From Aquificales bacterium (lineage in GTDB: Bacteria; Aquificota; Aquificia; Aquificales; Aquificaceae): DNA of 61,704 bases. Within the stretch, counting starts at the first letter, position 1. Each line of letters opens with the position of its first letter. The translations under genes and the position numbers were made by a program. The notes beneath the pieces are model-generated. The model was given only the letters and a program-made list of their open reading frames with translations. It was not told where the DNA came from and made no database searches. Below, piece by piece: positions 1-61,704 of the stretch. The stretch spans positions 1 through 61,704 of the forward strand of contig JALWBR010000042.1 of the NCBI GenBank assembly GCA_027037055.1, read 5' to 3'.

Positions 1-127
1 CAATATCAAGAATATCTTCAAAGTACTTACCTTTTATCCATGCGGATGCTATTTTCATGTTTTCTTGAGCGGATCTGACTATTTCCGTAATCTGGTTGAA
101 TATGTTGTCGCTTGTGAGAAGTTTCAT
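1..127 (-). CDS. Phospholipase D-like protein, N-terminal part only
   Basis: The gene reads leftward out of the window, so only about 42 codons are visible. The start ATG (complement of 125-127) is preceded by a full AGGAGG Shine-Dalgarno (complement of 135-140), so the start is well supported. The N-terminus has a Leu-Leu-Thr opening, then an amphipathic helix and an ASAWI strand. This resembles the start of PLD-like (PLDc_2) nuclease or helicase-associated proteins, which often open with a helix followed by an IASPYI-type strand. The catalytic HxK motifs would lie outside the window, so the family call is tentative. It is divergent from the BREX operon, and PLD-family nucleases are common in defence islands. 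Confidence 0.5.
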   Translation of the reverse strand, partial: MKLLTSDNIFNQITEIVRSAQENMKIASAWIKGKYFEDILDI

Positions 128-289
128 CCCCAAACCTCCTTGCACTTGGGTGGCGAAACCTTGGTTAATCTATAATTACATTTTAGTAAAATGCTATCGC
201 TTTTTCTTTTCTCCTACTGGCTGTTGTATAAAAATATTTTGGAGTCTATAAGCTTTGTAGCTTGAGAAGGATCTGTTATATAGATTTAC

Positions 290-295
290 TATAAT
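290..295 (+). promoter_or_regulatory. Possible -10 element of the BREX operon
   Basis: A TATAAT hexamer lies 19 nt before the brxP start in an AT-rich 187-nt divergent gap (128-314). No convincing -35 is present at 16-18 nt; a TTGAGA at 262-267 is 22 nt away. No Shine-Dalgarno precedes brxP. Nothing else is recognisable in the gap apart from a small AAGCT/AGCTT hairpin near 251-264. Confidence 0.3.
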
Positions 296-314
296 TTGGC
301 ATAAAATATAAGCT

Positions 315-2636
315 ATGTTTGCGCTAAAATGGGAGGGAGAAAATATATTAGCCCTCTCTCCTGAAGGAAAGGAAGTTGATTACTTCCCAGTATTCGCTGA
401 GGAGCTTACTATCTTAGGTTTAAACAAATACCTCAAATTCCCTCAGGATACCAAAGCTCCCCTTTTATGGGGCAGAGATATAAACCAGTTTGTTGAATAT
501 TACAAAGACGGCGAAATTGTGGCTAAGGTAAGAAAAGGAGCCTTATATAAAAACCACACAATAGAATATGTCCGTGAGGGGACAGAACTTAATCCAATAG
601 ATATAAAAAAACTCTGTGAAGTGAACTATAAATACATGAATGACCTTATTAATGAAGCTCTTGACTATATATACCTTGAGAAGAAAAGGCTCGGTAGGGA
701 GGGATATGCTGTCACAGTTTCCTACAGCGGAGGGAAGGATTCTCAAGTTGTGCTTGACTTAGTTCTTCAGGTAATTCCTTATGAGGAGCTTTATGTGGTT
801 TTCACTGATACAAAAATGGAACTTCCTGAAACCTACTATATGGTAGATTGGACAGAAAAGTATTATAGGCAAATCTATCTTTCTTTTAAAATACACAGGG
901 TAGGTTCAGTTTTTGATACTGCAGAGCTCTGGGAGATCTTTGGACCCCCGAGCAGGATAAAGCGCTGGTGCTGTAGTGTTTATAAGATAGCTCCTCAAAT
1001 AAAGTTTTTTGAACGAATAGGTTCTGATAGTTTCTACAAAACGATACTTGTCTTTGAAGGGACGAGGGCAGAAGAAAGCGCTCGGCGTAGTTGTTATGAG
1101 AGAACTTCTCCAAGAGAAAAGACTTTTAGAGAAATTAATTTGAAGCCTATTTTTAGATGGAACACCTTTGAGGTATTCCTGTATCACTTTTATAAAGGGC
1201 TTGAAATAAACCCTCTCTATAGGAAAGGTTTGAGGAGGGTAGGCTGTAGTGTATGTCCCTTTGCGAGCAACTGGTCTGAATACATAATCCAGAAAGAGCA
1301 TCCCGAGCATGCTAAAAAGTTCCTTTCCGTCCTTGAAAATTACGCAAGGAGGATGGGAGTATCTACTGAGAGCGAAATGAAAGAGTACATATCCTCGGGT
1401 GCGTGGAAGGCAAGAGCTGGCGGGCTCGGGCTTGAAAGCAATGTATGGGTTGAAGTAATGAGGAACGGCTCAGAATTAAAAGCGGTAATAGACAACGGCA
1501 GGGAGAGTATTACGGAGTGGATGAAGACAGTGGGAAACGTTCATATTCTAAAAGACGAAAAGGACCACACCTCGGGGGAGCTCCGTGTAGGCTCTGCTGT
1601 CATTCACTTTGATATAAAGAAGGAGGGAAACAGACACACTGTCCATTTCGGGAATGTGGATCCTCACCCCGCGATATACAGAAAACTGGAAAATGTCCTT
1701 TACAAAAGCGCCTACTGTTTACACTGCACAGGTTGCGAGGTTGAGTGTCCCTACCATGCAGTGATTACTTATCCAAGGGTGGTTGTCAACTCCCTCAGAT
1801 GCACACATTGCGGTAACTGTCTTGAGTTCATAGAAAGGGGGTGTTATGTGGCGGAGTCAGATAGAATAGTCTTGGGAGGAAGTTCAAATAGGGAGGCAAA
1901 AATGAAGGTCAATAGGTATTTTACATTCGGGCTTCGCAAACCTTGGCTGGAGAGTTTCTTAGAGAGGGGTTCAGAGTGGTTTACCAACAACACCCTTGGT
2001 CCAGATCAGAAAAAGGCTATGTATAACTATCTATATGATACGGAGCTAACAGACAAGGAAAAAAACTTAACCGAACTCTTTGAAATACTCACTAAGCTCT
2101 TCTATAAGGACCCAAACACGGTATGGCAGGTGGTATGGGTGAACTTATGTATAAACTCTGACCTGTTCAGATGGTATGTTCAGGAAATACCTTGGAACAA
2201 AAGCTGGACTAAAGAAGAGCTTGTAGCTCTTTTGGAGGAAAAAGGAGCCAAAAATAGAACCGCAAAGAATTCCGTAAATGCTCTTGCAAATACCTTTGAG
2301 AATTCTCCCCTTGGAAACTGGTTTGGGAAAAAGAAAAACAAAAAAACTTTCTACAAAGCAGGGACAAACGAAATTAGCCTCTGGGCTCTGGGATATGCAC
2401 TCTATAGACTCAAAGAACTTAAAGACTGGAAGGGAACAAGCGTCAGAGAAATCTATAGTCTCAAGAACGCAGGACCCTACGTTTGGTTTGGTATATCAAA
2501 AGACAGCTTCGTTAAAAAGCTCATGTCCCTAAAAGACCGTAAACTTATATCTGCAGATATAGTTGCAGACCTTGACAATATACACTTTCACGATGTTAGT
2601 CCACTTGATGTGCTTAAGGTAGCACTTAATGAGTAA
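315..2636 (+). CDS. brxP: BrxP: PAPS reductase / ferredoxin / DUF4007 fusion, type 4 BREX
   Basis: This 773-residue protein has three parts. Residues about 100-345 form a PAPS-reductase / DndC-like domain with the PP-loop SGGKDS (138-143), a CC pair (219-220), GTRAEES (249-255) and CSVC (311-314), the cysteine pattern expected for a 4Fe-4S cluster in CysH/DndC-like enzymes. Residues about 465-510 form a two-cluster ferredoxin (Cys 468/471/474/478 and 496/499/502/510). Residues about 531-773 form a DUF4007 domain. In type 4 BREX this gene takes the place of the PglX methylase. DndC-family enzymes take part in putting sulfur on DNA, so a sulfur-based DNA mark is a reasonable but unproven inference. 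No cysteine desulfurase (DndA/IscS) lies nearby. The gene overlaps the next one by 8 nt. No Shine-Dalgarno is visible at this ATG, but no other early Met fits. Confidence 0.85.
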   Translation: MFALKWEGENILALSPEGKEVDYFPVFAEELTILGLNKYLKFPQDTKAPLLWGRDINQFVEYYKDGEIVAKVRKGALYKNHTIEYVREGTELNPIDIKKLCEVNYKYMNDLINEALDYIYLEKKRLGREGYAVTVSYSGGKDSQVVLDLVLQVIPYEELYVVFTDTKMELPETYYMVDWTEKYYRQIYLSFKIHRVGSVFDTAELWEIFGPPSRIKRWCCSVYKIAPQIKFFERIGSDSFYKTILVFEGTRAEESARRSCYERTSPREKTFREINLKPIFRWNTFEVFLYHFYKGLEINPLYRKGLRRVGCSVCPFASNWSEYIIQKEHPEHAKKFLSVLENYARRMGVSTESEMKEYISSGAWKARAGGLGLESNVWVEVMRNGSELKAVIDNGRESITEWMKTVGNVHILKDEKDHTSGELRVGSAVIHFDIKKEGNRHTVHFGNVDPHPAIYRKLENVLYKSAYCLHCTGCEVECPYHAVITYPRVVVNSLRCTHCGNCLEFIERGCYVAESDRIVLGGSSNREAKMKVNRYFTFGLRKPWLESFLERGSEWFTNNTLGPDQKKAMYNYLYDTELTDKEKNLTELFEILTKLFYKDPNTVWQVVWVNLCINSDLFRWYVQEIPWNKSWTKEELVALLEEKGAKNRTAKNSVNALANTFENSPLGNWFGKKKNKKTFYKAGTNEISLWALGYALYRLKELKDWKGTSVREIYSLKNAGPYVWFGISKDSFVKKLMSLKDRKLISADIVADLDNIHFHDVSPLDVLKVALNE

Positions 2637-3225
2637 TTTGGATAGATATAGAACTTTTGGGTTGCGTGAAGTCTGGCTGGAAGGTTTCCTTGAAGGGCTT
2701 GATGTCTGGCTTAAAGATAACACGCCAGGTCCTGAGCAACTAAAGGCTTTCAAAAGATACATGAAAGATGCTGAGCTTCTTGATGACGAGGGAAGCCCAA
2801 CCGCTCTGGCTCGTGAAATGTCAGAGTTATATACGAAAGACAGACATGCTGTCTGGCAGATAGTTTGGCTTAAGCTATTTCTGAACTCACCCCTTTTTAA
2901 CTTCTACTGCTTGGAGGTTCCTTGGAAAGGCATCTGGACGAAAGAAGAGCTTGTATCCTTGATAAAAGAGAGAGGCTATGCGGAACGCACTGCAAGGAAT
3001 GCAGTAAATGCTCTTGTGAATACATTTGAGAACTCACCCCTCGGAGAATGGTTTGGAAGAAAATTAGAAAAGCGTAAATACCTAAAGGAGAGTCTCAGCA
3101 CCCTTAACTCCCCTGCCCTGAGATACGCCCTCGACAAGCTGGGAGAAGAGGCGGAGCTGTTTGAGAGTGTGTTCAGAATGAACAATCAAGACTTTCACTA
3201 TAATATGATGAGGACTAAAATATAA
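2629..3225 (+). CDS. Stand-alone DUF4007 protein, paralogue of the BrxP C-terminus
   Basis: The 198 residues align along most of their length with BrxP residues 531-773. Shared blocks include YxTFGLR near the N-terminus, WQxVW, a TKEELVxLxxE helix, a TAxNxVNAL helix and NTFENSPLGxWFG. It is about 45 residues shorter and lacks the final part of the BrxP domain. The start overlaps the brxP stop, so translation is probably coupled. The arrangement suggests a tandem duplication of the BrxP 3' end followed by divergence. DUF4007 has no settled function; the Thr-Ala-rich helix pair looks compatible with a winged-helix DNA-binding fold. A role as a regulatory or target-contacting partner in BREX is inference. 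Confidence 0.8.
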   Translation: MSNLDRYRTFGLREVWLEGFLEGLDVWLKDNTPGPEQLKAFKRYMKDAELLDDEGSPTALAREMSELYTKDRHAVWQIVWLKLFLNSPLFNFYCLEVPWKGIWTKEELVSLIKERGYAERTARNAVNALVNTFENSPLGEWFGRKLEKRKYLKESLSTLNSPALRYALDKLGEEAELFESVFRMNNQDFHYNMMRTKI

Positions 3226-3234
3226 TTGTTAGTG

Positions 3235-6200
3235 ATGAAACATAAGGATTTAATAGAGGTAAGGAGGGATTACAGACCGGTTTTCACCTTAGGGCAGGAG
3301 GAGAGTGAACTTACGTGGAAATCTTTCATACCTCATGCAAACTTCCTTGAGCTCTTGCAGAAAGTAATCAACATAGTAGGCGGGAAGGATAAGAGAACAG
3401 CTCTGTGGTTACAGGGCTCTTACGGCGTTGGGAAGAGCCATGCATGTAGTGTGATTGCTCACCTGCTTTCTGATTCGCTGGAAGAAATCAAAGACTATGT
3501 AGAAAAGGATATACAAAATCCCCAAATTGTGGGGCTTATTAAAAGCCTGAGAGAAAGAAAAATGTTCATCCCTGTTTATATAATAGGAACCGGAGATGTA
3601 CCAGCTCTGGAATACATGAGCTTTTATATAAAAAGCCACATAAAGAAGAGGTTGGTGGAATTAGGATTTAACACACCTATACCTCAAACAGAAGTGGAGC
3701 TTTTAATAGACCAAGTTAATAAAGAAGATGAAAGCCAAATCCTTGAGAAATTTCCAGAATACAGTTCAAAATCGGCTTTACTGGAAGACCTAAAAAAGAA
3801 TCCGCCTGATGATATAGCCCTGAGAAAAACTTACGACTATTTTGCGAAGAAGGGCATTCACATATCAAAAGACCTCAAGGGTTGGCTACAAGAGGTTAAC
3901 AGTATAATCCGAGAGAACGGATACTATGGGATACTTCTGATATGGGACGAGTTTACCCAGGTTTTGGATACGGGACTGAATTATCTGGAAAAGCTTCAGA
4001 ATTTACTGGCTGAAAATCCAAATCTGTATCTCATTGTGGTTAGCCATCGGATGGCTGATTTTTACAAAGAGCAGTTCGGTGAGACCTACCGCAAGGTTGC
4101 AGACCGCTTCGTCCACCATAAGCTTGAACTTGCGGAAACTACCGTCTTCCACATACTGAGGAGAGCCATAGATAGAAAAAATGGCTGGGAGGAGGCCCGA
4201 AATGCAAAGTTTGCAAGCCTGTCACATTTAATTGACCACATAACAAAGCTCTTTGAAACCCAAAAACCCAAGGCAGAAGACATACGTGACCTCTACCCGT
4301 TGCATCCCTATACAATACTCCTCGCCACTCATGTAGCTGAGAAGTTTTTCTCCTCAGGAAGGAGCATATTCGGTTACCTTTTTGAAGAAAACGGAGCACT
4401 TAAAAGACTAATGGAAAAGGATGTGGAGGAGGAGCCCTTCCTTACAGTAGATACACTGTGGGACTACTTCTCTAACCAGATAAGGGAGAGGGACTACGGA
4501 GATTTTGCCCGAGATGTGGTAAACCACTACACTAATCATGAAAGCAAAATAAGGGAGCTGGGAGAAGATTATATCAAGGTATTTAAAGCCTTAATGATAC
4601 TAAACCTTCTTTATAAGTTTACGGATTATCCACAAAGTTACCTGCACCCGACCGAAGAAAACGTTAAGATAGCATACACTGGAACTACTTTAGAAAATAA
4701 AGTTGGTAGCATCTTAGAAAATATACATAAGGAAAGCATTCTCCAAAAGAGTCCTGATGGAAAGTATCTGGTTCTTTCCACATCGTTACCAGAAGAAGAG
4801 CTTAAGGGTGAGGAAATAAGGTTAAAACAAGAATTTAAAGAAGCCTATAAAGTCATAGGTACTTATGCTAAAGAAAAGATGAAAGAAATTCTGTTGAAAG
4901 ACTTTTATAGAGAGGCGGATATATTAATTCTCGGTCCTGATGAATCATACAGATATAAAGTAAAGCCAAGCCATAGAATTCAAATGGTTATCGGCTTTCC
5001 CAAAACACCTGGGGAGAAGGAAGAGTACCGGGAGAAGTTTAAAAAAGCTTCAGAAGAATTTCCCTATGCTGTATTCATAGTTTGGGGTGATGAACTTAGG
5101 GAAGATAAACTATCAGAGTGGATTAAGTGGAAAGCAAGAGAAAAAATAGCAAATAGCCACAGATTAATTGAAGAGAAAAACTACGCCGAAGGAATGGCGA
5201 ACAAGATCTTAGAAGATTTCCTGAATAGAGATGTTCATCTGTATTTATTCTTCAGAAATAATGAAGAGAGGGTTTCAAAGCGGAGTATTCCATATTATCT
5301 TAAAAAATATTCTAAGGAAATATTCAACAAGGGACCTGATGTTTTGGACATTGAAAATAAAAATCTGTGGGACAAAGCTGGAAAAACTTTGCTGTCAAAA
5401 CTGGTAGCCTCTCAAAGGTCTGATGAACTGAGAGGGTATATATCAAGAGGACCAGAAAAAGACTTACAGCAAGCGTTATACGACGTGGACAGAAAAGAAA
5501 TTTTTCTTGAAGATTTATCCCTAAATCCTAAAGCTGACCCAAGCCATCCGATAGTGAATCTATCAAGGGAATTAGAAGACAAATTTAAGGAAAAACAAAG
5601 GTTGAAAGTTGAAGATTTAAAATTCCTGAGACAGCCTCCTTATGGGCTCTACAACAATAAGATAAGTGTCTTTATGCTCGCAACCGCTTTCAAACCTTTT
5701 CAAAATAAATTGCACAGAGTAGGGGTTGGTAGAGCATCTATTAAGGATTTAGAAGACTTTGCACGGGCTATCTTAGAAGAGAAAAGGAGCGATATAGAGC
5801 TTCGCTACGGAAGCGAAATTGAAGACAAACTTGCTGACTTTCTTAAGGATATCTTCAGTAATCTGGTTAATTTCAAGGAGGAAGATAAAGATCTCATAAG
5901 AGTTAGAAACACGATAAGGAATGAAATAAAGGATATAGGTATTCCCATATGGTCATTAGCCCATCTTGATGATAAGGTCTTAGGTGATTTTTGTTCCGAT
6001 ACAGAATTCCTAAAAGAAGTAATAAGAGAAATAGCAAAGTTTATCGCAAGCTCTGATACAGAATTTAAAGATGACTATATTTTGACCATAACTGATAATA
6101 TTGATAAACTTAAAAACTCCCTAAAACATTTATGCAGCAAGGAAAATCTTATAAAAGGAAGGCGGCTTTTCATAGAAAGGAAAATAGGGCAAAGGAAAAT

Positions 6201-6540
6201 TAGTAAGGAGGAATTAGGAAAAAAACTAAAGGAAAAGCTGTCTCAGAATGCTACCTTTTGGGATGAGAGCCAAGTTTCAAGCATTGTAGATGGATTAATA
6301 GAAGAGTTGGAGCGAGAAATTCAAAAGGAGCCTATTGAGAAACCAGATGGGAAAGATAAAGTAGGTGGAGCTGAACATACTGGTACAGATACTATGCCAG
6401 CTGGAGAACCTGACCTGAGATATATCTTACAAAACCTTGGACGTTTCGAACTTGTAAACTTAATAATAGATATTACTAAAGAATATCAAGAAATAGAAGG
6501 TTTTATCCTAAGCTGGTTGAAGAATAGAGATTATGTATAA
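3235..6540 (+). CDS. brxC: BrxC: large P-loop ATPase of BREX
   Basis: This is a large ATPase of about 1101 residues. The Walker A motif GSYGVGKS is at about 61-68, and the Walker B ILLIWDEF at about 233-240 is followed by a sensor-like strand and SHR. The rest is helix-rich and charged, as in the BrxC/PglY family, which runs about 1100-1250 residues and is present in every BREX type. It is the likely motor or scaffold of the complex. Three possible starts lie together: TTG 3226, GTG 3232 and ATG 3235. The ATG is chosen because none has a clear Shine-Dalgarno and ATG is the strongest codon. The gene follows the DUF4007 stop directly and overlaps pglZ by 8 nt. Confidence 0.85.
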   Translation: MKHKDLIEVRRDYRPVFTLGQEESELTWKSFIPHANFLELLQKVINIVGGKDKRTALWLQGSYGVGKSHACSVIAHLLSDSLEEIKDYVEKDIQNPQIVGLIKSLRERKMFIPVYIIGTGDVPALEYMSFYIKSHIKKRLVELGFNTPIPQTEVELLIDQVNKEDESQILEKFPEYSSKSALLEDLKKNPPDDIALRKTYDYFAKKGIHISKDLKGWLQEVNSIIRENGYYGILLIWDEFTQVLDTGLNYLEKLQNLLAENPNLYLIVVSHRMADFYKEQFGETYRKVADRFVHHKLELAETTVFHILRRAIDRKNGWEEARNAKFASLSHLIDHITKLFETQKPKAEDIRDLYPLHPYTILLATHVAEKFFSSGRSIFGYLFEENGALKRLMEKDVEEEPFLTVDTLWDYFSNQIRERDYGDFARDVVNHYTNHESKIRELGEDYIKVFKALMILNLLYKFTDYPQSYLHPTEENVKIAYTGTTLENKVGSILENIHKESILQKSPDGKYLVLSTSLPEEELKGEEIRLKQEFKEAYKVIGTYAKEKMKEILLKDFYREADILILGPDESYRYKVKPSHRIQMVIGFPKTPGEKEEYREKFKKASEEFPYAVFIVWGDELREDKLSEWIKWKAREKIANSHRLIEEKNYAEGMANKILEDFLNRDVHLYLFFRNNEERVSKRSIPYYLKKYSKEIFNKGPDVLDIENKNLWDKAGKTLLSKLVASQRSDELRGYISRGPEKDLQQALYDVDRKEIFLEDLSLNPKADPSHPIVNLSRELEDKFKEKQRLKVEDLKFLRQPPYGLYNNKISVFMLATAFKPFQNKLHRVGVGRASIKDLEDFARAILEEKRSDIELRYGSEIEDKLADFLKDIFSNLVNFKEEDKDLIRVRNTIRNEIKDIGIPIWSLAHLDDKVLGDFCSDTEFLKEVIREIAKFIASSDTEFKDDYILTITDNIDKLKNSLKHLCSKENLIKGRRLFIERKIGQRKISKEELGKKLKEKLSQNATFWDESQVSSIVDGLIEELEREIQKEPIEKPDGKDKVGGAEHTGTDTMPAGEPDLRYILQNLGRFELVNLIIDITKEYQEIEGFILSWLKNRDYV

Positions 6541-8713
6541 AGTTGTAGATAGTTTAAATTCCTTCCGGAGAGAGTTTGAAAATGAACTCAACAATCCATA
6601 TAACAGCACTTTGGGAGTGCGAATACTACTTTTTGATAGTTTTCAGGCTCTTAGAGACACAGAAAGCGAACTTTCTCGCCTCGGAGAAAAAATAGCGTAT
6701 TTAGAGGACCATGTTCCGCATGGAAAGAACTGGATGTCCTTAAATGACCTTAAAAAAACAATAGAAAGATTAATCAAAGAAAAAGGTGTGAGTTATCTCT
6801 TCTCGTTAGACAATTTGCTTCGTTTCTACAGCACTGATGAATTAAATGTCTTCTTATCAAATATCCTCAGAACCAGAACATACAAAGGTTACGCTGTCCT
6901 ATTATTGGCTGGCTTAAAGGAAAGGATAAAAGAAATAAGGGAATCTTACAGAGGTCAGATTTACGAAATTCAATCTGCTGGGGATAAGGTGAATATGTTT
7001 GTATTTAATCCAGAAATCAAAATTAAGCAGAAATGTATAGAAAATTTAAAGGAATTCTTAGGATGCTGGAAGAAGGAGGGAGTAAATTTTTATATAAAAC
7101 ATAGAGTGGTATATGAAAACCGCAAAAAAGCTTTTCCGGATACAGCGGTTGACGTTATTGAAATCAATAACTACGTTGACATTCTAAAAAAGATTGTGGA
7201 TTTCAAAGATGATATCTATTTCACTGATAGTGAATTTGAAAAGAAATTTGCTAACGAACTTTTAGAAAACGAAACTAGAATAAACTCCTTCAGGGATATG
7301 TTTCCATCTATAAATAATCTTACCAAATTTGCAGAAGCTTTCTTAAGAGAGGAAAAACAATTTAAACGCAACTTGTTACTGAATTTTGCTTATAATCATC
7401 TTTCAAATTACAAGAACTTACTTGATGAAAATAAACTGAGGTTTTTAATCAAGGTATACAGAGAGCTTGAAGATAAAGAAGAAAAACAAAAGATTTTGTC
7501 TCTTGCCGTAAAATTAGATTCCGCTTTTGAAAACCTTATCTGTGAGGAGCTTGGAGCTGTAAAAAAGGAGAATATAATTGGAATTTTGAAATGTGAAAAG
7601 AAAGAATTGTTAAACTTACTGAAGCGAGATGAGATTTCCTTTGAAGAGCTAAAATCTTATTCAGAGGACTTTTCAGCGTATCTTTACACACCAAAACCGC
7701 CAAATCTGAAAGATAATCAAGACTGGATTTTGGAATATATAGATTTATATAAAAAAAGCAAGCTCAAAGATAAACCGCTCAGAGAGCTTGAAAGCTTGCT
7801 TAAAGAAAAGAATTCAAATTTCTATGATTGGTATTATGATTTTGACTGGGTTTTGGATTTAGCTAATAACTGGAAAAATAGGGTTGAGAGGGTTGTCTGG
7901 ATTGATGCTTTGGGATTTGAATGGGCTGGCTTTATCTTACGATATTTGGAAAGAAAAGGAATTCCTGTTTACGCATTTTATATAGGCAGGGCTAACATCC
8001 CTTCAATTACAGAAATAAACAAGCCAAATTTTGATGTTTCAGAGGTTCGCGAGTTTGATGAATTGATTCACAAAAGATACGAATTTCCTGACACTATTAT
8101 CAGGCAAATAGAGTTACTTAAAGAAATTCTTGATAAAGAAATAAGTGCCGAGAGAAAAACGCTTTTATTTTCAGACCATGGAAGCTCGGCTCTTATAAGA
8201 CTTTATGAACCAATGAAACTTCTCGCAGATGTTAAGTTTGAACATGGTGGAAGATACTTTAAAGGATATATTGAACATGACTTCAAGAATGAGGAAGTTA
8301 TTAAACATGCAGAAAATGGAGAAGTATTTTATATAGCTGCTACTCATAAATCTATTAATGCTAAGCCCCAAGGAGAGGCTCACGGGGGAACAACTCCAGA
8401 AGAGTTGCTTACCTTTGCTATGATAGTGGGTGGACATGAACACGTCTCTTATAGTGTAGATATCCCTAATAAGGAAATTAGTAGAAGAGAAAAGAAACTA
8501 CTGGTTCGTATAAAGCCAGTACCGGAGGTAAGCGTTGAATTCACCGTAGATGGCCGTTCTGTCGAATACCAAAAAGAAAGTGACACGGATTATACAGTAA
8601 ATCTGACTAATATAAGGTCCGGCAAGCACATTATTGAGGTTAAGATAGGATCTAATATTTATAAAGAAGAATTTTGCATAATTGGTGGTATGGAAGAGGA
8701 GTTTTCATTATGA
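6533..8713 (+). CDS. pglZ: PglZ: alkaline-phosphatase-fold BREX protein
   Basis: The 726-residue protein has an unassigned helical N-terminal half (1-440) and a C-terminal PglZ domain of the alkaline phosphatase superfamily. Visible metal-site motifs are WIDALG (456-461), SDHGS (547-551) and HGGTTPEE (617-624). A small beta-rich segment follows (about 655-720) that may be an Ig-like tail. PglZ is the signature protein of BREX and binds metal in characterised homologues; its exact reaction is not settled. By eye the gene is the most AT-rich in the window. It overlaps brxC at its start and shares an ATGA stop/start with brxL. Confidence 0.87.
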   Translation: MYKVVDSLNSFRREFENELNNPYNSTLGVRILLFDSFQALRDTESELSRLGEKIAYLEDHVPHGKNWMSLNDLKKTIERLIKEKGVSYLFSLDNLLRFYSTDELNVFLSNILRTRTYKGYAVLLLAGLKERIKEIRESYRGQIYEIQSAGDKVNMFVFNPEIKIKQKCIENLKEFLGCWKKEGVNFYIKHRVVYENRKKAFPDTAVDVIEINNYVDILKKIVDFKDDIYFTDSEFEKKFANELLENETRINSFRDMFPSINNLTKFAEAFLREEKQFKRNLLLNFAYNHLSNYKNLLDENKLRFLIKVYRELEDKEEKQKILSLAVKLDSAFENLICEELGAVKKENIIGILKCEKKELLNLLKRDEISFEELKSYSEDFSAYLYTPKPPNLKDNQDWILEYIDLYKKSKLKDKPLRELESLLKEKNSNFYDWYYDFDWVLDLANNWKNRVERVVWIDALGFEWAGFILRYLERKGIPVYAFYIGRANIPSITEINKPNFDVSEVREFDELIHKRYEFPDTIIRQIELLKEILDKEISAERKTLLFSDHGSSALIRLYEPMKLLADVKFEHGGRYFKGYIEHDFKNEEVIKHAENGEVFYIAATHKSINAKPQGEAHGGTTPEELLTFAMIVGGHEHVSYSVDIPNKEISRREKKLLVRIKPVPEVSVEFTVDGRSVEYQKESDTDYTVNLTNIRSGKHIIEVKIGSNIYKEEFCIIGGMEEEFSL

Positions 8714-10143
8714 CAGAATTAGATGAAAAGATAAAAGATATTTTTGTTGAGGAAAGCGTTTATAAGGACGACAAAATACGTGCTATATTTTCTGGCTGGA
8801 ACATACCTTCCTTTATAAAGGACTGGTTAATTAACAGATATACAGATAAAACAACTGGAATGGTTGATAAAGAAGGAATACTTGAATTTTTGGAAAGACA
8901 CATGCCCTGGAAAGGACTAAAAGGAGAACTCGTAAACCATCCATTTCGCTCCTATAAAGTATTAGCCCGAATAATTACTGAGCCGGATGTGAGGCAAGGT
9001 TTTATAAGATTTTATGCCCCAGATTTAGGAATAAGACCCGAGGAGGGCATAGTATCTCCCATGCTTTTATCCACACAGGAAGGTAAACACTTATCTATGG
9101 GAGAATTTTGGGGCGTTTGTGAGCTAACATATATCAAGGAGAATGATAAGCCAGGTTATATAGAGCTTTCAGGTTTTAAACCCTTTAAACCTTACAAGGT
9201 TAACTTGGACTACTATATAGAAGCCAGAAAAGAATTTACAACTCAGCAGTGGATAGACGTGCTTATAAAATCAATGGAATTTAACCCGGATGCATTGAGC
9301 TTCGATGAAAAACTATTATTATTGTGTAGGCTTACTGTATTTGTAGAGCCAAATCTAAATCTTATAGAGTTAGCCCCTAAAGGGACTGGAAAATCTTACG
9401 TTTTTTCTAATTTATCTAAGTACGGCTGGGTTATGAGTGGAGGGTTTGTTTCCCGTGCCAAATTATTCTACGACCTTCAAAGAAAAATGGAAGGAATTGT
9501 ATCACGGTATGACTTTATAGTATTAGATGAAGTCCAGACTGTTAAATTCAGTGACGAAAATGAAATGCGTGGTGTTTTAAAAAGCTATCTTGAAAATGGA
9601 ACTTATAATATAGGAAACTTTAGGGGTGTATCAGAAGCTGGTTTTGTAATTCTGGGAAACATACCTTTAACTGAAGACCGAACCCCTAAACGTGGTATGT
9701 ATTTTGAGGAATTGCCTATTGTTTTCCAAGAATCTGCACTGATAGATAGATTCCATGGCTTTATAGAAGGGTGGAAATTGCCTCGATTTAATGAAAGTTT
9801 AAAAGTAAAAGGTTATGCTCTTAATGTGGAGTTTTTTTCAGATGTTCTTCATCTTCTACGAAGTAGAGGAGAATACGCTGCCTTTGTGGGGGATATTTTG
9901 GAAGTTCCACCTAGAGCGGACACACGGGACAAAAAAGCAATAGTTAAGCTAACCACAGCTTTATTAAAGCTTATATTTCCCAAAGTTCCTTTACAAAATA
10001 ATGAAATAAAGGAATTTAGGGAATTATGCCTTGATTTAGCAAAGGACTTAAGACGGGTAATAAAAGAACAATTATATATAATGGATGCTGAATATAGTAG
10101 AGAGATACCAGATATAAGTGTACGGGGGGATGAAATTCAATAA
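8710..10143 (+). CDS. brxL: BrxL: AAA+ ATPase, short form without Lon protease domain
   Basis: The ATG at 8710 overlaps the pglZ stop (ATGA) and follows a GGAAGAGGAG ribosome site. An upstream in-frame TTG at 8674 would extend it by 12 residues but lacks such a site. The 477-residue product has Walker A APKGTGKS (222-229) and Walker B FIVLDE (269-274), then the AAA+ region with the conserved DRFHGF stretch. Long BrxL proteins (about 680 residues) continue into a Lon-like protease domain. Here the reading frame ends just after the helical region, and nothing downstream continues it. A shorter BrxL-related family of about 470 residues exists from memory, so this is probably the natural form rather than a truncation. 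Confidence 0.8.
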   Translation: MTELDEKIKDIFVEESVYKDDKIRAIFSGWNIPSFIKDWLINRYTDKTTGMVDKEGILEFLERHMPWKGLKGELVNHPFRSYKVLARIITEPDVRQGFIRFYAPDLGIRPEEGIVSPMLLSTQEGKHLSMGEFWGVCELTYIKENDKPGYIELSGFKPFKPYKVNLDYYIEARKEFTTQQWIDVLIKSMEFNPDALSFDEKLLLLCRLTVFVEPNLNLIELAPKGTGKSYVFSNLSKYGWVMSGGFVSRAKLFYDLQRKMEGIVSRYDFIVLDEVQTVKFSDENEMRGVLKSYLENGTYNIGNFRGVSEAGFVILGNIPLTEDRTPKRGMYFEELPIVFQESALIDRFHGFIEGWKLPRFNESLKVKGYALNVEFFSDVLHLLRSRGEYAAFVGDILEVPPRADTRDKKAIVKLTTALLKLIFPKVPLQNNEIKEFRELCLDLAKDLRRVIKEQLYIMDAEYSREIPDISVRGDEIQ

Positions 10144-10243
10144 TTATACTATTTGTAAGGTGGAAATGTGTATTTAAAATCTACGGTATTTATAATAAAA
10201 TGTGAACTGTACTAATGAAAGTTTAAAAAGGAAGAATTCACTT

Positions 10244-10249
10244 TATAGT
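10244..10249 (+). promoter_or_regulatory. -10 element for the DUF1122-like gene
   Basis: TATAGT ends 8 nt before the ATG at 10258. No Shine-Dalgarno intervenes, so the transcript may be leaderless. The 114-nt gap after brxL (10144-10257) shows no hairpin terminator and is otherwise featureless. Confidence 0.4.
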
Positions 10250-10257
10250 TTTTATCC

Positions 10258-10719
10258 ATGTTTGTGGAAAGGTTTGTTGAGGCTCTTGAGGAGGGGGTGT
10301 ATGTTGGGAACGATATTTTAAAGATTTATCACAGAAGTAAGGGTAGATTTGTTGAGGAGGAGAATGTTTGTGTTAGGTGGGGAGGAGAGCATATTTTTTG
10401 TGCTAAGGTGTTTAAAGGGAGGGGTGCTTATTATAAACCGTGGGTTGAGATTTTTAAAGTTGATAGAAGGTTTTTTGGTTCACCCGTTGAATTATTTATT
10501 TATAAGTTAATATATGAGAATATACCGCATGGAGGCAGGATCTTTGTTGAATACTGGGAAGACAGGGAGACCTTAAATTTTTTGGCTAAGGGAGGGGATC
10601 CTAAGGAGAGCAGAATGGGGAAGGTTTTAATGAGGGCGGGATTCAAAGGGCTGAGGGACTGGTACATACCCGAGGGTTTAAGAGAAGGCTTTTACAAACT
10701 CCAGGCGGAGAAGCTGTAG
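10258..10719 (+). CDS. DUF1122-like protein of unknown function
   Basis: The 153-residue protein has no signal peptide and no membrane segment. It carries a KVFKGRGAYYKPWVEIFK stretch around residues 50-67, a VEYWEDRETL helix near 99-108, and a C-terminal Gly-Trp-rich part (GLRDWYIPEG). These remind me of the small DUF1122 family found in Aquifex and some archaea, but I cannot confirm this by alignment. The acidic YWEDRET stretch could be catalytic; that is a guess. It stands alone between the BREX operon and the outer-membrane protein gene, and base use is closer to the housekeeping genes than to the BREX genes. Confidence 0.6.
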   Translation: MFVERFVEALEEGVYVGNDILKIYHRSKGRFVEEENVCVRWGGEHIFCAKVFKGRGAYYKPWVEIFKVDRRFFGSPVELFIYKLIYENIPHGGRIFVEYWEDRETLNFLAKGGDPKESRMGKVLMRAGFKGLRDWYIPEGLREGFYKLQAEKL

Positions 10720-10819
10720 TGTTTAACCCTTTTTAAATATAATAATCGTGAGGGTGTCATATCCTTAGGCAGGGAAGGTGCTGAATTCTTAATGGATTGT
10801 CGCTTAGAGGAGTATAAGA

Positions 10820-11527
10820 ATGTTAAGCTCAAGGAGATTCCTTATTTGGTGCATTTCCGTCGCATGCATAGTAATTGAGATGTTCGTGCCTAATCATTCC
10901 CGAGCTTCGGAAATAAGGAATATATACGGCTTGGTTAAAATCAACCTGAGACTTTCGGAAAATATTGTTTATCCGTACTTGGATGGTCTCATATACCTCG
11001 GAGAGGAAACGGCTATATTGCTACCTGCAGGCTTAAAACTTGAGTGGCAGTTGTTCGGAAAAAGGCTTAAACCATCACTTTATGGCTGGTTAAGGGGTAT
11101 ATCATTCATAAACGGGAAGTCCTTTCACTTCTACGAAGCAGGGGGAAGTCTGGAAATAAATCTTGGAAGAATAAAGCCGGTTTATTTCGGTTTTAATCCT
11201 ATTATTAACTCACTCATGCTTTATTCCAGAACCGCTATTTATGTTCAGATGGGATATTTAAACTATGGAGGTGTGGCGGATACTCAGAAGTATGGTGCAG
11301 GATTATCTTTTCATTTGCGTAAAAGAAACATTTTAGGCTTTGAAACCAATTATTTTTCTTACAAAAGCGGTATTTTACTTTTCAGGGTATATGCTCAACT
11401 ATCTTCGGGAAGGTTCAGCATTTCACCCGAAGTTTACACATCAACGGATGAGGGCCCAGACTGGCTTAAACCGTTCTACATCCTAAAGGACAATGTTTAT
11501 GGGCTATCCATAGGATATGAATTTTGA
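10820..11527 (+). CDS. Secreted protein, probable outer-membrane beta-barrel
   Basis: This 235-residue protein is not recognised by family. The N-terminus has a basic start, a hydrophobic stretch (about 7-23) and a short polar region ending in SRAS, consistent with a cleaved signal peptide. The rest alternates aromatic and glycine residues in short strands (YGWLRG, YFGFNP, YVQMGYLNYGG, GLSFHL, LLFRVYAQL). It ends in IGYEF; the terminal Phe matches the usual C-terminal signal of Gram-negative outer-membrane barrels. About 8-10 strands would fit. The 100-nt gap before it holds a TATAAT near 10738 but no clear ribosome site other than GAGGAG at about 10807-10812. Confidence 0.6.
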   Translation: MLSSRRFLIWCISVACIVIEMFVPNHSRASEIRNIYGLVKINLRLSENIVYPYLDGLIYLGEETAILLPAGLKLEWQLFGKRLKPSLYGWLRGISFINGKSFHFYEAGGSLEINLGRIKPVYFGFNPIINSLMLYSRTAIYVQMGYLNYGGVADTQKYGAGLSFHLRKRNILGFETNYFSYKSGILLFRVYAQLSSGRFSISPEVYTSTDEGPDWLKPFYILKDNVYGLSIGYEF

Positions 11528-11595
11528 TCGGAATGACATCGTTAAGCGAGAGTTAGGGACTTGAAACATGTTATGAAGTGCTTATCATAATTCCT

Positions 11596-11847
11596 ATGAT
11601 TGAGAGGGTTACTATCTCCATAGACAAAAGGCTTGTGGAAGAACTTAAAAGCTTAGCCAAGAAAGAGGGGTTAAGCCTTTCAAAGCTCATCGCCAGATCC
11701 CTTGAAGAATTTCTAATTGAAAGGAAAAAGAGGGAAGCAGGTAAGAAGCTTATGAATATCAGGTTAACAAAGGAGGAAGTTCGGGAGGCTCTCAGAGAAC
11801 TATCCTGCATCAGGGAGGAGGACAGGTGGCAAAGTTCGAAACCGTAG
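11596..11847 (+). CDS. VapB-like ribbon-helix-helix antitoxin
   Basis: The 83 residues from the ATG at 11596 begin with RVTISID, a ribbon-helix-helix beta strand, then two helices separated by a turn at EGLSLSKL, as in CopG/VapB DNA-binding antitoxins. A GTG at 11578 in frame would add six hydrophobic residues that do not fit the family, so the ATG is preferred. The C-terminal half (residues about 40-83) is the usual toxin-binding tail. The stop overlaps the start of a broken PIN-domain gene by 22 nt, the normal vapBC arrangement. The antitoxin appears intact while the toxin is not. Confidence 0.75.
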   Translation: MIERVTISIDKRLVEELKSLAKKEGLSLSKLIARSLEEFLIERKKREAGKKLMNIRLTKEEVREALRELSCIREEDRWQSSKP

Positions 11848-11966
11848 GTCTGGACACGGGCTTCTTCATAAGACTCCTGGAAGGGGACAAGGAAGCTATC
11901 GGGGTGTGGGAGAATATAATTGAAGGGAATCTTAAGGCTCTGACCTCATCCCTCGTTCTGTTTTAG
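11826..11966 (+). pseudogene. Truncated VapC PIN-domain toxin
   Basis: A GTG at 11826, preceded by GGAGGAGG, opens a frame of only 46 codons. It reads like a PIN domain: a first strand with the catalytic Asp in GLDTGFF, a helix with GDKEA, then ALTSSLVLF, after which a PIN protein normally has the second catalytic acid. The frame stops there (TAG 11964-11966). Full VapC toxins are about 130-145 residues. The sequence from 11967 to the next gene at 12009 does not continue the domain in any frame. The toxin has probably lost about two thirds of its length by deletion. Confidence 0.65.
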
Positions 11967-12008
11967 AATATTGCAATACCCATTCCCCTTGTATAAATTA
12001 ATATACCC

Positions 12009-12950
12009 ATGCAAACGGTAAGCCAAAGTTTTTATTTTTCCCTTAAGGATTACTTTAAGAAAAAATACGGCAAGAGGGTTCAGAAGATAACCGTAGCCCT
12101 TCCCTTTACTTGTCCTAATATTGACGGTACAAAGGCTGTGGGAGGCTGTATTTATTGCAGTGAGGGTACGAGGCCAGGTCATCTGAGTCCTCAAATTCCC
12201 CTCGGTATTCAGATAAGTGAGGGTATTGAAAGGGCTAAAAGAAAATACGGTGAGGATATCCTATTTACTATATACTTTCAGTCCTATACGAATACCTACG
12301 GCGATGTTAACTATCTCAAGAGGATATACGATGTTGCCCTTGAGGTAGAAAATGTGGTGGGTATAAATGTGGGAACGAGACCAGACTGTGCTCCGGAGGA
12401 AGTACTTGATTTGCTGGAAGAGTATGCGGAAAAGGGTCTTGAGGTATGGGTTGAATACGGTCTTCAATCAGCAAATTTTGAAACGCTTAAGTACATAAAC
12501 AGGGCACACGGTGTTTCCGATTTTGTTGATGCGGTGTTAAGAACAGCCCGAAGAAAATTAAAAATATGTGTCCACATAATTATAGGGCTTCCGGGAGAGG
12601 ACGAGGAAGATATCATTGAAACAGCAAAGCTTATATCCGCCCTTCCGGTCCACGGGGTTAAAATACATCCCATTCATGTTATAAGGGGAACGAGGCTTGC
12701 GGATCTTTATGAAAAGGGTATGTTTGAACCCTTGGAACTTGATGATTATGTGAGACTTGCGGTGGATGTTATGGAGATACTGAGACCGGATATAGTTATA
12801 CACCGGTTAACGGGGGAGGTTGAGGAGGAAAAGCTTATAAGTCCTTGGTATTGTCTTTCCTCTCATAAAAATAAGGTTATTGATAGAATAAAAGAGGAGT
12901 TTTTAAAAAGGGGATCACGGCAGGGTTGCAGACAGGCTTTCAATAGATGA
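12009..12950 (+). CDS. Radical SAM protein, TIGR01212/YhcC family
   Basis: This 313-residue radical SAM protein has cysteines 35, 47 and 50 in a C-x11-C-x2-C arrangement typical of the YhcC/TIGR01212 branch, which is related to the Elp3 radical SAM core. Other family marks are FQSYTNTYG (about 92-100), GTRPDC (117-122), WVEYGLQS and the HIIIGLPGE strand near 188-196. The substrate of the family is not established. A TATAAA at 11992-11997 ends 11 nt before the ATG and no ribosome site is visible. The stop overlaps the next gene by 4 nt (ATGA), so it is cotranscribed with the CDF transporter and ogt. Confidence 0.85.
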   Translation: MQTVSQSFYFSLKDYFKKKYGKRVQKITVALPFTCPNIDGTKAVGGCIYCSEGTRPGHLSPQIPLGIQISEGIERAKRKYGEDILFTIYFQSYTNTYGDVNYLKRIYDVALEVENVVGINVGTRPDCAPEEVLDLLEEYAEKGLEVWVEYGLQSANFETLKYINRAHGVSDFVDAVLRTARRKLKICVHIIIGLPGEDEEDIIETAKLISALPVHGVKIHPIHVIRGTRLADLYEKGMFEPLELDDYVRLAVDVMEILRPDIVIHRLTGEVEEEKLISPWYCLSSHKNKVIDRIKEEFLKRGSRQGCRQAFNR

Positions 12951-14089
12951 ATAAAGAGAACTGGGCTTTACTGTCCGTAACCGTAAATCTTTTCCAATCC
13001 GCAATAAAATTTGTGGGTGCTATTCTTACGGGAAGTCTCTCCATGCTCGGGGAGGCAATACACTCCCTTTCCGACTCAACCGCCTCTATTATTGCTTATA
13101 TATCAATAAAATTTTCCGAAAAGAAACATCACCGATTTCCCTACGGTCTTTATAAGCTTGAGAATATAGGAGCAATAGTTATAGGATTTTTCCTGATAAT
13201 AGCTGGTGTTGAGATAGGTAAAAAAGCCTTTGAAGAGAGGATAGTTATAAATAAAGAGCATCTTCCCGTTGCCATCCTTATAATGGTGGTATCTTTATCC
13301 CTTTCCCTTACACTATCCTTTTTTGAGAGGAGGGCGGGCAAAAGGCTTAACTCACCCACCCTTGTGGCGGACTCCTATCATACACTTACCGATGCCTTTG
13401 GCTCCTTTCTGGTTATATTAAGCTTATCCGCAAGCCACTTCGGATATGAGTATGACAGATACTTTGCCCTCGCCATAGCGGGCTTAATAGGTTTTACAGC
13501 CATAAACATGTTGAGGGAGCAGATAGGTTTTATACTTGATATCTCCGCGGATAAGGAGACGGTTGAAAGGATAAGAAACATAATACTTTCCTTTGACGAT
13601 GTGGTTGAAATAAAGAGGCTTTTGGTTAGGGAGGCGGGCGGTAGGATATTTATAGATACTACCATAACCATAAAGGCGAAGGATTTTATAAAGAGTCACA
13701 ATATTGCGGATGCAATAGAAAGGAAAATTGTTGAAGAGATTCCTCAGGTTCACTCCGTTTTTATACATTATGAACCTCATGATGACGGCGGTTTAAGGAT
13801 AGCGGTTTTGGTTGATGATAAAGACGGTATAGCGGAGAGTTTCGGATCCGCGAAAAAGATAATGATTTTCAAAGGTGGGGAAGGTCCTGAGGTATTGGAA
13901 CCCAATAGTAGGGGTGAGATTGAAATAGCGAAGATACTCGGTAACCTTAATGTAGATATAGTAATATCCGGTCATCATCCGAGGGATTCAAGGGCTAAGT
14001 GGTATCTCCATAGGAACGGTATATTTGTTTGGGAACCGGAAAGCAGGAACATTTATGAGGCAATCTCTGAGATAACAAAAAATGTTTGA
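12947..14089 (+). CDS. Cation diffusion facilitator fused to a NifX-like domain
   Basis: Residues 1-200 form a CDF metal transporter with metal-site pairs H39-x3-D43 (HSLSD) and H145-x3-D149 (HTLTD), the inner-membrane divalent cation / proton antiporter signature. Residues about 200-276 are the cytoplasmic CDF dimer domain (FIHYEP end). Residues about 282-376 form an extra domain beginning GLRIAVLVD and containing SFGSAKKIMIF and VDIVISGHHPRDSRAKWYL. This resembles the dinitrogenase iron-molybdenum cofactor (NifX/NifB C-terminal) fold. The total of 380 residues is about 90 longer than a plain CDF. A metal-cluster or metal-sensing role for the tail is inference; the transported ion (Fe, Zn or Mn) cannot be read from the sequence. 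Confidence 0.85.
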   Translation: MNKENWALLSVTVNLFQSAIKFVGAILTGSLSMLGEAIHSLSDSTASIIAYISIKFSEKKHHRFPYGLYKLENIGAIVIGFFLIIAGVEIGKKAFEERIVINKEHLPVAILIMVVSLSLSLTLSFFERRAGKRLNSPTLVADSYHTLTDAFGSFLVILSLSASHFGYEYDRYFALAIAGLIGFTAINMLREQIGFILDISADKETVERIRNIILSFDDVVEIKRLLVREAGGRIFIDTTITIKAKDFIKSHNIADAIERKIVEEIPQVHSVFIHYEPHDDGGLRIAVLVDDKDGIAESFGSAKKIMIFKGGEGPEVLEPNSRGEIEIAKILGNLNVDIVISGHHPRDSRAKWYLHRNGIFVWEPESRNIYEAISEITKNV

Positions 14090-14522
14090 TATAAGACTAT
14101 TCGGTGATGTAGGTCTTAGGATCTATTTGAAGGATGACAAAATAGAAAGAATAGAATTTGTAAAATCAGCAAGTAGCAATGCTCCCTCTCATTTGGTGGA
14201 AAAATTTTCCCCGTATATAAGAGGGGAAGGGGACCCAGCCTTGAAAATGAAGGATCTTGACCTGGGGGGCTATACAGAAAATATATTGATGGTTTACCAC
14301 GCTTTAAGGGAGGTATGTACCTTCGGTAAGGTTGTAACATACTCCCTATTGGCTGAGATTACAGGCACCCATCCGAGATTTGTCGGATACTGTATGAAGG
14401 TAAACAGGTTTCCCATAGTTATACCGTGCCACAGGGTGGTGGGGAAGAGAGGTTTGGGAGGGTTCAGCTTCGGCGAGGATATTAAGAGGAGGCTACTTTC
14501 TTTTGAAGGGATTAACCTCTGA
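14082..14522 (+). CDS. ogt: Methylated-DNA-protein cysteine methyltransferase
   Basis: This 146-residue O6-alkylguanine repair protein has the acceptor motif PCHR at 115-118 (Cys116), followed by [13 protein letters not shown], the usual active-site tail. The Tyr/Arg helix around [10 protein letters not shown] and the [10 protein letters not shown] recognition helix fit the DNA-binding part. The N-terminal domain is short compared with E. coli Ogt, as in many thermophiles. It starts inside the CDF stop (8-nt overlap) and its 3' end overlaps the convergent mutS end by 11 nt. Confidence 0.88.
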
Positions 14523-17067
14523 CCTTTTCCTTTAAATATTTAACTGCTTCCTCTTTTAATTCATTGAGTATCAAGAGGGCTTTAACGGGGGTTGTGTTTG
14601 CTATATCCACTTCCGCTATCCTTTTTATAAGATCCTCAAGCTTTGAAACATTAAAGGTTTTTTCAAGCACCTCAATATCTTTCTCTTCGGAATTGTTGTA
14701 AAGGCTTTCTAATATGGAGCGGGCTTTTTCTGTTACCTCTTCCGGCAGACCTGCACTTCTTGCTACATCTATTCCGAAGCTACCTTCCGCCACCCCCTCT
14801 TCAAGGATGTAGAGGAAGTTTATATCCTTTCCTTCCCTCTTTACCGCCATCCTGTAGTTTTTAATACCTTCCATCTTTTCCGCAAGTTTTGTTACCTCAA
14901 GAAAGTGGGTGGCAAAAAGGGTCCTTGCCCCTATATTTTTGGCGATGTATTCAAGCACCGCTTTTGCTATTGCTATACCGTCGTATGTTGATGTACCCCT
15001 TCCTACTTCATCAAGGACTATAAGACTCCTTTCCGTTGCATTGTTAATTATACCCGCCACATCAAGCATTTCATTCATAAAGGTGGAAACTCCGAGGGCG
15101 AGGACATCACCCGAGCCTATTCGTGTAAATATGGCGTCAACCATACCTATATTTGCACTCTTACACGGTATAAAGGAACCCATGTGTGCCATAAGCGTCA
15201 GAAGTGCCACCTGTCTTATGTAGCTTGATTTACCTGCCATATTGGGTCCTGTTATAATTAGTATCCTTTCCTTTTCCGAGATACGCGTATTGTTGGGAAC
15301 ATAGTATCTGTTGAAAGCTTCTATAACCGGATGTTTCCCTTCCTCAATTTCAATTATGAGATCCTCAGAAATCTCTGGTTTTATCCAGTCCTTTTCGTCC
15401 GCAATCTCCGCAAGGGACTGGATGTAGTCTATGTCTCCTATTATGTTGGCATTCCTTCCTACCACCTCTATCCTTTCAACCACCCTGTTTCTGAGTGCGA
15501 CAAAGAGTTCATACTCAAGGTTGTTTATCTTGGTTTGGGCGGATAGGATCTTCTCCTCAAGCCTCTGCAGTTCATCGGTCGTAAACCTCTCCGCATTTGA
15601 GAGGGTTTGCCTCCTCCTGAAGTGTGAAGGTACATATCTTAGATTAGGTTTTGTAACCTCAATGTAGTAACCCATTACCTTGTTGTAACCTATCTTCAGG
15701 CTTCCTATTCCCGTTTCCCTTTTCAATCTCGCCTCATACTCTTTAAGTATCTTTTCCGTATTGTCCCTGTAATACCTCAGTTCGTCCAAATATTCATCCA
15801 CGCCTTCTTTTATGAGACCTCCCTCTTTTACATGAAGGGGCGGGTCTTCAACAAGTGTATTTTCTATATCTTCTTTAATGTCTTTGTAATCTTCAAAGGA
15901 TGCTTCCAGTTTCCTTATTATCCTACTGTTGCATTCTTTTATAACATCCCTTAAAGTGTCAAGCCTTTTAAGTCCCTCTTTTAGAAGGACAAGATCCCTC
16001 GGTGAAGCCATATTTGAGCTTATTTTTGATACAAGCCTTTCAAGATCCGCCATACCGTCCAAGGCTTCCCTTATCTTCTTTCTTATATCCCTCTTAATTT
16101 TCAGTTCTTCCACCCCTTCCTGAATCTCTTTTATTCTTTCCTTGCTCCTTAAGGGATGCATAAGGTAAAACTTCAGTCTTCTCCTTCCCATGCCCGTAAG
16201 GGTCCTGTCAATCACGGAAAACAGGGATTGATCCCTTCTCCCCTCTATGCTTTCTATAAGTTCCAAGCCCTTTATAGCTTTTGCATCCATACGTACGAAG
16301 CCTTCATCCTTGTAAACTTTGGGTCTGGGAAGGAAGGGCATAAAAGCCTTCTGTGTATGCTTTACATAATAAAAGGCACCTCCAGCGGGTATGAGCATCT
16401 CCTCTTCTTCAAATCCGAAAGCCCTGTAATTGCTGACCTTGTAATATTCAATGAGTTCTTCAACACCCCTTTCAAAGTACTCCTCTTCAAGAAAGGAGAA
16501 AAACACCTTTTCATACTTTGATATTTCTTCTGAGAGACTGTCTCCTTTTTTCAACAGCACTTCCTTTATACTGAACTTTGCTATAAAGTTTGCAAGCTCT
16601 TCCCTTTTCAATCTTGCGCATATAAATTCTCCCACCGATAGGTTTATGTATGAGGAATATATATGTGATCTTAAAGGTACGAGGCACAGAAGCCCTCCCG
16701 TTTCCTTCTCAAAAAAGGTTCCAGGAGTTATGACCCTTATTACATCCCTTTTAACTATCTTACCCGGCGTTGCCTCCTCCATCTGTTCACAGATGGCAAG
16801 CTTGTAACCCTTGGACACAAGCTGGGATATATAGGAATTTGCAGAGTGGTAGGGAACACCGCACATAGGGATCCTTTCCCTGTTTTTACCTGCGGGTCTT
16901 GAGGTTAATACAAGATTAAGCTCCCTTGCGCCAATAAAGGCATCTTCATAGAAAAGCTCATAAAAGTCTCCGAGACGGAACAGTAAAAGACAGTCGGGGT
17001 ACTGATTTTTAAAATAGTGGTACTGGGAGAGCATGGGAGTGAGCTCATTTTCTGAAAAGCTTGCCAT
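14512..17067 (-). CDS. mutS: DNA mismatch repair protein MutS
   Basis: This is a full-length MutS of 851 residues. The mismatch-reading Phe-x-Glu is FYE at 35-37. The ATPase domain has Walker [10 protein letters not shown] near residue 606 and the signature [12 protein letters not shown], followed by ATHF. It recognises mismatches and recruits MutL, whose gene is at 50745-52031. It is convergent with ogt. Upstream (complement of 17068-17188) the gap is AT-rich; a TATGTT lies about 12 nt before the ATG and no ribosome site is visible. mutS is not clustered with mutL here. Confidence 0.95.
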
Positions 17068-17188
17068 AAGGAAAAAATTAACATAGGTGAAATTGTTTGT
17101 CCATTCTAATTTATTAATTTTTCTGTATATTCTAATAGTGTGAATAAGTTGATTTTGTGTTTAAAAAGTATTAAGTTTAACATAAGGC

Positions 17189-19729
17189 ATGATTATATTA
17201 GTATGCGTACTGCTTATAATGGGAGGGGTGTTGAGTCAATCATGCACCCAGCGATCGCAAAATAAGGATCTTAAAAAGGAAAGTGCTGAGGTTGTTGTTC
17301 AAAGGGTATGCGGTAAATGTCATTCTCTGAAGATAGGTGATAAGTATATAGCAAAGGCAGGGGACGATAAGCCTGTTATAGAACTGCTTTCTGGTAAGTC
17401 AAGGGCGGATTGGGAAAGCACGGTATTGAGGATGAAAAATGAGCATAACTGTGACATAAATAAAGGGGAAGAAGACCTTATTGTGGATTATCTTGCTGAG
17501 AAGTTCGGAGAGTCAACCACCTCAAATGTATTGCCTTCCGAAGACAGCGAGCTTGTTCAGATTGCGTGCGGTACATGTCATGGTATAGTCATTGTGGATG
17601 CGAACAATCCACAAAACATAATTACAAGGATTACCAAAAGTCCCCTCGGTGGTGATATCAGACTGCCGGCGGGTAAGGACGACTGGAGGGAGACCGTAAC
17701 AAGGATGGTGGTTAGGAATCACTGTTCCATACCTGGGGGTGTAGGGGGTGATGTGTTTAACAGGATAGTTAACTGGCTTAATAACAATGTTAACTCATAC
17801 GTTGGTCAACATCTTGATCCCAATATATCGGGCGGACAGGAACTTACTCAGGTTTACTGCGGTATATGTCACGGTATAGTTATAAACGGTGTTAGGGTGA
17901 CGAGGGGTAACAGATACTGGGATGTCAATGTACCTTTAAATAAGGATGTTAACGGTTGGAGAATCACCGTGGAGAGGATGGTTTATAGGAACAGCTGTCC
18001 GCTTCCTGGCGGTAGTGTGGCTATAGATAAGGTTGCTTCTTACCTTGCGGGTATCAATGTACCTCCCCCGAACATATCCAGTATGACGGGGGAAGAGTTA
18101 ACACAAATGTTCTGCAATCAATGTCACGGTTTGGTGGTAGGGAATACGAGGATTACATACAATGCCCTTGCTGTGGATGTGGTACTTCTTGATGGTAAAA
18201 CTCAAGGGGCGAGGAATGATTGGAGATTTACGGTTGCAAGGATGGTGGAAATGAACGGATGTTTTATACCTGGAGGAGTTAACGATTGCGCTGTGGATCC
18301 TTCCACACCTTTCTGTAAGATAGTTGCCTATCTTGAAAATAATTTCGGACCTGGATGTTGCGGGGATGTCGGCGCTTGGAGTGATGAAAAACTTGTTAGA
18401 TCCGCGTGCGGTTCTTGCCATGGCATAAGGGGTTATTCAAAAGTTGTAACCGTCAGTCCCGGTATATATGCTTGGTTGTTTGATGGTAAATCCGCAGGCG
18501 ACTGGGAGTTAACCGTTAATCGGATGATTAATGTAAACGGGGCTACGGTTCCCGCAGGTGTGCTGAACAGGATTGTAACATGGCTTACCAACGAGGCTGG
18601 TCCGGGATGCTGTGGAAGTATCCCTCTTACGGAACCCCAGCTTATAGCTCAGGCGGCGTGCGGTACATGTCATGGTATGGTTATAGGTGTGGGAAATAAT
18701 AACAAAAGATTGACAACGGGTATGACCTTGTATCTTGGTAATGTGTACGGCTGGGACGCCTTCCCCTTAGGAAAGGATATTATCCATTGGACAAAAACAG
18801 TTAACAGGATGCTTTTGAGAAGGCTTGCAACGAGGGGAACAAATCCCAGCTTGGAGCAGAGACAGGCACTTATAAACTGGCTCGTTCAAGAGGCAGGACC
18901 TTCTGTTTACGGTGATCCTGAAACACAAGGTTTAAGGTCAGCAAGGGATCTTTATATGACATATTGTCATAAATGTCATGGTCCCGAGGCGGAGGGTATG
19001 CAAATAAGGAGCGATTATCAGTGGATCACCATGTACCAACTTGCTAAAACTATACTGAATCCGGGTGATGTGGTAAACGCATGGGGATTGTGGCATCGGG
19101 GGCCGGATCATCCCAACTGGCCTCCTTCAACCGCTACAACCTTCATGCCCAATTATCTGTGGAATGTATATTCCCAAGGATTTCCTGACAGAAGGCTTTC
19201 ACCTTCCGAGTGGAATGTCCTTGATAGTTATCTTATGGCTTTTGCGGACACTTACGATTGTGTGAACTGCCACAGATGGCACGATATATCTTACGATTAC
19301 CTGCCTCCCGAGGGAGACAGCGACGGTGATAATGTTATTGACTTCCCCCTTGACCAAACACCCCCTTCTCCTCCCACTATTCTTAATATCTCCGCTTCCG
19401 CAGGAAGTATAACGCTGAGCTGGTCGGAAAATACGGAAAGAGATTTTATGGGATATCTTATCATGTATGCTTCCATTAATAACTGCAGTCAAGATTGTGC
19501 GTCGTGCACATCATGGACTCCCTCAAATGTGGTCGTAAGTTCCATGGACGGGGAATCTTATCATATGCCCGTTTATGATACGACCTATACAATAGACGGA
19601 TTGGCTTCGGGTACTTACTGCCTTAAGGTAGTATCCGTAGATTTTACCTGCTGGTCTCCGAGACCCGTATCCCTCGGATTGCCTTGTAATAACTCAGAAA
19701 CTACCGCAGGTCCAGTTACGGTTCAGTGA
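17189..19729 (+). CDS. Exported octaheme c-type cytochrome with six repeated heme modules
   Basis: This 846-residue protein has eight CxxCH sites at Cys 41, 127, 224, 309, 407, 491, 593 and 691. The first six lie in repeats of about 85-100 residues, each carrying the invariant downstream motif W-x2-T-V-x-R-M (Trp/Met at 75/82, 166/173, 257/264, 345/352, 439/446, 534/541). The Met is a plausible axial ligand. The last two hemes lie in a different, class-I-like region (HKCHG; VNCHR). A fibronectin-type or similar beta domain follows (about 726-835). The N-terminus is a hydrophobic signal ending near Cys19 in a poor lipobox, so secretion is likely and lipidation uncertain. It is probably an extracytoplasmic electron carrier; the partner is unknown. 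The start is fixed by a stop codon two codons upstream. Confidence 0.8.
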   Translation: MIILVCVLLIMGGVLSQSCTQRSQNKDLKKESAEVVVQRVCGKCHSLKIGDKYIAKAGDDKPVIELLSGKSRADWESTVLRMKNEHNCDINKGEEDLIVDYLAEKFGESTTSNVLPSEDSELVQIACGTCHGIVIVDANNPQNIITRITKSPLGGDIRLPAGKDDWRETVTRMVVRNHCSIPGGVGGDVFNRIVNWLNNNVNSYVGQHLDPNISGGQELTQVYCGICHGIVINGVRVTRGNRYWDVNVPLNKDVNGWRITVERMVYRNSCPLPGGSVAIDKVASYLAGINVPPPNISSMTGEELTQMFCNQCHGLVVGNTRITYNALAVDVVLLDGKTQGARNDWRFTVARMVEMNGCFIPGGVNDCAVDPSTPFCKIVAYLENNFGPGCCGDVGAWSDEKLVRSACGSCHGIRGYSKVVTVSPGIYAWLFDGKSAGDWELTVNRMINVNGATVPAGVLNRIVTWLTNEAGPGCCGSIPLTEPQLIAQAACGTCHGMVIGVGNNNKRLTTGMTLYLGNVYGWDAFPLGKDIIHWTKTVNRMLLRRLATRGTNPSLEQRQALINWLVQEAGPSVYGDPETQGLRSARDLYMTYCHKCHGPEAEGMQIRSDYQWITMYQLAKTILNPGDVVNAWGLWHRGPDHPNWPPSTATTFMPNYLWNVYSQGFPDRRLSPSEWNVLDSYLMAFADTYDCVNCHRWHDISYDYLPPEGDSDGDNVIDFPLDQTPPSPPTILNISASAGSITLSWSENTERDFMGYLIMYASINNCSQDCASCTSWTPSNVVVSSMDGESYHMPVYDTTYTIDGLASGTYCLKVVSVDFTCWSPRPVSLGLPCNNSETTAGPVTVQ

Positions 19730-19804
19730 AACTTATTACATACTGGTGAACTTCTCCTTTCTTACGGAGGGGGACTTGGGAAGTAGATTCAGTTAATGAA
19801 AAGT

Positions 19805-19810
19805 TATAAT
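19805..19810 (+). promoter_or_regulatory. -10 element for aroD, leaderless arrangement
   Basis: TATAAT ends 8 nt before the aroD ATG (19819). No ribosome site and no good -35 are seen. A weak CTCC/GGAG hairpin near 19754-19770 lies upstream and is not convincing as a terminator of the cytochrome gene. Confidence 0.45.
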
Positions 19811-19818
19811 CTTAATCA

Positions 19819-20493
19819 ATGAAGATAGCGGTTCCTTTATCTGATGAAAACTTTGATGAAAATCTCAAAATATGCAAAGAGAAGGGAGCTGACATTATAG
19901 AGTTAAGGGTTGATCTTTTTAAGAACAGGGATGCGGATTTTATAAGGGAGAGGATAGATGAAATAAAAAGTGAAGGATTGGAGGTATTGCTTACGATAAG
20001 ATCGGAGAAGGAGGGGGGAAGGCATGTGGAGAACAGGGCTGAGTTATTTGAGAAGCTTTCACCTCTCTGTGATTATACGGACATAGAACTTTCTTCAACC
20101 GATCTTATAGGCTTTGTTAGGAATATAGTTAAAAACCATGGTAAAAAGCTCATAATATCCCATCATGACTTTGACGGCACACCTCCGGGATGGATCGTAG
20201 TGGAAATTCTTAGGGAGATGTACAGGTGGGGGGCTGATATCGCAAAGATTGCGGTAACTCCGAAATCGTGGAGAGATGTTTCAAGATTTTTGTGTTTTTC
20301 AAGAAGGGTTGAGGGTAAAAAGATACTTATAGCCATGGGGGAACTGGGTAAGCTTACAAGATTGGCGGGTCCTCCTTTTGATTCGGTAATAACCTATTCT
20401 TTTATAGGTAAAGCGGTTGCCCCCGGTCAGATACCCCTTGAGGAGATGGTGCGGATAAGAGACATACTTTACGATGGGCAGGGTTCTCCCTGA
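19819..20493 (+). CDS. aroD: 3-dehydroquinate dehydratase, type I
   Basis: This 224-residue type I enzyme catalyses the third step of the shikimate pathway. The catalytic His lies in IISHHDFDGTPP (about residues 113-124) and the Schiff-base Lys in ADIAKIAVTP (about 138-147). EIIELRVD-type and LLTIRS barrel strands are present, and the length fits archaeal and Aquificales AroD. It is a lone gene with no other shikimate genes next to it. Its last 25 nt overlap the 3' end of the convergent beta-helix lipoprotein gene. Confidence 0.92.
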   Translation: MKIAVPLSDENFDENLKICKEKGADIIELRVDLFKNRDADFIRERIDEIKSEGLEVLLTIRSEKEGGRHVENRAELFEKLSPLCDYTDIELSSTDLIGFVRNIVKNHGKKLIISHHDFDGTPPGWIVVEILREMYRWGADIAKIAVTPKSWRDVSRFLCFSRRVEGKKILIAMGELGKLTRLAGPPFDSVITYSFIGKAVAPGQIPLEEMVRIRDILYDGQGSP

Positions 20494-22247
20494 AATTCAT
20501 GGAATCCTATATCGGGAGCCCTCTTCGGTACGGGGTTGCCGAAGAAGTCCCTGTCTTTAATACCAAAAGGTTCCGCTCCTTTATCAACCGCAAAGGCGTC
20601 GCACCTTAGTTTAAAATCCTTTACCTCAGAGAATATACCGCTTTCATTTACAAATCCCGGAGGTTCTCCCTCGGTTGATGAGCTTTCATTTGCATTGTTT
20701 TGGGTAAAGAACCTTATATTGTCCCTCCACCGTCTGTAGCTTGTGTACACATTGCCTCCCACACAGTAGCCCGGATCAAGGGCAGAGGACTGGGTGTAAT
20801 ACATATTGTTATTTATAAGAAGTGGAGAACCCATATAATCATCAGTATTTTCCAAGCACACATAGTAAGAGCTTATCTCATACAAGATGTTGTTTACAAA
20901 GAACAGGGCGGGTTTTCTGGGTGTGGGGGAAGACTTCCATCTCAGGACCGTATCTATCTTATAAAAGGTATTGTTGTAAATATAAGGGTGTTCCGTATCG
21001 TAGGTGAGTAACACCAGGGCATCTTTTATGTCTCTGAATAGGTTAAATTGGATATTTAGCATATCTGGATTAACAGCATTTGAGGTGTCAATATACAGAG
21101 AAGGCTCTCCCTTTATATTGTAGAGGTGATTGAAATTAATATTTATATTCTTTGCTATATCGCATGTTTCTATCCTTATACCCTTATCCGATACTACATT
21201 TTCCTCAAAGGATAAATTTTCAATGTTACCCTTGACTTCAAAGGACAGGGTGAGGGATGAGTGAATGTTGTTATTATTTATGTCTATACGGGAAAGGTTT
21301 TTGCAAGTATCACCTTTGAGCGAAATGGCTGTGCCTACCTCCGCAAAATGATTTCTGAATATATCAATTTCCGATGTATTAACCGAGGCTTTTATTCCCG
21401 TACCTTTTATCCATCTAAATTTGTTGTCCGATATTTCAATATACTCCGCCTTGTTACCGCCTATATTTATGCCCGTATCTCCGCCTATGAATATAACTCC
21501 GCTTATACTTATACCTGTACTATCAGGAAGATTTATGCCTACTCCACCGGCCACATATATTTTCTTTTCAACAGAAGGAGAAGGCTTCCAGTAGAGTATG
21601 TTACAGCATGCTTCATAGTAATACTGATTTTCACCTAGATTTGTAAATATGGTATTAAGATGGTTCATATAGTCCGTATCGTTCTCGTCTGGACATACAT
21701 TACCGCAGGCATAGGGTGTGAGGGAAAGGGCTTGTAGCTTTATATATCCTTCGTATCCGTTGTCCACCGCGGAGTTGTCTTTTACGATAAGGGTTTCAGC
21801 TCCCCCTTTTAGCTCGTCACCCATGTAGTAGAGTATTCCCGAATCCGCAGGTGGTTCAAGATATTTATATCCTTTGAGTTCTTGATTCCAATTTTCTATT
21901 ATAAAGGATGAAGGTATTATAACAGCCCTGTCTATACCTCTTTCGCCCTTTCCGCAATCTTCCTTGGGGCAGTTGCCCTTTATTTTAATGGGATAGGCTA
22001 TATCTCCTTTGCCTTTTATATTTATGGTTTGAGAAAAGGTTCCGCACAGGTAAATGGTATCACCAGGCTGTACTTCCTGCCAATTTATGTTTTTTATACC
22101 GTTCCACGCTTCGCAATAGGAGAGTCCGTTCCCGGAAGTTCTCGTAGGATCAAAAGGTTTAACATACCATGTGAGGAAGGTTTTCCCCCCTCCGCTACAT
22201 GAAATATAAAAGAACACGAGTAATATCCATAAATATTTTTTTATCAT
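20469..22247 (-). CDS. Secreted lipoprotein with parallel beta-helix fold
   Basis: The 592-residue protein has a classic lipoprotein signal: a KK start, a hydrophobic core and an ISC lipobox with Cys about 17. Residues about 30-110 include a QPGDTIYLCGTF segment typical of the cap of right-handed beta-helix proteins. Residues about 220-430 contain many short Asn- and Ile-rich strands (NNNNIH, FNLFRDI, YNNTFYKI) as in pectate-lyase-like or Pel_C-like helices. The C-terminus has DKGAEPFGIKDRDFFGNP and DIGFHEF, a common end of such surface proteins. No catalytic residues are evident. A surface polysaccharide-binding or adhesive role is only a guess. It is convergent with aroD. Confidence 0.75.
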   Translation of the reverse strand: MIKKYLWILLVFFYISCSGGGKTFLTWYVKPFDPTRTSGNGLSYCEAWNGIKNINWQEVQPGDTIYLCGTFSQTINIKGKGDIAYPIKIKGNCPKEDCGKGERGIDRAVIIPSSFIIENWNQELKGYKYLEPPADSGILYYMGDELKGGAETLIVKDNSAVDNGYEGYIKLQALSLTPYACGNVCPDENDTDYMNHLNTIFTNLGENQYYYEACCNILYWKPSPSVEKKIYVAGGVGINLPDSTGISISGVIFIGGDTGINIGGNKAEYIEISDNKFRWIKGTGIKASVNTSEIDIFRNHFAEVGTAISLKGDTCKNLSRIDINNNNIHSSLTLSFEVKGNIENLSFEENVVSDKGIRIETCDIAKNININFNHLYNIKGEPSLYIDTSNAVNPDMLNIQFNLFRDIKDALVLLTYDTEHPYIYNNTFYKIDTVLRWKSSPTPRKPALFFVNNILYEISSYYVCLENTDDYMGSPLLINNNMYYTQSSALDPGYCVGGNVYTSYRRWRDNIRFFTQNNANESSSTEGEPPGFVNESGIFSEVKDFKLRCDAFAVDKGAEPFGIKDRDFFGNPVPKRAPDIGFHEFQGEPCPS

Positions 22248-22277
22248 AACGCCCCCCTCTATATGTTAAATAAATTA

Positions 22278-22283
22278 TATAAT
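22278..22283 (+). promoter_or_regulatory. -10 element for the small-gene / carB2 operon
   Basis: TATAAT lies 28 nt before the ATG at 22312, with a strong AGGAGG at 22298-22303 between them. Unlike several other genes in the window, this transcript would carry a normal leader. The gap 22248-22311 is shared with the divergent lipoprotein gene. Confidence 0.4.
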
Positions 22284-22311
22284 AGTTTCCAATATAAAAG
22301 GAGGGAAGGCC

Positions 22312-22659
22312 ATGGAGACATGTTCCTTTTGTGAAGAGAGTTTTAGGGGATACTCACCCCTCGTTTTAAGGATAGTAAAATCCGGCGGAGATATTCTTGT
22401 ATATGCTCAGAATACTTCAAAGAATATAATCCTTATAAAACGGCTTCTTGTATGCATAAATTACGAATATGGTTCCGTTGTGCTTTTTGTCAGAGAAGGG
22501 GGTTACTATGATTTTTATATAGGGGGAGAAAGGTTGGAGCAGGGTGTAACACATCTTAAATTCAAGATATCCGCCCCCACCGCTATAAGCGCAAGAGCTG
22601 AGGCGGAGTATATTGAGATAACTTCGCGATCCGTCAGTTGTCTTTCAAAGTTTGCATGA
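22312..22659 (+). CDS. Unknown 115-residue protein
   Basis: No family was recognised. It opens METCSFCEES, a CxxC pair at 4 and 7 that could bind metal or be redox active. The rest is predicted to alternate strands (LVLRIVKSGGDILVYAQN; GSVVLFVREGGYYDFYIGG), suggesting a small beta-rich cytoplasmic protein. A good ribosome site (AGGAGGGAAGG) precedes the ATG. It is followed by two more unknown genes and carB2 in the same direction with short gaps, so the four are probably one operon. There is no signal peptide. Confidence 0.7.
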   Translation: METCSFCEESFRGYSPLVLRIVKSGGDILVYAQNTSKNIILIKRLLVCINYEYGSVVLFVREGGYYDFYIGGERLEQGVTHLKFKISAPTAISARAEAEYIEITSRSVSCLSKFA

Positions 22660-22671
22660 GGAGGGATTAAT

Positions 22672-22962
22672 ATGAAAAAGATCTCCGAATTAAAGGTATG
22701 GAAGATGGAGGTTACAAAGCCATTTACAATACAGGAAGTTGAATATATAATGTCGTCAGCCAATTTTATGGCAATGAGAGAAGGAGCTGAGGCGTATTTT
22801 GAGCTTTGCAGAATGGATGTAAAAAAAGATTATTCCGTAATCTATATACTCTGTGAGGAGGACAATCTGAAATTCCTTCATAAGTTCATACAGACAAAGT
22901 ATCCGAATCTTACCTATAATATTGAGGAAACGGATTTTCACAGCTTGCAGTCTTTACCTTAA
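22672..22962 (+). CDS. Unknown 96-residue protein
   Basis: This small acidic alpha/beta protein is not recognised. It begins KKISELKVWKMEVTKPFT and has a VIYILCEEDNLKFLHKFI strand-helix in the second half. It has no signal or membrane segment. GAGGAGGGATT precedes the ATG. It sits 12 nt after the previous gene and 3 nt before the next. The helix / strand / helix / strand order could fit a ferredoxin-like fold, but that is a weak inference. Confidence 0.7.
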   Translation: MKKISELKVWKMEVTKPFTIQEVEYIMSSANFMAMREGAEAYFELCRMDVKKDYSVIYILCEEDNLKFLHKFIQTKYPNLTYNIEETDFHSLQSLP

Positions 22963-22965
22963 GAG

Positions 22966-23556
22966 ATGATAAACTTCCTGAAGAAAAAGGGAGGAATTCT
23001 TGGAGCCCTCGGACTTACCGATTGGTTTTCTTCCCTGAGTAGGGACAAAAAGAAAAAGGTAAAATACGCCTTTTCCCTTAAAGTAACGAAGGACCTTTCT
23101 TTCCCTTATAAAGCGGGAGATCTTGAGAGGGGGGAAATTGTAACCTCTTATACAAAGAGAACCCTTCTGGGAACTCTTGCCCAGACCCTTTTGCTTGAGG
23201 GTGATTATGAGGGTGCGGAGTGGCTATATCTTGAAGCCCTTAAAATGGAGGGAACACCCTATGAGGAACATCTTATTCTTAATGATCTTCTTTTGCTTTA
23301 TCAGAAATTGAAAAACTTTACCAAGATGGAAGAAGTTTCAAAAAGGGATGTTGAATTGTTTGATCAATACAAGGAAGAATTGTTCAGAAGATATAAAAAT
23401 TCTCAACCTCAGGTTAACTCCTTCAGTGTTTACATATATATGCTTGAAAGGAAAGGTAAAAGGGAGGAAGCATTAAGGGTATTGGATTATGCCCTTTCCG
23501 AAGGATTGTTTATACCCTTTGCGGAGGATATAAGAAAAAGATTAATGGTAAAATAA
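22966..23556 (+). CDS. Unknown 196-residue TPR-like helical protein
   Basis: The family is not recognised. After a basic, Gly-containing N-terminus (about 1-30), the protein is mostly helical with pairs reminiscent of tetratricopeptide repeats: LAQTLLLEGDYEGAEWLYLEAL near 68-89 and YMLERKGKREEALRVLDYAL near 154-173. Such proteins usually act as binding adaptors. It is the third small gene of the operon and stops 8 nt before carB2. No other clue to partners is visible. Confidence 0.7.
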   Translation: MINFLKKKGGILGALGLTDWFSSLSRDKKKKVKYAFSLKVTKDLSFPYKAGDLERGEIVTSYTKRTLLGTLAQTLLLEGDYEGAEWLYLEALKMEGTPYEEHLILNDLLLLYQKLKNFTKMEEVSKRDVELFDQYKEELFRRYKNSQPQVNSFSVYIYMLERKGKREEALRVLDYALSEGLFIPFAEDIRKRLMVK

Positions 23557-23564
23557 TACCTTTA

Positions 23565-25160
23565 GTGAAGAAACGAATAATAATCCTCGGTAGCGGTCCC
23601 AATCGTATAGGTCAGAGTATTGAATTTGATTATGCATGTGTTCAGGCGGTTTTTGCACTTCAAGAGGAAGGTTACGAAGCCATAATGGTTAACTGTAATC
23701 CAGAGACCGTATCCACCGACTATGACATATCTGACAGATTGTACTTTGAGCCGATAGTTTATGAACATGTTATAGACATAATAAAAAGGGAAAAGCCGGA
23801 AGGTGTACTTATACAGTTCGGCGGTCAAACGCCCCTTAAACTTTCCCTTGCCCTTGAAAGGCAGGGTATAAGGATACTCGGTACATCCCCGAGGAGTATT
23901 GATATAGCGGAGGACAGAGAGCTGTTCCGTTCTTTTATATCAAGGATGGGTATAAAACAACCCGAAAGCGGTACAGCCAGGAGTGTGGAGGAGGCAAAAG
24001 CCATAGCGAAAAAGATAGGTTATCCAGTTCTTGTAAGGCCCTCCTATGTACTCGGCGGTAGGGCTATGAAGATAATCTACGATGAGGAAGAGCTTCTCAA
24101 ATATATAGGTGAGGCGGTTGAGGTGAGCTTTGAAAGACCTATACTTATAGACAAATTCCTTGAGGACAGTGTGGAGCTTGATGTTGATGCAGTGGCGGAT
24201 GGTGAGGATGTGTTAATAGGTGCAATTATGGAACATATAGAGGAGGCGGGTGTTCATTCGGGGGACAGCGCCGCATCCATACCTCCCTATTCATTGCCAG
24301 AGGAAATACTTTTGAGGATAAAGGAATATACAAAGAAGATAGCCAAGGAGCTTAATGTTTGCGGACTCATAAATATACAGTATGCGGTAAAGGGTAACGA
24401 AGTATATATACTTGAGCTGAATCCGAGGGCTTCAAGGACTGTTCCCTTTGTGAGTAAATCGGTAGGATATCCCCTTGCAAGGATAGCCACTAAGGTTGCG
24501 GTGGGTAGAAAGCTAAGGGACATTGTGGGAGAGGTGTTTGATCGTGTGGAAAAGGGGGAAACCCATCCCGCTTCCGACTTCCTTCCCAAGGATAGTATCT
24601 TTTATTCCGTTAAAGAAGTGGTCTTCCCTTGGAACCGTTTTCCTGAGGTTGATCCCGTGCTCGGACCCGAAATGAGAAGTACGGGGGAGGTGATGGGTAT
24701 AGATAAGGATTTTGGTATGGCATTTTATAAGGCTCAGCTTGCAGCGGGCAATAGCCTGCCCCTTGAGGGTACCGTTTTTATATCGGTTGCGGATAGAGAC
24801 AAACCCAAAATTGTTGAGTTGGCTAAGGGATTTATAGATCTCGGTTTTAAAGTATGTTCAACAAAAGGAACCCATAGGTTTCTAAGCGAGAAGGGTATAA
24901 AGTGTGAGTTGGTGCTTAAGGTTTCGGAGGGAAGACCCCATGTGGTTGATATGATAAGTAACGGAAAGATAGATATGGTTATAAATACACCTTCGGGAAA
25001 GAGAGAGAGGAGCGATGCCTATTTTATAAGGAGGTCCGCTGTACAGCATAAGATACCCTATACAACAACCGTTAGGGGAGGTTATGCCATGCTTGAGGCT
25101 GTGAAATCATTTAAAAGGAGGGGTGACTTTGATGTGTTTGCCCTTCAGGATCTGTTTTGA
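23565..25160 (+). CDS. carB: Carbamoyl-phosphate synthase large subunit, C-terminal half
   Basis: The 531-residue protein corresponds to the second half of a normal CarB of about 1070 residues. It has the ATP-grasp domain (NRIGQSIEFDYACVQA at the start, RPSYVLGGRAM near 157-167, ELNPRASRTVPFVSK near 285-299) and the C-terminal regulatory MGS-like domain (about 395-531). The GTG start at 23565 matches the beginning of the second ATP-grasp repeat, so this is a genuine split gene and not a truncation. Split carB genes are known in Aquifex. The N-terminal half and carA are not in the window. Its end overlaps the convergent phosphoribosyltransferase gene by 16 nt. Confidence 0.93.
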   Translation: MKKRIIILGSGPNRIGQSIEFDYACVQAVFALQEEGYEAIMVNCNPETVSTDYDISDRLYFEPIVYEHVIDIIKREKPEGVLIQFGGQTPLKLSLALERQGIRILGTSPRSIDIAEDRELFRSFISRMGIKQPESGTARSVEEAKAIAKKIGYPVLVRPSYVLGGRAMKIIYDEEELLKYIGEAVEVSFERPILIDKFLEDSVELDVDAVADGEDVLIGAIMEHIEEAGVHSGDSAASIPPYSLPEEILLRIKEYTKKIAKELNVCGLINIQYAVKGNEVYILELNPRASRTVPFVSKSVGYPLARIATKVAVGRKLRDIVGEVFDRVEKGETHPASDFLPKDSIFYSVKEVVFPWNRFPEVDPVLGPEMRSTGEVMGIDKDFGMAFYKAQLAAGNSLPLEGTVFISVADRDKPKIVELAKGFIDLGFKVCSTKGTHRFLSEKGIKCELVLKVSEGRPHVVDMISNGKIDMVINTPSGKRERSDAYFIRRSAVQHKIPYTTTVRGGYAMLEAVKSFKRRGDFDVFALQDLF

Positions 25161-25813
25161 TAAAACAACCCTTCCCTTTTCGCCCTTTCTATAATTTTTA
25201 GTACCTCTTCATCGTCAAGTTGCTTGAAGTCTTTGTAAAACATACCCACCGCAAAGGAGCCTTCCTTCGCCTTGTAAAAGCAAAACACCCTATCGCATAG
25301 CTTACCTATCTTTAAAACAGCATCCTCTGGACATACGGGAGATGCCACCATAACCTCCTTTGCACCTTTTCTCTTTACATAACTTATGCCCGCTATGACC
25401 GTATATCCCGTAGCTATTCCGTCATCAACAATGATTACCCTTTTATTTCTTACTTCCGGCTCCTTCCCTCCCAAAAATTTATTGATTCTCTCTTTTATCT
25501 TGGTAAGTTCCTTTGCCTTAACCCTTTCAATCTCTTCCTTTGAGATCTTTGCGTATCTTACAACCGCTTCATCAATGTAGCTTATACCATCTGGATCTAT
25601 TGAGCCGAAAGCAGCTTCTTCATTCCACGGTATGCCGAGCTTTCTGACTATGATTAGACTGAAGGGTATGTTGAGTGCCTTAGCCATATTGTAAGCAATC
25701 TCCACGCCTCCCCTCGGTATTGCAAGAAGTATAGTATTTTCCCTGTCCTCAATCTTATCCTTTAACAGTTCAGCCGTAAGCTTACCCGCATGGGTTCTAT
25801 TTTCAAAAAGCAT
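25145..25813 (-). CDS. Phosphoribosyltransferase-family protein
   Basis: This 222-residue type I phosphoribosyltransferase-fold protein has the PRPP loop VIIVDDGIATGYT near residues 125-137 and an N-terminal GGVEIAYNMAKAL segment. It resembles the stand-alone family often annotated as putative phosphoribosyltransferase, found in stress or erythromycin-esterase contexts. The substrate base is not predictable. It overlaps the upstream LOG-family gene by 11 nt, so the two are cotranscribed. Confidence 0.85.
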   Translation of the reverse strand: MLFENRTHAGKLTAELLKDKIEDRENTILLAIPRGGVEIAYNMAKALNIPFSLIIVRKLGIPWNEEAAFGSIDPDGISYIDEAVVRYAKISKEEIERVKAKELTKIKERINKFLGGKEPEVRNKRVIIVDDGIATGYTVIAGISYVKRKGAKEVMVASPVCPEDAVLKIGKLCDRVFCFYKAKEGSFAVGMFYKDFKQLDDEEVLKIIERAKREGLFYQNRS

Positions 25814-26258
25814 TTTTATAAAACTCTTCCACCCTCTTTATAATATCTTCCACACTATCCACCTTCTCAACCCCTTCTATATTGTGTGTTTTGTATCCTA
25901 CTATGTATTTACCGAGTATAAGGGCGTAGGCTATTTCAGAGAGGGTTCCCCAGTTGCCCCCTATTGCTATCACCATGTCCCCCGTGGCAACGACTATAGG
26001 GTTCCTGTTCCAACTTAAACCCGTGTTTATCTTTATATCAACCCAAGGATTAGCCTCTTCCCCCGTATAAGAGGGCATTATACCTATGGTAAGACCACCC
26101 TTTTCCTTAGCCCCCTTACATACACCTTCCATTACTCCTGTCCTCCCCCCGCATACTACTGTTATCCCCCTTTCCGCCAAAAGTTTACCAACCTCGTAGG
26201 CAACCTTGTACTCTTCCTCATTAGCTTGAGAAGAACCTATGACGGATACTATTTTCAT
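25803..26258 (-). CDS. LOG-like Rossmann protein, TIGR00725 family
   Basis: The 151-residue protein has the family marks SVIGSSQA at the N-terminus, VVCGGRTGVMEGVCKGA (about 35-51) and AIGGNWGTLSEIAYAL (about 98-113). These match TIGR00725, a relative of the LOG / lysine-decarboxylase-like nucleotide hydrolases. Canonical LOG proteins have PGGxGTxxE; here it is IGGNWGTLSE, so an exact cytokinin-nucleoside activity should not be assumed. The pairing with a phosphoribosyltransferase suggests a nucleotide salvage or sanitation role. Confidence 0.8.
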   Translation of the reverse strand: MKIVSVIGSSQANEEEYKVAYEVGKLLAERGITVVCGGRTGVMEGVCKGAKEKGGLTIGIMPSYTGEEANPWVDIKINTGLSWNRNPIVVATGDMVIAIGGNWGTLSEIAYALILGKYIVGYKTHNIEGVEKVDSVEDIIKRVEEFYKNAF

Positions 26259-26264
26259 TTTTCC

Positions 26265-26396
26265 CTATGCTGTTACTTTTTCTATGGAAAGTGATTTATA
26301 TTCCTTTACCTTAGCCATGAAGGTTATAAAAGGACCGAAAACTGCCCTTTCCCCATAACCGAGACCATCCTCAACAAAATATACCCTCTCCATCAT
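26265..26396 (-). CDS. Possible 43-residue protein upstream of the LOG-like gene
   Basis: A short leftward frame starts with two ATGs (complement of 26391-26396) and stops 6 nt before the next gene. Its composition looks protein-like: ERVYFVEDGLGYGERAVFG, then ITFMAKVKEYKSLSIEK. It may be a real small gene or the remnant of a longer one. No ribosome site is evident and no family is recognised. Confidence 0.35.
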   Translation of the reverse strand: MMERVYFVEDGLGYGERAVFGPFITFMAKVKEYKSLSIEKVTA

Positions 26397-26758
26397 TCAT
26401 TAAAGTATATCTCTATTATTCCACATATCAACATCAACAGTTAAAAAGGGACACATAAAAGATAAATTGGGCTCGGATTATGGTTAAAACGGTTTTGCAC
26501 TTAATCTAACCCCAAATTGTCTTTCTATTATCCCATTTTGTCTATTGTTTTCAGATTTTGGAATGATAGAAAGTAGATTTGTGGAATGAAGGGAAGGGGG
26601 GATTAATAAAGACTTTACATAAAACAACAAAAGAATTTGTAAAAGCCCTTTTTGAAGATTTCGGGAAAAACTATTTAAATGTAGATTATGACAATGTAAA
26701 TACATATGAAAATACGAGGGAAAACCCCGCGGGATCAGGAGAAAGGAGGGAAGGAAAT
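26397..26758. other. 362-nt gap with inverted repeat, no clear gene
   Basis: The AT-rich gap lies between divergent small ORFs. An open frame from TTG 26579 runs into the downstream small ORF, but it lacks a plausible start and ribosome site before 26759. The main structure is the imperfect inverted repeat at 26513-26581. No tRNA, promoter pair or terminator is convincing. Confidence 0.5.
26513..26581. repeat. Imperfect 23-nt inverted repeat with 23-nt spacer
   Basis: The arms are 26513-26535 and 26559-26581. The core pairs CTTTCTATTATCCCA (26521-26535) with TGGAATGATAGAAAG (26559-26573), 13 of 15 positions being Watson-Crick and one a G-T wobble. The outer CAAAT/ATTTG pairs too. It could be a structured RNA element, a protein-binding palindrome or a degenerate mobile-element end. 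Confidence 0.5.
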
Positions 26759-26935
26759 ATGAAAACACCCGAGAACAGGGATGAGATACTTCTTGAGATA
26801 CTTAAAGAACTTAGGGAGCTTAATTCCAATGTGAAGGCTCTTACAGTAAGGGTGGATGCAGATAGAGAAGAACAAAGAGAATTCAGAATAAAGGTAATAG
26901 AGCTTTTAGAAGAACAAGTACGTAAACCCTTTTAA
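26759..26935 (+). CDS. Small coiled-coil protein, 58 residues
   Basis: The ATG at 26759 follows a strong AGGAGGGAAGG. The product is highly charged and helical, with heptad-like EILLEILKELRELN and VKALTVRVD stretches, so it probably forms a short coiled coil. No family is recognised. The frame is open further upstream (to 26579), and the whole could be the remnant of a longer protein. It sits in an accessory patch and converges with the next leftward fragment, overlapping it by 4 nt. Confidence 0.5.
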   Translation: MKTPENRDEILLEILKELRELNSNVKALTVRVDADREEQREFRIKVIELLEEQVRKPF

Positions 26936-27162
26936 GATATCTTTCCTATTACAAACTTATCGGTTTCTATGTTATTAACTATCCTTCCCGTATTTACATC
27001 GTAGATCTGTCCTTCCGTGTTCACACTCAAGCCTCTCTGTGCCAATGAGGAGTAATCGTAGATGTTCCCGTCTTCGTCAAGCCTTACCGCCCTTCCTCGG
27101 TAATTAACGTAAAAGTTCGGGTCCGAGCTTAAAATGTAGTTCTGAAAAAAACCTGCACCCAC
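26932..27162 (-). pseudogene. Short unknown ORF, possibly a C-terminal fragment
   Basis: A leftward 76-codon frame from GTG 27162 looks like real protein (NFYVNYRGRAVRLDEDGNIYDY; an internal repeat of IYDYSS and IYDVNT suggests a beta-repeat). It has no ribosome site. An ATG in another frame lies 22 nt upstream, joined through a run of seven T in the coding strand (complement of A7 at about 27145-27151), a typical site for a frameshift. It may therefore be a broken gene. The function is unknown. Confidence 0.4.
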
Positions 27163-27230
27163 GAACAGAAATCATGGTATCCCTCCCGATTTGAGATAAT
27201 GTATAGACATGGCCGAGGAGGTGTTAAGGT

Positions 27231-27854
27231 ATGCAGTTCCAGATGCAAGCAGAAGCAACAAAACTGAACAGGGAGAAGGCTAAGGAGATAGTTCGGTATA
27301 TAGTCTACCTTACAGGAAAAAATCCGAAGGCTTTCGGGAAAACAAAGCTTCACAAGATACTGTGGTTCTATGAGGGGTTTATGATGCTCGCCACAGGGAA
27401 GAGAGCTATAGGTGGAAAATTTGTAAAAAACAGGTTTGGACCTACCCTTGAAGAACTTGACTCGTTAATTGAGGAGCTTGAAAAAGAAGGGATCCTTAAA
27501 GCCAAGAAGGTCTCTGAGCTCGGATTTTATTCGGTTTACTATAGGTGGATGTTTGAAGCTATCCCTCCTAAGCTTGAACACCTATCCAAAGAAGAAATAG
27601 AACTCATAAGCTATCTTGTGTATGTATTTGGAAAGAAAAAAGCCAGTGAGCTGAGCAGGTATACGCACACTCCCGCCTTCAGAGCAAAAAGGGAGTATGA
27701 AGAGCTGAATCCTCTGATGATCCTGCACCACTTCGTGAGGAAACCTACCCAAGAGGAAGTAGAGGAAGCTAAGAGATTTGCACAGCTTGCTCACGAAGGA
27801 AAGTATGATGAAATAGTGGAGCATATAAGAAAGGAGCTTGAACCAGCAACCTAA
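27231..27854 (+). CDS. Panacea-domain (SocA-like) protein, candidate antitoxin
   Basis: The 207-residue protein begins after a good GAGGAGGTG site. Residues about 12-90 match the Panacea/DUF4065 pattern: REKAKEIVRYIVY, KTKLHKILWFYEGFMMLATG and then FGPTLEELDSLIEEL, where typical members have KLxKLLYfaqg and yGPV. Panacea domains are found in SocA and in antitoxins paired with many different small toxins. The second half is helical and highly charged. A three-nucleotide gap separates it from the next gene, an unknown 113-residue protein that would be the partner. Antitoxin function here is inference from domain and layout. Confidence 0.7.
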   Translation: MQFQMQAEATKLNREKAKEIVRYIVYLTGKNPKAFGKTKLHKILWFYEGFMMLATGKRAIGGKFVKNRFGPTLEELDSLIEELEKEGILKAKKVSELGFYSVYYRWMFEAIPPKLEHLSKEEIELISYLVYVFGKKKASELSRYTHTPAFRAKREYEELNPLMILHHFVRKPTQEEVEEAKRFAQLAHEGKYDEIVEHIRKELEPAT

Positions 27855-27857
27855 ACT

Positions 27858-28199
27858 ATGCAGAGTTGGGAGGACTGGGGGATAGCAGAGTCTTGTGCAG
27901 TTGATATGTTGATAGAAACCTATGCAGATTATTTCTGTAAAAACTACGATATGAAACATAAGGAAGCTGTGAAGTTTGTATATGAAATTGTTATGTCTGT
28001 TATGGATTACATATCAGGAAAGCCAACCGGAGGAGAGAAAGTAGGTGCTGTTTTGGGAAAGGAAACATACTCAGCTACAATATCCCTTCCCGAGCATCTG
28101 AATTTAAAATTCTTGTTCAAAGAAGTCCGCTTCGGATGGACATTAAATTATGAAGAGAAAAGAATTATACTTGAGTGGTTCAAACTCATTCCGTGGTGA
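27858..28199 (+). CDS. Unknown 113-residue protein, candidate toxin partner
   Basis: The family is not recognised. The N-terminal half is helical (AESCAVDMLIETYADYF; EAVKFVYEIVMSVMDYI), then a Gly-rich turn (SGKPTGGEKVGAVLGKE) and a C-terminal part with FKEVRFGWTLNYEEKRI. It has no signal or long membrane segment. It starts 3 nt after the Panacea gene without its own ribosome site, so translation is probably coupled. Size and position fit a toxin of a Panacea toxin-antitoxin pair; no toxin motif is visible, so this is a hypothesis. The stop lies inside a hairpin that may terminate the transcript. Confidence 0.6.
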   Translation: MQSWEDWGIAESCAVDMLIETYADYFCKNYDMKHKEAVKFVYEIVMSVMDYISGKPTGGEKVGAVLGKETYSATISLPEHLNLKFLFKEVRFGWTLNYEEKRIILEWFKLIPW

Positions 28200-28228
28200 A
28201 GAAAAAGAAAAAACTCTTTTTCCTTACC
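28195..28228. terminator. Hairpin between convergent genes
   Basis: The arms 28195-28207 and 28216-28228 pair over 13 positions with one G-T wobble and one mismatch, around a loop of 8 nt. A-rich and T-rich stretches form part of the stem. It sits between the 113-residue gene and the convergent rnc gene and could terminate in both directions. Confidence 0.45.
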
Positions 28229-28234
28229 CAGCCT

Positions 28235-28948
28235 TTACGATAAAAGCTCTATCATCTTTTCCGCAGCCTTTTGCTCCGCGTCCTTTTTGCTTTTCCCCGT
28301 ACCTATGGTCCTGTACTTCTTCACTGTACACTCAACGGTGAATATCTTATCATGTTCCGGACCTTCCATTTTTATAACCCTGTAAACGGGTTTTTCCTTC
28401 CATCTGCCTTGGGTTATCTCCTGTAGTAAGCTTTTATAGTCTTTTCTTATCCTCTGTTCCCTTACTGTTTGTATTATTTTTTTTTCAAAAAGTTTTGCAA
28501 ATATATCCTTAACGAGATTGGCATTCCTGTCGCAGTCAATATATATGGATGCCCATAAGGCTTCAAATACATCGCTCATAATGGATATGTTGTTCCTCGT
28601 ACCCTTTAAATGTTCCCTTTTGCTCAGCCTTATGTAATTCTGTAGATCAAGTTCCTTGGCAAGTTCCGAAAGAAAATCTTCACTTATAAGGAAAGCCTTT
28701 AAAGGCGCAAGCGCGCCTTCCCTTTTTCTCGGAAAATTTTTAACGAGTATATCAACTATTATGAAGTTAACTATAGCATCTCCGAGGAATTCAAGGACTT
28801 CATAGTGGGAACCTCCGGACTCCTTTGCGTAGGATACATGGGTTAATGCCTGAACGAGCAATCCTTTATCCTTAAATTTGTAGCCTATTTTTTCTTCTAA
28901 GCTTTCCGCGTTAAACTTTCCTGAAAAGGATGCTTGCATTTGTACCAC
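28235..28948 (-). CDS. rnc: Ribonuclease III
   Basis: This 237-residue RNase III cleaves double-stranded RNA (rRNA and mRNA processing). The catalytic signature [15 protein letters not shown] is at about 49-63, and the dsRNA-binding domain fills the C-terminus (about 165-237, [10 protein letters not shown] to [10 protein letters not shown]). The annotated start lies inside fabF (38-nt overlap); a second Met three codons on would also serve. It is the last gene of fabG-acpP-fabF-rnc, a fatty-acid / rnc linkage seen in many bacteria. Confidence 0.95.
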
Positions 28949-30149
28949 CGAATCCGAAGGCGTTGGAAAGAGCTACATTTACCTCTTGTTTTACAGCTTT
29001 GTTCGGTACATAGTCAAGATCGCAATCGGGATCGGGATTTTCCAGATTTATGGTAGGGGGTATTATTCCTGTCTCTATCGTTTTTACCGTAGCTATTGCT
29101 TCAACTGCGGCAGCACCCCCCAGTAGGTGTCCTATCATTGATTTATTTGAGCTTATCTTAAGCTTATAGGCATGATCACCGAATAATTTTTTTATAGCCA
29201 TGGTTTCTGTTTTATCATTTAGAGGTGTTGATGTACCGTGAGCGTTTATATAGTCAACTTCCTCAGGTTTTGTTTTACCGTCTTCCAGGGCTAATCTCAT
29301 ACATTCATAGGCACCCTCACCGTCCGCACAGGGGGCGGTTATGTGATAAGCATCGTCGGTGGCTCCGTAACCTACAATTTCAGCATATATCTTCGCCCCC
29401 CTTGCTTTTGCGTGTTCATACTCTTCAAGAATGAGGACACCAGCACCTTCTCCCATAACAAAACCGTCCCTGTCTTTATCAAAAGGTCTTGATGCCTTTT
29501 GTGGTTCATCGTTTCTTGTTGAGAGGGCTTTCATATTTGCAAATCCCGCCACCCCAAGGGGTGTTATAGCACTTTCACTACCGCCTGCTATTATAATATC
29601 CGCGTCTCCTGTCTGAATTAGCCTTAAGGCATCACCTATAGCATGGTTGCCCGTCGCACAAGCGGATACAACCGCGTAGTTAACCCCTTTAAATCCCCAC
29701 CTTATGGCAACATAGCCCGAAGCCATATTTGATATCCCAGAGGGTACAAAAAAGGGTGAAACCCTTCTTGCTCCCTTTTCAAGGAGTGTGCGGGTATTTT
29801 CTTCTATATCCCTCAGACCTCCTATCCCCGAACCTATGATTACGCCCACCCTGTACGGATCAATTTTTGTTTCCAAAAGACCGCTATCTTTAAGAGCTTC
29901 TTCCGTGGCTATCACCGCGAACTTTATGAAATCGGAGATCCTTTGGGCTTCCTTTCTATCAAAATATTGAAGGAAATCAACATCCTTAACTTCACCGCCT
30001 ATATGAACAGGAAGACCCCATTCAACCGGATCAAACCTCTTTATCCTGTCTATACCGCTGATGCCCGCGGTGAGGTTGCTCCAGAATTTTTCAACTCCGG
30101 TCCCTATGGGGGATACTACTCCCAAACCGGTTACAACTACCCTTCTCAT
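28911..30149 (-). CDS. fabF: 3-oxoacyl-ACP synthase II
   Basis: The 412-residue condensing enzyme has the catalytic triad Cys164 (SACATG), His304 (NAHGTSTP) and His341 ([11 protein letters not shown]). It elongates acyl-ACP with malonyl-ACP in type II fatty acid synthesis. It lies 11 nt after acpP in a leftward operon with fabG and rnc. Length and motifs are normal. Confidence 0.96.
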
Positions 30150-30160
30150 AATAGGTGAGT

Positions 30161-30394
30161 TTACTTTACCTTCTCCTTAAGGTAGTTAATAACATCCCCA
30201 ACCGTCTGGATCTTTTCCGCATCTTCGTCGGGTATCTCTATCCCGAACTCTTCTTCAAAAGCCATTATGAGTTCTACCACATCAAGGGAATCCGCCCCAA
30301 GATCGTCAACAAACTTTGCATCATCGGTCAGCTTTTCTATTTCTACTCCGAGCTGATCTGCTATGATCTCTTTTACCTTCTGTTCAAGTTCCAT
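30161..30394 (-). CDS. acpP: Acyl carrier protein
   Basis: The 77-residue acidic carrier has the phosphopantetheine attachment motif [12 protein letters not shown], with Ser36 the modified residue. The modifying enzyme AcpS is encoded at 33182-33541. A GGAGGTG ribosome site lies just upstream of the start. The gene order fabG-acpP-fabF is the classic one. Confidence 0.97.
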
Positions 30395-30419
30395 TTCAAC
30401 ACCTCCTGAACCTTTTTAT

Positions 30420-31160
30420 TTATAGCATTCCTCCGTTAACATGAATAATCTCGCCCGTTATATAAGAGGCCATATCGGAGCTGAGAAACAGGACAACATC
30501 CGCAACCTCTTCCGGTGATCCGAATCTTCCGAGAACTATGTGGGATTTATACCACTCCTTGACTTCCTCGGAAAGACCTGCGGTCATGTCAGTTTCTATA
30601 AAACCTGGAGCAACCGCATTAACCGTTATATTTCTAGGTCCCAGCTCCTTTGCGAGGGATTTTGTAAATCCCAAAAGGGCGGATTTGGATGCGGAATAGT
30701 TAGTCTGACCCTGATTTCCTGCAAAACCTATAACGGAAGACATATTTATTATCCTTCCCCACCTTTTTTTAATCATGCCCCTCACCACCCTTTTGGTTAC
30801 CCTGAAGGTACCGTTCAGATTTACATTGATCACATCTTCCCAATCCTCATCGGACATTCTCATAAATAGAGCATCCCTTGTTATACCCGCGTTGTTCACA
30901 AGTATATCTATGTCTCCGAACTCTTCGTTTATCTTTTCAAAAGCTTCTTCAATAGATTTATCATCCCTTAGATCCATTTTTACACCTATAGCATTAACAC
31001 CATACGATTTTAAGGATTCCGCAACTTCCTTTGCCTTTTCCTCAGTTGTTCCTGTTACAACAACATCGGCTCCCGCCTTTGCAAGCCTGTGGACTATAGC
31101 TTTACCTATACCCCTTGTGGAGCCAGTTACAAGGGCTTTTTTCCCTTTCAGATCAAGCAT
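30420..31160 (-). CDS. fabG: 3-oxoacyl-ACP reductase
   Basis: This 246-residue short-chain dehydrogenase has the NAD(P) glycine motif TGSTRGIGKA (12-21), NNAG (89-92) and the catalytic Ser141/142, Tyr155 and Lys159 (YSASK). It reduces 3-oxoacyl-ACP in fatty acid elongation. It is the first gene of the leftward fab operon. An extended -10 promoter sits directly upstream with almost no leader and no ribosome site is seen, so the mRNA may be leaderless. Confidence 0.96.
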   Translation of the reverse strand: MLDLKGKKALVTGSTRGIGKAIVHRLAKAGADVVVTGTTEEKAKEVAESLKSYGVNAIGVKMDLRDDKSIEEAFEKINEEFGDIDILVNNAGITRDALFMRMSDEDWEDVINVNLNGTFRVTKRVVRGMIKKRWGRIINMSSVIGFAGNQGQTNYSASKSALLGFTKSLAKELGPRNITVNAVAPGFIETDMTAGLSEEVKEWYKSHIVLGRFGSPEEVADVVLFLSSDMASYITGEIIHVNGGML

Positions 31161-31170
31161 GGGCTGTAAA

Positions 31171-31179
31171 ATTATAGCA
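31171..31179 (-). promoter_or_regulatory. Extended -10 promoter of the fabG operon
   Basis: Read leftward this is TGCTATAAT, a full extended -10. The TATAAT ends 10 nt before the fabG ATG. It stands back to back with a TGCTATATT element (31195-31203) reading toward flgH, giving a compact divergent promoter pair. Confidence 0.6.
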
Positions 31180-31194
31180 AATTTCCGATTTAGG

Positions 31195-31203
31195 TGCTAT
31201 ATT
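31195..31203 (+). promoter_or_regulatory. Extended -10 promoter of the flgHIJ operon
   Basis: TGCTATATT ends 14 nt before the flgH ATG at 31218. It is divergent from the fabG element 15 nt away. It is a sigma-70-like pattern rather than a sigma-28 or sigma-54 flagellar promoter. Confidence 0.45.
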
Positions 31204-31217
31204 TAGAATTTGGTATT

Positions 31218-31880
31218 ATGATATTTATTTTAATTCCTTTGCTTCTTATTACATTATCATGCAGTCAAAAAGCAAGGACACTTTCTGATTATGAAAAGGA
31301 GAATCCTTATCCTGCTGTGGAGGGAAAAGAAAAAATAACTGCAAAGGGAAGCATATATGCCACGGGCGACAATATGGCAAACCTTTATGCGGAGAACAGG
31401 GCGGTTTCTGTAGGAGATGTTATATTTATTGAGGTTATAGAAAGTGTCAATGCCCTTGAAACAGTAACTAACAATACGGGAAGGAGGACAAAGATCTCTC
31501 AAGCCCTATCCGCCCTTTTCGGAAAGACCGAGGATTCCTTAGCTAAGATGCTTGAGGCAAAGGGTGAGTTGTCCTCTTTGGGTACGGGAAGACTTCAACA
31601 GAGGGGTATGTTAACAACCAGGATGGCGGGCAGGGTAATGAAGGTGTATCCTAACGGTACTATGCTTGTTGAAGCCAAAAAGTACATATCAATTAACGAT
31701 TCTCAGAAGCTAATAGTTTTAAGGGGTATAGTAAGACCGGAGGATATAGACAGTACCAATACTGTTCCAAGTAATCGTATAGCCAACCTTGAGGTGATAT
31801 TGGACGGAAAAGGTTTCCTTGTGGACGGGGGTAAGCCGGGATGGTTAACGAGATTCTTTGCAAAGGTCTTGCCTTTTTAA
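31218..31880 (+). CDS. flgH: Flagellar L-ring protein FlgH
   Basis: This 220-residue lipoprotein starts at ATG 31218; a longer frame from 31194 would put eight residues before the signal and is not preferred. The signal ends at the LSC lipobox. The AVSVGDVIFIEVIESVNA segment and VLRGIVRPEDIDSTNTVPSNRIANLEV near the C-terminus are diagnostic of FlgH. It forms the outer-membrane ring of the flagellar basal body. It overlaps flgI by 40 nt and is followed by flgJ. Confidence 0.93.
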   Translation: MIFILIPLLLITLSCSQKARTLSDYEKENPYPAVEGKEKITAKGSIYATGDNMANLYAENRAVSVGDVIFIEVIESVNALETVTNNTGRRTKISQALSALFGKTEDSLAKMLEAKGELSSLGTGRLQQRGMLTTRMAGRVMKVYPNGTMLVEAKKYISINDSQKLIVLRGIVRPEDIDSTNTVPSNRIANLEVILDGKGFLVDGGKPGWLTRFFAKVLPF

Positions 31881-32926
31881 TGTTATTTTCTTCCCTTTCT
31901 TACGCTGTTAAGCTCAGAGACATAGCCAGCTTTGAGGGTAACAGGGGCAACTTTATAGTGGGCTACGGTCTTGTGGTGGGTCTTAACGGTACAGGTGATA
32001 CAAGAAGTACCTTTTTCACTGTTAAGAGTCTTACCAATGCGCTTCAGAAGATGGGTATAGTGGTTGACCCCCGCAGGATCACCATCAGGAATGTTGCTGC
32101 GGTCATAGTAACCGCAAAGGTTCCCCCCTCCGCAAAGGCGGGTATGACAGTAGACGTTGATGTTGCCTCCGTAGGAGATGCAAGGAGCCTTGAAGGGGGC
32201 ACCTTAATACTTACTCCCCTTAAGGGTCCCGACGGGAAAATATATGCCCTTGCCCAGGGTCAGGTTATAGTGGGAGGTTATGAGGCAAGGGGTATAGCAT
32301 CGTTGAGGAGGAAGAATGTAACAACTGTGGGAAGGATACCCAACGGTGCAATCCTGGAGAGGGACATTCCTTCAAATTACGATATGAAGGAAGTTCACAT
32401 TTATCTTAATAATCCGGATTTTTCAACCGCCAAAGCGGTGGTTGACGCTATTAACAGTAAATTCGGTGAAAACACCGCAGTTGCCCTTGATGCTACTACC
32501 ATAAGGGTGAATATACCCGAGAAGGAGAATTATGTCAGCTTTTTAGCACAGGTAGAGAATATAGATATAGAAGTACCAATCGTTCCTAAGGTTGTCATAG
32601 ATAGCAGAACCGGAACCATAGTTTTCGGTGGTGATGTTACCATAAAACCCGTGGCGGTTGCGGTAGGCAGTCTTACCGTAAGGATAAAGGAAACGCCTCA
32701 AGTTTCTCAGCCCCAACCCTTTGCAGGAGGTCAGACGCAGGTTGTACCAAGGACTCAAGTACAGGTTGAGGAGGAAGGGAAAAGGCTTGTCCAAATTAAA
32801 GGGGCTAAGGTATCGGAACTTGTTGAATCACTTAACAGAATAGGAGCAACCCCCAGGGAGATAATATCTATACTTCAGGCTATAAAGTCCGCTGGAGCCT
32901 TAAATGCCAAGCTGGAGGTCCTCTGA
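31841..32926 (+). CDS. flgI: Flagellar P-ring protein FlgI
   Basis: The 361-residue periplasmic P-ring protein has a signal peptide at about 1-22. The mature start VKLRDIASFEGNRGNFIVGYGLVVGLNGTGD is the family hallmark; the C-terminus contains IGATPREIISILQAIKSAGAL, also typical. The segment about 275-310 (Gln- and Pro-rich) is the usual variable loop. The start lies 40 nt inside flgH, which is long for an overlap but is needed to include the signal peptide. Confidence 0.95.
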   Translation: MVNEILCKGLAFLMLFSSLSYAVKLRDIASFEGNRGNFIVGYGLVVGLNGTGDTRSTFFTVKSLTNALQKMGIVVDPRRITIRNVAAVIVTAKVPPSAKAGMTVDVDVASVGDARSLEGGTLILTPLKGPDGKIYALAQGQVIVGGYEARGIASLRRKNVTTVGRIPNGAILERDIPSNYDMKEVHIYLNNPDFSTAKAVVDAINSKFGENTAVALDATTIRVNIPEKENYVSFLAQVENIDIEVPIVPKVVIDSRTGTIVFGGDVTIKPVAVAVGSLTVRIKETPQVSQPQPFAGGQTQVVPRTQVQVEEEGKRLVQIKGAKVSELVESLNRIGATPREIISILQAIKSAGALNAKLEVL

Positions 32927-33195
32927 TGGAGGTAAGATTTGAATCACCATCTTACTTCAGTGATGTTCTTAAAAGGAGGGATAAAAAAACTGCTGTGAGG
33001 GAATTTGAAGCCCTTATGATAAAGGCGATGCTGAGAGAAGCCTTGAAACCTACCCTCTCAAATAAAAGCTTCGGTTACAGGATGTACTACGATTACTTTC
33101 TTGAAGCTGTAAGCAAAAAAATGGCAGAATCTGGCGGTATAGGTTTGGGAAAGTTTATAATGGAAAAGATAGAAGCGGAGAATGATAGGCGTTGA
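32926..33195 (+). CDS. flgJ: FlgJ-like rod-binding protein
   Basis: The 89-residue protein matches only the N-terminal rod-binding domain of FlgJ (FEALMIKAMLREALKP, then FGYRMYYDYFLEAVSKKMAESGGIGLGKFI). The muramidase domain found in enterobacterial FlgJ is absent, as in many other phyla. It probably acts as a rod cap or scaffold in the periplasm. It starts at the last base of flgI and overlaps acpS by 14 nt. Confidence 0.85.
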   Translation: MEVRFESPSYFSDVLKRRDKKTAVREFEALMIKAMLREALKPTLSNKSFGYRMYYDYFLEAVSKKMAESGGIGLGKFIMEKIEAENDRR

Positions 33196-33541
33196 TCTTG
33201 TTCAAAATAAACGCATAGGGGAGGCAGTGGAGAGATTTGGAGAGAAGTTCCTAAGAAGGATTTATACGGAAAAGGAGCTTGAGTATTGTAACAATCAGAA
33301 GGCTAAGATACCCTGTCTTGCAGCAAGGTGGGCGTGTAAAGAAGCGGTTATAAAGGCGGTGTTTCAGGAAACGGGAATGTTGTTAAAGTTTAAGGAGATA
33401 GAAGTTAATGGCAGGACGGGATTTCCTGCTAAGGTAACAATAAAAAATGAAAAGGTTATTAAGATGCTCGGGGAGAAGACAATTATAGTATCCCTTTCCC
33501 ACGAAAGGGATCATTCTGTGGCGGTTGCCCTTATAAAATGA
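33182..33541 (+). CDS. acpS: Holo-[acyl-carrier-protein] synthase
   Basis: This 119-residue AcpS has the Mg-binding Asp in MIGVDLV (Asp5) and the conserved Glu in AARWACKEAVIKA (about 46-58). It attaches 4'-phosphopantetheine to Ser36 of AcpP, encoded 3 kb to the left. It is embedded in the flagellar operon by overlaps on both sides (14 nt with flgJ, ATGA with the next gene). Confidence 0.93.
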   Translation: MIGVDLVQNKRIGEAVERFGEKFLRRIYTEKELEYCNNQKAKIPCLAARWACKEAVIKAVFQETGMLLKFKEIEVNGRTGFPAKVTIKNEKVIKMLGEKTIIVSLSHERDHSVAVALIK

Positions 33542-34068
33542 GCGAATATATAAGGGAGATAGAGGAGTTTATAGCCAATCTGAGGGGAGGAACGCCCTTC
33601 CTATCACCCCGTGAAAGGATGTATATATTGAACTTAGAAAAAAAGGGTGTACCCCTTGAGTTATTAAAAAGAGTAATAAAAAAGTGTTTTGTTTCCCTTC
33701 CTCCCGAAAGGAGATATAAGTTTTCCGTTAATATGTGTAAAAGGCTTGTGGAAGAGGAAATAAAAAGGCGTAAAGAAAGACCCCCGGAAACGGTGCCTTG
33801 GCTTGAAACTTTTAAAAGGAAGCTGGAAAGCGTAGGAGTACTTGATTATCCTTTACCTTCAACGGAGGAGGAGGCGGAAAGGATACTGCGCAATATTGAA
33901 AATGATATTGTTAGAAGGTTGTGGGATAAATTGGATAGGGACAAAAGAAGGGAGATTTTGCGTAAGTATGAAAAGTATAAGAACAATGAAAGGGTTTATA
34001 AGATGCTGATAAGAAGGGAATTACTCAAGATGTTCAACATACCTCCCCTTTCCCTTTATATATCCTGA
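33538..34068 (+). CDS. Unknown 176-residue charged helical protein
   Basis: The family is not recognised. The protein is highly charged and mostly helical, with LSPRERMYILNLEKKGVPLELLKRVIKKCF at about 22-51 resembling a small helical domain, and a Lys/Arg/Glu-rich C-terminal half. It has no signal or membrane segment. It starts within the acpS stop (ATGA), so translation is coupled, and its 3' end overlaps trpE by 13 nt in the opposite direction. It may be an Aquificales-specific protein. Confidence 0.7.
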   Translation: MSEYIREIEEFIANLRGGTPFLSPRERMYILNLEKKGVPLELLKRVIKKCFVSLPPERRYKFSVNMCKRLVEEEIKRRKERPPETVPWLETFKRKLESVGVLDYPLPSTEEEAERILRNIENDIVRRLWDKLDRDKRREILRKYEKYKNNERVYKMLIRRELLKMFNIPPLSLYIS

Positions 34069-35534
34069 GCCATTGCGACCGCCTTCATCATTGACTTTGC
34101 CTTATTAACCGTTTCCTCCCACTCCCTTTCCGGTACAGAATCTGCAACTATACCCGCCCCCGCCTGCACAAAGATTTCATCCCCCCTTATCACCGCGGTT
34201 CTTATTGTAATTGCCATATCCATATTTCCATCAAAGGAGAAGTATCCTACGCTTCCCGCATATATGCCTCTTCTCTCAGGCTCAAGCTCCTCTATTATCT
34301 GCATAGCCCTAACCTTAGGCGCCCCCGATACCGTACCCGCGGGGAAGGTCGCCTTAAGAACATCAACAGCATCAAGCCCTTTCTTCAGCTTTCCCGACAC
34401 ATCACTCACTATATGCATAACATGGGAATATCTCTCTATCCTCATGAAGTTGTCAACCCTTACCGTCCCAGCTTCAGCCACCCTTCCCACATCGTTCCTT
34501 GCAAGATCAACAAGCATAAGGTGTTCCGCCCTTTCCTTTTCATCGTTAATAAGCTCCTCTTCAAGCCTTTTATCTTCCTCTTCCGTTTTGCCCCTCGGTC
34601 TTGTACCTGCTATCGGTCTCGTTTCTATCTTTCCGTCCTCAAGCCTTACAAGAATCTCCGGAGAAGATCCTATTACTTTACAGTGTTCCATCTCAAGATA
34701 GTACATGTAAGGTGAAGGATTGAGGGTTCTCAAAGCCCTGTAAATATTCTCGGGTTTCGCCCTCAGTTTACTTTTGAACCTTTGAGATAGGACCACCTGT
34801 ATTACATCACCTTCCTCTATGTATCTCTTTGCCCTTTCAACCTTTTTCATAAAATCTTCCTTTGTTACATTACTCTTCCATTCCTCCAAGGAAGGTTCCT
34901 TATCTTCAAGGTTTATAAGGAATATATCTCCCTTCTCCTTGAGGGTGTTAACCGTCTCCTCTATTTTTTTAACCGCCTTTCTGTATTTAATTTCCGGATC
35001 ATCCGTACCTATGAGGGGGACAATTATCTTTATCTTGGCGGACAAATTATCATAGACTATAAGAAGATCTGTAAGGGTCAAAAACATATCGTTGGTGCTT
35101 ACAGGATCCGCATCCTTTTCAGGCACATTTTCATAGAACTTTATGATGTCATAACCTATGTATCCGACGAGACCTCCCCAGAACCTCGGTAAGTTACCGT
35201 CCTTCATGGGTTTAAAGGTTGAAAGCACCCTCTTTACATAACCCAAAGGATCGGAGGTATTCTTAAGGCTTATCCTTCCCGCATCATAAACCTCAACCAC
35301 ATCCTTTCTGCTCCTTATGTAAAAGGAACCACCTTTAATAAGGAAGGAGTATCTTCCCCATTTTTCACCTCCCTCCGCGCTCTCAAGCAGTATGTTGAAA
35401 CTACCTTCGTCTTTGAGTTTAAGGAATATGGAAAGTGGAGTTTCCGTATCCGCAAGGATTTCCGTATATAAAGGCACTACCGAATATTCCTTTATAAGTT
35501 TTTTAAATTCATCAAGGGTCAAGTTAAATCTCAT
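34056..35534 (-). CDS. trpE: Anthranilate synthase component I
   Basis: The 492-residue TrpE catalyses the first step of tryptophan synthesis from chorismate, using ammonia or glutamine ammonia from TrpG. Diagnostic stretches are LLESAEGGEKWGRYSF (the feedback-site region), VVLSQRF, IAGTRPRGKTEEED and the C-terminal AGAGIVADSVPEREWEE. No trpG, trpD or other trp gene is adjacent. No attenuator-like leader is seen between it and dapF. It diverges from dapF and converges with the unknown 176-residue gene. Confidence 0.94.
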   Translation of the reverse strand: MRFNLTLDEFKKLIKEYSVVPLYTEILADTETPLSIFLKLKDEGSFNILLESAEGGEKWGRYSFLIKGGSFYIRSRKDVVEVYDAGRISLKNTSDPLGYVKRVLSTFKPMKDGNLPRFWGGLVGYIGYDIIKFYENVPEKDADPVSTNDMFLTLTDLLIVYDNLSAKIKIIVPLIGTDDPEIKYRKAVKKIEETVNTLKEKGDIFLINLEDKEPSLEEWKSNVTKEDFMKKVERAKRYIEEGDVIQVVLSQRFKSKLRAKPENIYRALRTLNPSPYMYYLEMEHCKVIGSSPEILVRLEDGKIETRPIAGTRPRGKTEEEDKRLEEELINDEKERAEHLMLVDLARNDVGRVAEAGTVRVDNFMRIERYSHVMHIVSDVSGKLKKGLDAVDVLKATFPAGTVSGAPKVRAMQIIEELEPERRGIYAGSVGYFSFDGNMDMAITIRTAVIRGDEIFVQAGAGIVADSVPEREWEETVNKAKSMMKAVAMAQDI

Positions 35535-35572
35535 CTACAGAAATTATCCTATATTAACTTTGTCTTTTCAAA

Positions 35573-35581
35573 TGCTATAAT
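35573..35581 (+). promoter_or_regulatory. Extended -10 promoter of dapF
   Basis: TGCTATAAT, with TATAAT ending 10 nt before the dapF ATG (35592). A weak TTAACT at 35554-35559 could serve as -35. No ribosome site follows, so the transcript is probably leaderless or nearly so. Confidence 0.55.
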
Positions 35582-35591
35582 ATCCACTCCC

Positions 35592-36425
35592 ATGGAGTTT
35601 GTGAAACTTCAAGGATCTGGAAACGATTTTATCGTCATAGATAACAGGGAAGGAGAGGTGGAAAGAAAACTTAAGGAGCTTAATGTAAGTGTTGAGGAGT
35701 TTGTGAAGAAAGTTTGTGCGAGGCGCACGGGAGTAGGGGCGGACGGACTTATATTGATAGAAAAGCCAAGGGATCCGTCCAATGATTTTAGGTGGGAATT
35801 TTTTAATGCGGACGGCTCTGTTGCGGAGATGTGCGGTAATGGGTCAAGGTGTGCCATAAGGTTTTGCTATGAGAAAGGTATAACGGGAAGAAGGGTAAGG
35901 TTTGAAACCTTGGCTGGGGTTATAAAGGGTGAAGTTATAGGGAACGGTGAAAGGGTAAAGGTTCAGCTTACCAAACCCTCTTTACCAGAGCATAAGCTTT
36001 TGGATATTAACGGTAAGAGGCTTGAGGGCTTCTTTATAAATACGGGGGTTCCTCACTTTGTGGTCCCCGTAAAGGACCTTGATTCCGTTGATGTTGTTTC
36101 CTTGGGAAGGAAGATAAGGTTCCATAAGGAATTTGAACCTAAGGGTACAAATGTAAATTTCATAGAGGGGGAAGGCGAAGGCAGGATAAGAATAAGGACT
36201 TATGAAAGGGGTGTGGAAGGAGAGACCCTTGCATGCGGTACGGGTGCAACCGCCTCCGCCATTATAGCTTACAGTTCCGAGATGGTGAAAAGCAAACCCG
36301 TAGAGGTGGTTACTAAGGGTGGAGAGACCTTATATATTCATTTTGATGATAAGTTTGAGGAAGTATTTCTTGAAGGATCCGTTTACAAGGTCTATGAAGG
36401 ACTGCTGTTTTTTGAGATCTTTTGA
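35592..36425 (+). CDS. dapF: Diaminopimelate epimerase
   Basis: This 277-residue enzyme has the two catalytic cysteines at Cys81 (MCGNGSRCA) and Cys215 (LACGTGATA). It converts LL- to meso-diaminopimelate for lysine and peptidoglycan synthesis. It is a lone gene. Its last 34 nt overlap the 3' end of the convergent MFS transporter, the longest such overlap in the window. Confidence 0.96.
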   Translation: MEFVKLQGSGNDFIVIDNREGEVERKLKELNVSVEEFVKKVCARRTGVGADGLILIEKPRDPSNDFRWEFFNADGSVAEMCGNGSRCAIRFCYEKGITGRRVRFETLAGVIKGEVIGNGERVKVQLTKPSLPEHKLLDINGKRLEGFFINTGVPHFVVPVKDLDSVDVVSLGRKIRFHKEFEPKGTNVNFIEGEGEGRIRIRTYERGVEGETLACGTGATASAIIAYSSEMVKSKPVEVVTKGGETLYIHFDDKFEEVFLEGSVYKVYEGLLFFEIF

Positions 36426-37519
36426 AAAATTATAAAACCCAAAAGGGGAAAGACCGTCATAAGAAGAACAGAAAGTTTATAGTTGTCATTTGTTACAAAA
36501 AGGAAAAGGGACCATATAAGCAAACCTGTTGTTGACGCTATCCTCTCTGAGAGAGAAAGGAAGGATAGTCTTACGGATGCTTGTCCCTCAGGGAACTCCT
36601 TAAGTATGAGGAGTCTTGAACATGTCCACAGATGGGCGAGGGATATACCAGCCCAGAAGCCTATACCTACAAGCAGGAAAGAGGGTGTTAGGGGAAGAAG
36701 CAGAAGGAATATAATCCATAGTATAAAGCCTACACCGAATAACCTTTTTATATCTTTTATCCTATCCGCAAGCTTTCCCCACAAAATACCACCAGTTACA
36801 CCTCCGAGGGCGGAAAGGCCTATTATCTTGTAAATCTCCGCATTTTCAAGCCCGTAAACCTCTCTCAGATAGATGCCCATCATTGCTATTAATGTGTTTG
36901 CCACTTCCGTGAGGGACAGTATGGCTAATATGGTCAGTAAAAATCTCTTATCCTTGAATACTTCCCTTAAGGACACGGGATATGTTTGGGGTGGATTTTT
37001 TATAAGGATGAAGGCGGGTAAGGATAAAAGCAGGAACAGGCCTCCTATGGGTATGTAACCTTCAGGCGGTTCAAGGATATCTATTAAAAATAGTAGGGAA
37101 ACTGCGGATGCTACATATCCGAGGGCTACACCGAGTCCTGATGTTATTCCCCTTTCATTGAACTCTAAAAGAAGGGAATTGTAAAAGACAAAGGCTTGTT
37201 GATGAAACAGGGCTAAAAGCATGAATATGAAAAGTGAGATAATGGGTGTGCCATGGGTAAAATAAAGCAATCCGCAAAATAGGGATACGCCAACGCTGAA
37301 GTACATAAAGTATGTTTTTCTTTTTGCCTCCCTGTCCGCCTTTTTACCGAGGAGCAGGGCTAAGACAAAAGAGACAGCAAAGGACAAGCCGTAAAGTGTA
37401 CTGTAAACCTTTGTATCTATATACTGGGTTATGTAGAGGGGAAAGAAGGTGGAGAATACGAGGGCACCGAGTATGGTTTCACCGCTGTCAAAGAGGCCGA
37501 AGGCTAACTTCTTAAGCAC
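36392..37519 (-). CDS. Major facilitator superfamily transporter
   Basis: The 375-residue protein has about 11-12 hydrophobic segments and the loop motif LLLGKKADREAKRK near residue 55, a variant of the MFS motif A (GxLaDrxGrr). A second such loop (GKLADRIKDIKRLFG) lies in the C-terminal half. It resembles UMF1/Atg22-type or general efflux MFS proteins; the substrate is unknown. Its start abuts the gltB stop with a one-base overlap, so the two are cotranscribed leftward. Confidence 0.8.
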   Translation of the reverse strand: MLKKLAFGLFDSGETILGALVFSTFFPLYITQYIDTKVYSTLYGLSFAVSFVLALLLGKKADREAKRKTYFMYFSVGVSLFCGLLYFTHGTPIISLFIFMLLALFHQQAFVFYNSLLLEFNERGITSGLGVALGYVASAVSLLFLIDILEPPEGYIPIGGLFLLLSLPAFILIKNPPQTYPVSLREVFKDKRFLLTILAILSLTEVANTLIAMMGIYLREVYGLENAEIYKIIGLSALGGVTGGILWGKLADRIKDIKRLFGVGFILWIIFLLLLPLTPSFLLVGIGFWAGISLAHLWTCSRLLILKEFPEGQASVRLSFLSLSERIASTTGLLIWSLFLFVTNDNYKLSVLLMTVFPLLGFIIFQKISKNSSPS

Positions 37520-40500
37520 TATTTTTCTGTTTTTATCTCTTCTGATTCACACTCGTCGCTCTCGCCCATTTCGTCCCTTTTACACTGTTCAAGGGGTATG
37601 ATCTTGTAGAACATTTCCGTGTAGGTATCAAAGTTTTTGAGGATCTCCTCACCCCACGGACTGCCCGTAAACTCGGTGTGTCTTGATACAAGATCTTTTA
37701 ACTCATTGTACTCGTCCGAATCTTTAAGCTTTCGCAGAATGACATAGGAGTAATTGAGTTTGTCCTCAAGTGTGCGGTCAAGGTCAAGTATGTAAGCGTA
37801 ACCTCCTGTCATACCCGCACCCACGTTGTAACCGGTTGTACCAAGAACTACAACTATTCCTCCCGTCATGTATTCACAGCAGTGATGTCCCGTACCTTCA
37901 ACTACAGCTATCGCACCGCTGTTCCTTATTGCAAATCTTTCTCCAGCCCTTCCTGAGGCGTAGAATTCACCGCCCGTAGCGCCGTAAAGGACCGTGTTGC
38001 CGACTATTACATTATCCTTTGTATTTTCTATCTCCGGGTCCCTTATTATGATCCTTCCGCCGTACATTCCTTTACCCGCATAATCGTTGGCGGAACCTTC
38101 AAGTATTAGGGTAACACCCCTGTGATTAAAGGCGCCGAAACTCTGACCTGCGGTTCCCTTAAAACGCAACCTTATTGTATCTTCGGGTAAGCCTTCATCT
38201 TTATACTTTACCGATATGTAATAATTGAGCTTTGTAGGTATGGTCCTGTCCACATTCCTTATTTCATACTCCCTTTCAACCTTTTCTCCCTTCTCTATGA
38301 AGGGTAATATCTCATTCACTATTTTGTCGTTCAAAGAAGGTTCTGGATTGTCATTCCTTTCAACCTTACACTTCCTTTCACCCTTAGTGCTTACAGAAGA
38401 CAGAAGGTCATTTAGTTTTATTCTTTTACTTCCGGGATAATCATCAAAGGTTTTTACCTCCAAAAGATCAACCCTTCCGACAATTTCATCAATACTTCTG
38501 AAGCCCATCTCCGCAAGGATTTCCCTCACCTCCCGGGCTACAGCCCTGAAGTATGCCATTACATTCTCAACCTTTCCTTTGAACTTTGCTACATATTTGG
38601 GATCCTGGGTTGCAACACCGGTGGGGCATGTGTTGAGATGGCACTGCCTTGCCATAACACAGCCTTCCGCTATCATAGCTGCGGTGCCGAAGCCAAATTC
38701 CTCCGCCCCGAGGAGTGCAGCTATTATTACATCTTTGCCTGTTTTAAGACCTCCGTCCACCCTTACCCTTATCTTATCCCTTAGATTGTTCTCCATAAGT
38801 ACTCTTTGCGTTTCCGCAAGCCCTATCTCCCAGTAGTTACCCGCATTCTTTATGGAAGAGTAAGGCGACGCTCCTGTTCCACCTTCCGCTCCGCTTATCT
38901 GTACCGTATCCGCATAAGCCTTTGCGACACCTGCAGCTACGGTTCCCACACCCCTTTCCGCTACAAGCTTTACGCATACACGTGCTTCCGGATTGGCTTG
39001 TTTAAGATCGTGTATAAGCTGGGCAAGGTCCTCTATGGAGTATATGTCATGATGGGGAGGCGGTGATATGAGGGTTACTCCTGGCTGAGAATGTCTTAAT
39101 TTGGCAATGTATTCGTTAACCTTGTGACCTGGAAGCTGTCCACCTTCCCCCGGTTTTGCACCTTGGGCTATCTTAATCTCTATCTCCTTGGCGGTTGCGA
39201 GATAGGTGGGTGTAACACCGAATCTTCCCGACGCCACCTGCTTTATAGCACTGTTCTTTATCGTCCAGTATCTGGCTGGGTCTTCACCACCTTCACCGCT
39301 GTTACTTTTCATACCCAATCTGTTGCAAGCCTCCGCTATAACTTCGTGGGCTTCCTTTGAGAGGGCGCCCAAGGACATCCCTCCGGTGGTAAATCTCTTA
39401 AGGATTTCCTCTTCGGGTTCTACTTCATCTATGGGTATGGGATTCTTTGCCCTTTTGTAGTCAAGAAGATCCCTTATGAAGGTGGGTCTTGAATTTTCCG
39501 CTATTTCCGAGAATTTTTTATAATCTTCATAATCCTTTGTATCAAGGAACTTATGAAGGGATCTTACAACGAAGGGTGACCATGCGTGCCACTCCCCGCC
39601 CTTTCTGAACTTCATATCACCGCCGTACTCAAGGACGGGTTTTTCTTCATCAAAGGCTTTTTTGTGTCTTATTAAGGTTGCCTCTTCTATCTCCTTTATA
39701 CCGTCCGCCTCAAGTGTAACAGGTGTGCCGGTAAAGTATTTATCAACAAAATCTTTATTAAGACAAACCGTATCGAAGAGCTGGGAACCGTGATAAGAGT
39801 TTAGGGTTGATATGCCCATCTTGGACATTATCTTAAGAAGACCCTCCTCAAGGGCTTTTTTATAGTTGAATATAGCTTCTTCAACGGAAAGGTTTACCTC
39901 TCCCTTGGCACACAGATCCTTTATTGTCTGGTAGGCGAGATAAGGATAGATAGCGGATGCACCGTAACCTATAAGACACGCCATGTGGTGGGTGTCCCTT
40001 GCCTCACCCGTTTCAACTATAAAGGAAACCCTTGACAGTAGCCCCTTCTTTGCAAGGTGCTTCACACAAGAAGCAACTGCCAACAGGCTCGGTAGGGCTA
40101 CCCTGTACTTTGATATGTTTCTATCAGTGAGTATTATTATCGTAGCTCCCTCTTTTACAGCCTCTTCCACCCTTCTTTGTAAGGTTTCTATACCCAGCTC
40201 AATATCTATTATTTCCTTACCTTCATATACCGCGTCCATAAGTATCTCCGATATTCTCCTCTCTCCCGCCATATCCTGAAGCTCAACGACGCTGTAACTT
40301 CTGTCTATGGGATAGGTGTAAGGTATCCTTGCTACCTTGAATTCATCCTGTTCTTCTATACTTCTGAGCTGATAATCAAGTAGTATGGGTGAATCTATCT
40401 GTAGCCTGCGTGCGTGTTCTGGGGTTTCCTCAAGGAAGTTCCTTTTATAGCCGAGGTTCATCTTAAGGGACATAACTATCTTTTCCCTTATGGGATCAAT

Positions 40501-42018
40501 AGGGGGATTTGTAACCTGAGCGAACCTCTGTTTAAAGTATCTGAAGAGTAGGGGCGGTCTTTCCGCCAGAGGAGGAAGGGGTGTATCGTCACCCATGGAG
40601 AAGGTAAGCTCCTTTCCGTTCTCCGCCATGTACTTTATAACATTTTTTATTTCCTCTTGAGTGTAGCCAAAGGCTATCTGTTTTCTTAGTCTCTCATCAT
40701 CATCAAGGTCTTTCATCCTTAGATCCCTCTCAATATCGGAGAGCCTTATAAGATGGCTGTCCACCCATTCTTTGTAAGGTTTTGACTCTGAAAGCTCCTT
40801 CAGAATATCTTCCGTCTTTTTGATTACACCCTTTTCAAGGTCTATGCTTATTGTGTCTCCCGGTCCGAGCCTTCCCTTTTCCTTTATCTTTCTGTTCCCG
40901 AGATCAACCATGCCTATTTCAGAACCGAGAACAACTATACCGTCCTCTGTTATTACATACCTTGCGGGTCTCAAGCCGTTTCTATCAAGATGGGCGCCTA
41001 TAACTTTTCCATCGGTGAATGTAATACTTGCGGGACCGTCCCATGGTTTCATCTGTAACATTTTGTATTCAAAGAATGCCTTAACCTCATCGCTGAATTC
41101 CTTAACATTTTCAAAGGCAGGGGGTATCATCATATTTATTGCATGCTCCGGTGAGTATCCTGCAAACATGAGCAGTTCATACACCCTGTCCAAAGAGGCG
41201 GAGTCACTTTCATCGCATGATACGAGGGGTTTAACGAGATCAATGTTTTTACCGAATACCTTTGAAGAAAGTTCACTTTCAAGGGCAAGCATCCAGTTCC
41301 TGTTACCCTGAAGTGTGTTTATCTCACCGTTATGGGCTGTCCATCTCAAAGGTTGGGCAAGCTCCCACCTTGGAAAGGTATTCGTTGAATATCTCTGATG
41401 GAACATACAAAAGGCGGATTCTATCAAATCGTTTTTCAGATCGGGATAGAAGTTATCAATCTGGGGGGCTACAAGCATTCCCTTGTAAACCATCACCCTT
41501 GAGGACAGAGAAGCAATATAAACTTTCCCTTGAATCCTTTTATCTTTCTCTATTTTCCTCCTTAAAAGGAACAGTTCAATTTCCCTTTTTTCTTCTGGTA
41601 TGTTTTCAAGATCAAGGAGCAGATGTTTTATGGCGGGCATAACCTTGAGGGCGGATTCCCCTATGGCTTCCGTATTTACGGGTACATCCCTCCAGCCTAC
41701 TACCTTTATGCCTGTTTCCGAGATGATATCCTCTATGTGTCTCTCTACCGGTTCATATAGAAAAAGCACACCTACAGCAAGATTTTCTGGAGAGGATAGG
41801 TTGAGTTTTTGATTTTCAATGTAGTCTAAGAAAAACCTAAGAGGTATCTGGATAAGTATTCCCGCACCGTCTCCCGTTTTCTTATCCCCTCCTATTGCAC
41901 CCCTGTGGGTAAGATTTTTAACCGCTTCTATGCCCCACTTTACAATTTGGTGGGTTTTTTTGCCAGAAACATCACATACAAATCCAACTCCGCAAGCATC
42001 ATACTCCTTTTGGATCAT
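37519..42018 (-). CDS. gltB: Glutamate synthase large subunit
   Basis: This 1499-residue enzyme makes glutamate from glutamine and 2-oxoglutarate. The N-terminal amidotransferase domain exposes Cys9 (CGVGFV) after an 8-residue propeptide. The synthase domain carries the FMN barrel and the 3Fe-4S cysteines in CVMARQCHLNTCPTG (about 1118-1132). The C-terminal beta-helix (GXGXG) domain spans about 1230-1450. No gltD is adjacent, so the electron donor may be ferredoxin or a distant GltD. A GAGGTAGAAGG site precedes the ATG. Confidence 0.95.
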   Translation of the reverse strand: MIQKEYDACGVGFVCDVSGKKTHQIVKWGIEAVKNLTHRGAIGGDKKTGDGAGILIQIPLRFFLDYIENQKLNLSSPENLAVGVLFLYEPVERHIEDIISETGIKVVGWRDVPVNTEAIGESALKVMPAIKHLLLDLENIPEEKREIELFLLRRKIEKDKRIQGKVYIASLSSRVMVYKGMLVAPQIDNFYPDLKNDLIESAFCMFHQRYSTNTFPRWELAQPLRWTAHNGEINTLQGNRNWMLALESELSSKVFGKNIDLVKPLVSCDESDSASLDRVYELLMFAGYSPEHAINMMIPPAFENVKEFSDEVKAFFEYKMLQMKPWDGPASITFTDGKVIGAHLDRNGLRPARYVITEDGIVVLGSEIGMVDLGNRKIKEKGRLGPGDTISIDLEKGVIKKTEDILKELSESKPYKEWVDSHLIRLSDIERDLRMKDLDDDERLRKQIAFGYTQEEIKNVIKYMAENGKELTFSMGDDTPLPPLAERPPLLFRYFKQRFAQVTNPPIDPIREKIVMSLKMNLGYKRNFLEETPEHARRLQIDSPILLDYQLRSIEEQDEFKVARIPYTYPIDRSYSVVELQDMAGERRISEILMDAVYEGKEIIDIELGIETLQRRVEEAVKEGATIIILTDRNISKYRVALPSLLAVASCVKHLAKKGLLSRVSFIVETGEARDTHHMACLIGYGASAIYPYLAYQTIKDLCAKGEVNLSVEEAIFNYKKALEEGLLKIMSKMGISTLNSYHGSQLFDTVCLNKDFVDKYFTGTPVTLEADGIKEIEEATLIRHKKAFDEEKPVLEYGGDMKFRKGGEWHAWSPFVVRSLHKFLDTKDYEDYKKFSEIAENSRPTFIRDLLDYKRAKNPIPIDEVEPEEEILKRFTTGGMSLGALSKEAHEVIAEACNRLGMKSNSGEGGEDPARYWTIKNSAIKQVASGRFGVTPTYLATAKEIEIKIAQGAKPGEGGQLPGHKVNEYIAKLRHSQPGVTLISPPPHHDIYSIEDLAQLIHDLKQANPEARVCVKLVAERGVGTVAAGVAKAYADTVQISGAEGGTGASPYSSIKNAGNYWEIGLAETQRVLMENNLRDKIRVRVDGGLKTGKDVIIAALLGAEEFGFGTAAMIAEGCVMARQCHLNTCPTGVATQDPKYVAKFKGKVENVMAYFRAVAREVREILAEMGFRSIDEIVGRVDLLEVKTFDDYPGSKRIKLNDLLSSVSTKGERKCKVERNDNPEPSLNDKIVNEILPFIEKGEKVEREYEIRNVDRTIPTKLNYYISVKYKDEGLPEDTIRLRFKGTAGQSFGAFNHRGVTLILEGSANDYAGKGMYGGRIIIRDPEIENTKDNVIVGNTVLYGATGGEFYASGRAGERFAIRNSGAIAVVEGTGHHCCEYMTGGIVVVLGTTGYNVGAGMTGGYAYILDLDRTLEDKLNYSYVILRKLKDSDEYNELKDLVSRHTEFTGSPWGEEILKNFDTYTEMFYKIIPLEQCKRDEMGESDECESEEIKTEK

Positions 42019-42051
42019 CCTTCTACCTCAAGTATATATTTAAGCAGAGAA

Positions 42052-42079
42052 AGTATATATAATATAGGAAAAAAATCAA
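42052..42079 (-). promoter_or_regulatory. Possible sigma-70-type promoter of gltB
   Basis: Read leftward: TTGATT (complement of 42074-42079), a 16-nt spacer and TATACT (complement of 42052-42057). It lies in the short gap between the coiled-coil gene and gltB, with a normal leader carrying a ribosome site. Confidence 0.4.
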
Positions 42080-43314
42080 GACTTAGAAAGTAATTCCCTT
42101 ATATACCTGTCTTTATCTTTGTCGTCTTCCGAGTCAAGCATACCGAGTATAAGCCACCTTTTCTTTTCTCCGTAGGTTACATATATTCTGCCTCCTTGAG
42201 GTTTAAGCTTGAAAACACCCTTGACCCCTTTAAGCATCTCCATATCTTCTTTATCCTCCTTGTAATCTAATAGGAGTATTTCCCTTACAAAAGAGGATTT
42301 TCTGGAAGGGTCAAGGTTTGCAAGCTCCCTTACCGCCCTTTCGGAGAACTCTATATTTTTAAACAAGCTTGTCAGGACTTCTTTGTACACTTCTACTTTG
42401 TTCTTACTTTCTGAATTGTTGGCGGATTCAAACTCATGGACCTTTTTCCTTAGACTTGTATTTTCCGATTCCAAATCTTTAATCCTGTTTTTTAGCCTTC
42501 TGTTTTCTTCTTCCAGTAAAGAGAGCTTATTGTTTAATTCCCTAACTGTTTTTGACAATTTCTTCCTTGTCTTTCTGAGCTGGGCTATTTCCTTTTTAAA
42601 ATTGTCATTGCCCGAATCTTCCCGTATCTCACCCAGCATTCTGAACAACCTTGCGTTTGCCTTTTTAAGCCTATCCTCCCTTTCCTTATATTCCTCCAGC
42701 ATATCTTCAAGTTCCTTTATCTTCCTTTCCAGTTCTTCCTTTTGTTCCTCAAGCCTGCCCCTTTTGTAAAGGATGCTGTCAAATACCTCCTCTGAATCAG
42801 GCGGGAATATGTCATGTTTTAAAAGCAGTTTTTCAAGTTGGTTTTCAATATCCGCCTTCTCCTTCTTAAGCAGGTCCATAAGTTCCTGTCTTAACTTGCT
42901 TTCCTCCCTGAGTCTTTTGAGCTCTTCCCTGTTTGCTTCAAGTTCTTTTCTTAGTCTGTTTCTCTCTTCGGTTATCTTTCTTATATTCCTTTCCACAGGT
43001 GATTCAAACAACCATATCAGCATAAGGCTCAGGGTTATGGACGGAAGATCCATGTATATTATGCTTATATCTCTTTTTAAAATGCTAAGCATTATTATCT
43101 GGGAAAAGAGAAGATAGCTGAGCCATAAAACGGTGGATCTCCTCTGTCCGAAAAGCCATCCGAGGAAGAGTGCCAAATTGAAGGATGTTACTATTACGAA
43201 GTTGTAGACATCGGTGGGAAACAGTGGAATGGGCAGAATATTCTCAAGGGTTGAATATCCGAGTAAAAAATTATAGGCAAGGAGAAGGAAAAGTAATGTT
43301 AATACATCCTTCAT
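42076..43314 (-). CDS. Membrane-anchored coiled-coil protein with small C-terminal domain
   Basis: The 412-residue protein is not assigned to a family. The N-terminus has about four hydrophobic segments (1-105). A long, strongly heptad-like coiled coil follows (about 105-305), rich in Glu, Lys and Leu. A compact C-terminal domain (about 320-412) contains GVFKLKPQGGRIYVTYGEKKRWLILG. That stretch resembles the strand pattern of RelE/HigB-like proteins (GRIRVxY...xIxLLxG), a loose resemblance only. An envelope-linked structural or signalling role is possible. It lies 5 nt downstream of bioB. Confidence 0.65.
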   Translation of the reverse strand: MKDVLTLLFLLLAYNFLLGYSTLENILPIPLFPTDVYNFVIVTSFNLALFLGWLFGQRRSTVLWLSYLLFSQIIMLSILKRDISIIYMDLPSITLSLMLIWLFESPVERNIRKITEERNRLRKELEANREELKRLREESKLRQELMDLLKKEKADIENQLEKLLLKHDIFPPDSEEVFDSILYKRGRLEEQKEELERKIKELEDMLEEYKEREDRLKKANARLFRMLGEIREDSGNDNFKKEIAQLRKTRKKLSKTVRELNNKLSLLEEENRRLKNRIKDLESENTSLRKKVHEFESANNSESKNKVEVYKEVLTSLFKNIEFSERAVRELANLDPSRKSSFVREILLLDYKEDKEDMEMLKGVKGVFKLKPQGGRIYVTYGEKKRWLILGMLDSEDDKDKDRYIRELLSKS

Positions 43315-43319
43315 ATTTA

Positions 43320-44324
43320 TTAATCTAATACCTTATGTAATCTTTCCATATTTATATCTTCAAGGAGTCTGTAGTCCTTCTTTATATCCCTTCCTGCCCT
43401 TGTAAGATAACCTCCGACCATCATCGCATTTACCATCAATGCTGCCATACCGTGAAAGTCTCCGAGGGTTTGTTCCCTTCCTCCGCATAATCTGAGTTCC
43501 GCCTTAGGATTTGTAAACCTGAACATGGCTATTATCCTGAGTGCTTCAAGGGGTGAAACACCCCTCCTGTATTCAAGGGGTGTTCCGGGTATGGGCATAA
43601 GAAAGTTAAGGGGTATGGAGTCAACCTCAAGCTCCCTGTAAGTGAGGGCAAGATCAACCCTGTCCTCAAGGGATTCCCCCATACCGAATATACCGCCCGA
43701 GCATGTGGAAAGCCCAGTTTCCTTTATCCTTCTTATGGTCTCATACCTTTCTTCCCACTTGTGGGTTGTTACTATTTTGGGAAAGTAATTCCTTGAAGTT
43801 TCAAGATTGTGATTTACCCTTCTTACCCCCGCGTTTTTAAGCTTTTTTAATTGTTCGTAACTCAACGTACCCCCGGACACGCATACATTTATGGGTAGTT
43901 TTTCCTTCTTTTTTATCTCTTCAACCGCTTCCGCAATCTTATCAACCTCTTCATCCGTTGCGGATTTACCACTTACAACAACACAGTATCTATTGGCGCC
44001 GTACTCTATACCTCTGTGGGCACCTTCAACTATTTCCTCTTTGGGTACGAGCTTATAAACATTTATGGGCGCCTTGTAAAACTTTGATTGGGCACAGAAA
44101 CTGCAATCCTCTTCACACGCCCCGCTCTTTGCATTTATAATGGAGCAGAATTCTATTTTGTTCTCGGGAAAGAAATGATTTCTTATCCTGTGGGCATAGT
44201 AGGTCAGAAGCGGGACATAAACATTGTCAACCTTTAAAAGGGTAAGGGCTTCCTCCTTTGTCAGAGGCTCGTAACTTATTGACTTTTCGTAAAGATCTAT
44301 GATAAATCTCTCCATTTTATCCAT
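43320..44324 (-). CDS. bioB: Biotin synthase
   Basis: The start chosen is the ATG at 44324, which has a GGAGG ribosome site just upstream; a longer frame to 44390 lacks one. The 334-residue radical SAM enzyme has C70-x3-C74-x2-C77 (GACEEDCSFC) for the SAM cluster, plus SGKSATDEEV, VNHNLETSRNYF and the CSGGIFGMGE strand. It inserts sulfur into dethiobiotin. No other bio genes are adjacent. Confidence 0.94.
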   Translation of the reverse strand: MDKMERFIIDLYEKSISYEPLTKEEALTLLKVDNVYVPLLTYYAHRIRNHFFPENKIEFCSIINAKSGACEEDCSFCAQSKFYKAPINVYKLVPKEEIVEGAHRGIEYGANRYCVVVSGKSATDEEVDKIAEAVEEIKKKEKLPINVCVSGGTLSYEQLKKLKNAGVRRVNHNLETSRNYFPKIVTTHKWEERYETIRRIKETGLSTCSGGIFGMGESLEDRVDLALTYRELEVDSIPLNFLMPIPGTPLEYRRGVSPLEALRIIAMFRFTNPKAELRLCGGREQTLGDFHGMAALMVNAMMVGGYLTRAGRDIKKDYRLLEDINMERLHKVLD

Positions 44325-44351
44325 AATAATACCTCCCTTAAAAGGTTTCTT

Positions 44352-44357
44352 TATAAT
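44352..44357 (+). promoter_or_regulatory. -10 element for fumB, leaderless arrangement
   Basis: TATAAT ends 8 nt before the ATG at 44366, with no ribosome site. It lies in the 41-nt divergent gap with bioB. Confidence 0.45.
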
Positions 44358-44365
44358 ATCAAAAA

Positions 44366-44926
44366 ATGGAGGTAAAGAAAATAACAACACCCCTTACAGA
44401 GGATGTGATAGAGGATCTAAGGGCTGGTGATAAGGTTTTGATAACGGGGTATATATATACTGCAAGGGACGCTGCGCACAAAAGGATGGTTGAGGCTCTT
44501 GAAAGGGGTGAGGATCTGCCCTTTGATATAAAGGGTCAGATAATATACTATGTGGGTCCCACACCGCCGAAGCCCGGACAGATTATAGGTTCCGCGGGTC
44601 CTACAACCGCCAAAAGGATGGACAAGTATGTGGAACCCCTTCTTCAAAAAGGTCTTAAAGGTATGATAGGCAAGGGAAACAGGACACCCCCGGTTAGGGA
44701 ACTTCTAAAAAAGTATAAAGCGGTTTATTTTGCAGCAATAGGGGGTACAGCTGTTCTCTTAAAGGAGCATATAAAATCTTCCGAGCTTATAGCTTACGAG
44801 GATCTCGGAACGGAAGCCATAAGAAGGCTTTATGTTGAGGACTTTCCTGTTATAGTAGCAAATGATATATACGGGGGGGATATATTTGAAGAGGGGATGA
44901 AAAGATATGCGGAGATAGAAATATAG
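44366..44926 (+). CDS. fumB: Class I fumarate hydratase, beta (C-terminal) subunit
   Basis: The 186-residue protein matches the C-terminal domain of iron-sulfur fumarases (FumA C-terminus, TtdB): LRAGDKVLITGYIYTARDAAHKRM near 20-43, YYVGPTPPKPGQIIGSAGPTTAKRMD near 65-90 and MIGKGNRTPPVRELL. In the reductive TCA cycle it would interconvert malate and fumarate with a separate alpha subunit that holds the 4Fe-4S cluster. The alpha gene is not in the window. L-tartrate dehydratase beta is the alternative identity. Confidence 0.88.
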   Translation: MEVKKITTPLTEDVIEDLRAGDKVLITGYIYTARDAAHKRMVEALERGEDLPFDIKGQIIYYVGPTPPKPGQIIGSAGPTTAKRMDKYVEPLLQKGLKGMIGKGNRTPPVRELLKKYKAVYFAAIGGTAVLLKEHIKSSELIAYEDLGTEAIRRLYVEDFPVIVANDIYGGDIFEEGMKRYAEIEI

Positions 44927-44927
44927 C

Positions 44928-44955
44928 TTGACACATTGTAAGTGAGAATTATTTT
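44928..44955 (+). promoter_or_regulatory. Possible sigma-70 promoter of leuA
   Basis: TTGACA (44928-44933), a 16-nt spacer and TATTTT (44950-44955). It starts directly after the fumB stop and overlaps a Fur-box-like palindrome. Confidence 0.5.
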
Positions 44956-44957
44956 CA
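44943..44957 (+). promoter_or_regulatory. Fur-box-like 7-1-7 palindrome over the leuA promoter
   Basis: TGAGAATTATTTTCA matches the 7-1-7 Fur pattern TGATAAT-n-ATTATCA except at one symmetrical pair of positions. It covers the proposed -10 region, where a repressor would block transcription. Whether a Fur-type regulator is present in this organism cannot be seen here. Confidence 0.4.
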
Positions 44958-44980
44958 TTTAAACCATGGAGGATAGGATG

Positions 44981-46540
44981 GCGGAAAAGGTTTATATATT
45001 TGATACAACCCTCAGGGACGGAGAACAGGCTCCCGGTTTTTCTATGACAACCGAGGAAAAACTTCAGATGGCACATCAGCTTGCGAGGTTGAAGGTTGAT
45101 ATTATAGAAGCGGGGTTCGCCGCCGCTTCAAAGGGTGATTACTCCGCCATAAGACTCATCTCTGAGGAAGTAAAGGGTGTAACCGTATGCTCGCTTGCAA
45201 GGGCGGTTGAAAAGGATATAGAGATAGCTGCTTCCGCCCTTGAACCTGCGGAAAGAAAGAGGATACACACATTTATAGCTACCTCCGAGATACACATGAA
45301 GTACAAGCTTAAAATGTCGCCCGAGGATGTCCTTGAAAGGGCAAGGAAGGCTGTTTCCTTTGCGAGAAACTTTACGGATGATGTGGAATTTTCCTGCGAG
45401 GATGCTACAAGAAGTCAAAGGGATTTTCTATATAAAATTATTGAAGAGACTATAAAATCGGGAGCCACCGTTATAAATATCCCGGACACGGTAGGTTATG
45501 CTATCCCCGAGGAGTTCGGAGATCTTATAGAAGGCATAATGAACAATGTTCCCAACATAGACAAGGTGGTTTTGAGCGTTCACTGTCATGATGATCTTGG
45601 TTTGGCTACCGCCAACTCCTTAACCGCGGTGCTTCACGGTGCGAGACAGATAGAGTGTACTATAAACGGTATAGGTGAAAGGGCGGGAAATGCAAGCCTT
45701 GAAGAGGTTGTTATGGCTATAAAAACAAGGAAGGACATATTTAAGGATTTATACACAGATGTTAATACGAAGGAGATATACAAAACGAGCAGGCTGTTGT
45801 GCAGGATAACGGGAAGTTTTGTGCAACCGAATAAGGCTATAGTAGGGGACAACGCCTTTGCACATGAGTCCGGCATACATCAGCATGGTGTCCTTTCCCA
45901 TCCTTTGACATATGAGATTATAAATCCGGAGGATGTGGGCTTTCCTATGAGCAGGATAGTGTTGGGCAAACATTCGGGAAGGCATGCCCTCAGGAGAAAA
46001 CTTGAGGAGATGGGTGTAAGATTTACGGAAGAGGATCTTGACAGGATATTTGAGAAGTTTAAAGCCCTTGCGGATAAAAAGAAGGAGGTTTATGACGAGG
46101 ATATTGAAGCCCTTATATATGAAGACTTTTTCAAAACAGGTGAGGAGGAGCCTGTTAGGGTCATACATTTTCAGGTGCAAAGCGGTGATGCCATAGTACC
46201 CACCGCAACCGTTAAATTGGAATATAAGGGTGAGGAGAGGACCGCAACTTCAACGGGCAACGGACCCGTTGATGCGACCATAAAGTCCATTGTAAAAGCC
46301 CTTGATATAAAACCGAGACTGCTTGACTATTCCATAAAAGCCCTTACACCTGATACAGAAGCTATGGCGGAAGCGAGGGTTGTCCTTGAACTTGGAGAGG
46401 TTAAGGCTTCGGGCAGGGGCACGGATACGGATGTTATAAAGGCGAGTGTTGATGCCTTCGTTGACGCTTTAAATAGGGCTATCGTTAGAAAGGAGTATAT
46501 AATAAAAAGAAATATGGCAAAGAGAGAGGGTACTGTATAA
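44981..46540 (+). CDS. leuA: 2-isopropylmalate synthase
   Basis: The ATG at 44981 is preferred because GGAGG (44968-44972) lies 8 nt before it; an in-frame ATG at 44966 is also possible. The roughly 519-residue enzyme has the [15 protein letters not shown] active-site start, [16 protein letters not shown] (metal His residues), [13 protein letters not shown] and the HESGIHQHG motif. The C-terminal regulatory domain (about 390-510) carries [13 protein letters not shown] and [12 protein letters not shown], expected for leucine feedback. It catalyses the first committed step of leucine synthesis. DsbC-like and skp genes follow in the same direction. Confidence 0.94.
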
Positions 46541-46551
46541 AGGAGGATGCT

Positions 46552-47322
46552 ATGAAAAAGATTATTCTTGTCGGTCTTGTTTTGCCCCTGTTTTTAAGTG
46601 CAAGCTGTCAGGGATTTGGTGGTTCCTGCCCATCGGAGGATGAGGTAAGGGAGGCGGTAAAGGGACTTATCTCCGGGAATTATACGGTTGAGGACATATC
46701 TCCCTTGAAGCAGATAAGGGGTCTTTGTCAGGTTGTGGTAAAGGTAAGGAATCAGCCCATAGTGTTTTATATTGATCCCGAAGCCAAATATATACTTGCG
46801 GGGAATCTCTTAGAGATAGATACAAGGAAAAACCTTACCCGTGAAGTTGCAAGAGAGTACATGAAGGTTGATAAAAATATACTTGCGGAGCTTGAAAAGA
46901 GAGTAAACTTCACCTACGGTGAGGGTACCAAATATATATATTACATAACGGATCCCGATTGTCCCTTCTGTAAGAGGACCGAGCCCATTCTTGAGGAGTT
47001 TGCCAAAAAGCACAATGTAAAGATAAAGGTTATACTATTTCCCTTACCCATACATCCCGAAGCCTTTGCCAAATCGGTGGGTCTTATATGCGACAAGAAG
47101 GGATTTAAGGAGTTGATGAGCAAGAAAGAACTTGAGAAGCTTTATAAGAAATATAAGAGTGAGAAAAAACAGTGTGAAGCGGGTAAGAAGGCTGTAAGGG
47201 ACAACCTTCAATTTTTGACCCATCAGATGGGTGTAACGGGTACCCCCACATTGGTAGGTATGAATGGCAAAATAATAAGCGGTGTGCCGAGGGAGGAAGA
47301 TCTACTTGAGCTTATAAATTAA
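46552..47322 (+). CDS. DsbC-like exported thiol-disulfide protein
   Basis: The 256-residue exported protein has a signal ending near Cys19 in a lipobox-like LSASC. A dimerisation-type N-terminal domain (about 30-95) with VVVKVRNQPIVFYIDPEAKYIL is followed by a thioredoxin-fold domain with active site CPFC (147-150) and the cis-Pro loop TGTPTLVG near 235-242. This is the DsbC/DsbG layout: disulfide isomerase or reductase in the envelope. A second cysteine pair elsewhere (Cys26/Cys59) may be structural. AGGAGGATG overlaps the start region; the gene is 11 nt after leuA and 12 nt before skp. Confidence 0.85.
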   Translation: MKKIILVGLVLPLFLSASCQGFGGSCPSEDEVREAVKGLISGNYTVEDISPLKQIRGLCQVVVKVRNQPIVFYIDPEAKYILAGNLLEIDTRKNLTREVAREYMKVDKNILAELEKRVNFTYGEGTKYIYYITDPDCPFCKRTEPILEEFAKKHNVKIKVILFPLPIHPEAFAKSVGLICDKKGFKELMSKKELEKLYKKYKSEKKQCEAGKKAVRDNLQFLTHQMGVTGTPTLVGMNGKIISGVPREEDLLELIN

Positions 47323-47334
47323 AAGGAGAAAGAT

Positions 47335-47832
47335 ATGCTTAGACTTTTTGTATTTTCCCTTTTATTTTCGGCTTTGTTTAATCTTTCCTTTTCCGCTGTT
47401 AAGCTCGCCTGTGTGGATACAACTACACTTTTAAAGGATTCTAAAAGGGTTAAGGAGGCACAAGATAAGCTTAGGGCTAAGGTTATAGAATTTCAAAAGG
47501 AACTTGAAGCTAAAAGGAGAAGGCTTGAAGAATTGAAAAAGCAGATAGAGAGTAAGGCTATAAGTCAGCAGGCTAAGGAGGAAAAAATAAAGGAGTATCA
47601 AAGGATAGAGGCTGAAGGTTTTGAGCTTCAACAGAAAGCCCAGAGGGAGATAGCCTCTTTAAAAGAACAGCTTGAGAATCAGGTTTTGGAAGAGGTCAAG
47701 AAGGTTGTTGAGCAAGTGGCTGTTCAGAAGGGGTACGACGGGGTTATTGACTGTGCGGTTTTTCTTTACAGAGATAATAAGATAGGTGATATAACCTCGG
47801 AAGTTCTCAATGCCCTTGACAGTATGAAATGA
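47335..47832 (+). CDS. skp: Skp/OmpH-family periplasmic chaperone
   Basis: This 165-residue protein has a signal peptide (about 1-21, ending FSA), then [23 protein letters not shown], the start of the Skp fold. A long charged coiled-coil hairpin (about 45-125, [20 protein letters not shown]) is followed by a C-terminal part ([19 protein letters not shown]). It holds unfolded outer-membrane proteins. The stop overlaps lpxD (ATGA), the common skp-lpxD linkage. Confidence 0.88.
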
Positions 47833-48812
47833 AGCTCGGAGAGATAGCTGAGGTTGTCGGGGGAAAACTCGTAGGCGATCCGTCCTATGAGGTAAAGGGG
47901 GTGGGAGTTCCAGGCAAAGCATCAGAAGAGGATATAGTATTCTGTGTCAAGGTAGAGGATACTGAGAGGGTTCCCGAGGGATCTCCCGTTGTTGTAAACA
48001 GGGAAGTGGACAGGAAAAACTATATAGTTGTAGATGATGTAAGATACGCCCTTGCCCTATTTCTTTCTGAATTTTTTAAAGAGAAACACCCCTCGGGGAT
48101 ATCCGATAGGGCTGTTATCGGTGAAGGCGTTGTAATAGGAGAAGATGTTTATATAGGTCCCTTCGTATATGTGGGTAAGGGTGTGGTTATAGAAAAGGGT
48201 GTTAAGATATATCCTTTTACTTATGTGGGAGAGGGAACATATATAGGTGAAGATACGGTTATATTCAGCGGTGTTCACATATATCCGCGGACACTCATAG
48301 GTAAAAATGTAAGGATTCACAGCGGTACGGTTATAGGGGCGGACGGCTTCGGCTATCACATTACCGATAGGGGTGTGATAAAGATCAATCACATAGGCAG
48401 GGTTATCATAGATGACGGTGTTGAGATAGGTGCCAATGTGTGCATTGACAGGGCTTTAATTGATGAGACGAGGATCTCAGAAGGTACCAAGATAGATAAC
48501 TTGGTGCAAGTTGCCCACAATTGTAAGATAGGTAAGCATAATCTTATTGCGGGACAGACGGGATTTGCTGGTAGTGTTGAAACAGGAGAAGGAGTTATGT
48601 TGGGAGGTCAGGTAGGGGTGGCTGATCATGTGAAGATAGGGGACGGGGTGAAAGTTTCCGCCCAATCGGGAGTAACAAAGGACCTTGAGCCCGGAAAGGT
48701 TTACAGCTCTACCATATCAGCGGAGGAGATACATAGATGGAGACGGATACAGGCTATTATTAAAAGGCTTCCCGAGTTGTGGAGCAGAATTATCGGTAAG
48801 AAGCATTCGTAG
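47829..48812 (+). CDS. lpxD: UDP-3-O-acylglucosamine N-acyltransferase
   Basis: The 327-residue LpxD adds the second acyl chain in lipid A synthesis. The N-terminal uridine-binding domain (1-100, [16 protein letters not shown]) precedes a left-handed beta-helix of hexapeptide repeats (about 100-285, many V-I-G-x-x-V units). The GADGFGYH segment holds the catalytic His, with [21 protein letters not shown] after it. It shows the organism makes lipid A and so has an LPS outer membrane. It is translationally coupled to skp. Confidence 0.94.
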
Positions 48813-48886
48813 GCTTGTTAAATAAGTTGACAAAAGGACGGGAGAGGTATTAGCCTTATTATTAATATAAGGAAGGAGGTTCAAAG

Positions 48887-49639
48887 TTGGCTGGACACAG
48901 TCATTGGGCACAGATAAAGCATAAGAAAGCAAAGGTAGATGCCCAAAGGGGTAAGCTTTTCAGCAAACTCATAAGGGAGATAACCGTTGCTGCAAGGGTA
49001 GGAGGAGGTAACCCCGAATTTAATCCGAGATTAAGAACCGCCATAGAGGCGGCAAAGAGGGCGAACATGCCCCTTGAAACCATAGAGAGGGCAATTAAGA
49101 AAGGAACTGGTGAATTGGAAGGCGAGCAGCTGGAAGAGGTCATCTATGAAGGTTATGCGCCCGGTGGTGTTGCGGTGATGGTGCTTGCTACAACAGACAA
49201 CAAAAACAGAACCACCGCTGAGATCAGGCATGCCTTTACCAAGTTCGGCGGTAGTCTGGGTACATCGGGATGCGTTTCCTATCTTTTTGAGAAGAAAGGT
49301 ATAATTGAAATTCCTTCTAACTCAATAAATGAAGATGAGTTGTTTGAAAAAGTTGTTGAGGCGGGGGCGGAGGATATGAGATTGGAGGGAGAGTTTTACA
49401 GGGTATTTACAAACCCGGAGGACCTTTATGATGTTAAGGAAAAGTTGGAGGGCGCGGGTGTATCGGTGGAAAAGGCTGAGATAAGTTGGATACCAACCAC
49501 AACGGTAAACATTAATGATCCTGAGACCGCCAAGAAGGTTCTAAGATTACTGGATGCCCTTGATGATCTTGATGACACCCAGCAGGTTATTGCCAATTTT
49601 GAAATACCCGAGGAGATAATTCAGAAGGTGGAGGTTTGA
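48887..49639 (+). CDS. YebC/PmpR-family protein
   Basis: This 250-residue YebC-family protein uses a TTG start, decided by an excellent AAGGAGG 8-10 nt upstream and by the conserved AGHSHWAQIKHKKAKVDAQRGKLF opening. Family members are annotated as transcriptional regulators; recent work links some to relieving ribosome stalling. TTGACA at 48827-48832 may be its -35, with a poorly spaced TATTAG (15 nt). It overlaps the next gene by 4 nt. Confidence 0.93.
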   Translation: MAGHSHWAQIKHKKAKVDAQRGKLFSKLIREITVAARVGGGNPEFNPRLRTAIEAAKRANMPLETIERAIKKGTGELEGEQLEEVIYEGYAPGGVAVMVLATTDNKNRTTAEIRHAFTKFGGSLGTSGCVSYLFEKKGIIEIPSNSINEDELFEKVVEAGAEDMRLEGEFYRVFTNPEDLYDVKEKLEGAGVSVEKAEISWIPTTTVNINDPETAKKVLRLLDALDDLDDTQQVIANFEIPEEIIQKVEV

Positions 49640-50745
49640 GAGTTTCTATTTTCCTTTTCCTTCTTTTTATCCTGCCCGCATGTTCGGGAGCTTTTTGCAG
49701 GAAGGATACGAGAAATATACCAGATATCATACTTAAACCCCTTTACAAAGGATTTGATAAGCCAGTTTTCTTCGTTGGTAAAAGGGGTAAATTCTATGTT
49801 GTAGAACAGGAAGGCAGGATAAAAGTTATTGAGGGGGATAAGATCAGGATTTTTATTGACATAAGTAAAAGGATTGAAAACGGCGGTGAGAAGGGATTAC
49901 TCGGGTTCGCCTTTCACCCTAAGGATCCAAAGCGTTTCTATATACACTATACGGTAAGGGAGAATTCTAAGCTTTACAGTGTTATTTCGGAGGTAACATT
50001 ACCCGAAAAGAGGGAAAGGGTTCTTCTTAAGATATATCAGCCCTTTGACAATCACAACGGAGGACACTTAGAGTTCGGACCGGACGGCTACCTTTATATA
50101 GGTTTGGGTGACGGGGGAAGTGCCAACGATCCTTTGAACAGCGGTCAGCGTCTTGACACCCTTTTGGGCAAGATTTTAAGGATAGATGTAGATAAAGTGT
50201 CAAAAGGAAGGAATTATAGTGTACCCGAAGATAATCCCTTTGTGAAAGTTAAGGGTGCGAGAGGGGAGATATGGGCGTATGGCCTTAGGAATCCTTGGCG
50301 ATTCAGCTTTGACCCAGTAAAAGGATACCTTTATGTGGGGGATGTGGGTCAGAATGCGAGGGAGGAGATAAATGTTGTGAGGAAGGGCGGTAATTACGGG
50401 TGGAGGGTTATGGAGGGGTCTATATGCACACCCGGTGTTAAAGATCCCTGCGATCCCTCCCTATATGAGAAGCCTATTTGGGAGTACGGAAGGAAGGACG
50501 GTATTGCGGTCATAGGCGGTTATGTCTATAGAGGCAAGGAATTCCCTGAGCTTTGCGGTGTTTACTTTTTCGGAGATTGGGGAACGGGCAGGATATGGGG
50601 ACTCATATATGATGGTAGGAGGGTTATAAAACATAAACTTCTCGTTGACACTGATATGATGATAAGCTCCTTCGGGGCGGATGATGCGGGAAATGTTTAT
50701 GTGGTTGACCAGAGGGGTAATATATACAGGATAGGGGTTAAGTGA
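49636..50745 (+). CDS. Sugar (glucose/sorbosone) dehydrogenase-like lipoprotein
   Basis: The 369-residue protein starts with TTG within the yebC stop. A lipoprotein-like signal ends at Cys16 (LPACSG). The beta-propeller of the soluble glucose / sorbosone dehydrogenase family is seen in GLLGFAFHPKDPKRFYIHYT, HNGGHLEFGPDGYLYIGLGDGG, WAYGLRNPWRFSFD and VGQNAREEIN. Members can use PQQ as cofactor, but many are uncharacterised, so an aldose dehydrogenase reaction is only a family-based guess. It acts outside the cytoplasm. Confidence 0.82.
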   Translation: MRVSIFLFLLFILPACSGAFCRKDTRNIPDIILKPLYKGFDKPVFFVGKRGKFYVVEQEGRIKVIEGDKIRIFIDISKRIENGGEKGLLGFAFHPKDPKRFYIHYTVRENSKLYSVISEVTLPEKRERVLLKIYQPFDNHNGGHLEFGPDGYLYIGLGDGGSANDPLNSGQRLDTLLGKILRIDVDKVSKGRNYSVPEDNPFVKVKGARGEIWAYGLRNPWRFSFDPVKGYLYVGDVGQNAREEINVVRKGGNYGWRVMEGSICTPGVKDPCDPSLYEKPIWEYGRKDGIAVIGGYVYRGKEFPELCGVYFFGDWGTGRIWGLIYDGRRVIKHKLLVDTDMMISSFGADDAGNVYVVDQRGNIYRIGVK

Positions 50746-52031
50746 TGTTTGTTAAGATACTGCCTCAGGAGATAAGGAGAAAGATATCCGCGGGTGAGGT
50801 TATAGAGGGACCTTCCGATGTAGTAAAAGAGCTTGTGGAAAACTCCTTAGATGCAAGGGCAACCTTTGTTGAAGTGGAGATAATAAGGGGCGGAAAGTCG
50901 CTTATAAGGGTCAGTGATAACGGTACGGGTATCCATAAGGATGATATAGAAAAGGTTTTCCTTGAAGGTGCTACAAGTAAGATAGGGAAAGAGGAGGATC
51001 TTTTAAACATATCTACCTACGGTTTTAGGGGTGAAGCCCTTCATGCCATCACCTCTGTTAGCAGGACCTATATAAGATCAAGATATTTCCAGGACAAGGT
51101 GGGTAAAGAGATCTTTGTTGAAGGAGGAACCCTTTTGAGGGTGAGGGATAGGGGTATGGCATACGGAACGGAGGTAGAGGTAAGAGACCTTTTCTTCAAT
51201 GTACCGGTAAGAAGAAAGTTTTTAAGGAAACAGGAAACTGAAAGAGGGAAGATACTAAAGATCATTAAAGAGTATGCCATGGCAAATCCGGAGATAGGAT
51301 TCCGCCTTATTTCTGAGGGAAAAGAGATCCTGTGCCTTAAACCTGCGGGGGCGGAGGAAAGGATATGTGATATATTCGGTTATAATTTTGAGCATATTGA
51401 GGGGAGCAGGGGAATGATGTCAATTAATGCGTATATAGCAAGAAACACCGATCGGGGGGAGCTTTTTGTATTTATAAACGGCAGACCCGTGGCAAACAGA
51501 AATATTAAGGAGTTCCTAAGGAAACTAATAGGTTACAGGGCTTGTGGTATATTCTTTATTGACCTTCCCTTATACGCGGTTGATATAAATGTGCACCCGA
51601 AGAAGAGGGAGATAAGGATAAGAAGGGAAAGGGAAGTTCTCTCCGCAATAAGGGAGGTAGTAAATCCTCAGGAACCCACTTTTGAGGATCAAATTCTTTA
51701 TCAAGAAACGCCCTCATACAACACCAAGTTGTTTGAGGTTCTCGGCACCATAGACGAAAGGATTATCATCGCTATTGTTGATGAGTTTCTTTACTTTTTT
51801 GATCAGCACCTTCTTTCCGAAAGGATAAACTATGAAAAGCTTGGCTATGAGGAGGATGAAGCCTGTAGAACCTCTGTGAAGGGGGGTCAAGTACTTTCAA
51901 AGAAAGCCCTTGAAGATCTTATAAGGGGCTGGTTTGATTTGGAGAACAAGCATGTATGCCCTCACGGAAGACCTATCTACTACAGGTTATCCATAAGGGA
52001 GATTTATAAAAATCTTGATCGCCCTTACTAA
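50745..52031 (+). CDS. mutL: DNA mismatch repair protein MutL, short endonuclease form
   Basis: The 428-residue MutL begins at ATG 50745 (a GTG 3 nt earlier is in frame). The GHKL ATPase has ELVENSLDA, DNGTGI and GFRGEALHAI; the MutL-specific NVPVRRKFL follows. The C-terminal domain holds DQHLLSERINYE near residue 353, a variant of the endonuclease motif DQHAx2Ex4E with Leu for Ala, and ends with CPHGRP. E. coli MutL (615 residues) lacks the nuclease motif; the short active form is known in Aquifex. It works with MutS (14512-17067). It is convergent with fabH. Confidence 0.94.
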   Translation: MFVKILPQEIRRKISAGEVIEGPSDVVKELVENSLDARATFVEVEIIRGGKSLIRVSDNGTGIHKDDIEKVFLEGATSKIGKEEDLLNISTYGFRGEALHAITSVSRTYIRSRYFQDKVGKEIFVEGGTLLRVRDRGMAYGTEVEVRDLFFNVPVRRKFLRKQETERGKILKIIKEYAMANPEIGFRLISEGKEILCLKPAGAEERICDIFGYNFEHIEGSRGMMSINAYIARNTDRGELFVFINGRPVANRNIKEFLRKLIGYRACGIFFIDLPLYAVDINVHPKKREIRIRREREVLSAIREVVNPQEPTFEDQILYQETPSYNTKLFEVLGTIDERIIIAIVDEFLYFFDQHLLSERINYEKLGYEEDEACRTSVKGGQVLSKKALEDLIRGWFDLENKHVCPHGRPIYYRLSIREIYKNLDRPY

Positions 52032-52957
52032 AATCTAAGCAATGTAGCGCCCCATGTTAATCCTCCCCCCATGGCTGTAAGAAGCACTATGTCTCCCCTT
52101 TTCAATCTTCCCTCTTCAAGGGCTTCGTAGAGCGCTATAGGGATGGATGCAGCACTTGTATTTCCGTATTTGTGTATATTTGTATAAACTTTCTCTTCGG
52201 GTATATTAAGTTTTTCCGCAAGGGAATTTATTATCCTTATATTTGCCTGATGGGGTATAACGAGATCCACATCCTCGGGAGATAATCCCGCCTTATCAAG
52301 TACATATCTGCATGCCTCTTCCATGCTTCTTACCGCTACCTTAAAAAGCTCCCTTCCTTTCATATTTATATATCCGCAAAGCGGAGCATAAAGAAGTTCC
52401 CAAAGGGAGCCGTCCGAATATATCCTTGAAGCGAGTATATCACTGCTACCTTCATCGTTTGTTAAAATGACGGAAGCGGCACCGTCACCGAACAGCACAC
52501 ATGTACTTCTGTCCTTCCAGTCAACGATGCCCGATATCTTTTCCGATCCTATCAGGAGTATCCTTTTGGCCCTCCCCGCGGATATCATACTCCATGCTAC
52601 CTCAAGTCCGTATAAAAAACCGCTGCAAGCTGCCGACAGATCAAAGGCAAATATATCCTTAAGACCGAGCTTCTCCTGTACAAGACAAGCTGTTGAGGGA
52701 AACTGATTTTCAGGAGATAGGGTGGCGACTATTATGCCGTCTATATCTTCCTTTGATATGCCTGATCTTTCAATGGCTGATAAGGCTGATCTGTATGCCA
52801 TATAGCTCGTTGTTTCATTTTCCGCTATCCTTCTTTCTTTTATTCCTGTCCTCGTGGTTATCCATTCATCGGAGGTGTCAACCATCTTTTCAAGATCAAA
52901 ATTTGTAAGCCTTTTATTCGGTAAGTATATACCTACACCCTCTATTTTAAGACCCAT
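52028..52957 (-). CDS. fabH: 3-oxoacyl-ACP synthase III
   Basis: This 309-residue enzyme starts fatty acid synthesis by condensing acetyl-CoA with malonyl-ACP. The catalytic residues are Cys111 (AACSG), His236 (PHQAN) and Asn266 (YGNTS). It directly follows plsX with a one-base overlap in the leftward DUF177-rpmF-plsX-fabH cluster, one of the most conserved bacterial gene orders. Confidence 0.96.
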   Translation of the reverse strand: MGLKIEGVGIYLPNKRLTNFDLEKMVDTSDEWITTRTGIKERRIAENETTSYMAYRSALSAIERSGISKEDIDGIIVATLSPENQFPSTACLVQEKLGLKDIFAFDLSAACSGFLYGLEVAWSMISAGRAKRILLIGSEKISGIVDWKDRSTCVLFGDGAASVILTNDEGSSDILASRIYSDGSLWELLYAPLCGYINMKGRELFKVAVRSMEEACRYVLDKAGLSPEDVDLVIPHQANIRIINSLAEKLNIPEEKVYTNIHKYGNTSAASIPIALYEALEEGRLKRGDIVLLTAMGGGLTWGATLLRF

Positions 52958-53976
52958 CAGATCCTTGCCTCGGCGGGAGCCAGCTTTTTAACATTTTCAA
53001 CCAGTTTCTCGTTGAAATGAGTATGCAGAAATTCACTGGCTACTCTTATTGCATTCTTTATAGCTTTGGCGTTTGCCTTTCCGTGGGTTATTATAACCGG
53101 TTTTTTAGCCCCGAGGAGGGGTATGCCTCCGTATTCTGTAAAATCAGCCTTCTTTTTAAACCTGTTTATGGCAGGTAGCATAAGGAATGCCCCTATTTTT
53201 GCAAGAAGGCTTTTTTCTACCTCTTCCCTTATCATCTGAATAACAGCCACCCCGAGGCTTTCACTTGTTTTAAGTATTATGTTACCTACAAAACCGTCAC
53301 ATACTATAACATGGAATGTGCCCGCATAGATGTCCCTTCCTTCCGCATTACCCACAAAGTTTAGCCCTGTCTGTTTAAGAAGGGGATAGGTTTCCTTAAC
53401 AAGTTCATTTCCCTTTCCTTCTTCCTCTCCTATGCTTAAAAGACCTATTTTGGGATTTTTTATTCCGAGCATTTCCTCCGCATAGGTGTGACCTATGATG
53501 GCGAATTCAACCAAATGTTTGGGCTTACAGTCAACATTCGCACCCACATCTATAAGGACTGTTTTACCTTTCGGATTCGGGAGTGCAACCGCAATGGCTG
53601 GTCTGTCTATACCTTCCGTTGCCCCCACTATAAGCTTTCCTACCGCGAGGACCGCTCCCGTGTTTCCTGCTGAGACAAGGCCGTCCGCTATACCTTCCCT
53701 TACAAGCTTGCCTGCTATGTATAGGGAGGAGTTTTTCTTTCTCAAAACATTGGAAGGCGGTTCATCCATTGATATTACTTCTTCAGCGGGAACTATCTCA
53801 AGAAGATGTCTGTTTTTTACCTTTGAAGTGTCTATTATTCTCTTTATTCCCTTTTCATCACCTACAAGGAATACTTTTAGATTGTATTCATCCGCCGCGA
53901 GAATACAACCCTTTACTATCTCCTCGGGGGCATAGTCTCCCCCCATACAATCAACCGCTATACCGTTATTTTCCAT
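52957..53976 (-). CDS. plsX: Phosphate acyltransferase PlsX
   Basis: The start is placed at ATG 53976, overlapping the last base of rpmF; a longer frame into rpmF is a shadow. The 339-residue enzyme opens with IAVDCMGGDYAPEEIVKG and contains VSAGNTGAVLAVG and ALPNPKGKTVLIDVGAN, all typical PlsX features. It makes acyl-phosphate from acyl-ACP for phospholipid synthesis. Confidence 0.95.
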   Translation of the reverse strand: MENNGIAVDCMGGDYAPEEIVKGCILAADEYNLKVFLVGDEKGIKRIIDTSKVKNRHLLEIVPAEEVISMDEPPSNVLRKKNSSLYIAGKLVREGIADGLVSAGNTGAVLAVGKLIVGATEGIDRPAIAVALPNPKGKTVLIDVGANVDCKPKHLVEFAIIGHTYAEEMLGIKNPKIGLLSIGEEEGKGNELVKETYPLLKQTGLNFVGNAEGRDIYAGTFHVIVCDGFVGNIILKTSESLGVAVIQMIREEVEKSLLAKIGAFLMLPAINRFKKKADFTEYGGIPLLGAKKPVIITHGKANAKAIKNAIRVASEFLHTHFNEKLVENVKKLAPAEARI

Positions 53977-54161
53977 CAGCCTACGTCTGTCACCTCGCGA
54001 CCTTTGTAATAACCGCAGTAGGGACAAACGCGATGGGGTAATATCATCTCTCCGCAATTTGAACACTCCGATAAAGAAGGCACCCTCAGTCTATTAAAAA
54101 AGTTCTGAGCCCTTCTCTGGTCCCTTCTCCACCGAGAAGTTTTACTCTTGGGGACTGCCAT
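53976..54161 (-). CDS. rpmF: Ribosomal protein L32
   Basis: The 61-residue protein opens with the conserved AVPKSKTSRWRRDQRR. It has a four-cysteine zinc site at Cys33, 36, 46 and 49 (CSNC and CPYC), so this is the zinc-binding form of L32. It follows the DUF177 gene with a one-base overlap. Confidence 0.96.
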   Translation of the reverse strand: MAVPKSKTSRWRRDQRRAQNFFNRLRVPSLSECSNCGEMILPHRVCPYCGYYKGREVTDVG

Positions 54162-54673
54162 TACTCATTACCTCCAGTATTCAAGAGATTTTTTAGTATA
54201 GCAAATTTTGGATTGATTTTGTTATCTTTTTCCTCTTTGAAGATAAATTCCGCCACACCAATGCAGTCCTGCTTACAGAGAGGCTTTATGGGAATGCTCA
54301 GAATGATCTGTTCCCTTATTATCTCTTCAATAACAAAGTTTTCTTCATCCTCTATAAAAGAAACATCAAGGTCTTCCCTCGTAAGTTCACCGTGAAACTT
54401 GGTATCAATCCCTTCAAGCCTTATGTCTTTTGATTGGGATATATCCTTTTTGTAAGTGTTCAAGCATCTGCTACATATTAGTTCTATCTCACCTTCCATA
54501 TCAACATGGAGATTGTACCCGCCCTTTGCTTTTTTTATTTCTATGTAAACATTAACCGGTTCTTTGAGGTTGCCCGTATCCGCGGGTATTTTCAAATCAA
54601 CAGGTTTTAAAACATAAGATCCTTTAAACACTTTAAAAGATTTAAAAATCTCCTTTAAGTTTAAGGTAGTCAT
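54161..54673 (-). CDS. DUF177/YceD-family protein
   Basis: The 170-residue protein precedes rpmF, the standard location of DUF177 (YceD), implicated in large-subunit rRNA accumulation. It has a CSRCLNTYKK pair near residues 64-73 and LCKQDCIGV near 133-141, matching the family's cysteine pairs. An AGGAG ribosome site precedes the start. It is the first gene of the leftward rpmF-plsX-fabH operon and diverges from the Mut7-C gene. Confidence 0.85.
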   Translation of the reverse strand: MTTLNLKEIFKSFKVFKGSYVLKPVDLKIPADTGNLKEPVNVYIEIKKAKGGYNLHVDMEGEIELICSRCLNTYKKDISQSKDIRLEGIDTKFHGELTREDLDVSFIEDEENFVIEEIIREQIILSIPIKPLCKQDCIGVAEFIFKEEKDNKINPKFAILKNLLNTGGNE

Positions 54674-54751
54674 GATAGTTTCTCCTGAAAAACGGATACT
54701 TAAGTTATATTAATAAGGTATGTTATTTTAACAGATTAGTCAAGAAGACCA

Positions 54752-55213
54752 GTGAAGTTTCTGCTGGAAAAGGGCCTAAGTAAATTAGGTAGATGGTTAA
54801 GATTCTTAGGCTATGAAGTAGAGTTTTTTAAAGGGGAAGTCAGCCTTTCGGATATAAGTGATACACACAAAATTGTTATTACGACATCAAGGAGGTTTGC
54901 TGATATTCTTTCAAGAAGAAGATTACCCTTCATCCTTGTGCCGAGGGATAACTGGGAGCTTCAACTTTGTATAGTAATAAGAAAACTTAATCTCGGAACG
55001 GAACCTTTGCTTAATATATGTGTTTACTGCGGTAAACCTCTTATTAAAGTAAGCAGGGAATCCGTGGCCGGCAAGGTCCCCGAGGGGGTACTTTTGTACG
55101 GTAAAAACTTTACTTTGTGTCCGGGATGCGGTGCTATCTTTTGGCAGGGTAGCCACTATGAGAGGATAAGGAATAAAATTAAGGAAATATTAAAAAAGTA
55201 TCAGTGTGTATAA
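54752..55213 (+). CDS. Mut7-C RNase-domain protein with zinc ribbon
   Basis: This 153-residue protein uses a GTG start. The N-terminal half has KFLLEKGLSKLGRWLRFLGYEVEF and DIL-type strands of the Mut7-C PIN-like nuclease domain, where acidic residues form the active site. In this protein the usual early Asp (typically FLvDxmLgkLarwLR) appears to be replaced: the sequence reads FLLEKGLSKL. The C-terminal half is a four-cysteine zinc ribbon (CVYC at about 90-93, CPGC at about 127-130). RNA cleavage is the predicted activity of the family. Confidence 0.8.
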   Translation: MKFLLEKGLSKLGRWLRFLGYEVEFFKGEVSLSDISDTHKIVITTSRRFADILSRRRLPFILVPRDNWELQLCIVIRKLNLGTEPLLNICVYCGKPLIKVSRESVAGKVPEGVLLYGKNFTLCPGCGAIFWQGSHYERIRNKIKEILKKYQCV

Positions 55214-55214
55214 T
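55209..55214 (+). promoter_or_regulatory. -10 element for purE, leaderless arrangement
   Basis: TATAAT overlaps the end of the preceding gene and ends 8 nt before the purE ATG (55223). There is no ribosome site in the 8 nt. Confidence 0.45.
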
Positions 55215-55222
55215 ATACGCCC

Positions 55223-55705
55223 ATGAGGAAAGTAGCCATAGTTATGGGGAGTAAAACGGATCTTGATCAAATGAAGCCGGCGGTGGATATTTTAAAGGAG
55301 TTCGGTGTTGAGTGTGAAGTTAGGATAATCTCCGCACACAGGACGCCCGATATATGTAAGGAATTTGCAGAGACCGCGAGGGAAAGGGGTGTGGAGGTAA
55401 TAATAGCGGGTGCGGGCGGAGCAGCTCATTTGCCGGGTGTTGTGGCTTCCTATACGGATGTTCCCGTTATAGGTGTTCCCATAGCCCTTGAACCCCTTAA
55501 GGGGGTTGATGCCCTTTACTCAATAGTTCAGATGCCTGCGGGAATACCCGTTGCAACCGTTGGTATAGGCAATGCGAGGAATGCAGCCTTACTCGCCTTA
55601 AGGATATTAGCCCTTAAGTATGAGGATTTAAGAGAAAAACTTAAAGAGTATAAGGACCGCATGAGACAAAAGGTTATAGAAAGTGATAAGGAAATTAATT
55701 TGTGA
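55223..55705 (+). CDS. purE: N5-carboxyaminoimidazole ribonucleotide mutase
   Basis: The 160-residue PurE acts in purine synthesis. The signature GSKTDLDQMKPAVDILKEFG and the following ISAHRTPD (catalytic His) are clear, as is AGAGGAAHLPGVVAS. Class I PurE (working with PurK) is likely from its length. purK is not adjacent. atpG follows 17 nt later with its own -10 element. Confidence 0.96.
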   Translation: MRKVAIVMGSKTDLDQMKPAVDILKEFGVECEVRIISAHRTPDICKEFAETARERGVEVIIAGAGGAAHLPGVVASYTDVPVIGVPIALEPLKGVDALYSIVQMPAGIPVATVGIGNARNAALLALRILALKYEDLREKLKEYKDRMRQKVIESDKEINL

Positions 55706-55711
55706 TATAAT
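55706..55711 (+). promoter_or_regulatory. -10 element for atpG-atpD
   Basis: TATAAT begins at the base after the purE stop and ends 11 nt before the atpG ATG (55723). No ribosome site follows, matching the other leaderless-type starts. Confidence 0.45.
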
Positions 55712-55722
55712 ACAGCACCAAT

Positions 55723-56589
55723 ATGCCTAAGTTATCTCCTCGTGACATTAGAAGAAAAATACAGGGTATAAAAAATACGAGGCGTATAACCAACGCAATG
55801 AAGGTTGTTTCTGCTGCAAAGCTGAGAAAGGCTCAGGAGCTTCTTTATGCGTCAAGACCCTATTCGGAAAAGCTTTATGAAGTTATGGGCAGTTTGTCCT
55901 CCAAGATAGACAGGGACAGTCATCCCCTTCTTGTGGAAAGGCCTGAAAAGAGGGTTGACCTTATACTTATAACCGCGGACAGGGGGCTTGCGGGGGCTTT
56001 TAATTCAAACATAATAAAAATGGCGGAAGATTTTGTAAGACAGAAGGAGGAGAAGGGAAAGAAGGTCTCAATGATACTTATAGGAAGGAAAGGTGTTCAT
56101 TATTTTGAGAAGAGAAACTATAACATAATCAAGAAGTATGATGAGGTGTTCAGAAAGGAAGTAAACTTCGGAGTTGCTAAGGAGGTAAGTGAAATAGTCA
56201 GAAACAGATATGAAAATGAGGAGACGGACAGTGTATATCTTTTGAATAATGAGATGGTAACAAGGGCTAACTACAAACCTATATTGAGAAAGTTTTTACC
56301 TTTTGAGATGCCAGAGGGTGAGGAAATCCCCGGTATATATAACTTTGAGATAGAACAAGGGGAGGTTCTCTCTGCGGTTATGAATCTTTACCTTAACTAT
56401 CAGATTTACAGGGCTATGGTTGAGTCAAATGCATCAGAGCATTTTGCAAGAATGGTTGCGATGGATAATGCAACAAGAAATGCGGATGAGCTTGTTAAGG
56501 AGTGGACCATGATATTTAACAAGGCAAGGCAGGAAGCCATAACTTCGGAGCTCATAGACATAGTAACAGCCGCTGAGGCAATGAAGTGA
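55723..56589 (+). CDS. atpG: F1F0 ATP synthase gamma subunit
   Basis: This 288-residue gamma subunit forms the rotor shaft of F1. The N-terminal RRKIQGIKNTRRITNAMKVVSAAKLRKAQ and the C-terminal SEHFARMVAMDNATRNADELV helices are diagnostic. atpD follows after 13 nt. atpA, atpH and atpC are not adjacent, so the ATP synthase genes are dispersed. Confidence 0.96.
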   Translation: MPKLSPRDIRRKIQGIKNTRRITNAMKVVSAAKLRKAQELLYASRPYSEKLYEVMGSLSSKIDRDSHPLLVERPEKRVDLILITADRGLAGAFNSNIIKMAEDFVRQKEEKGKKVSMILIGRKGVHYFEKRNYNIIKKYDEVFRKEVNFGVAKEVSEIVRNRYENEETDSVYLLNNEMVTRANYKPILRKFLPFEMPEGEEIPGIYNFEIEQGEVLSAVMNLYLNYQIYRAMVESNASEHFARMVAMDNATRNADELVKEWTMIFNKARQEAITSELIDIVTAAEAMK

Positions 56590-56602
56590 GGAGGTATTTT
56601 AG

Positions 56603-58024
<1,422 letters not shown>

Positions 58025-58033
58025 TTTTCTTTA

Positions 58034-58972
58034 ATGATAATAGTAACTGGCGGTGCGGGATTTATAGGAAGCAATATTGTAAAAGGGCTTAATGATCTCG
58101 GCGAAGACAGAATAATAGTTGTTGACAATCTTAAGAATGCGGAAAAGGTAAAAAATCTGTCTTCCTTAAAAATTTATGATTATGTGGATAAGGAGTATTT
58201 TGTTAACAACCTGGAATCCTTTAAGGGAGTAAGGGTTATATTCCATCAAGGCGCATGTACTAACACTATGGAGGGGGACGGCAGATATGTTATGAATAAC
58301 AACTATGAGTACAGTAAGAGATTGTTAAATTTTTGTATAAATTCGGGTATCAGGTTTATATATGCCTCATCCGCTTCCGTTTACGGGGACGGGAAGAGGG
58401 GTTTCAGGGAAGAGAGGGAATGCGAACGCCCTCTTAATGTTTATGCCTATTCAAAATTTTTGTTTGATGAGTATGTAAGAAGGATTATGGAATCTTCTCC
58501 CGTCCAAATAGTGGGGTTGAGATATTTCAATGTTTACGGACCGGGAGAAGGACACAAGGGAAGGATGGCTTCCGTTGTATATCAGTTTTACAACCAGATT
58601 AAAAGGGAGGGGAAAATAAGGCTCTTTGAGGGGAGCGAGAGTTTTAAGAGGGATTTTATATATATTAAGGATGTGGTGAAGGTCAATTTGTTTTTTTATG
58701 AGAGGGAAAAAATTTCTGGTATATTCAACTGCGGAACGGGTAGGGCAAGGAGTTTTTTGGACATTGCGGAAATTATGAGGGAAATATGGGGAAATGTGGA
58801 GATAGAGTTTATACCCTTTCCCGAGGAGTTAAAGGGTAAATATCAAACATACACATGTGCGGATTTAAAGAGGCTTAGAGAAGCGGGTTACAAAGATAAA
58901 TTTACATCCCTTGAGGAGGGTATAAAGGATTATATAGGAAGACTCAGAGAAGAGGAACGGGATCTTTTTTGA
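58034..58972 (+). CDS. hldD: ADP-L-glycero-D-manno-heptose-6-epimerase
   Basis: The 312-residue extended short-chain dehydrogenase has the nucleotide motif GGAGFIGSN (6-14), HQGACTNT near 75-82 and the catalytic YAYSK. The early DNLKNAEKVKNL and KEYF are characteristic of HldD (RfaD), which makes the heptose of the LPS inner core and fits lpxD in this genome. Its end overlaps hypB by 29 nt in the opposite direction. Confidence 0.93.
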   Translation: MIIVTGGAGFIGSNIVKGLNDLGEDRIIVVDNLKNAEKVKNLSSLKIYDYVDKEYFVNNLESFKGVRVIFHQGACTNTMEGDGRYVMNNNYEYSKRLLNFCINSGIRFIYASSASVYGDGKRGFREERECERPLNVYAYSKFLFDEYVRRIMESSPVQIVGLRYFNVYGPGEGHKGRMASVVYQFYNQIKREGKIRLFEGSESFKRDFIYIKDVVKVNLFFYEREKISGIFNCGTGRARSFLDIAEIMREIWGNVEIEFIPFPEELKGKYQTYTCADLKRLREAGYKDKFTSLEEGIKDYIGRLREEERDLF

Positions 58973-59639
58973 AACTTTCCAATAAATTAATCCAATCTTT
59001 AATACCTTCCTCTGTAACAGCGGATACCTTTATTACAGGTGCTTTGCTGTTTATCCTTTTTATATTTCTTATAAGAATTTTCTCATCAAACCTTAGGAAT
59101 GGTATAAGATCAACCTTTGTTAAAAGGATGACATCCGCCCTTTTAAATATAAGGGGATATTTTAGGGGTTTGTCCTCTCCTTCGGTTACGGACAGAAGCA
59201 CAACATTAATGTGGGTACCGAGATCAAATAGGGAAGGACAAACAAGATTGCCCACATTTTCTATGAACAGAAAATCTATTTCACCGAGGGGCATCCTTTT
59301 AACAGCTTCTTCCACCATTTCCGCATCCAGGTGGCATACAGTTCCAGTGTTAATTTGTATGCTGTTTACACCTATACTTTTAAGCCTTTGGTGATCAAGA
59401 TCCGTCTCAAGATCTCCTTCAATTACACCGAATCTTTTTCCTTCACCGCAAATCATGACTGTTTTTTCAATAAGGGATGTTTTCCCGGAGCCAGGGGATC
59501 CCATTATATTGACGGACAGTACTTTGTTGTCGTCAAACAGTGTGCGTAAACCCCTTGCCTTCTTTTTGTTATCCTTTAATATATCTTGATTTAAATTAAT
59601 GGATTTTTCCTTTTCACCGCACCCACATTCACCGCACAT
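58944..59639 (-). CDS. hypB: Hydrogenase nickel-insertion GTPase HypB
   Basis: The 231-residue GTPase has the N-terminal nickel-site cysteines Cys2, Cys5 and Cys7 (MCGECGCG), the P-loop GSPGSGKTSL (about 48-57), the ENVGNLVCPS metal-site loop and the TKVD base motif. It delivers nickel to NiFe hydrogenases, consistent with a hydrogen-oxidising organism. No other hyp gene is adjacent. It diverges from the oxidoreductase operon. Confidence 0.95.
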   Translation of the reverse strand: MCGECGCGEKEKSINLNQDILKDNKKKARGLRTLFDDNKVLSVNIMGSPGSGKTSLIEKTVMICGEGKRFGVIEGDLETDLDHQRLKSIGVNSIQINTGTVCHLDAEMVEEAVKRMPLGEIDFLFIENVGNLVCPSLFDLGTHINVVLLSVTEGEDKPLKYPLIFKRADVILLTKVDLIPFLRFDEKILIRNIKRINSKAPVIKVSAVTEEGIKDWINLLESFKKDPVPLL

Positions 59640-59684
59640 GATAATATCATATCCCGATATACTTTATTCTGATATATTAAAAAG

Positions 59685-60125
59685 GTGAGATCTTGGACAT
59701 ACTACATCCAGCTTATCGGAAGGGATAAAAAAGGCATTTCAGAAAATGAAAGCGCCCTTTATATAGTAGCTGTTCCTATGAGTGATAATATTTTTAAGGA
59801 GGTAATGATTAACTGCTATGTCAGTCATTATCTGCCCGAAGACAATGCGGTTAAATACGGGCTTGCTTATGCACTGGGTGTTGATTTTGAAATAGGAGAC
59901 TTGGATAAATACGGATTGCAGTTTTTAAGGGAGGAGGATGAGCTTTATATATTTAAAGAGAATATAGATATGAAGGAAGGTTTAATAAATGTTTACAGGA
60001 TCCTAATGGATCGTTTGACGGAAAAGGGATACAACGCTGATTTTGATATATATACGGATGTGGGAAGTCCTTCTGAGGAATTGATGAGGGAATGTTTGCT
60101 TAAAGCTATGAGAAGTGGATATTGA
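59685..60125 (+). CDS. Small extra subunit gene of the 2-oxoacid:ferredoxin oxidoreductase locus
   Basis: This 146-residue cytoplasmic protein uses a GTG start and has no cofactor motif. It precedes the delta and alpha subunit genes of a 2-oxoacid:ferredoxin oxidoreductase. Hydrogenobacter has five-subunit enzymes whose clusters contain an additional small (epsilon) subunit gene, so this is probably that subunit (PorE or ForE type). I rely on position and size, not on recognised sequence. A TATATT at 59673-59678 lies 6 nt before the start. A separate strong promoter follows the gene. Confidence 0.6.
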   Translation: MRSWTYYIQLIGRDKKGISENESALYIVAVPMSDNIFKEVMINCYVSHYLPEDNAVKYGLAYALGVDFEIGDLDKYGLQFLREEDELYIFKENIDMKEGLINVYRILMDRLTEKGYNADFDIYTDVGSPSEELMRECLLKAMRSGY

Positions 60126-60215
60126 AAAATGATATAATAGGGTTGCCCGGTATTTATTTTGCATACCAAGGTGCGTTTATGATGGGATCTTTGATTTTTC
60201 TCATATTGAAGTGGG

Positions 60216-60244
60216 TTGACAATATAATAATCTTCTTATACATT
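60216..60244 (+). promoter_or_regulatory. Strong sigma-70 promoter before the delta subunit gene
   Basis: TTGACA (60216-60221), an exact 17-nt spacer and TACATT (60239-60244). The leader then carries GGAGG (about 60261-60265) ahead of ATG 60276. This is the best consensus promoter in the window and suggests high expression of the delta-alpha part independent of the small upstream gene. Confidence 0.75.
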
Positions 60245-60275
60245 GTAAGGACACAAAAACGGAGGTCTGTATATA

Positions 60276-60995
60276 ATGGCTGAAGAAAAAGTTATAAAGC
60301 CGGGTCCGGCTGGTTATATTCCTCAGCCCGCCGCTTTCTTGGGTGTTGATACGCCCCCACCGGGTAAGGCTTTACTCTACGGTGAGGTTGTTGATGAAGA
60401 AATCGCTATGAGAGAAGCTGCGAAGGCTATGCTCACCCGTAGGAATCCCACGATATTTCCGGGACCCCTTGTACTTTGGGGATGGAATTCATCCGCCATA
60501 GAGAAGGCGAGAGCGGTTTTGGAGCTTGCCGCCGAAATACCAAACTGCAGGATTATACCCATGCCTGACTACAGACCCAAGTATCCCAAGATAAATCCGG
60601 AGGCTGAGATAAATCCCAACCATCCTAATTTGACAATTCTGCATAATAAAATAGAGGCTTGCATATTTGTGGGTGTTCACTGCCACTATGCCAATCTTTC
60701 TTTAAGGATGATAAGGGCTGGCACAAACTGTTTTACCATAGCCCTTTGTGCGGAGATGGGTCATGAAGATGCAATGGTATCGCTCAGGGATGTTCATGCG
60801 GATGACATAAGAAGGTTTAAGGATGTGGTAGTGGAAATGAGGAAAGAACTAGGTATTGAATGGGAACCCAAGCCTCCTCCCGAGAATCCTTCTCTTCCTA
60901 AGGAGGAATGGACAAATGTATCTCCCCTTGACTTCGGTGAGTATGCATATCTGCTCTTGCCCAGAAAGGGCGAGATTGTAGAAGAGTCAGAATAA
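60276..60995 (+). CDS. 2-oxoacid:ferredoxin oxidoreductase, gamma/delta-type subunit
   Basis: The 239-residue protein opens with VIKPGPAGYIPQPAAFLGVDTPPPGKALLYG-like sequence (short stretches seen at 6-36). It includes an NPTIFPGPLVLWGWNSSAIEKA segment (about 56-77) and a FVGVHCHYANLSLRMIRAGTNC stretch. This is the pattern I associate with the delta subunit of the Aquificales five-subunit pyruvate or 2-oxoglutarate:ferredoxin oxidoreductases, key carboxylating enzymes of the reductive TCA cycle. Which 2-oxoacid is used cannot be decided from this subunit. It has no Fe-S cysteine motif. Confidence 0.75.
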   Translation: MAEEKVIKPGPAGYIPQPAAFLGVDTPPPGKALLYGEVVDEEIAMREAAKAMLTRRNPTIFPGPLVLWGWNSSAIEKARAVLELAAEIPNCRIIPMPDYRPKYPKINPEAEINPNHPNLTILHNKIEACIFVGVHCHYANLSLRMIRAGTNCFTIALCAEMGHEDAMVSLRDVHADDIRRFKDVVVEMRKELGIEWEPKPPPENPSLPKEEWTNVSPLDFGEYAYLLLPRKGEIVEESE

Positions 60996-61012
60996 AAGTG
61001 AGGTGAGTAAAT

Positions 61013-61704
61013 ATGGTAGAACAAAAGGTTGTAGATCCGGACTATCTTATTCTTGAGGCTCCGAGGGAGCGTAAATTTATTACTGGATCACAAGCCTTTG
61101 CGGAAGCTATAAAAAGGGCTAATGTGGATATAGCCATAGCCTATCCAATAACCCCTCAATCCGAAACCATGCATCTTGTTGGGGACCTTTGGGCGCAGGG
61201 TTATGTAAAGGATTATTACAGGGCGGAAGAGGAATACGGCGCCATGTCCGCTATCGCGGGGGCGGTAAGAGGTGGCGCAAGGGCTTTCAGTGCTACATCG
61301 GGTCCCGGTCTTTTAAGGGGTCTTGAGGCAATAGTGTCTTGGCCCGGTCACAGGATACCCGCGGTACTCGGTGTTATGACAAGGGTTGTAAACGCTCCCT
61401 TGTCTATACAGCCAGATAATGTGGAAATAGCATATCTGTTGCATTCGGGGTTGATAGTGTTTCATGCGGAGAACCAGCAGGATGTTTTTGATTTTACTCT
61501 TGCAGGATTTCCTATATCGGAAAAGGTTGATGTTTACCTGCCGGTTGTTGTAGCTACGGAAGGCTTCTTTGTTACCCATGCTAAGGGTTATGTTGAGCTT
61601 CCTCCCGAAGACATGAAGTTACCTCCGAGGGATCCTTATAAGGCACCCGTTCCTCCCACCGATTGTGAAATACCCCCAGCAAGGATACAGAGGGATGCCC
61701 CAGT
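61013..61704 (+). CDS. 2-oxoacid:ferredoxin oxidoreductase alpha subunit, N-terminal part
   Basis: The ATG at 61013 follows GAGGTG (about 61000). About 230 codons are visible before the window ends. The sequence is a clear alpha subunit: FITGSQAFAEAIKRANVDIAIAYPITPQSE, EEYGAMSAIAGAVRGGARAFSATSGPGL and PLSIQPDNVE, the pyrimidine-binding domain of PFOR/OGOR enzymes. It is probably the porA or forA gene, with beta and gamma beyond the window. Confidence 0.92.
   Translation, partial: MVEQKVVDPDYLILEAPRERKFITGSQAFAEAIKRANVDIAIAYPITPQSETMHLVGDLWAQGYVKDYYRAEEEYGAMSAIAGAVRGGARAFSATSGPGLLRGLEAIVSWPGHRIPAVLGVMTRVVNAPLSIQPDNVEIAYLLHSGLIVFHAENQQDVFDFTLAGFPISEKVDVYLPVVVATEGFFVTHAKGYVELPPEDMKLPPRDPYKAPVPPTDCEIPPARIQRDAP

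What the first reader, a model, noticed from the sequence alone, without database searches (positions are those of the whole stretch)
315..10143. Compact type 4 BREX system built around a sulfur-chemistry protein in place of a methylase
The operon order is BrxP, DUF4007, BrxC, PglZ, BrxL, with overlapping starts and stops throughout. Seen directly: BrxP carries a PAPS-reductase / DndC-like PP-loop, a CC plus CxxC cluster site and a two-cluster ferredoxin; there is no PglX methylase, BrxA or BrxB. From known families, DndC-like proteins place sulfur on DNA. The inference is that self-DNA is marked by a sulfur-based or redox-dependent modification rather than methylation. The AT-rich composition suggests horizontal gain. 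Type 4 is among the least characterised BREX types, and this looks like a thermophilic version suited to biochemistry.
Basis: partly seen in the sequence, partly recalled or inferred. Interest (0 to 1): 0.78.

Follow-up and report, generated by a model that had tools for sequence, protein, structure and literature searches.

The report
Type 4 BREX with doubled DNA-binding subunit
This is a complete type 4 BREX anti-virus operon, a known kind of defence that very probably tags the cell's own DNA with sulfur; its one unusual feature is an extra, shortened copy of its DNA-binding subunit, and it was probably gained recently by a heat-loving bacterium.

Summary
Bases 315-10143 hold an intact type 4 BREX operon: brxP, a DUF4007-like gene, brxC, pglZ, brxL. 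In 45 BrxP sequences 11 of 12 cluster cysteines are invariant and the twelfth nearly so. The sulfur idea is not new: published work already assigns DNA phosphorothioation to type 4 BREX (PMC11931770, PMC12839542). The fold of BrxP agrees: APS-reductase-like PP-loop in front, SspB-like domain behind.

(1) The second gene is a shortened paralogue of BrxP's own C-terminal domain (51% identity), predicted to fold like SspB. A second stand-alone copy occurs in 10 of 80 related loci, and one common origin is rejected (AU p = 0.005). It is kept under purifying selection. So 'no BrxA' is wrong, because DUF4007 is the BrxA/SspB counterpart. (2) Two congeners carry about 120 bp where this genome carries 10.1 kb, so the operon was gained, or lost in the congeners, as one block.

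Verdict: a known system with an apparently unreported variation. The doubled subunit is the part worth testing. Phosphorothioate itself was not measured.

The parts
315..2636 (+). brxP, 773 aa: N-terminal domain, PP-loop (PAPS/APS-reductase-like) domain with CC + CxxC, alpha/beta linker, 2[4Fe-4S] ferredoxin, C-terminal SspB/BrxA-like DUF4007 (from residue about 532)
   Evidence: PADLOC BrxP 1.3e-216; PF01507; AlphaFold model pLDDT 85.8, Foldseek to APS reductase and SspB; invariant cysteines
2629..3225 (+). stand-alone, shortened paralogue of BrxP's DUF4007 domain, 198 aa; keeps the first about 180 of 249 domain positions
   Evidence: 51% identity to BrxP 532-701; HMM hit 1-181/249; model pLDDT 93.8 with SspB 6JUF as top PDB match; dN/dS 0.076 against L032
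3235..6540 (+). brxC (SspC-like AAA+ ATPase); Walker A GSYGVGKS and WDEF motif conserved in an alignment of 10 sequences; the ORF opens at TTG 3226
6533..8713 (+). pglZ, BREX-4 type; D462, D513, SDHG 551-554, H575 and H621 (numbered on the stop-to-stop ORF) invariant in an alignment of 10 sequences
   Evidence: NF033445 3.8e-83
8710..10143 (+). brxL, short type without a C-terminal protease extension; Walker A and B motifs intact; the ORF opens at TTG 8674
   Evidence: TIGR02688 2.7e-131; PF13337 and PF20442
131..10212 (.). block present here and absent at the same place in congeners G001 and G002, where 100-130 bp of unrelated intergenic DNA lie instead; ends approximate
1..126 (-). 5' end of a PLD-nuclease/HerA-type ATPase gene that runs off the contig; read more fully in congener G001
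   Evidence: sequence; L206 ORF 276-1400; PADLOC HerA and DrmC matches

Best explanation
This is a complete, probably functional type 4 BREX defence operon. Proposed working: a household NifS/IscS-type cysteine desulfurase supplies sulfur; the PP-loop domain of BrxP activates the DNA phosphate with ATP and inserts sulfur; the two-cluster ferredoxin domain carries electrons or sulfur; SspB/BrxA-like triple-HTH domains choose (and, as in SspB, may nick) the target site; BrxC is the AAA+ scaffold that loads the complex on DNA. PglZ (nuclease-like) and BrxL (AAA+) act against DNA that lacks the mark. The extra gene, a shortened copy of the target-recognition domain, most likely pairs with BrxP's own domain, in place of a homodimer like that of SspB, or broadens site recognition. 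Shown here: gene content, family assignment, conserved catalytic and cluster residues, predicted folds, the paralogy and its repeated origin, and gain or loss as a block. Inferred: the sulfur mark in this organism, the electron or sulfur role of the ferredoxin, and the pairing.
For: Family matches of all core genes. Same gene order brxP-(DUF4007)-brxC-pglZ-brxL in dozens of loci from many phyla. Foldseek: BrxP to APS reductases (4bwv, 2goy) and to SspB (6juf, 6lb9), E 1e-7 to 1e-5; ORF2 to SspB 6juf, probability 1.00, TM 0.63. BrxC matches SspC and BrxP matches SspD/DndC profiles. Type 4 BREX = phosphorothioation in PMC11931770 and PMC12839542; DUF4007 = BrxA-like and equated with SspB (PMC12839542); SspB is a dimeric nickase whose interface is vital (PMC9240713, PMC7188994). 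A NifS-like desulfurase exists elsewhere in the genome. Second copy.
Against: No modification or phage assay can be run here. Rakesh and Krishnan note that BrxP lacks the DndC cysteine dyad (PMC12839542), so the chemistry may differ in detail. The desulfurase is not in the operon, although many type 4 loci also lack one there (56% have one in PMC12839542). The pairing of ORF2 with BrxP is not modelled. The Foldseek E-value for ORF2 alone is only 0.025.
Confidence: 0.85

Rival explanations
1. ORF2 is a decaying leftover of a duplication with no function, and the operon works exactly like single-copy type 4 BREX.
For: It lacks the last third of the domain; about 70 of 80 related loci do without it; Pfam DUF4007 does not detect it.
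Against: The frame is kept in four Aquificota genomes, shortened at the same point, with a similar tail; dN/dS 0.076 against L032 (dS near saturation); high-confidence compact fold, pLDDT 93.8; a second copy arose at least twice.
Confidence: 0.12
2. BrxP makes a different sulfur- or redox-dependent mark, or acts on RNA or nucleotides rather than on the DNA backbone.
For: The core resembles archaeal PP-loop/ferredoxin proteins of unknown role (PRK13795 group, 1e-47) and tRNA sulfur transferases such as TtuA; it lacks the DndC dyad (PMC12839542).
Against: Fusion to an SspB-like DNA-binding domain and linkage to SspC-like BrxC; phosphorothioates attributed to brxPCZL in the literature (PMC11931770).
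Confidence: 0.08
3. BrxP is a sulfate-assimilation PAPS/APS reductase that lies by chance beside BREX genes.
For: PP-loop domain, CC + CxxC site, and APS reductases as best fold matches.
Against: BrxP profile 1.3e-216 over 739 residues; no conserved cysteine outside the clusters, so no ECGLH-type catalytic cysteine; a separate CysH-like gene in the genome; constant linkage to brxC-pglZ-brxL.
Confidence: 0.02

Closest known systems
Type 4 BREX (brxP-brxC-pglZ-brxL); phosphorothioation per Yuan et al. (cited in PMC11931770) and Rakesh & Krishnan 2026 (PMC12839542)
   Same: All core genes, their order, BrxP domain layout, BREX-4 PglZ, short BrxL
   Different: An additional stand-alone, shortened DUF4007 gene besides the one fused to BrxP; no cysteine desulfurase in the operon
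SspABCD phosphorothioation system
   Same: SspB-like fold (ORF2 and the BrxP C-terminus), SspC-like BrxC, SspD-like PP-loop protein
   Different: SspB and SspD functions are fused in BrxP; PglZ and BrxL are present; the defence effectors SspE or SspFGH are not in the operon
Archaeal PRK13795-type PP-loop/ferredoxin proteins
   Same: PP-loop plus linker plus ferredoxin over BrxP residues 93-505
   Different: The match does not extend over the BrxP DUF4007 domain; not known as BREX parts

Membership tests
Type 4 BREX | BrxP (PAPS-reductase-like) in place of a PglX methylase | tested here: met
   PADLOC BrxP 1.3e-216; no methylase ORF in the operon
Type 4 BREX | BrxC, PglZ of BREX-4 type and BrxL in one operon | tested here: met
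   motifs intact
Type 4 BREX | DUF4007 (BrxA/SspB-like) domain, usually fused to BrxP | tested here: met
   fused and in addition stand-alone
Type 4 BREX | BrxB-like iSTAND domain at the N-terminus of PglZ (in 64% of taxa, PMC12839542) | not tested
   no fold prediction of PglZ was run
Type 4 BREX | cysteine desulfurase, in the operon or supplied by the host | tested here: met
   none in the operon; NifS-like 415-codon ORF at G000:C46
Type 4 BREX | phosphorothioate in genomic DNA; phage protection | not testable with these tools
   needs LC-MS/MS and phage assays
Ssp system | SspB-like nickase fold | tested here: met
   6juf and 6lb9; nickase activity itself not testable
Ssp system | restriction partner SspE or SspFGH next to the modification genes | tested here: not met
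   no such match in the operon or in the three following ORFs scanned
Sulfate-assimilation PAPS/APS reductase (CysH) | extra catalytic cysteine near the C-terminus (ECGLH type) outside the cluster ligands | tested here: not met
   only the 12 cluster cysteines are conserved in 45 BrxP sequences

The most novel reading that the evidence does not exclude
In Aquificota, and independently in another set of lineages, type 4 BREX evolved a two-part target-recognition unit: BrxP's SspB-like domain plus a separate SspB-like subunit form an asymmetric pair that sets a different or second phosphorothioation motif, much as two target-recognition domains do in type I restriction systems.
Probability: 0.3. 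Interest if true: 0.5.

Novelty: new variant of a known kind. Interest (0 to 1): 0.32.

Why it matters
The sulfur mark of type 4 BREX is already reported, so the general claim adds little. The doubled recognition subunit is useful: it offers a natural comparison (one copy against two) for asking what the SspB/BrxA-like domain does in choosing and nicking target sites. The proteins are from Aquificaceae, a thermophilic family, and have full-length close relatives (83%, 73% and 57% identical), which makes them attractive for biochemistry. The occupied and empty sites among congeners would let one compare marked and unmarked genomes in one genus.

Tried and rejected
Pfam DUF4007 on the own genome rang nowhere, not even in controls, so it says nothing. 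Pfam and PDB sequence searches on ORF2 found no useful match; only the fold search did. The idea that all stand-alone copies are one old gene was rejected (AU p = 0.005; four long-branched domains, L063_S and L070_F/S/T, left out of that test; it assumes the group was named before the tree). The idea that the 145-residue ORF between brxP and brxC in Bacteroidales loci is a sulfur-binding or DUF4007 domain found no support. The plasmid search gave one complete relative, on Methanosphaera pNP174 (two versions of one record), without the second copy. dN/dS could be estimated only for close pairs because synonymous sites are mostly saturated. Supplementary files of PMC12839542 could not be read, so I cannot exclude that the second copy is listed there.

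Full report
The claim.

What is there. Five same-strand ORFs match the claim: brxP 315-2636, a small gene 2629-3225, brxC (ATG 3235)-6540, pglZ 6533-8713 and brxL (ATG 8710)-10143. Family searches are unambiguous for four of them. PglZ matches the BREX-4-specific model at twice its cut-off. Catalytic motifs of BrxC, PglZ and BrxL are invariant against nine relatives from several phyla, so nothing looks broken. A sigma-70 consensus scan found no more promoter-like sites than shuffled sequence, which is uninformative.

BrxP. A model from 28 sequences (pLDDT 85.8, pTM 0.66) compared with the PDB gives APS/PAPS reductases for the PP-loop part and SspB (6juf, 6lb9) as a separate strong match. Given the sequence homology, the SspB match is the C-terminal part. 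Across 45 BrxP sequences, C219, C311, C314 and all eight ferredoxin cysteines never change, and C220 is T or S in three. No other cysteine is conserved. BrxP therefore lacks the extra catalytic cysteine of sulfate-assimilation reductases (family knowledge). Its first cluster may need only three cysteine ligands, as described for DndC (PMC10853773). How sulfur is carried is unknown; the cluster itself is a candidate (inference). The genome has a separate CysH-like gene and a NifS/IscS-type desulfurase. NCBIfam links BrxP residues 93-505 to archaeal PP-loop/ferredoxin proteins of unknown role.

The small gene. It is 51% identical over 170 residues to BrxP 532-701 but ends after about two thirds of the domain. 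It is predicted to fold compactly (pLDDT 93.8), and its best PDB match is SspB (probability 1.00, TM 0.63, E 0.025). SspB is the nickase of the Ssp phosphorothioation system, dimeric in the crystal with an interface vital for function (PMC9240713, PMC7188994). DUF4007 is described as the BrxA-like part of type 4 BREX and equated with SspB (PMC12839542). So the operon has two target-recognition domains: one fused, one free.

How widespread the second copy is. Of 80 related loci fetched from species genomes (the nearest 80 of 277, so not a fair sample), 10 besides the window carry a stand-alone DUF4007 directly after brxP: three Aquificota (L032, L033, L035), and L040, L041 (Desulfobacteraceae), L046, L050 (Syntrophaceae), L051 (Caldisericum), L063 (Coprothermobacteraceae) and L070 (Cryosericum, with a third copy). 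The Aquificota copies are shortened; L063 matches only the first 180 positions; most others match the domain in full. In the tree the Aquificota free copies are sister to the Aquificota fused domains (95/84), within a 100/98 group that includes the Desulfurobacterium fused domain. With long-branch rows removed that split has 86/87 support, and holding all free copies together is rejected (p-AU 0.005). So the second copy arose at least twice: once within Aquificota by duplication of the fused domain, and once or more elsewhere, where retention of an old free SspB-like gene is also possible. Between the window and L032, dN/dS is 0.076 for the free copy and 0.047 for BrxP 1-530, so the free copy is constrained.

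Horizontal gain. Full-length BrxP occurs in 5 of 136 genomes of the phylum, one of them cut by a contig end; a profile of the domain finds the same five. In two congeners the flanks of the operon lie about 113-126 bp apart. Alignment shows that window about 131-10212 is replaced there by unrelated intergenic DNA, with no clear target-site repeat. The flanks of the relatives L005/L032, L020/L033 and L021/L035 differ. The operon sits beside a PLD-HerA gene also present in the congeners, so the site is already a small defence locus. GC (38.0% against 42.4%) agrees, but gain and loss cannot be told apart by the empty sites alone.

Comparison with the literature. Type 4 BREX as a phosphorothioation system is stated in PMC11931770 (brxPCZL, citing Yuan et al.) and treated at length in PMC12839542, which also describes the ferredoxin-like region of BrxP, the absence of the DndC cysteine dyad and the frequent fusion of DUF4007. 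I could not read Yuan et al. itself. None of the passages I read mentions a second, free DUF4007 beside the fused one, nor Aquificota; supplements were out of reach.

Conclusion. The new element is a repeatedly evolved second recognition subunit, of modest but testable interest.

Noticed in passing
L112 7911-9647 and 9654-11261 (IMGVR_UViG_3300028048_000009); similar L113, L114: A viral contig with a lysozyme-like gene, a DNA adenine methylase-like gene and a helicase-like gene encodes two tandem BrxP-like proteins (PP-loop plus ferredoxin, about 31% identical to BrxP) without the DUF4007 domain. The first ends in a zinc-finger-like segment resembling the about 65-residue protein found between brxP and brxC in Lachnospiraceae BREX loci. 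Possibly phage-borne sulfur chemistry.
   Followed up: partly
L087 4558-4999, L095 12442-12884, L106 12442-12866, L076 12505-12927, L105 12475-12902, L090 12472-12839: In many Bacteroidales type 4 loci an ORF of about 145-160 residues with no Pfam match (and, for L106, no PADLOC or NCBIfam match) sits between brxP and brxC; Lachnospiraceae have a small zinc-finger-like protein there and L061 a Fic protein, so this slot looks like an accessory-gene site.
   Followed up: partly
L058 267-3863: In a Methanothermococcus MAG, brxP is fused in frame to what looks like an internal part of BrxC, with no pglZ or brxL found in the stretch: probably a deletion remnant of the operon.
   Followed up: partly
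L111 9992-16232; L041 16576-18981: Helicobacteraceae UBA6016 brxP and brxC and Desulfobacteraceae pglZ are split over several frames: decaying operons or assembly errors.
   Followed up: no
L070 12305-13944: Candidatus Cryosericum hinesii has three DUF4007 domains in a row (one fused, two stand-alone) with very long branches.
   Followed up: no
window 1-126 (-); L206 276-1400: The contig begins inside a PLD-nuclease/HerA-type ATPase fusion gene, read further in the congener; a second defence-type gene beside the BREX insertion.
   Followed up: partly
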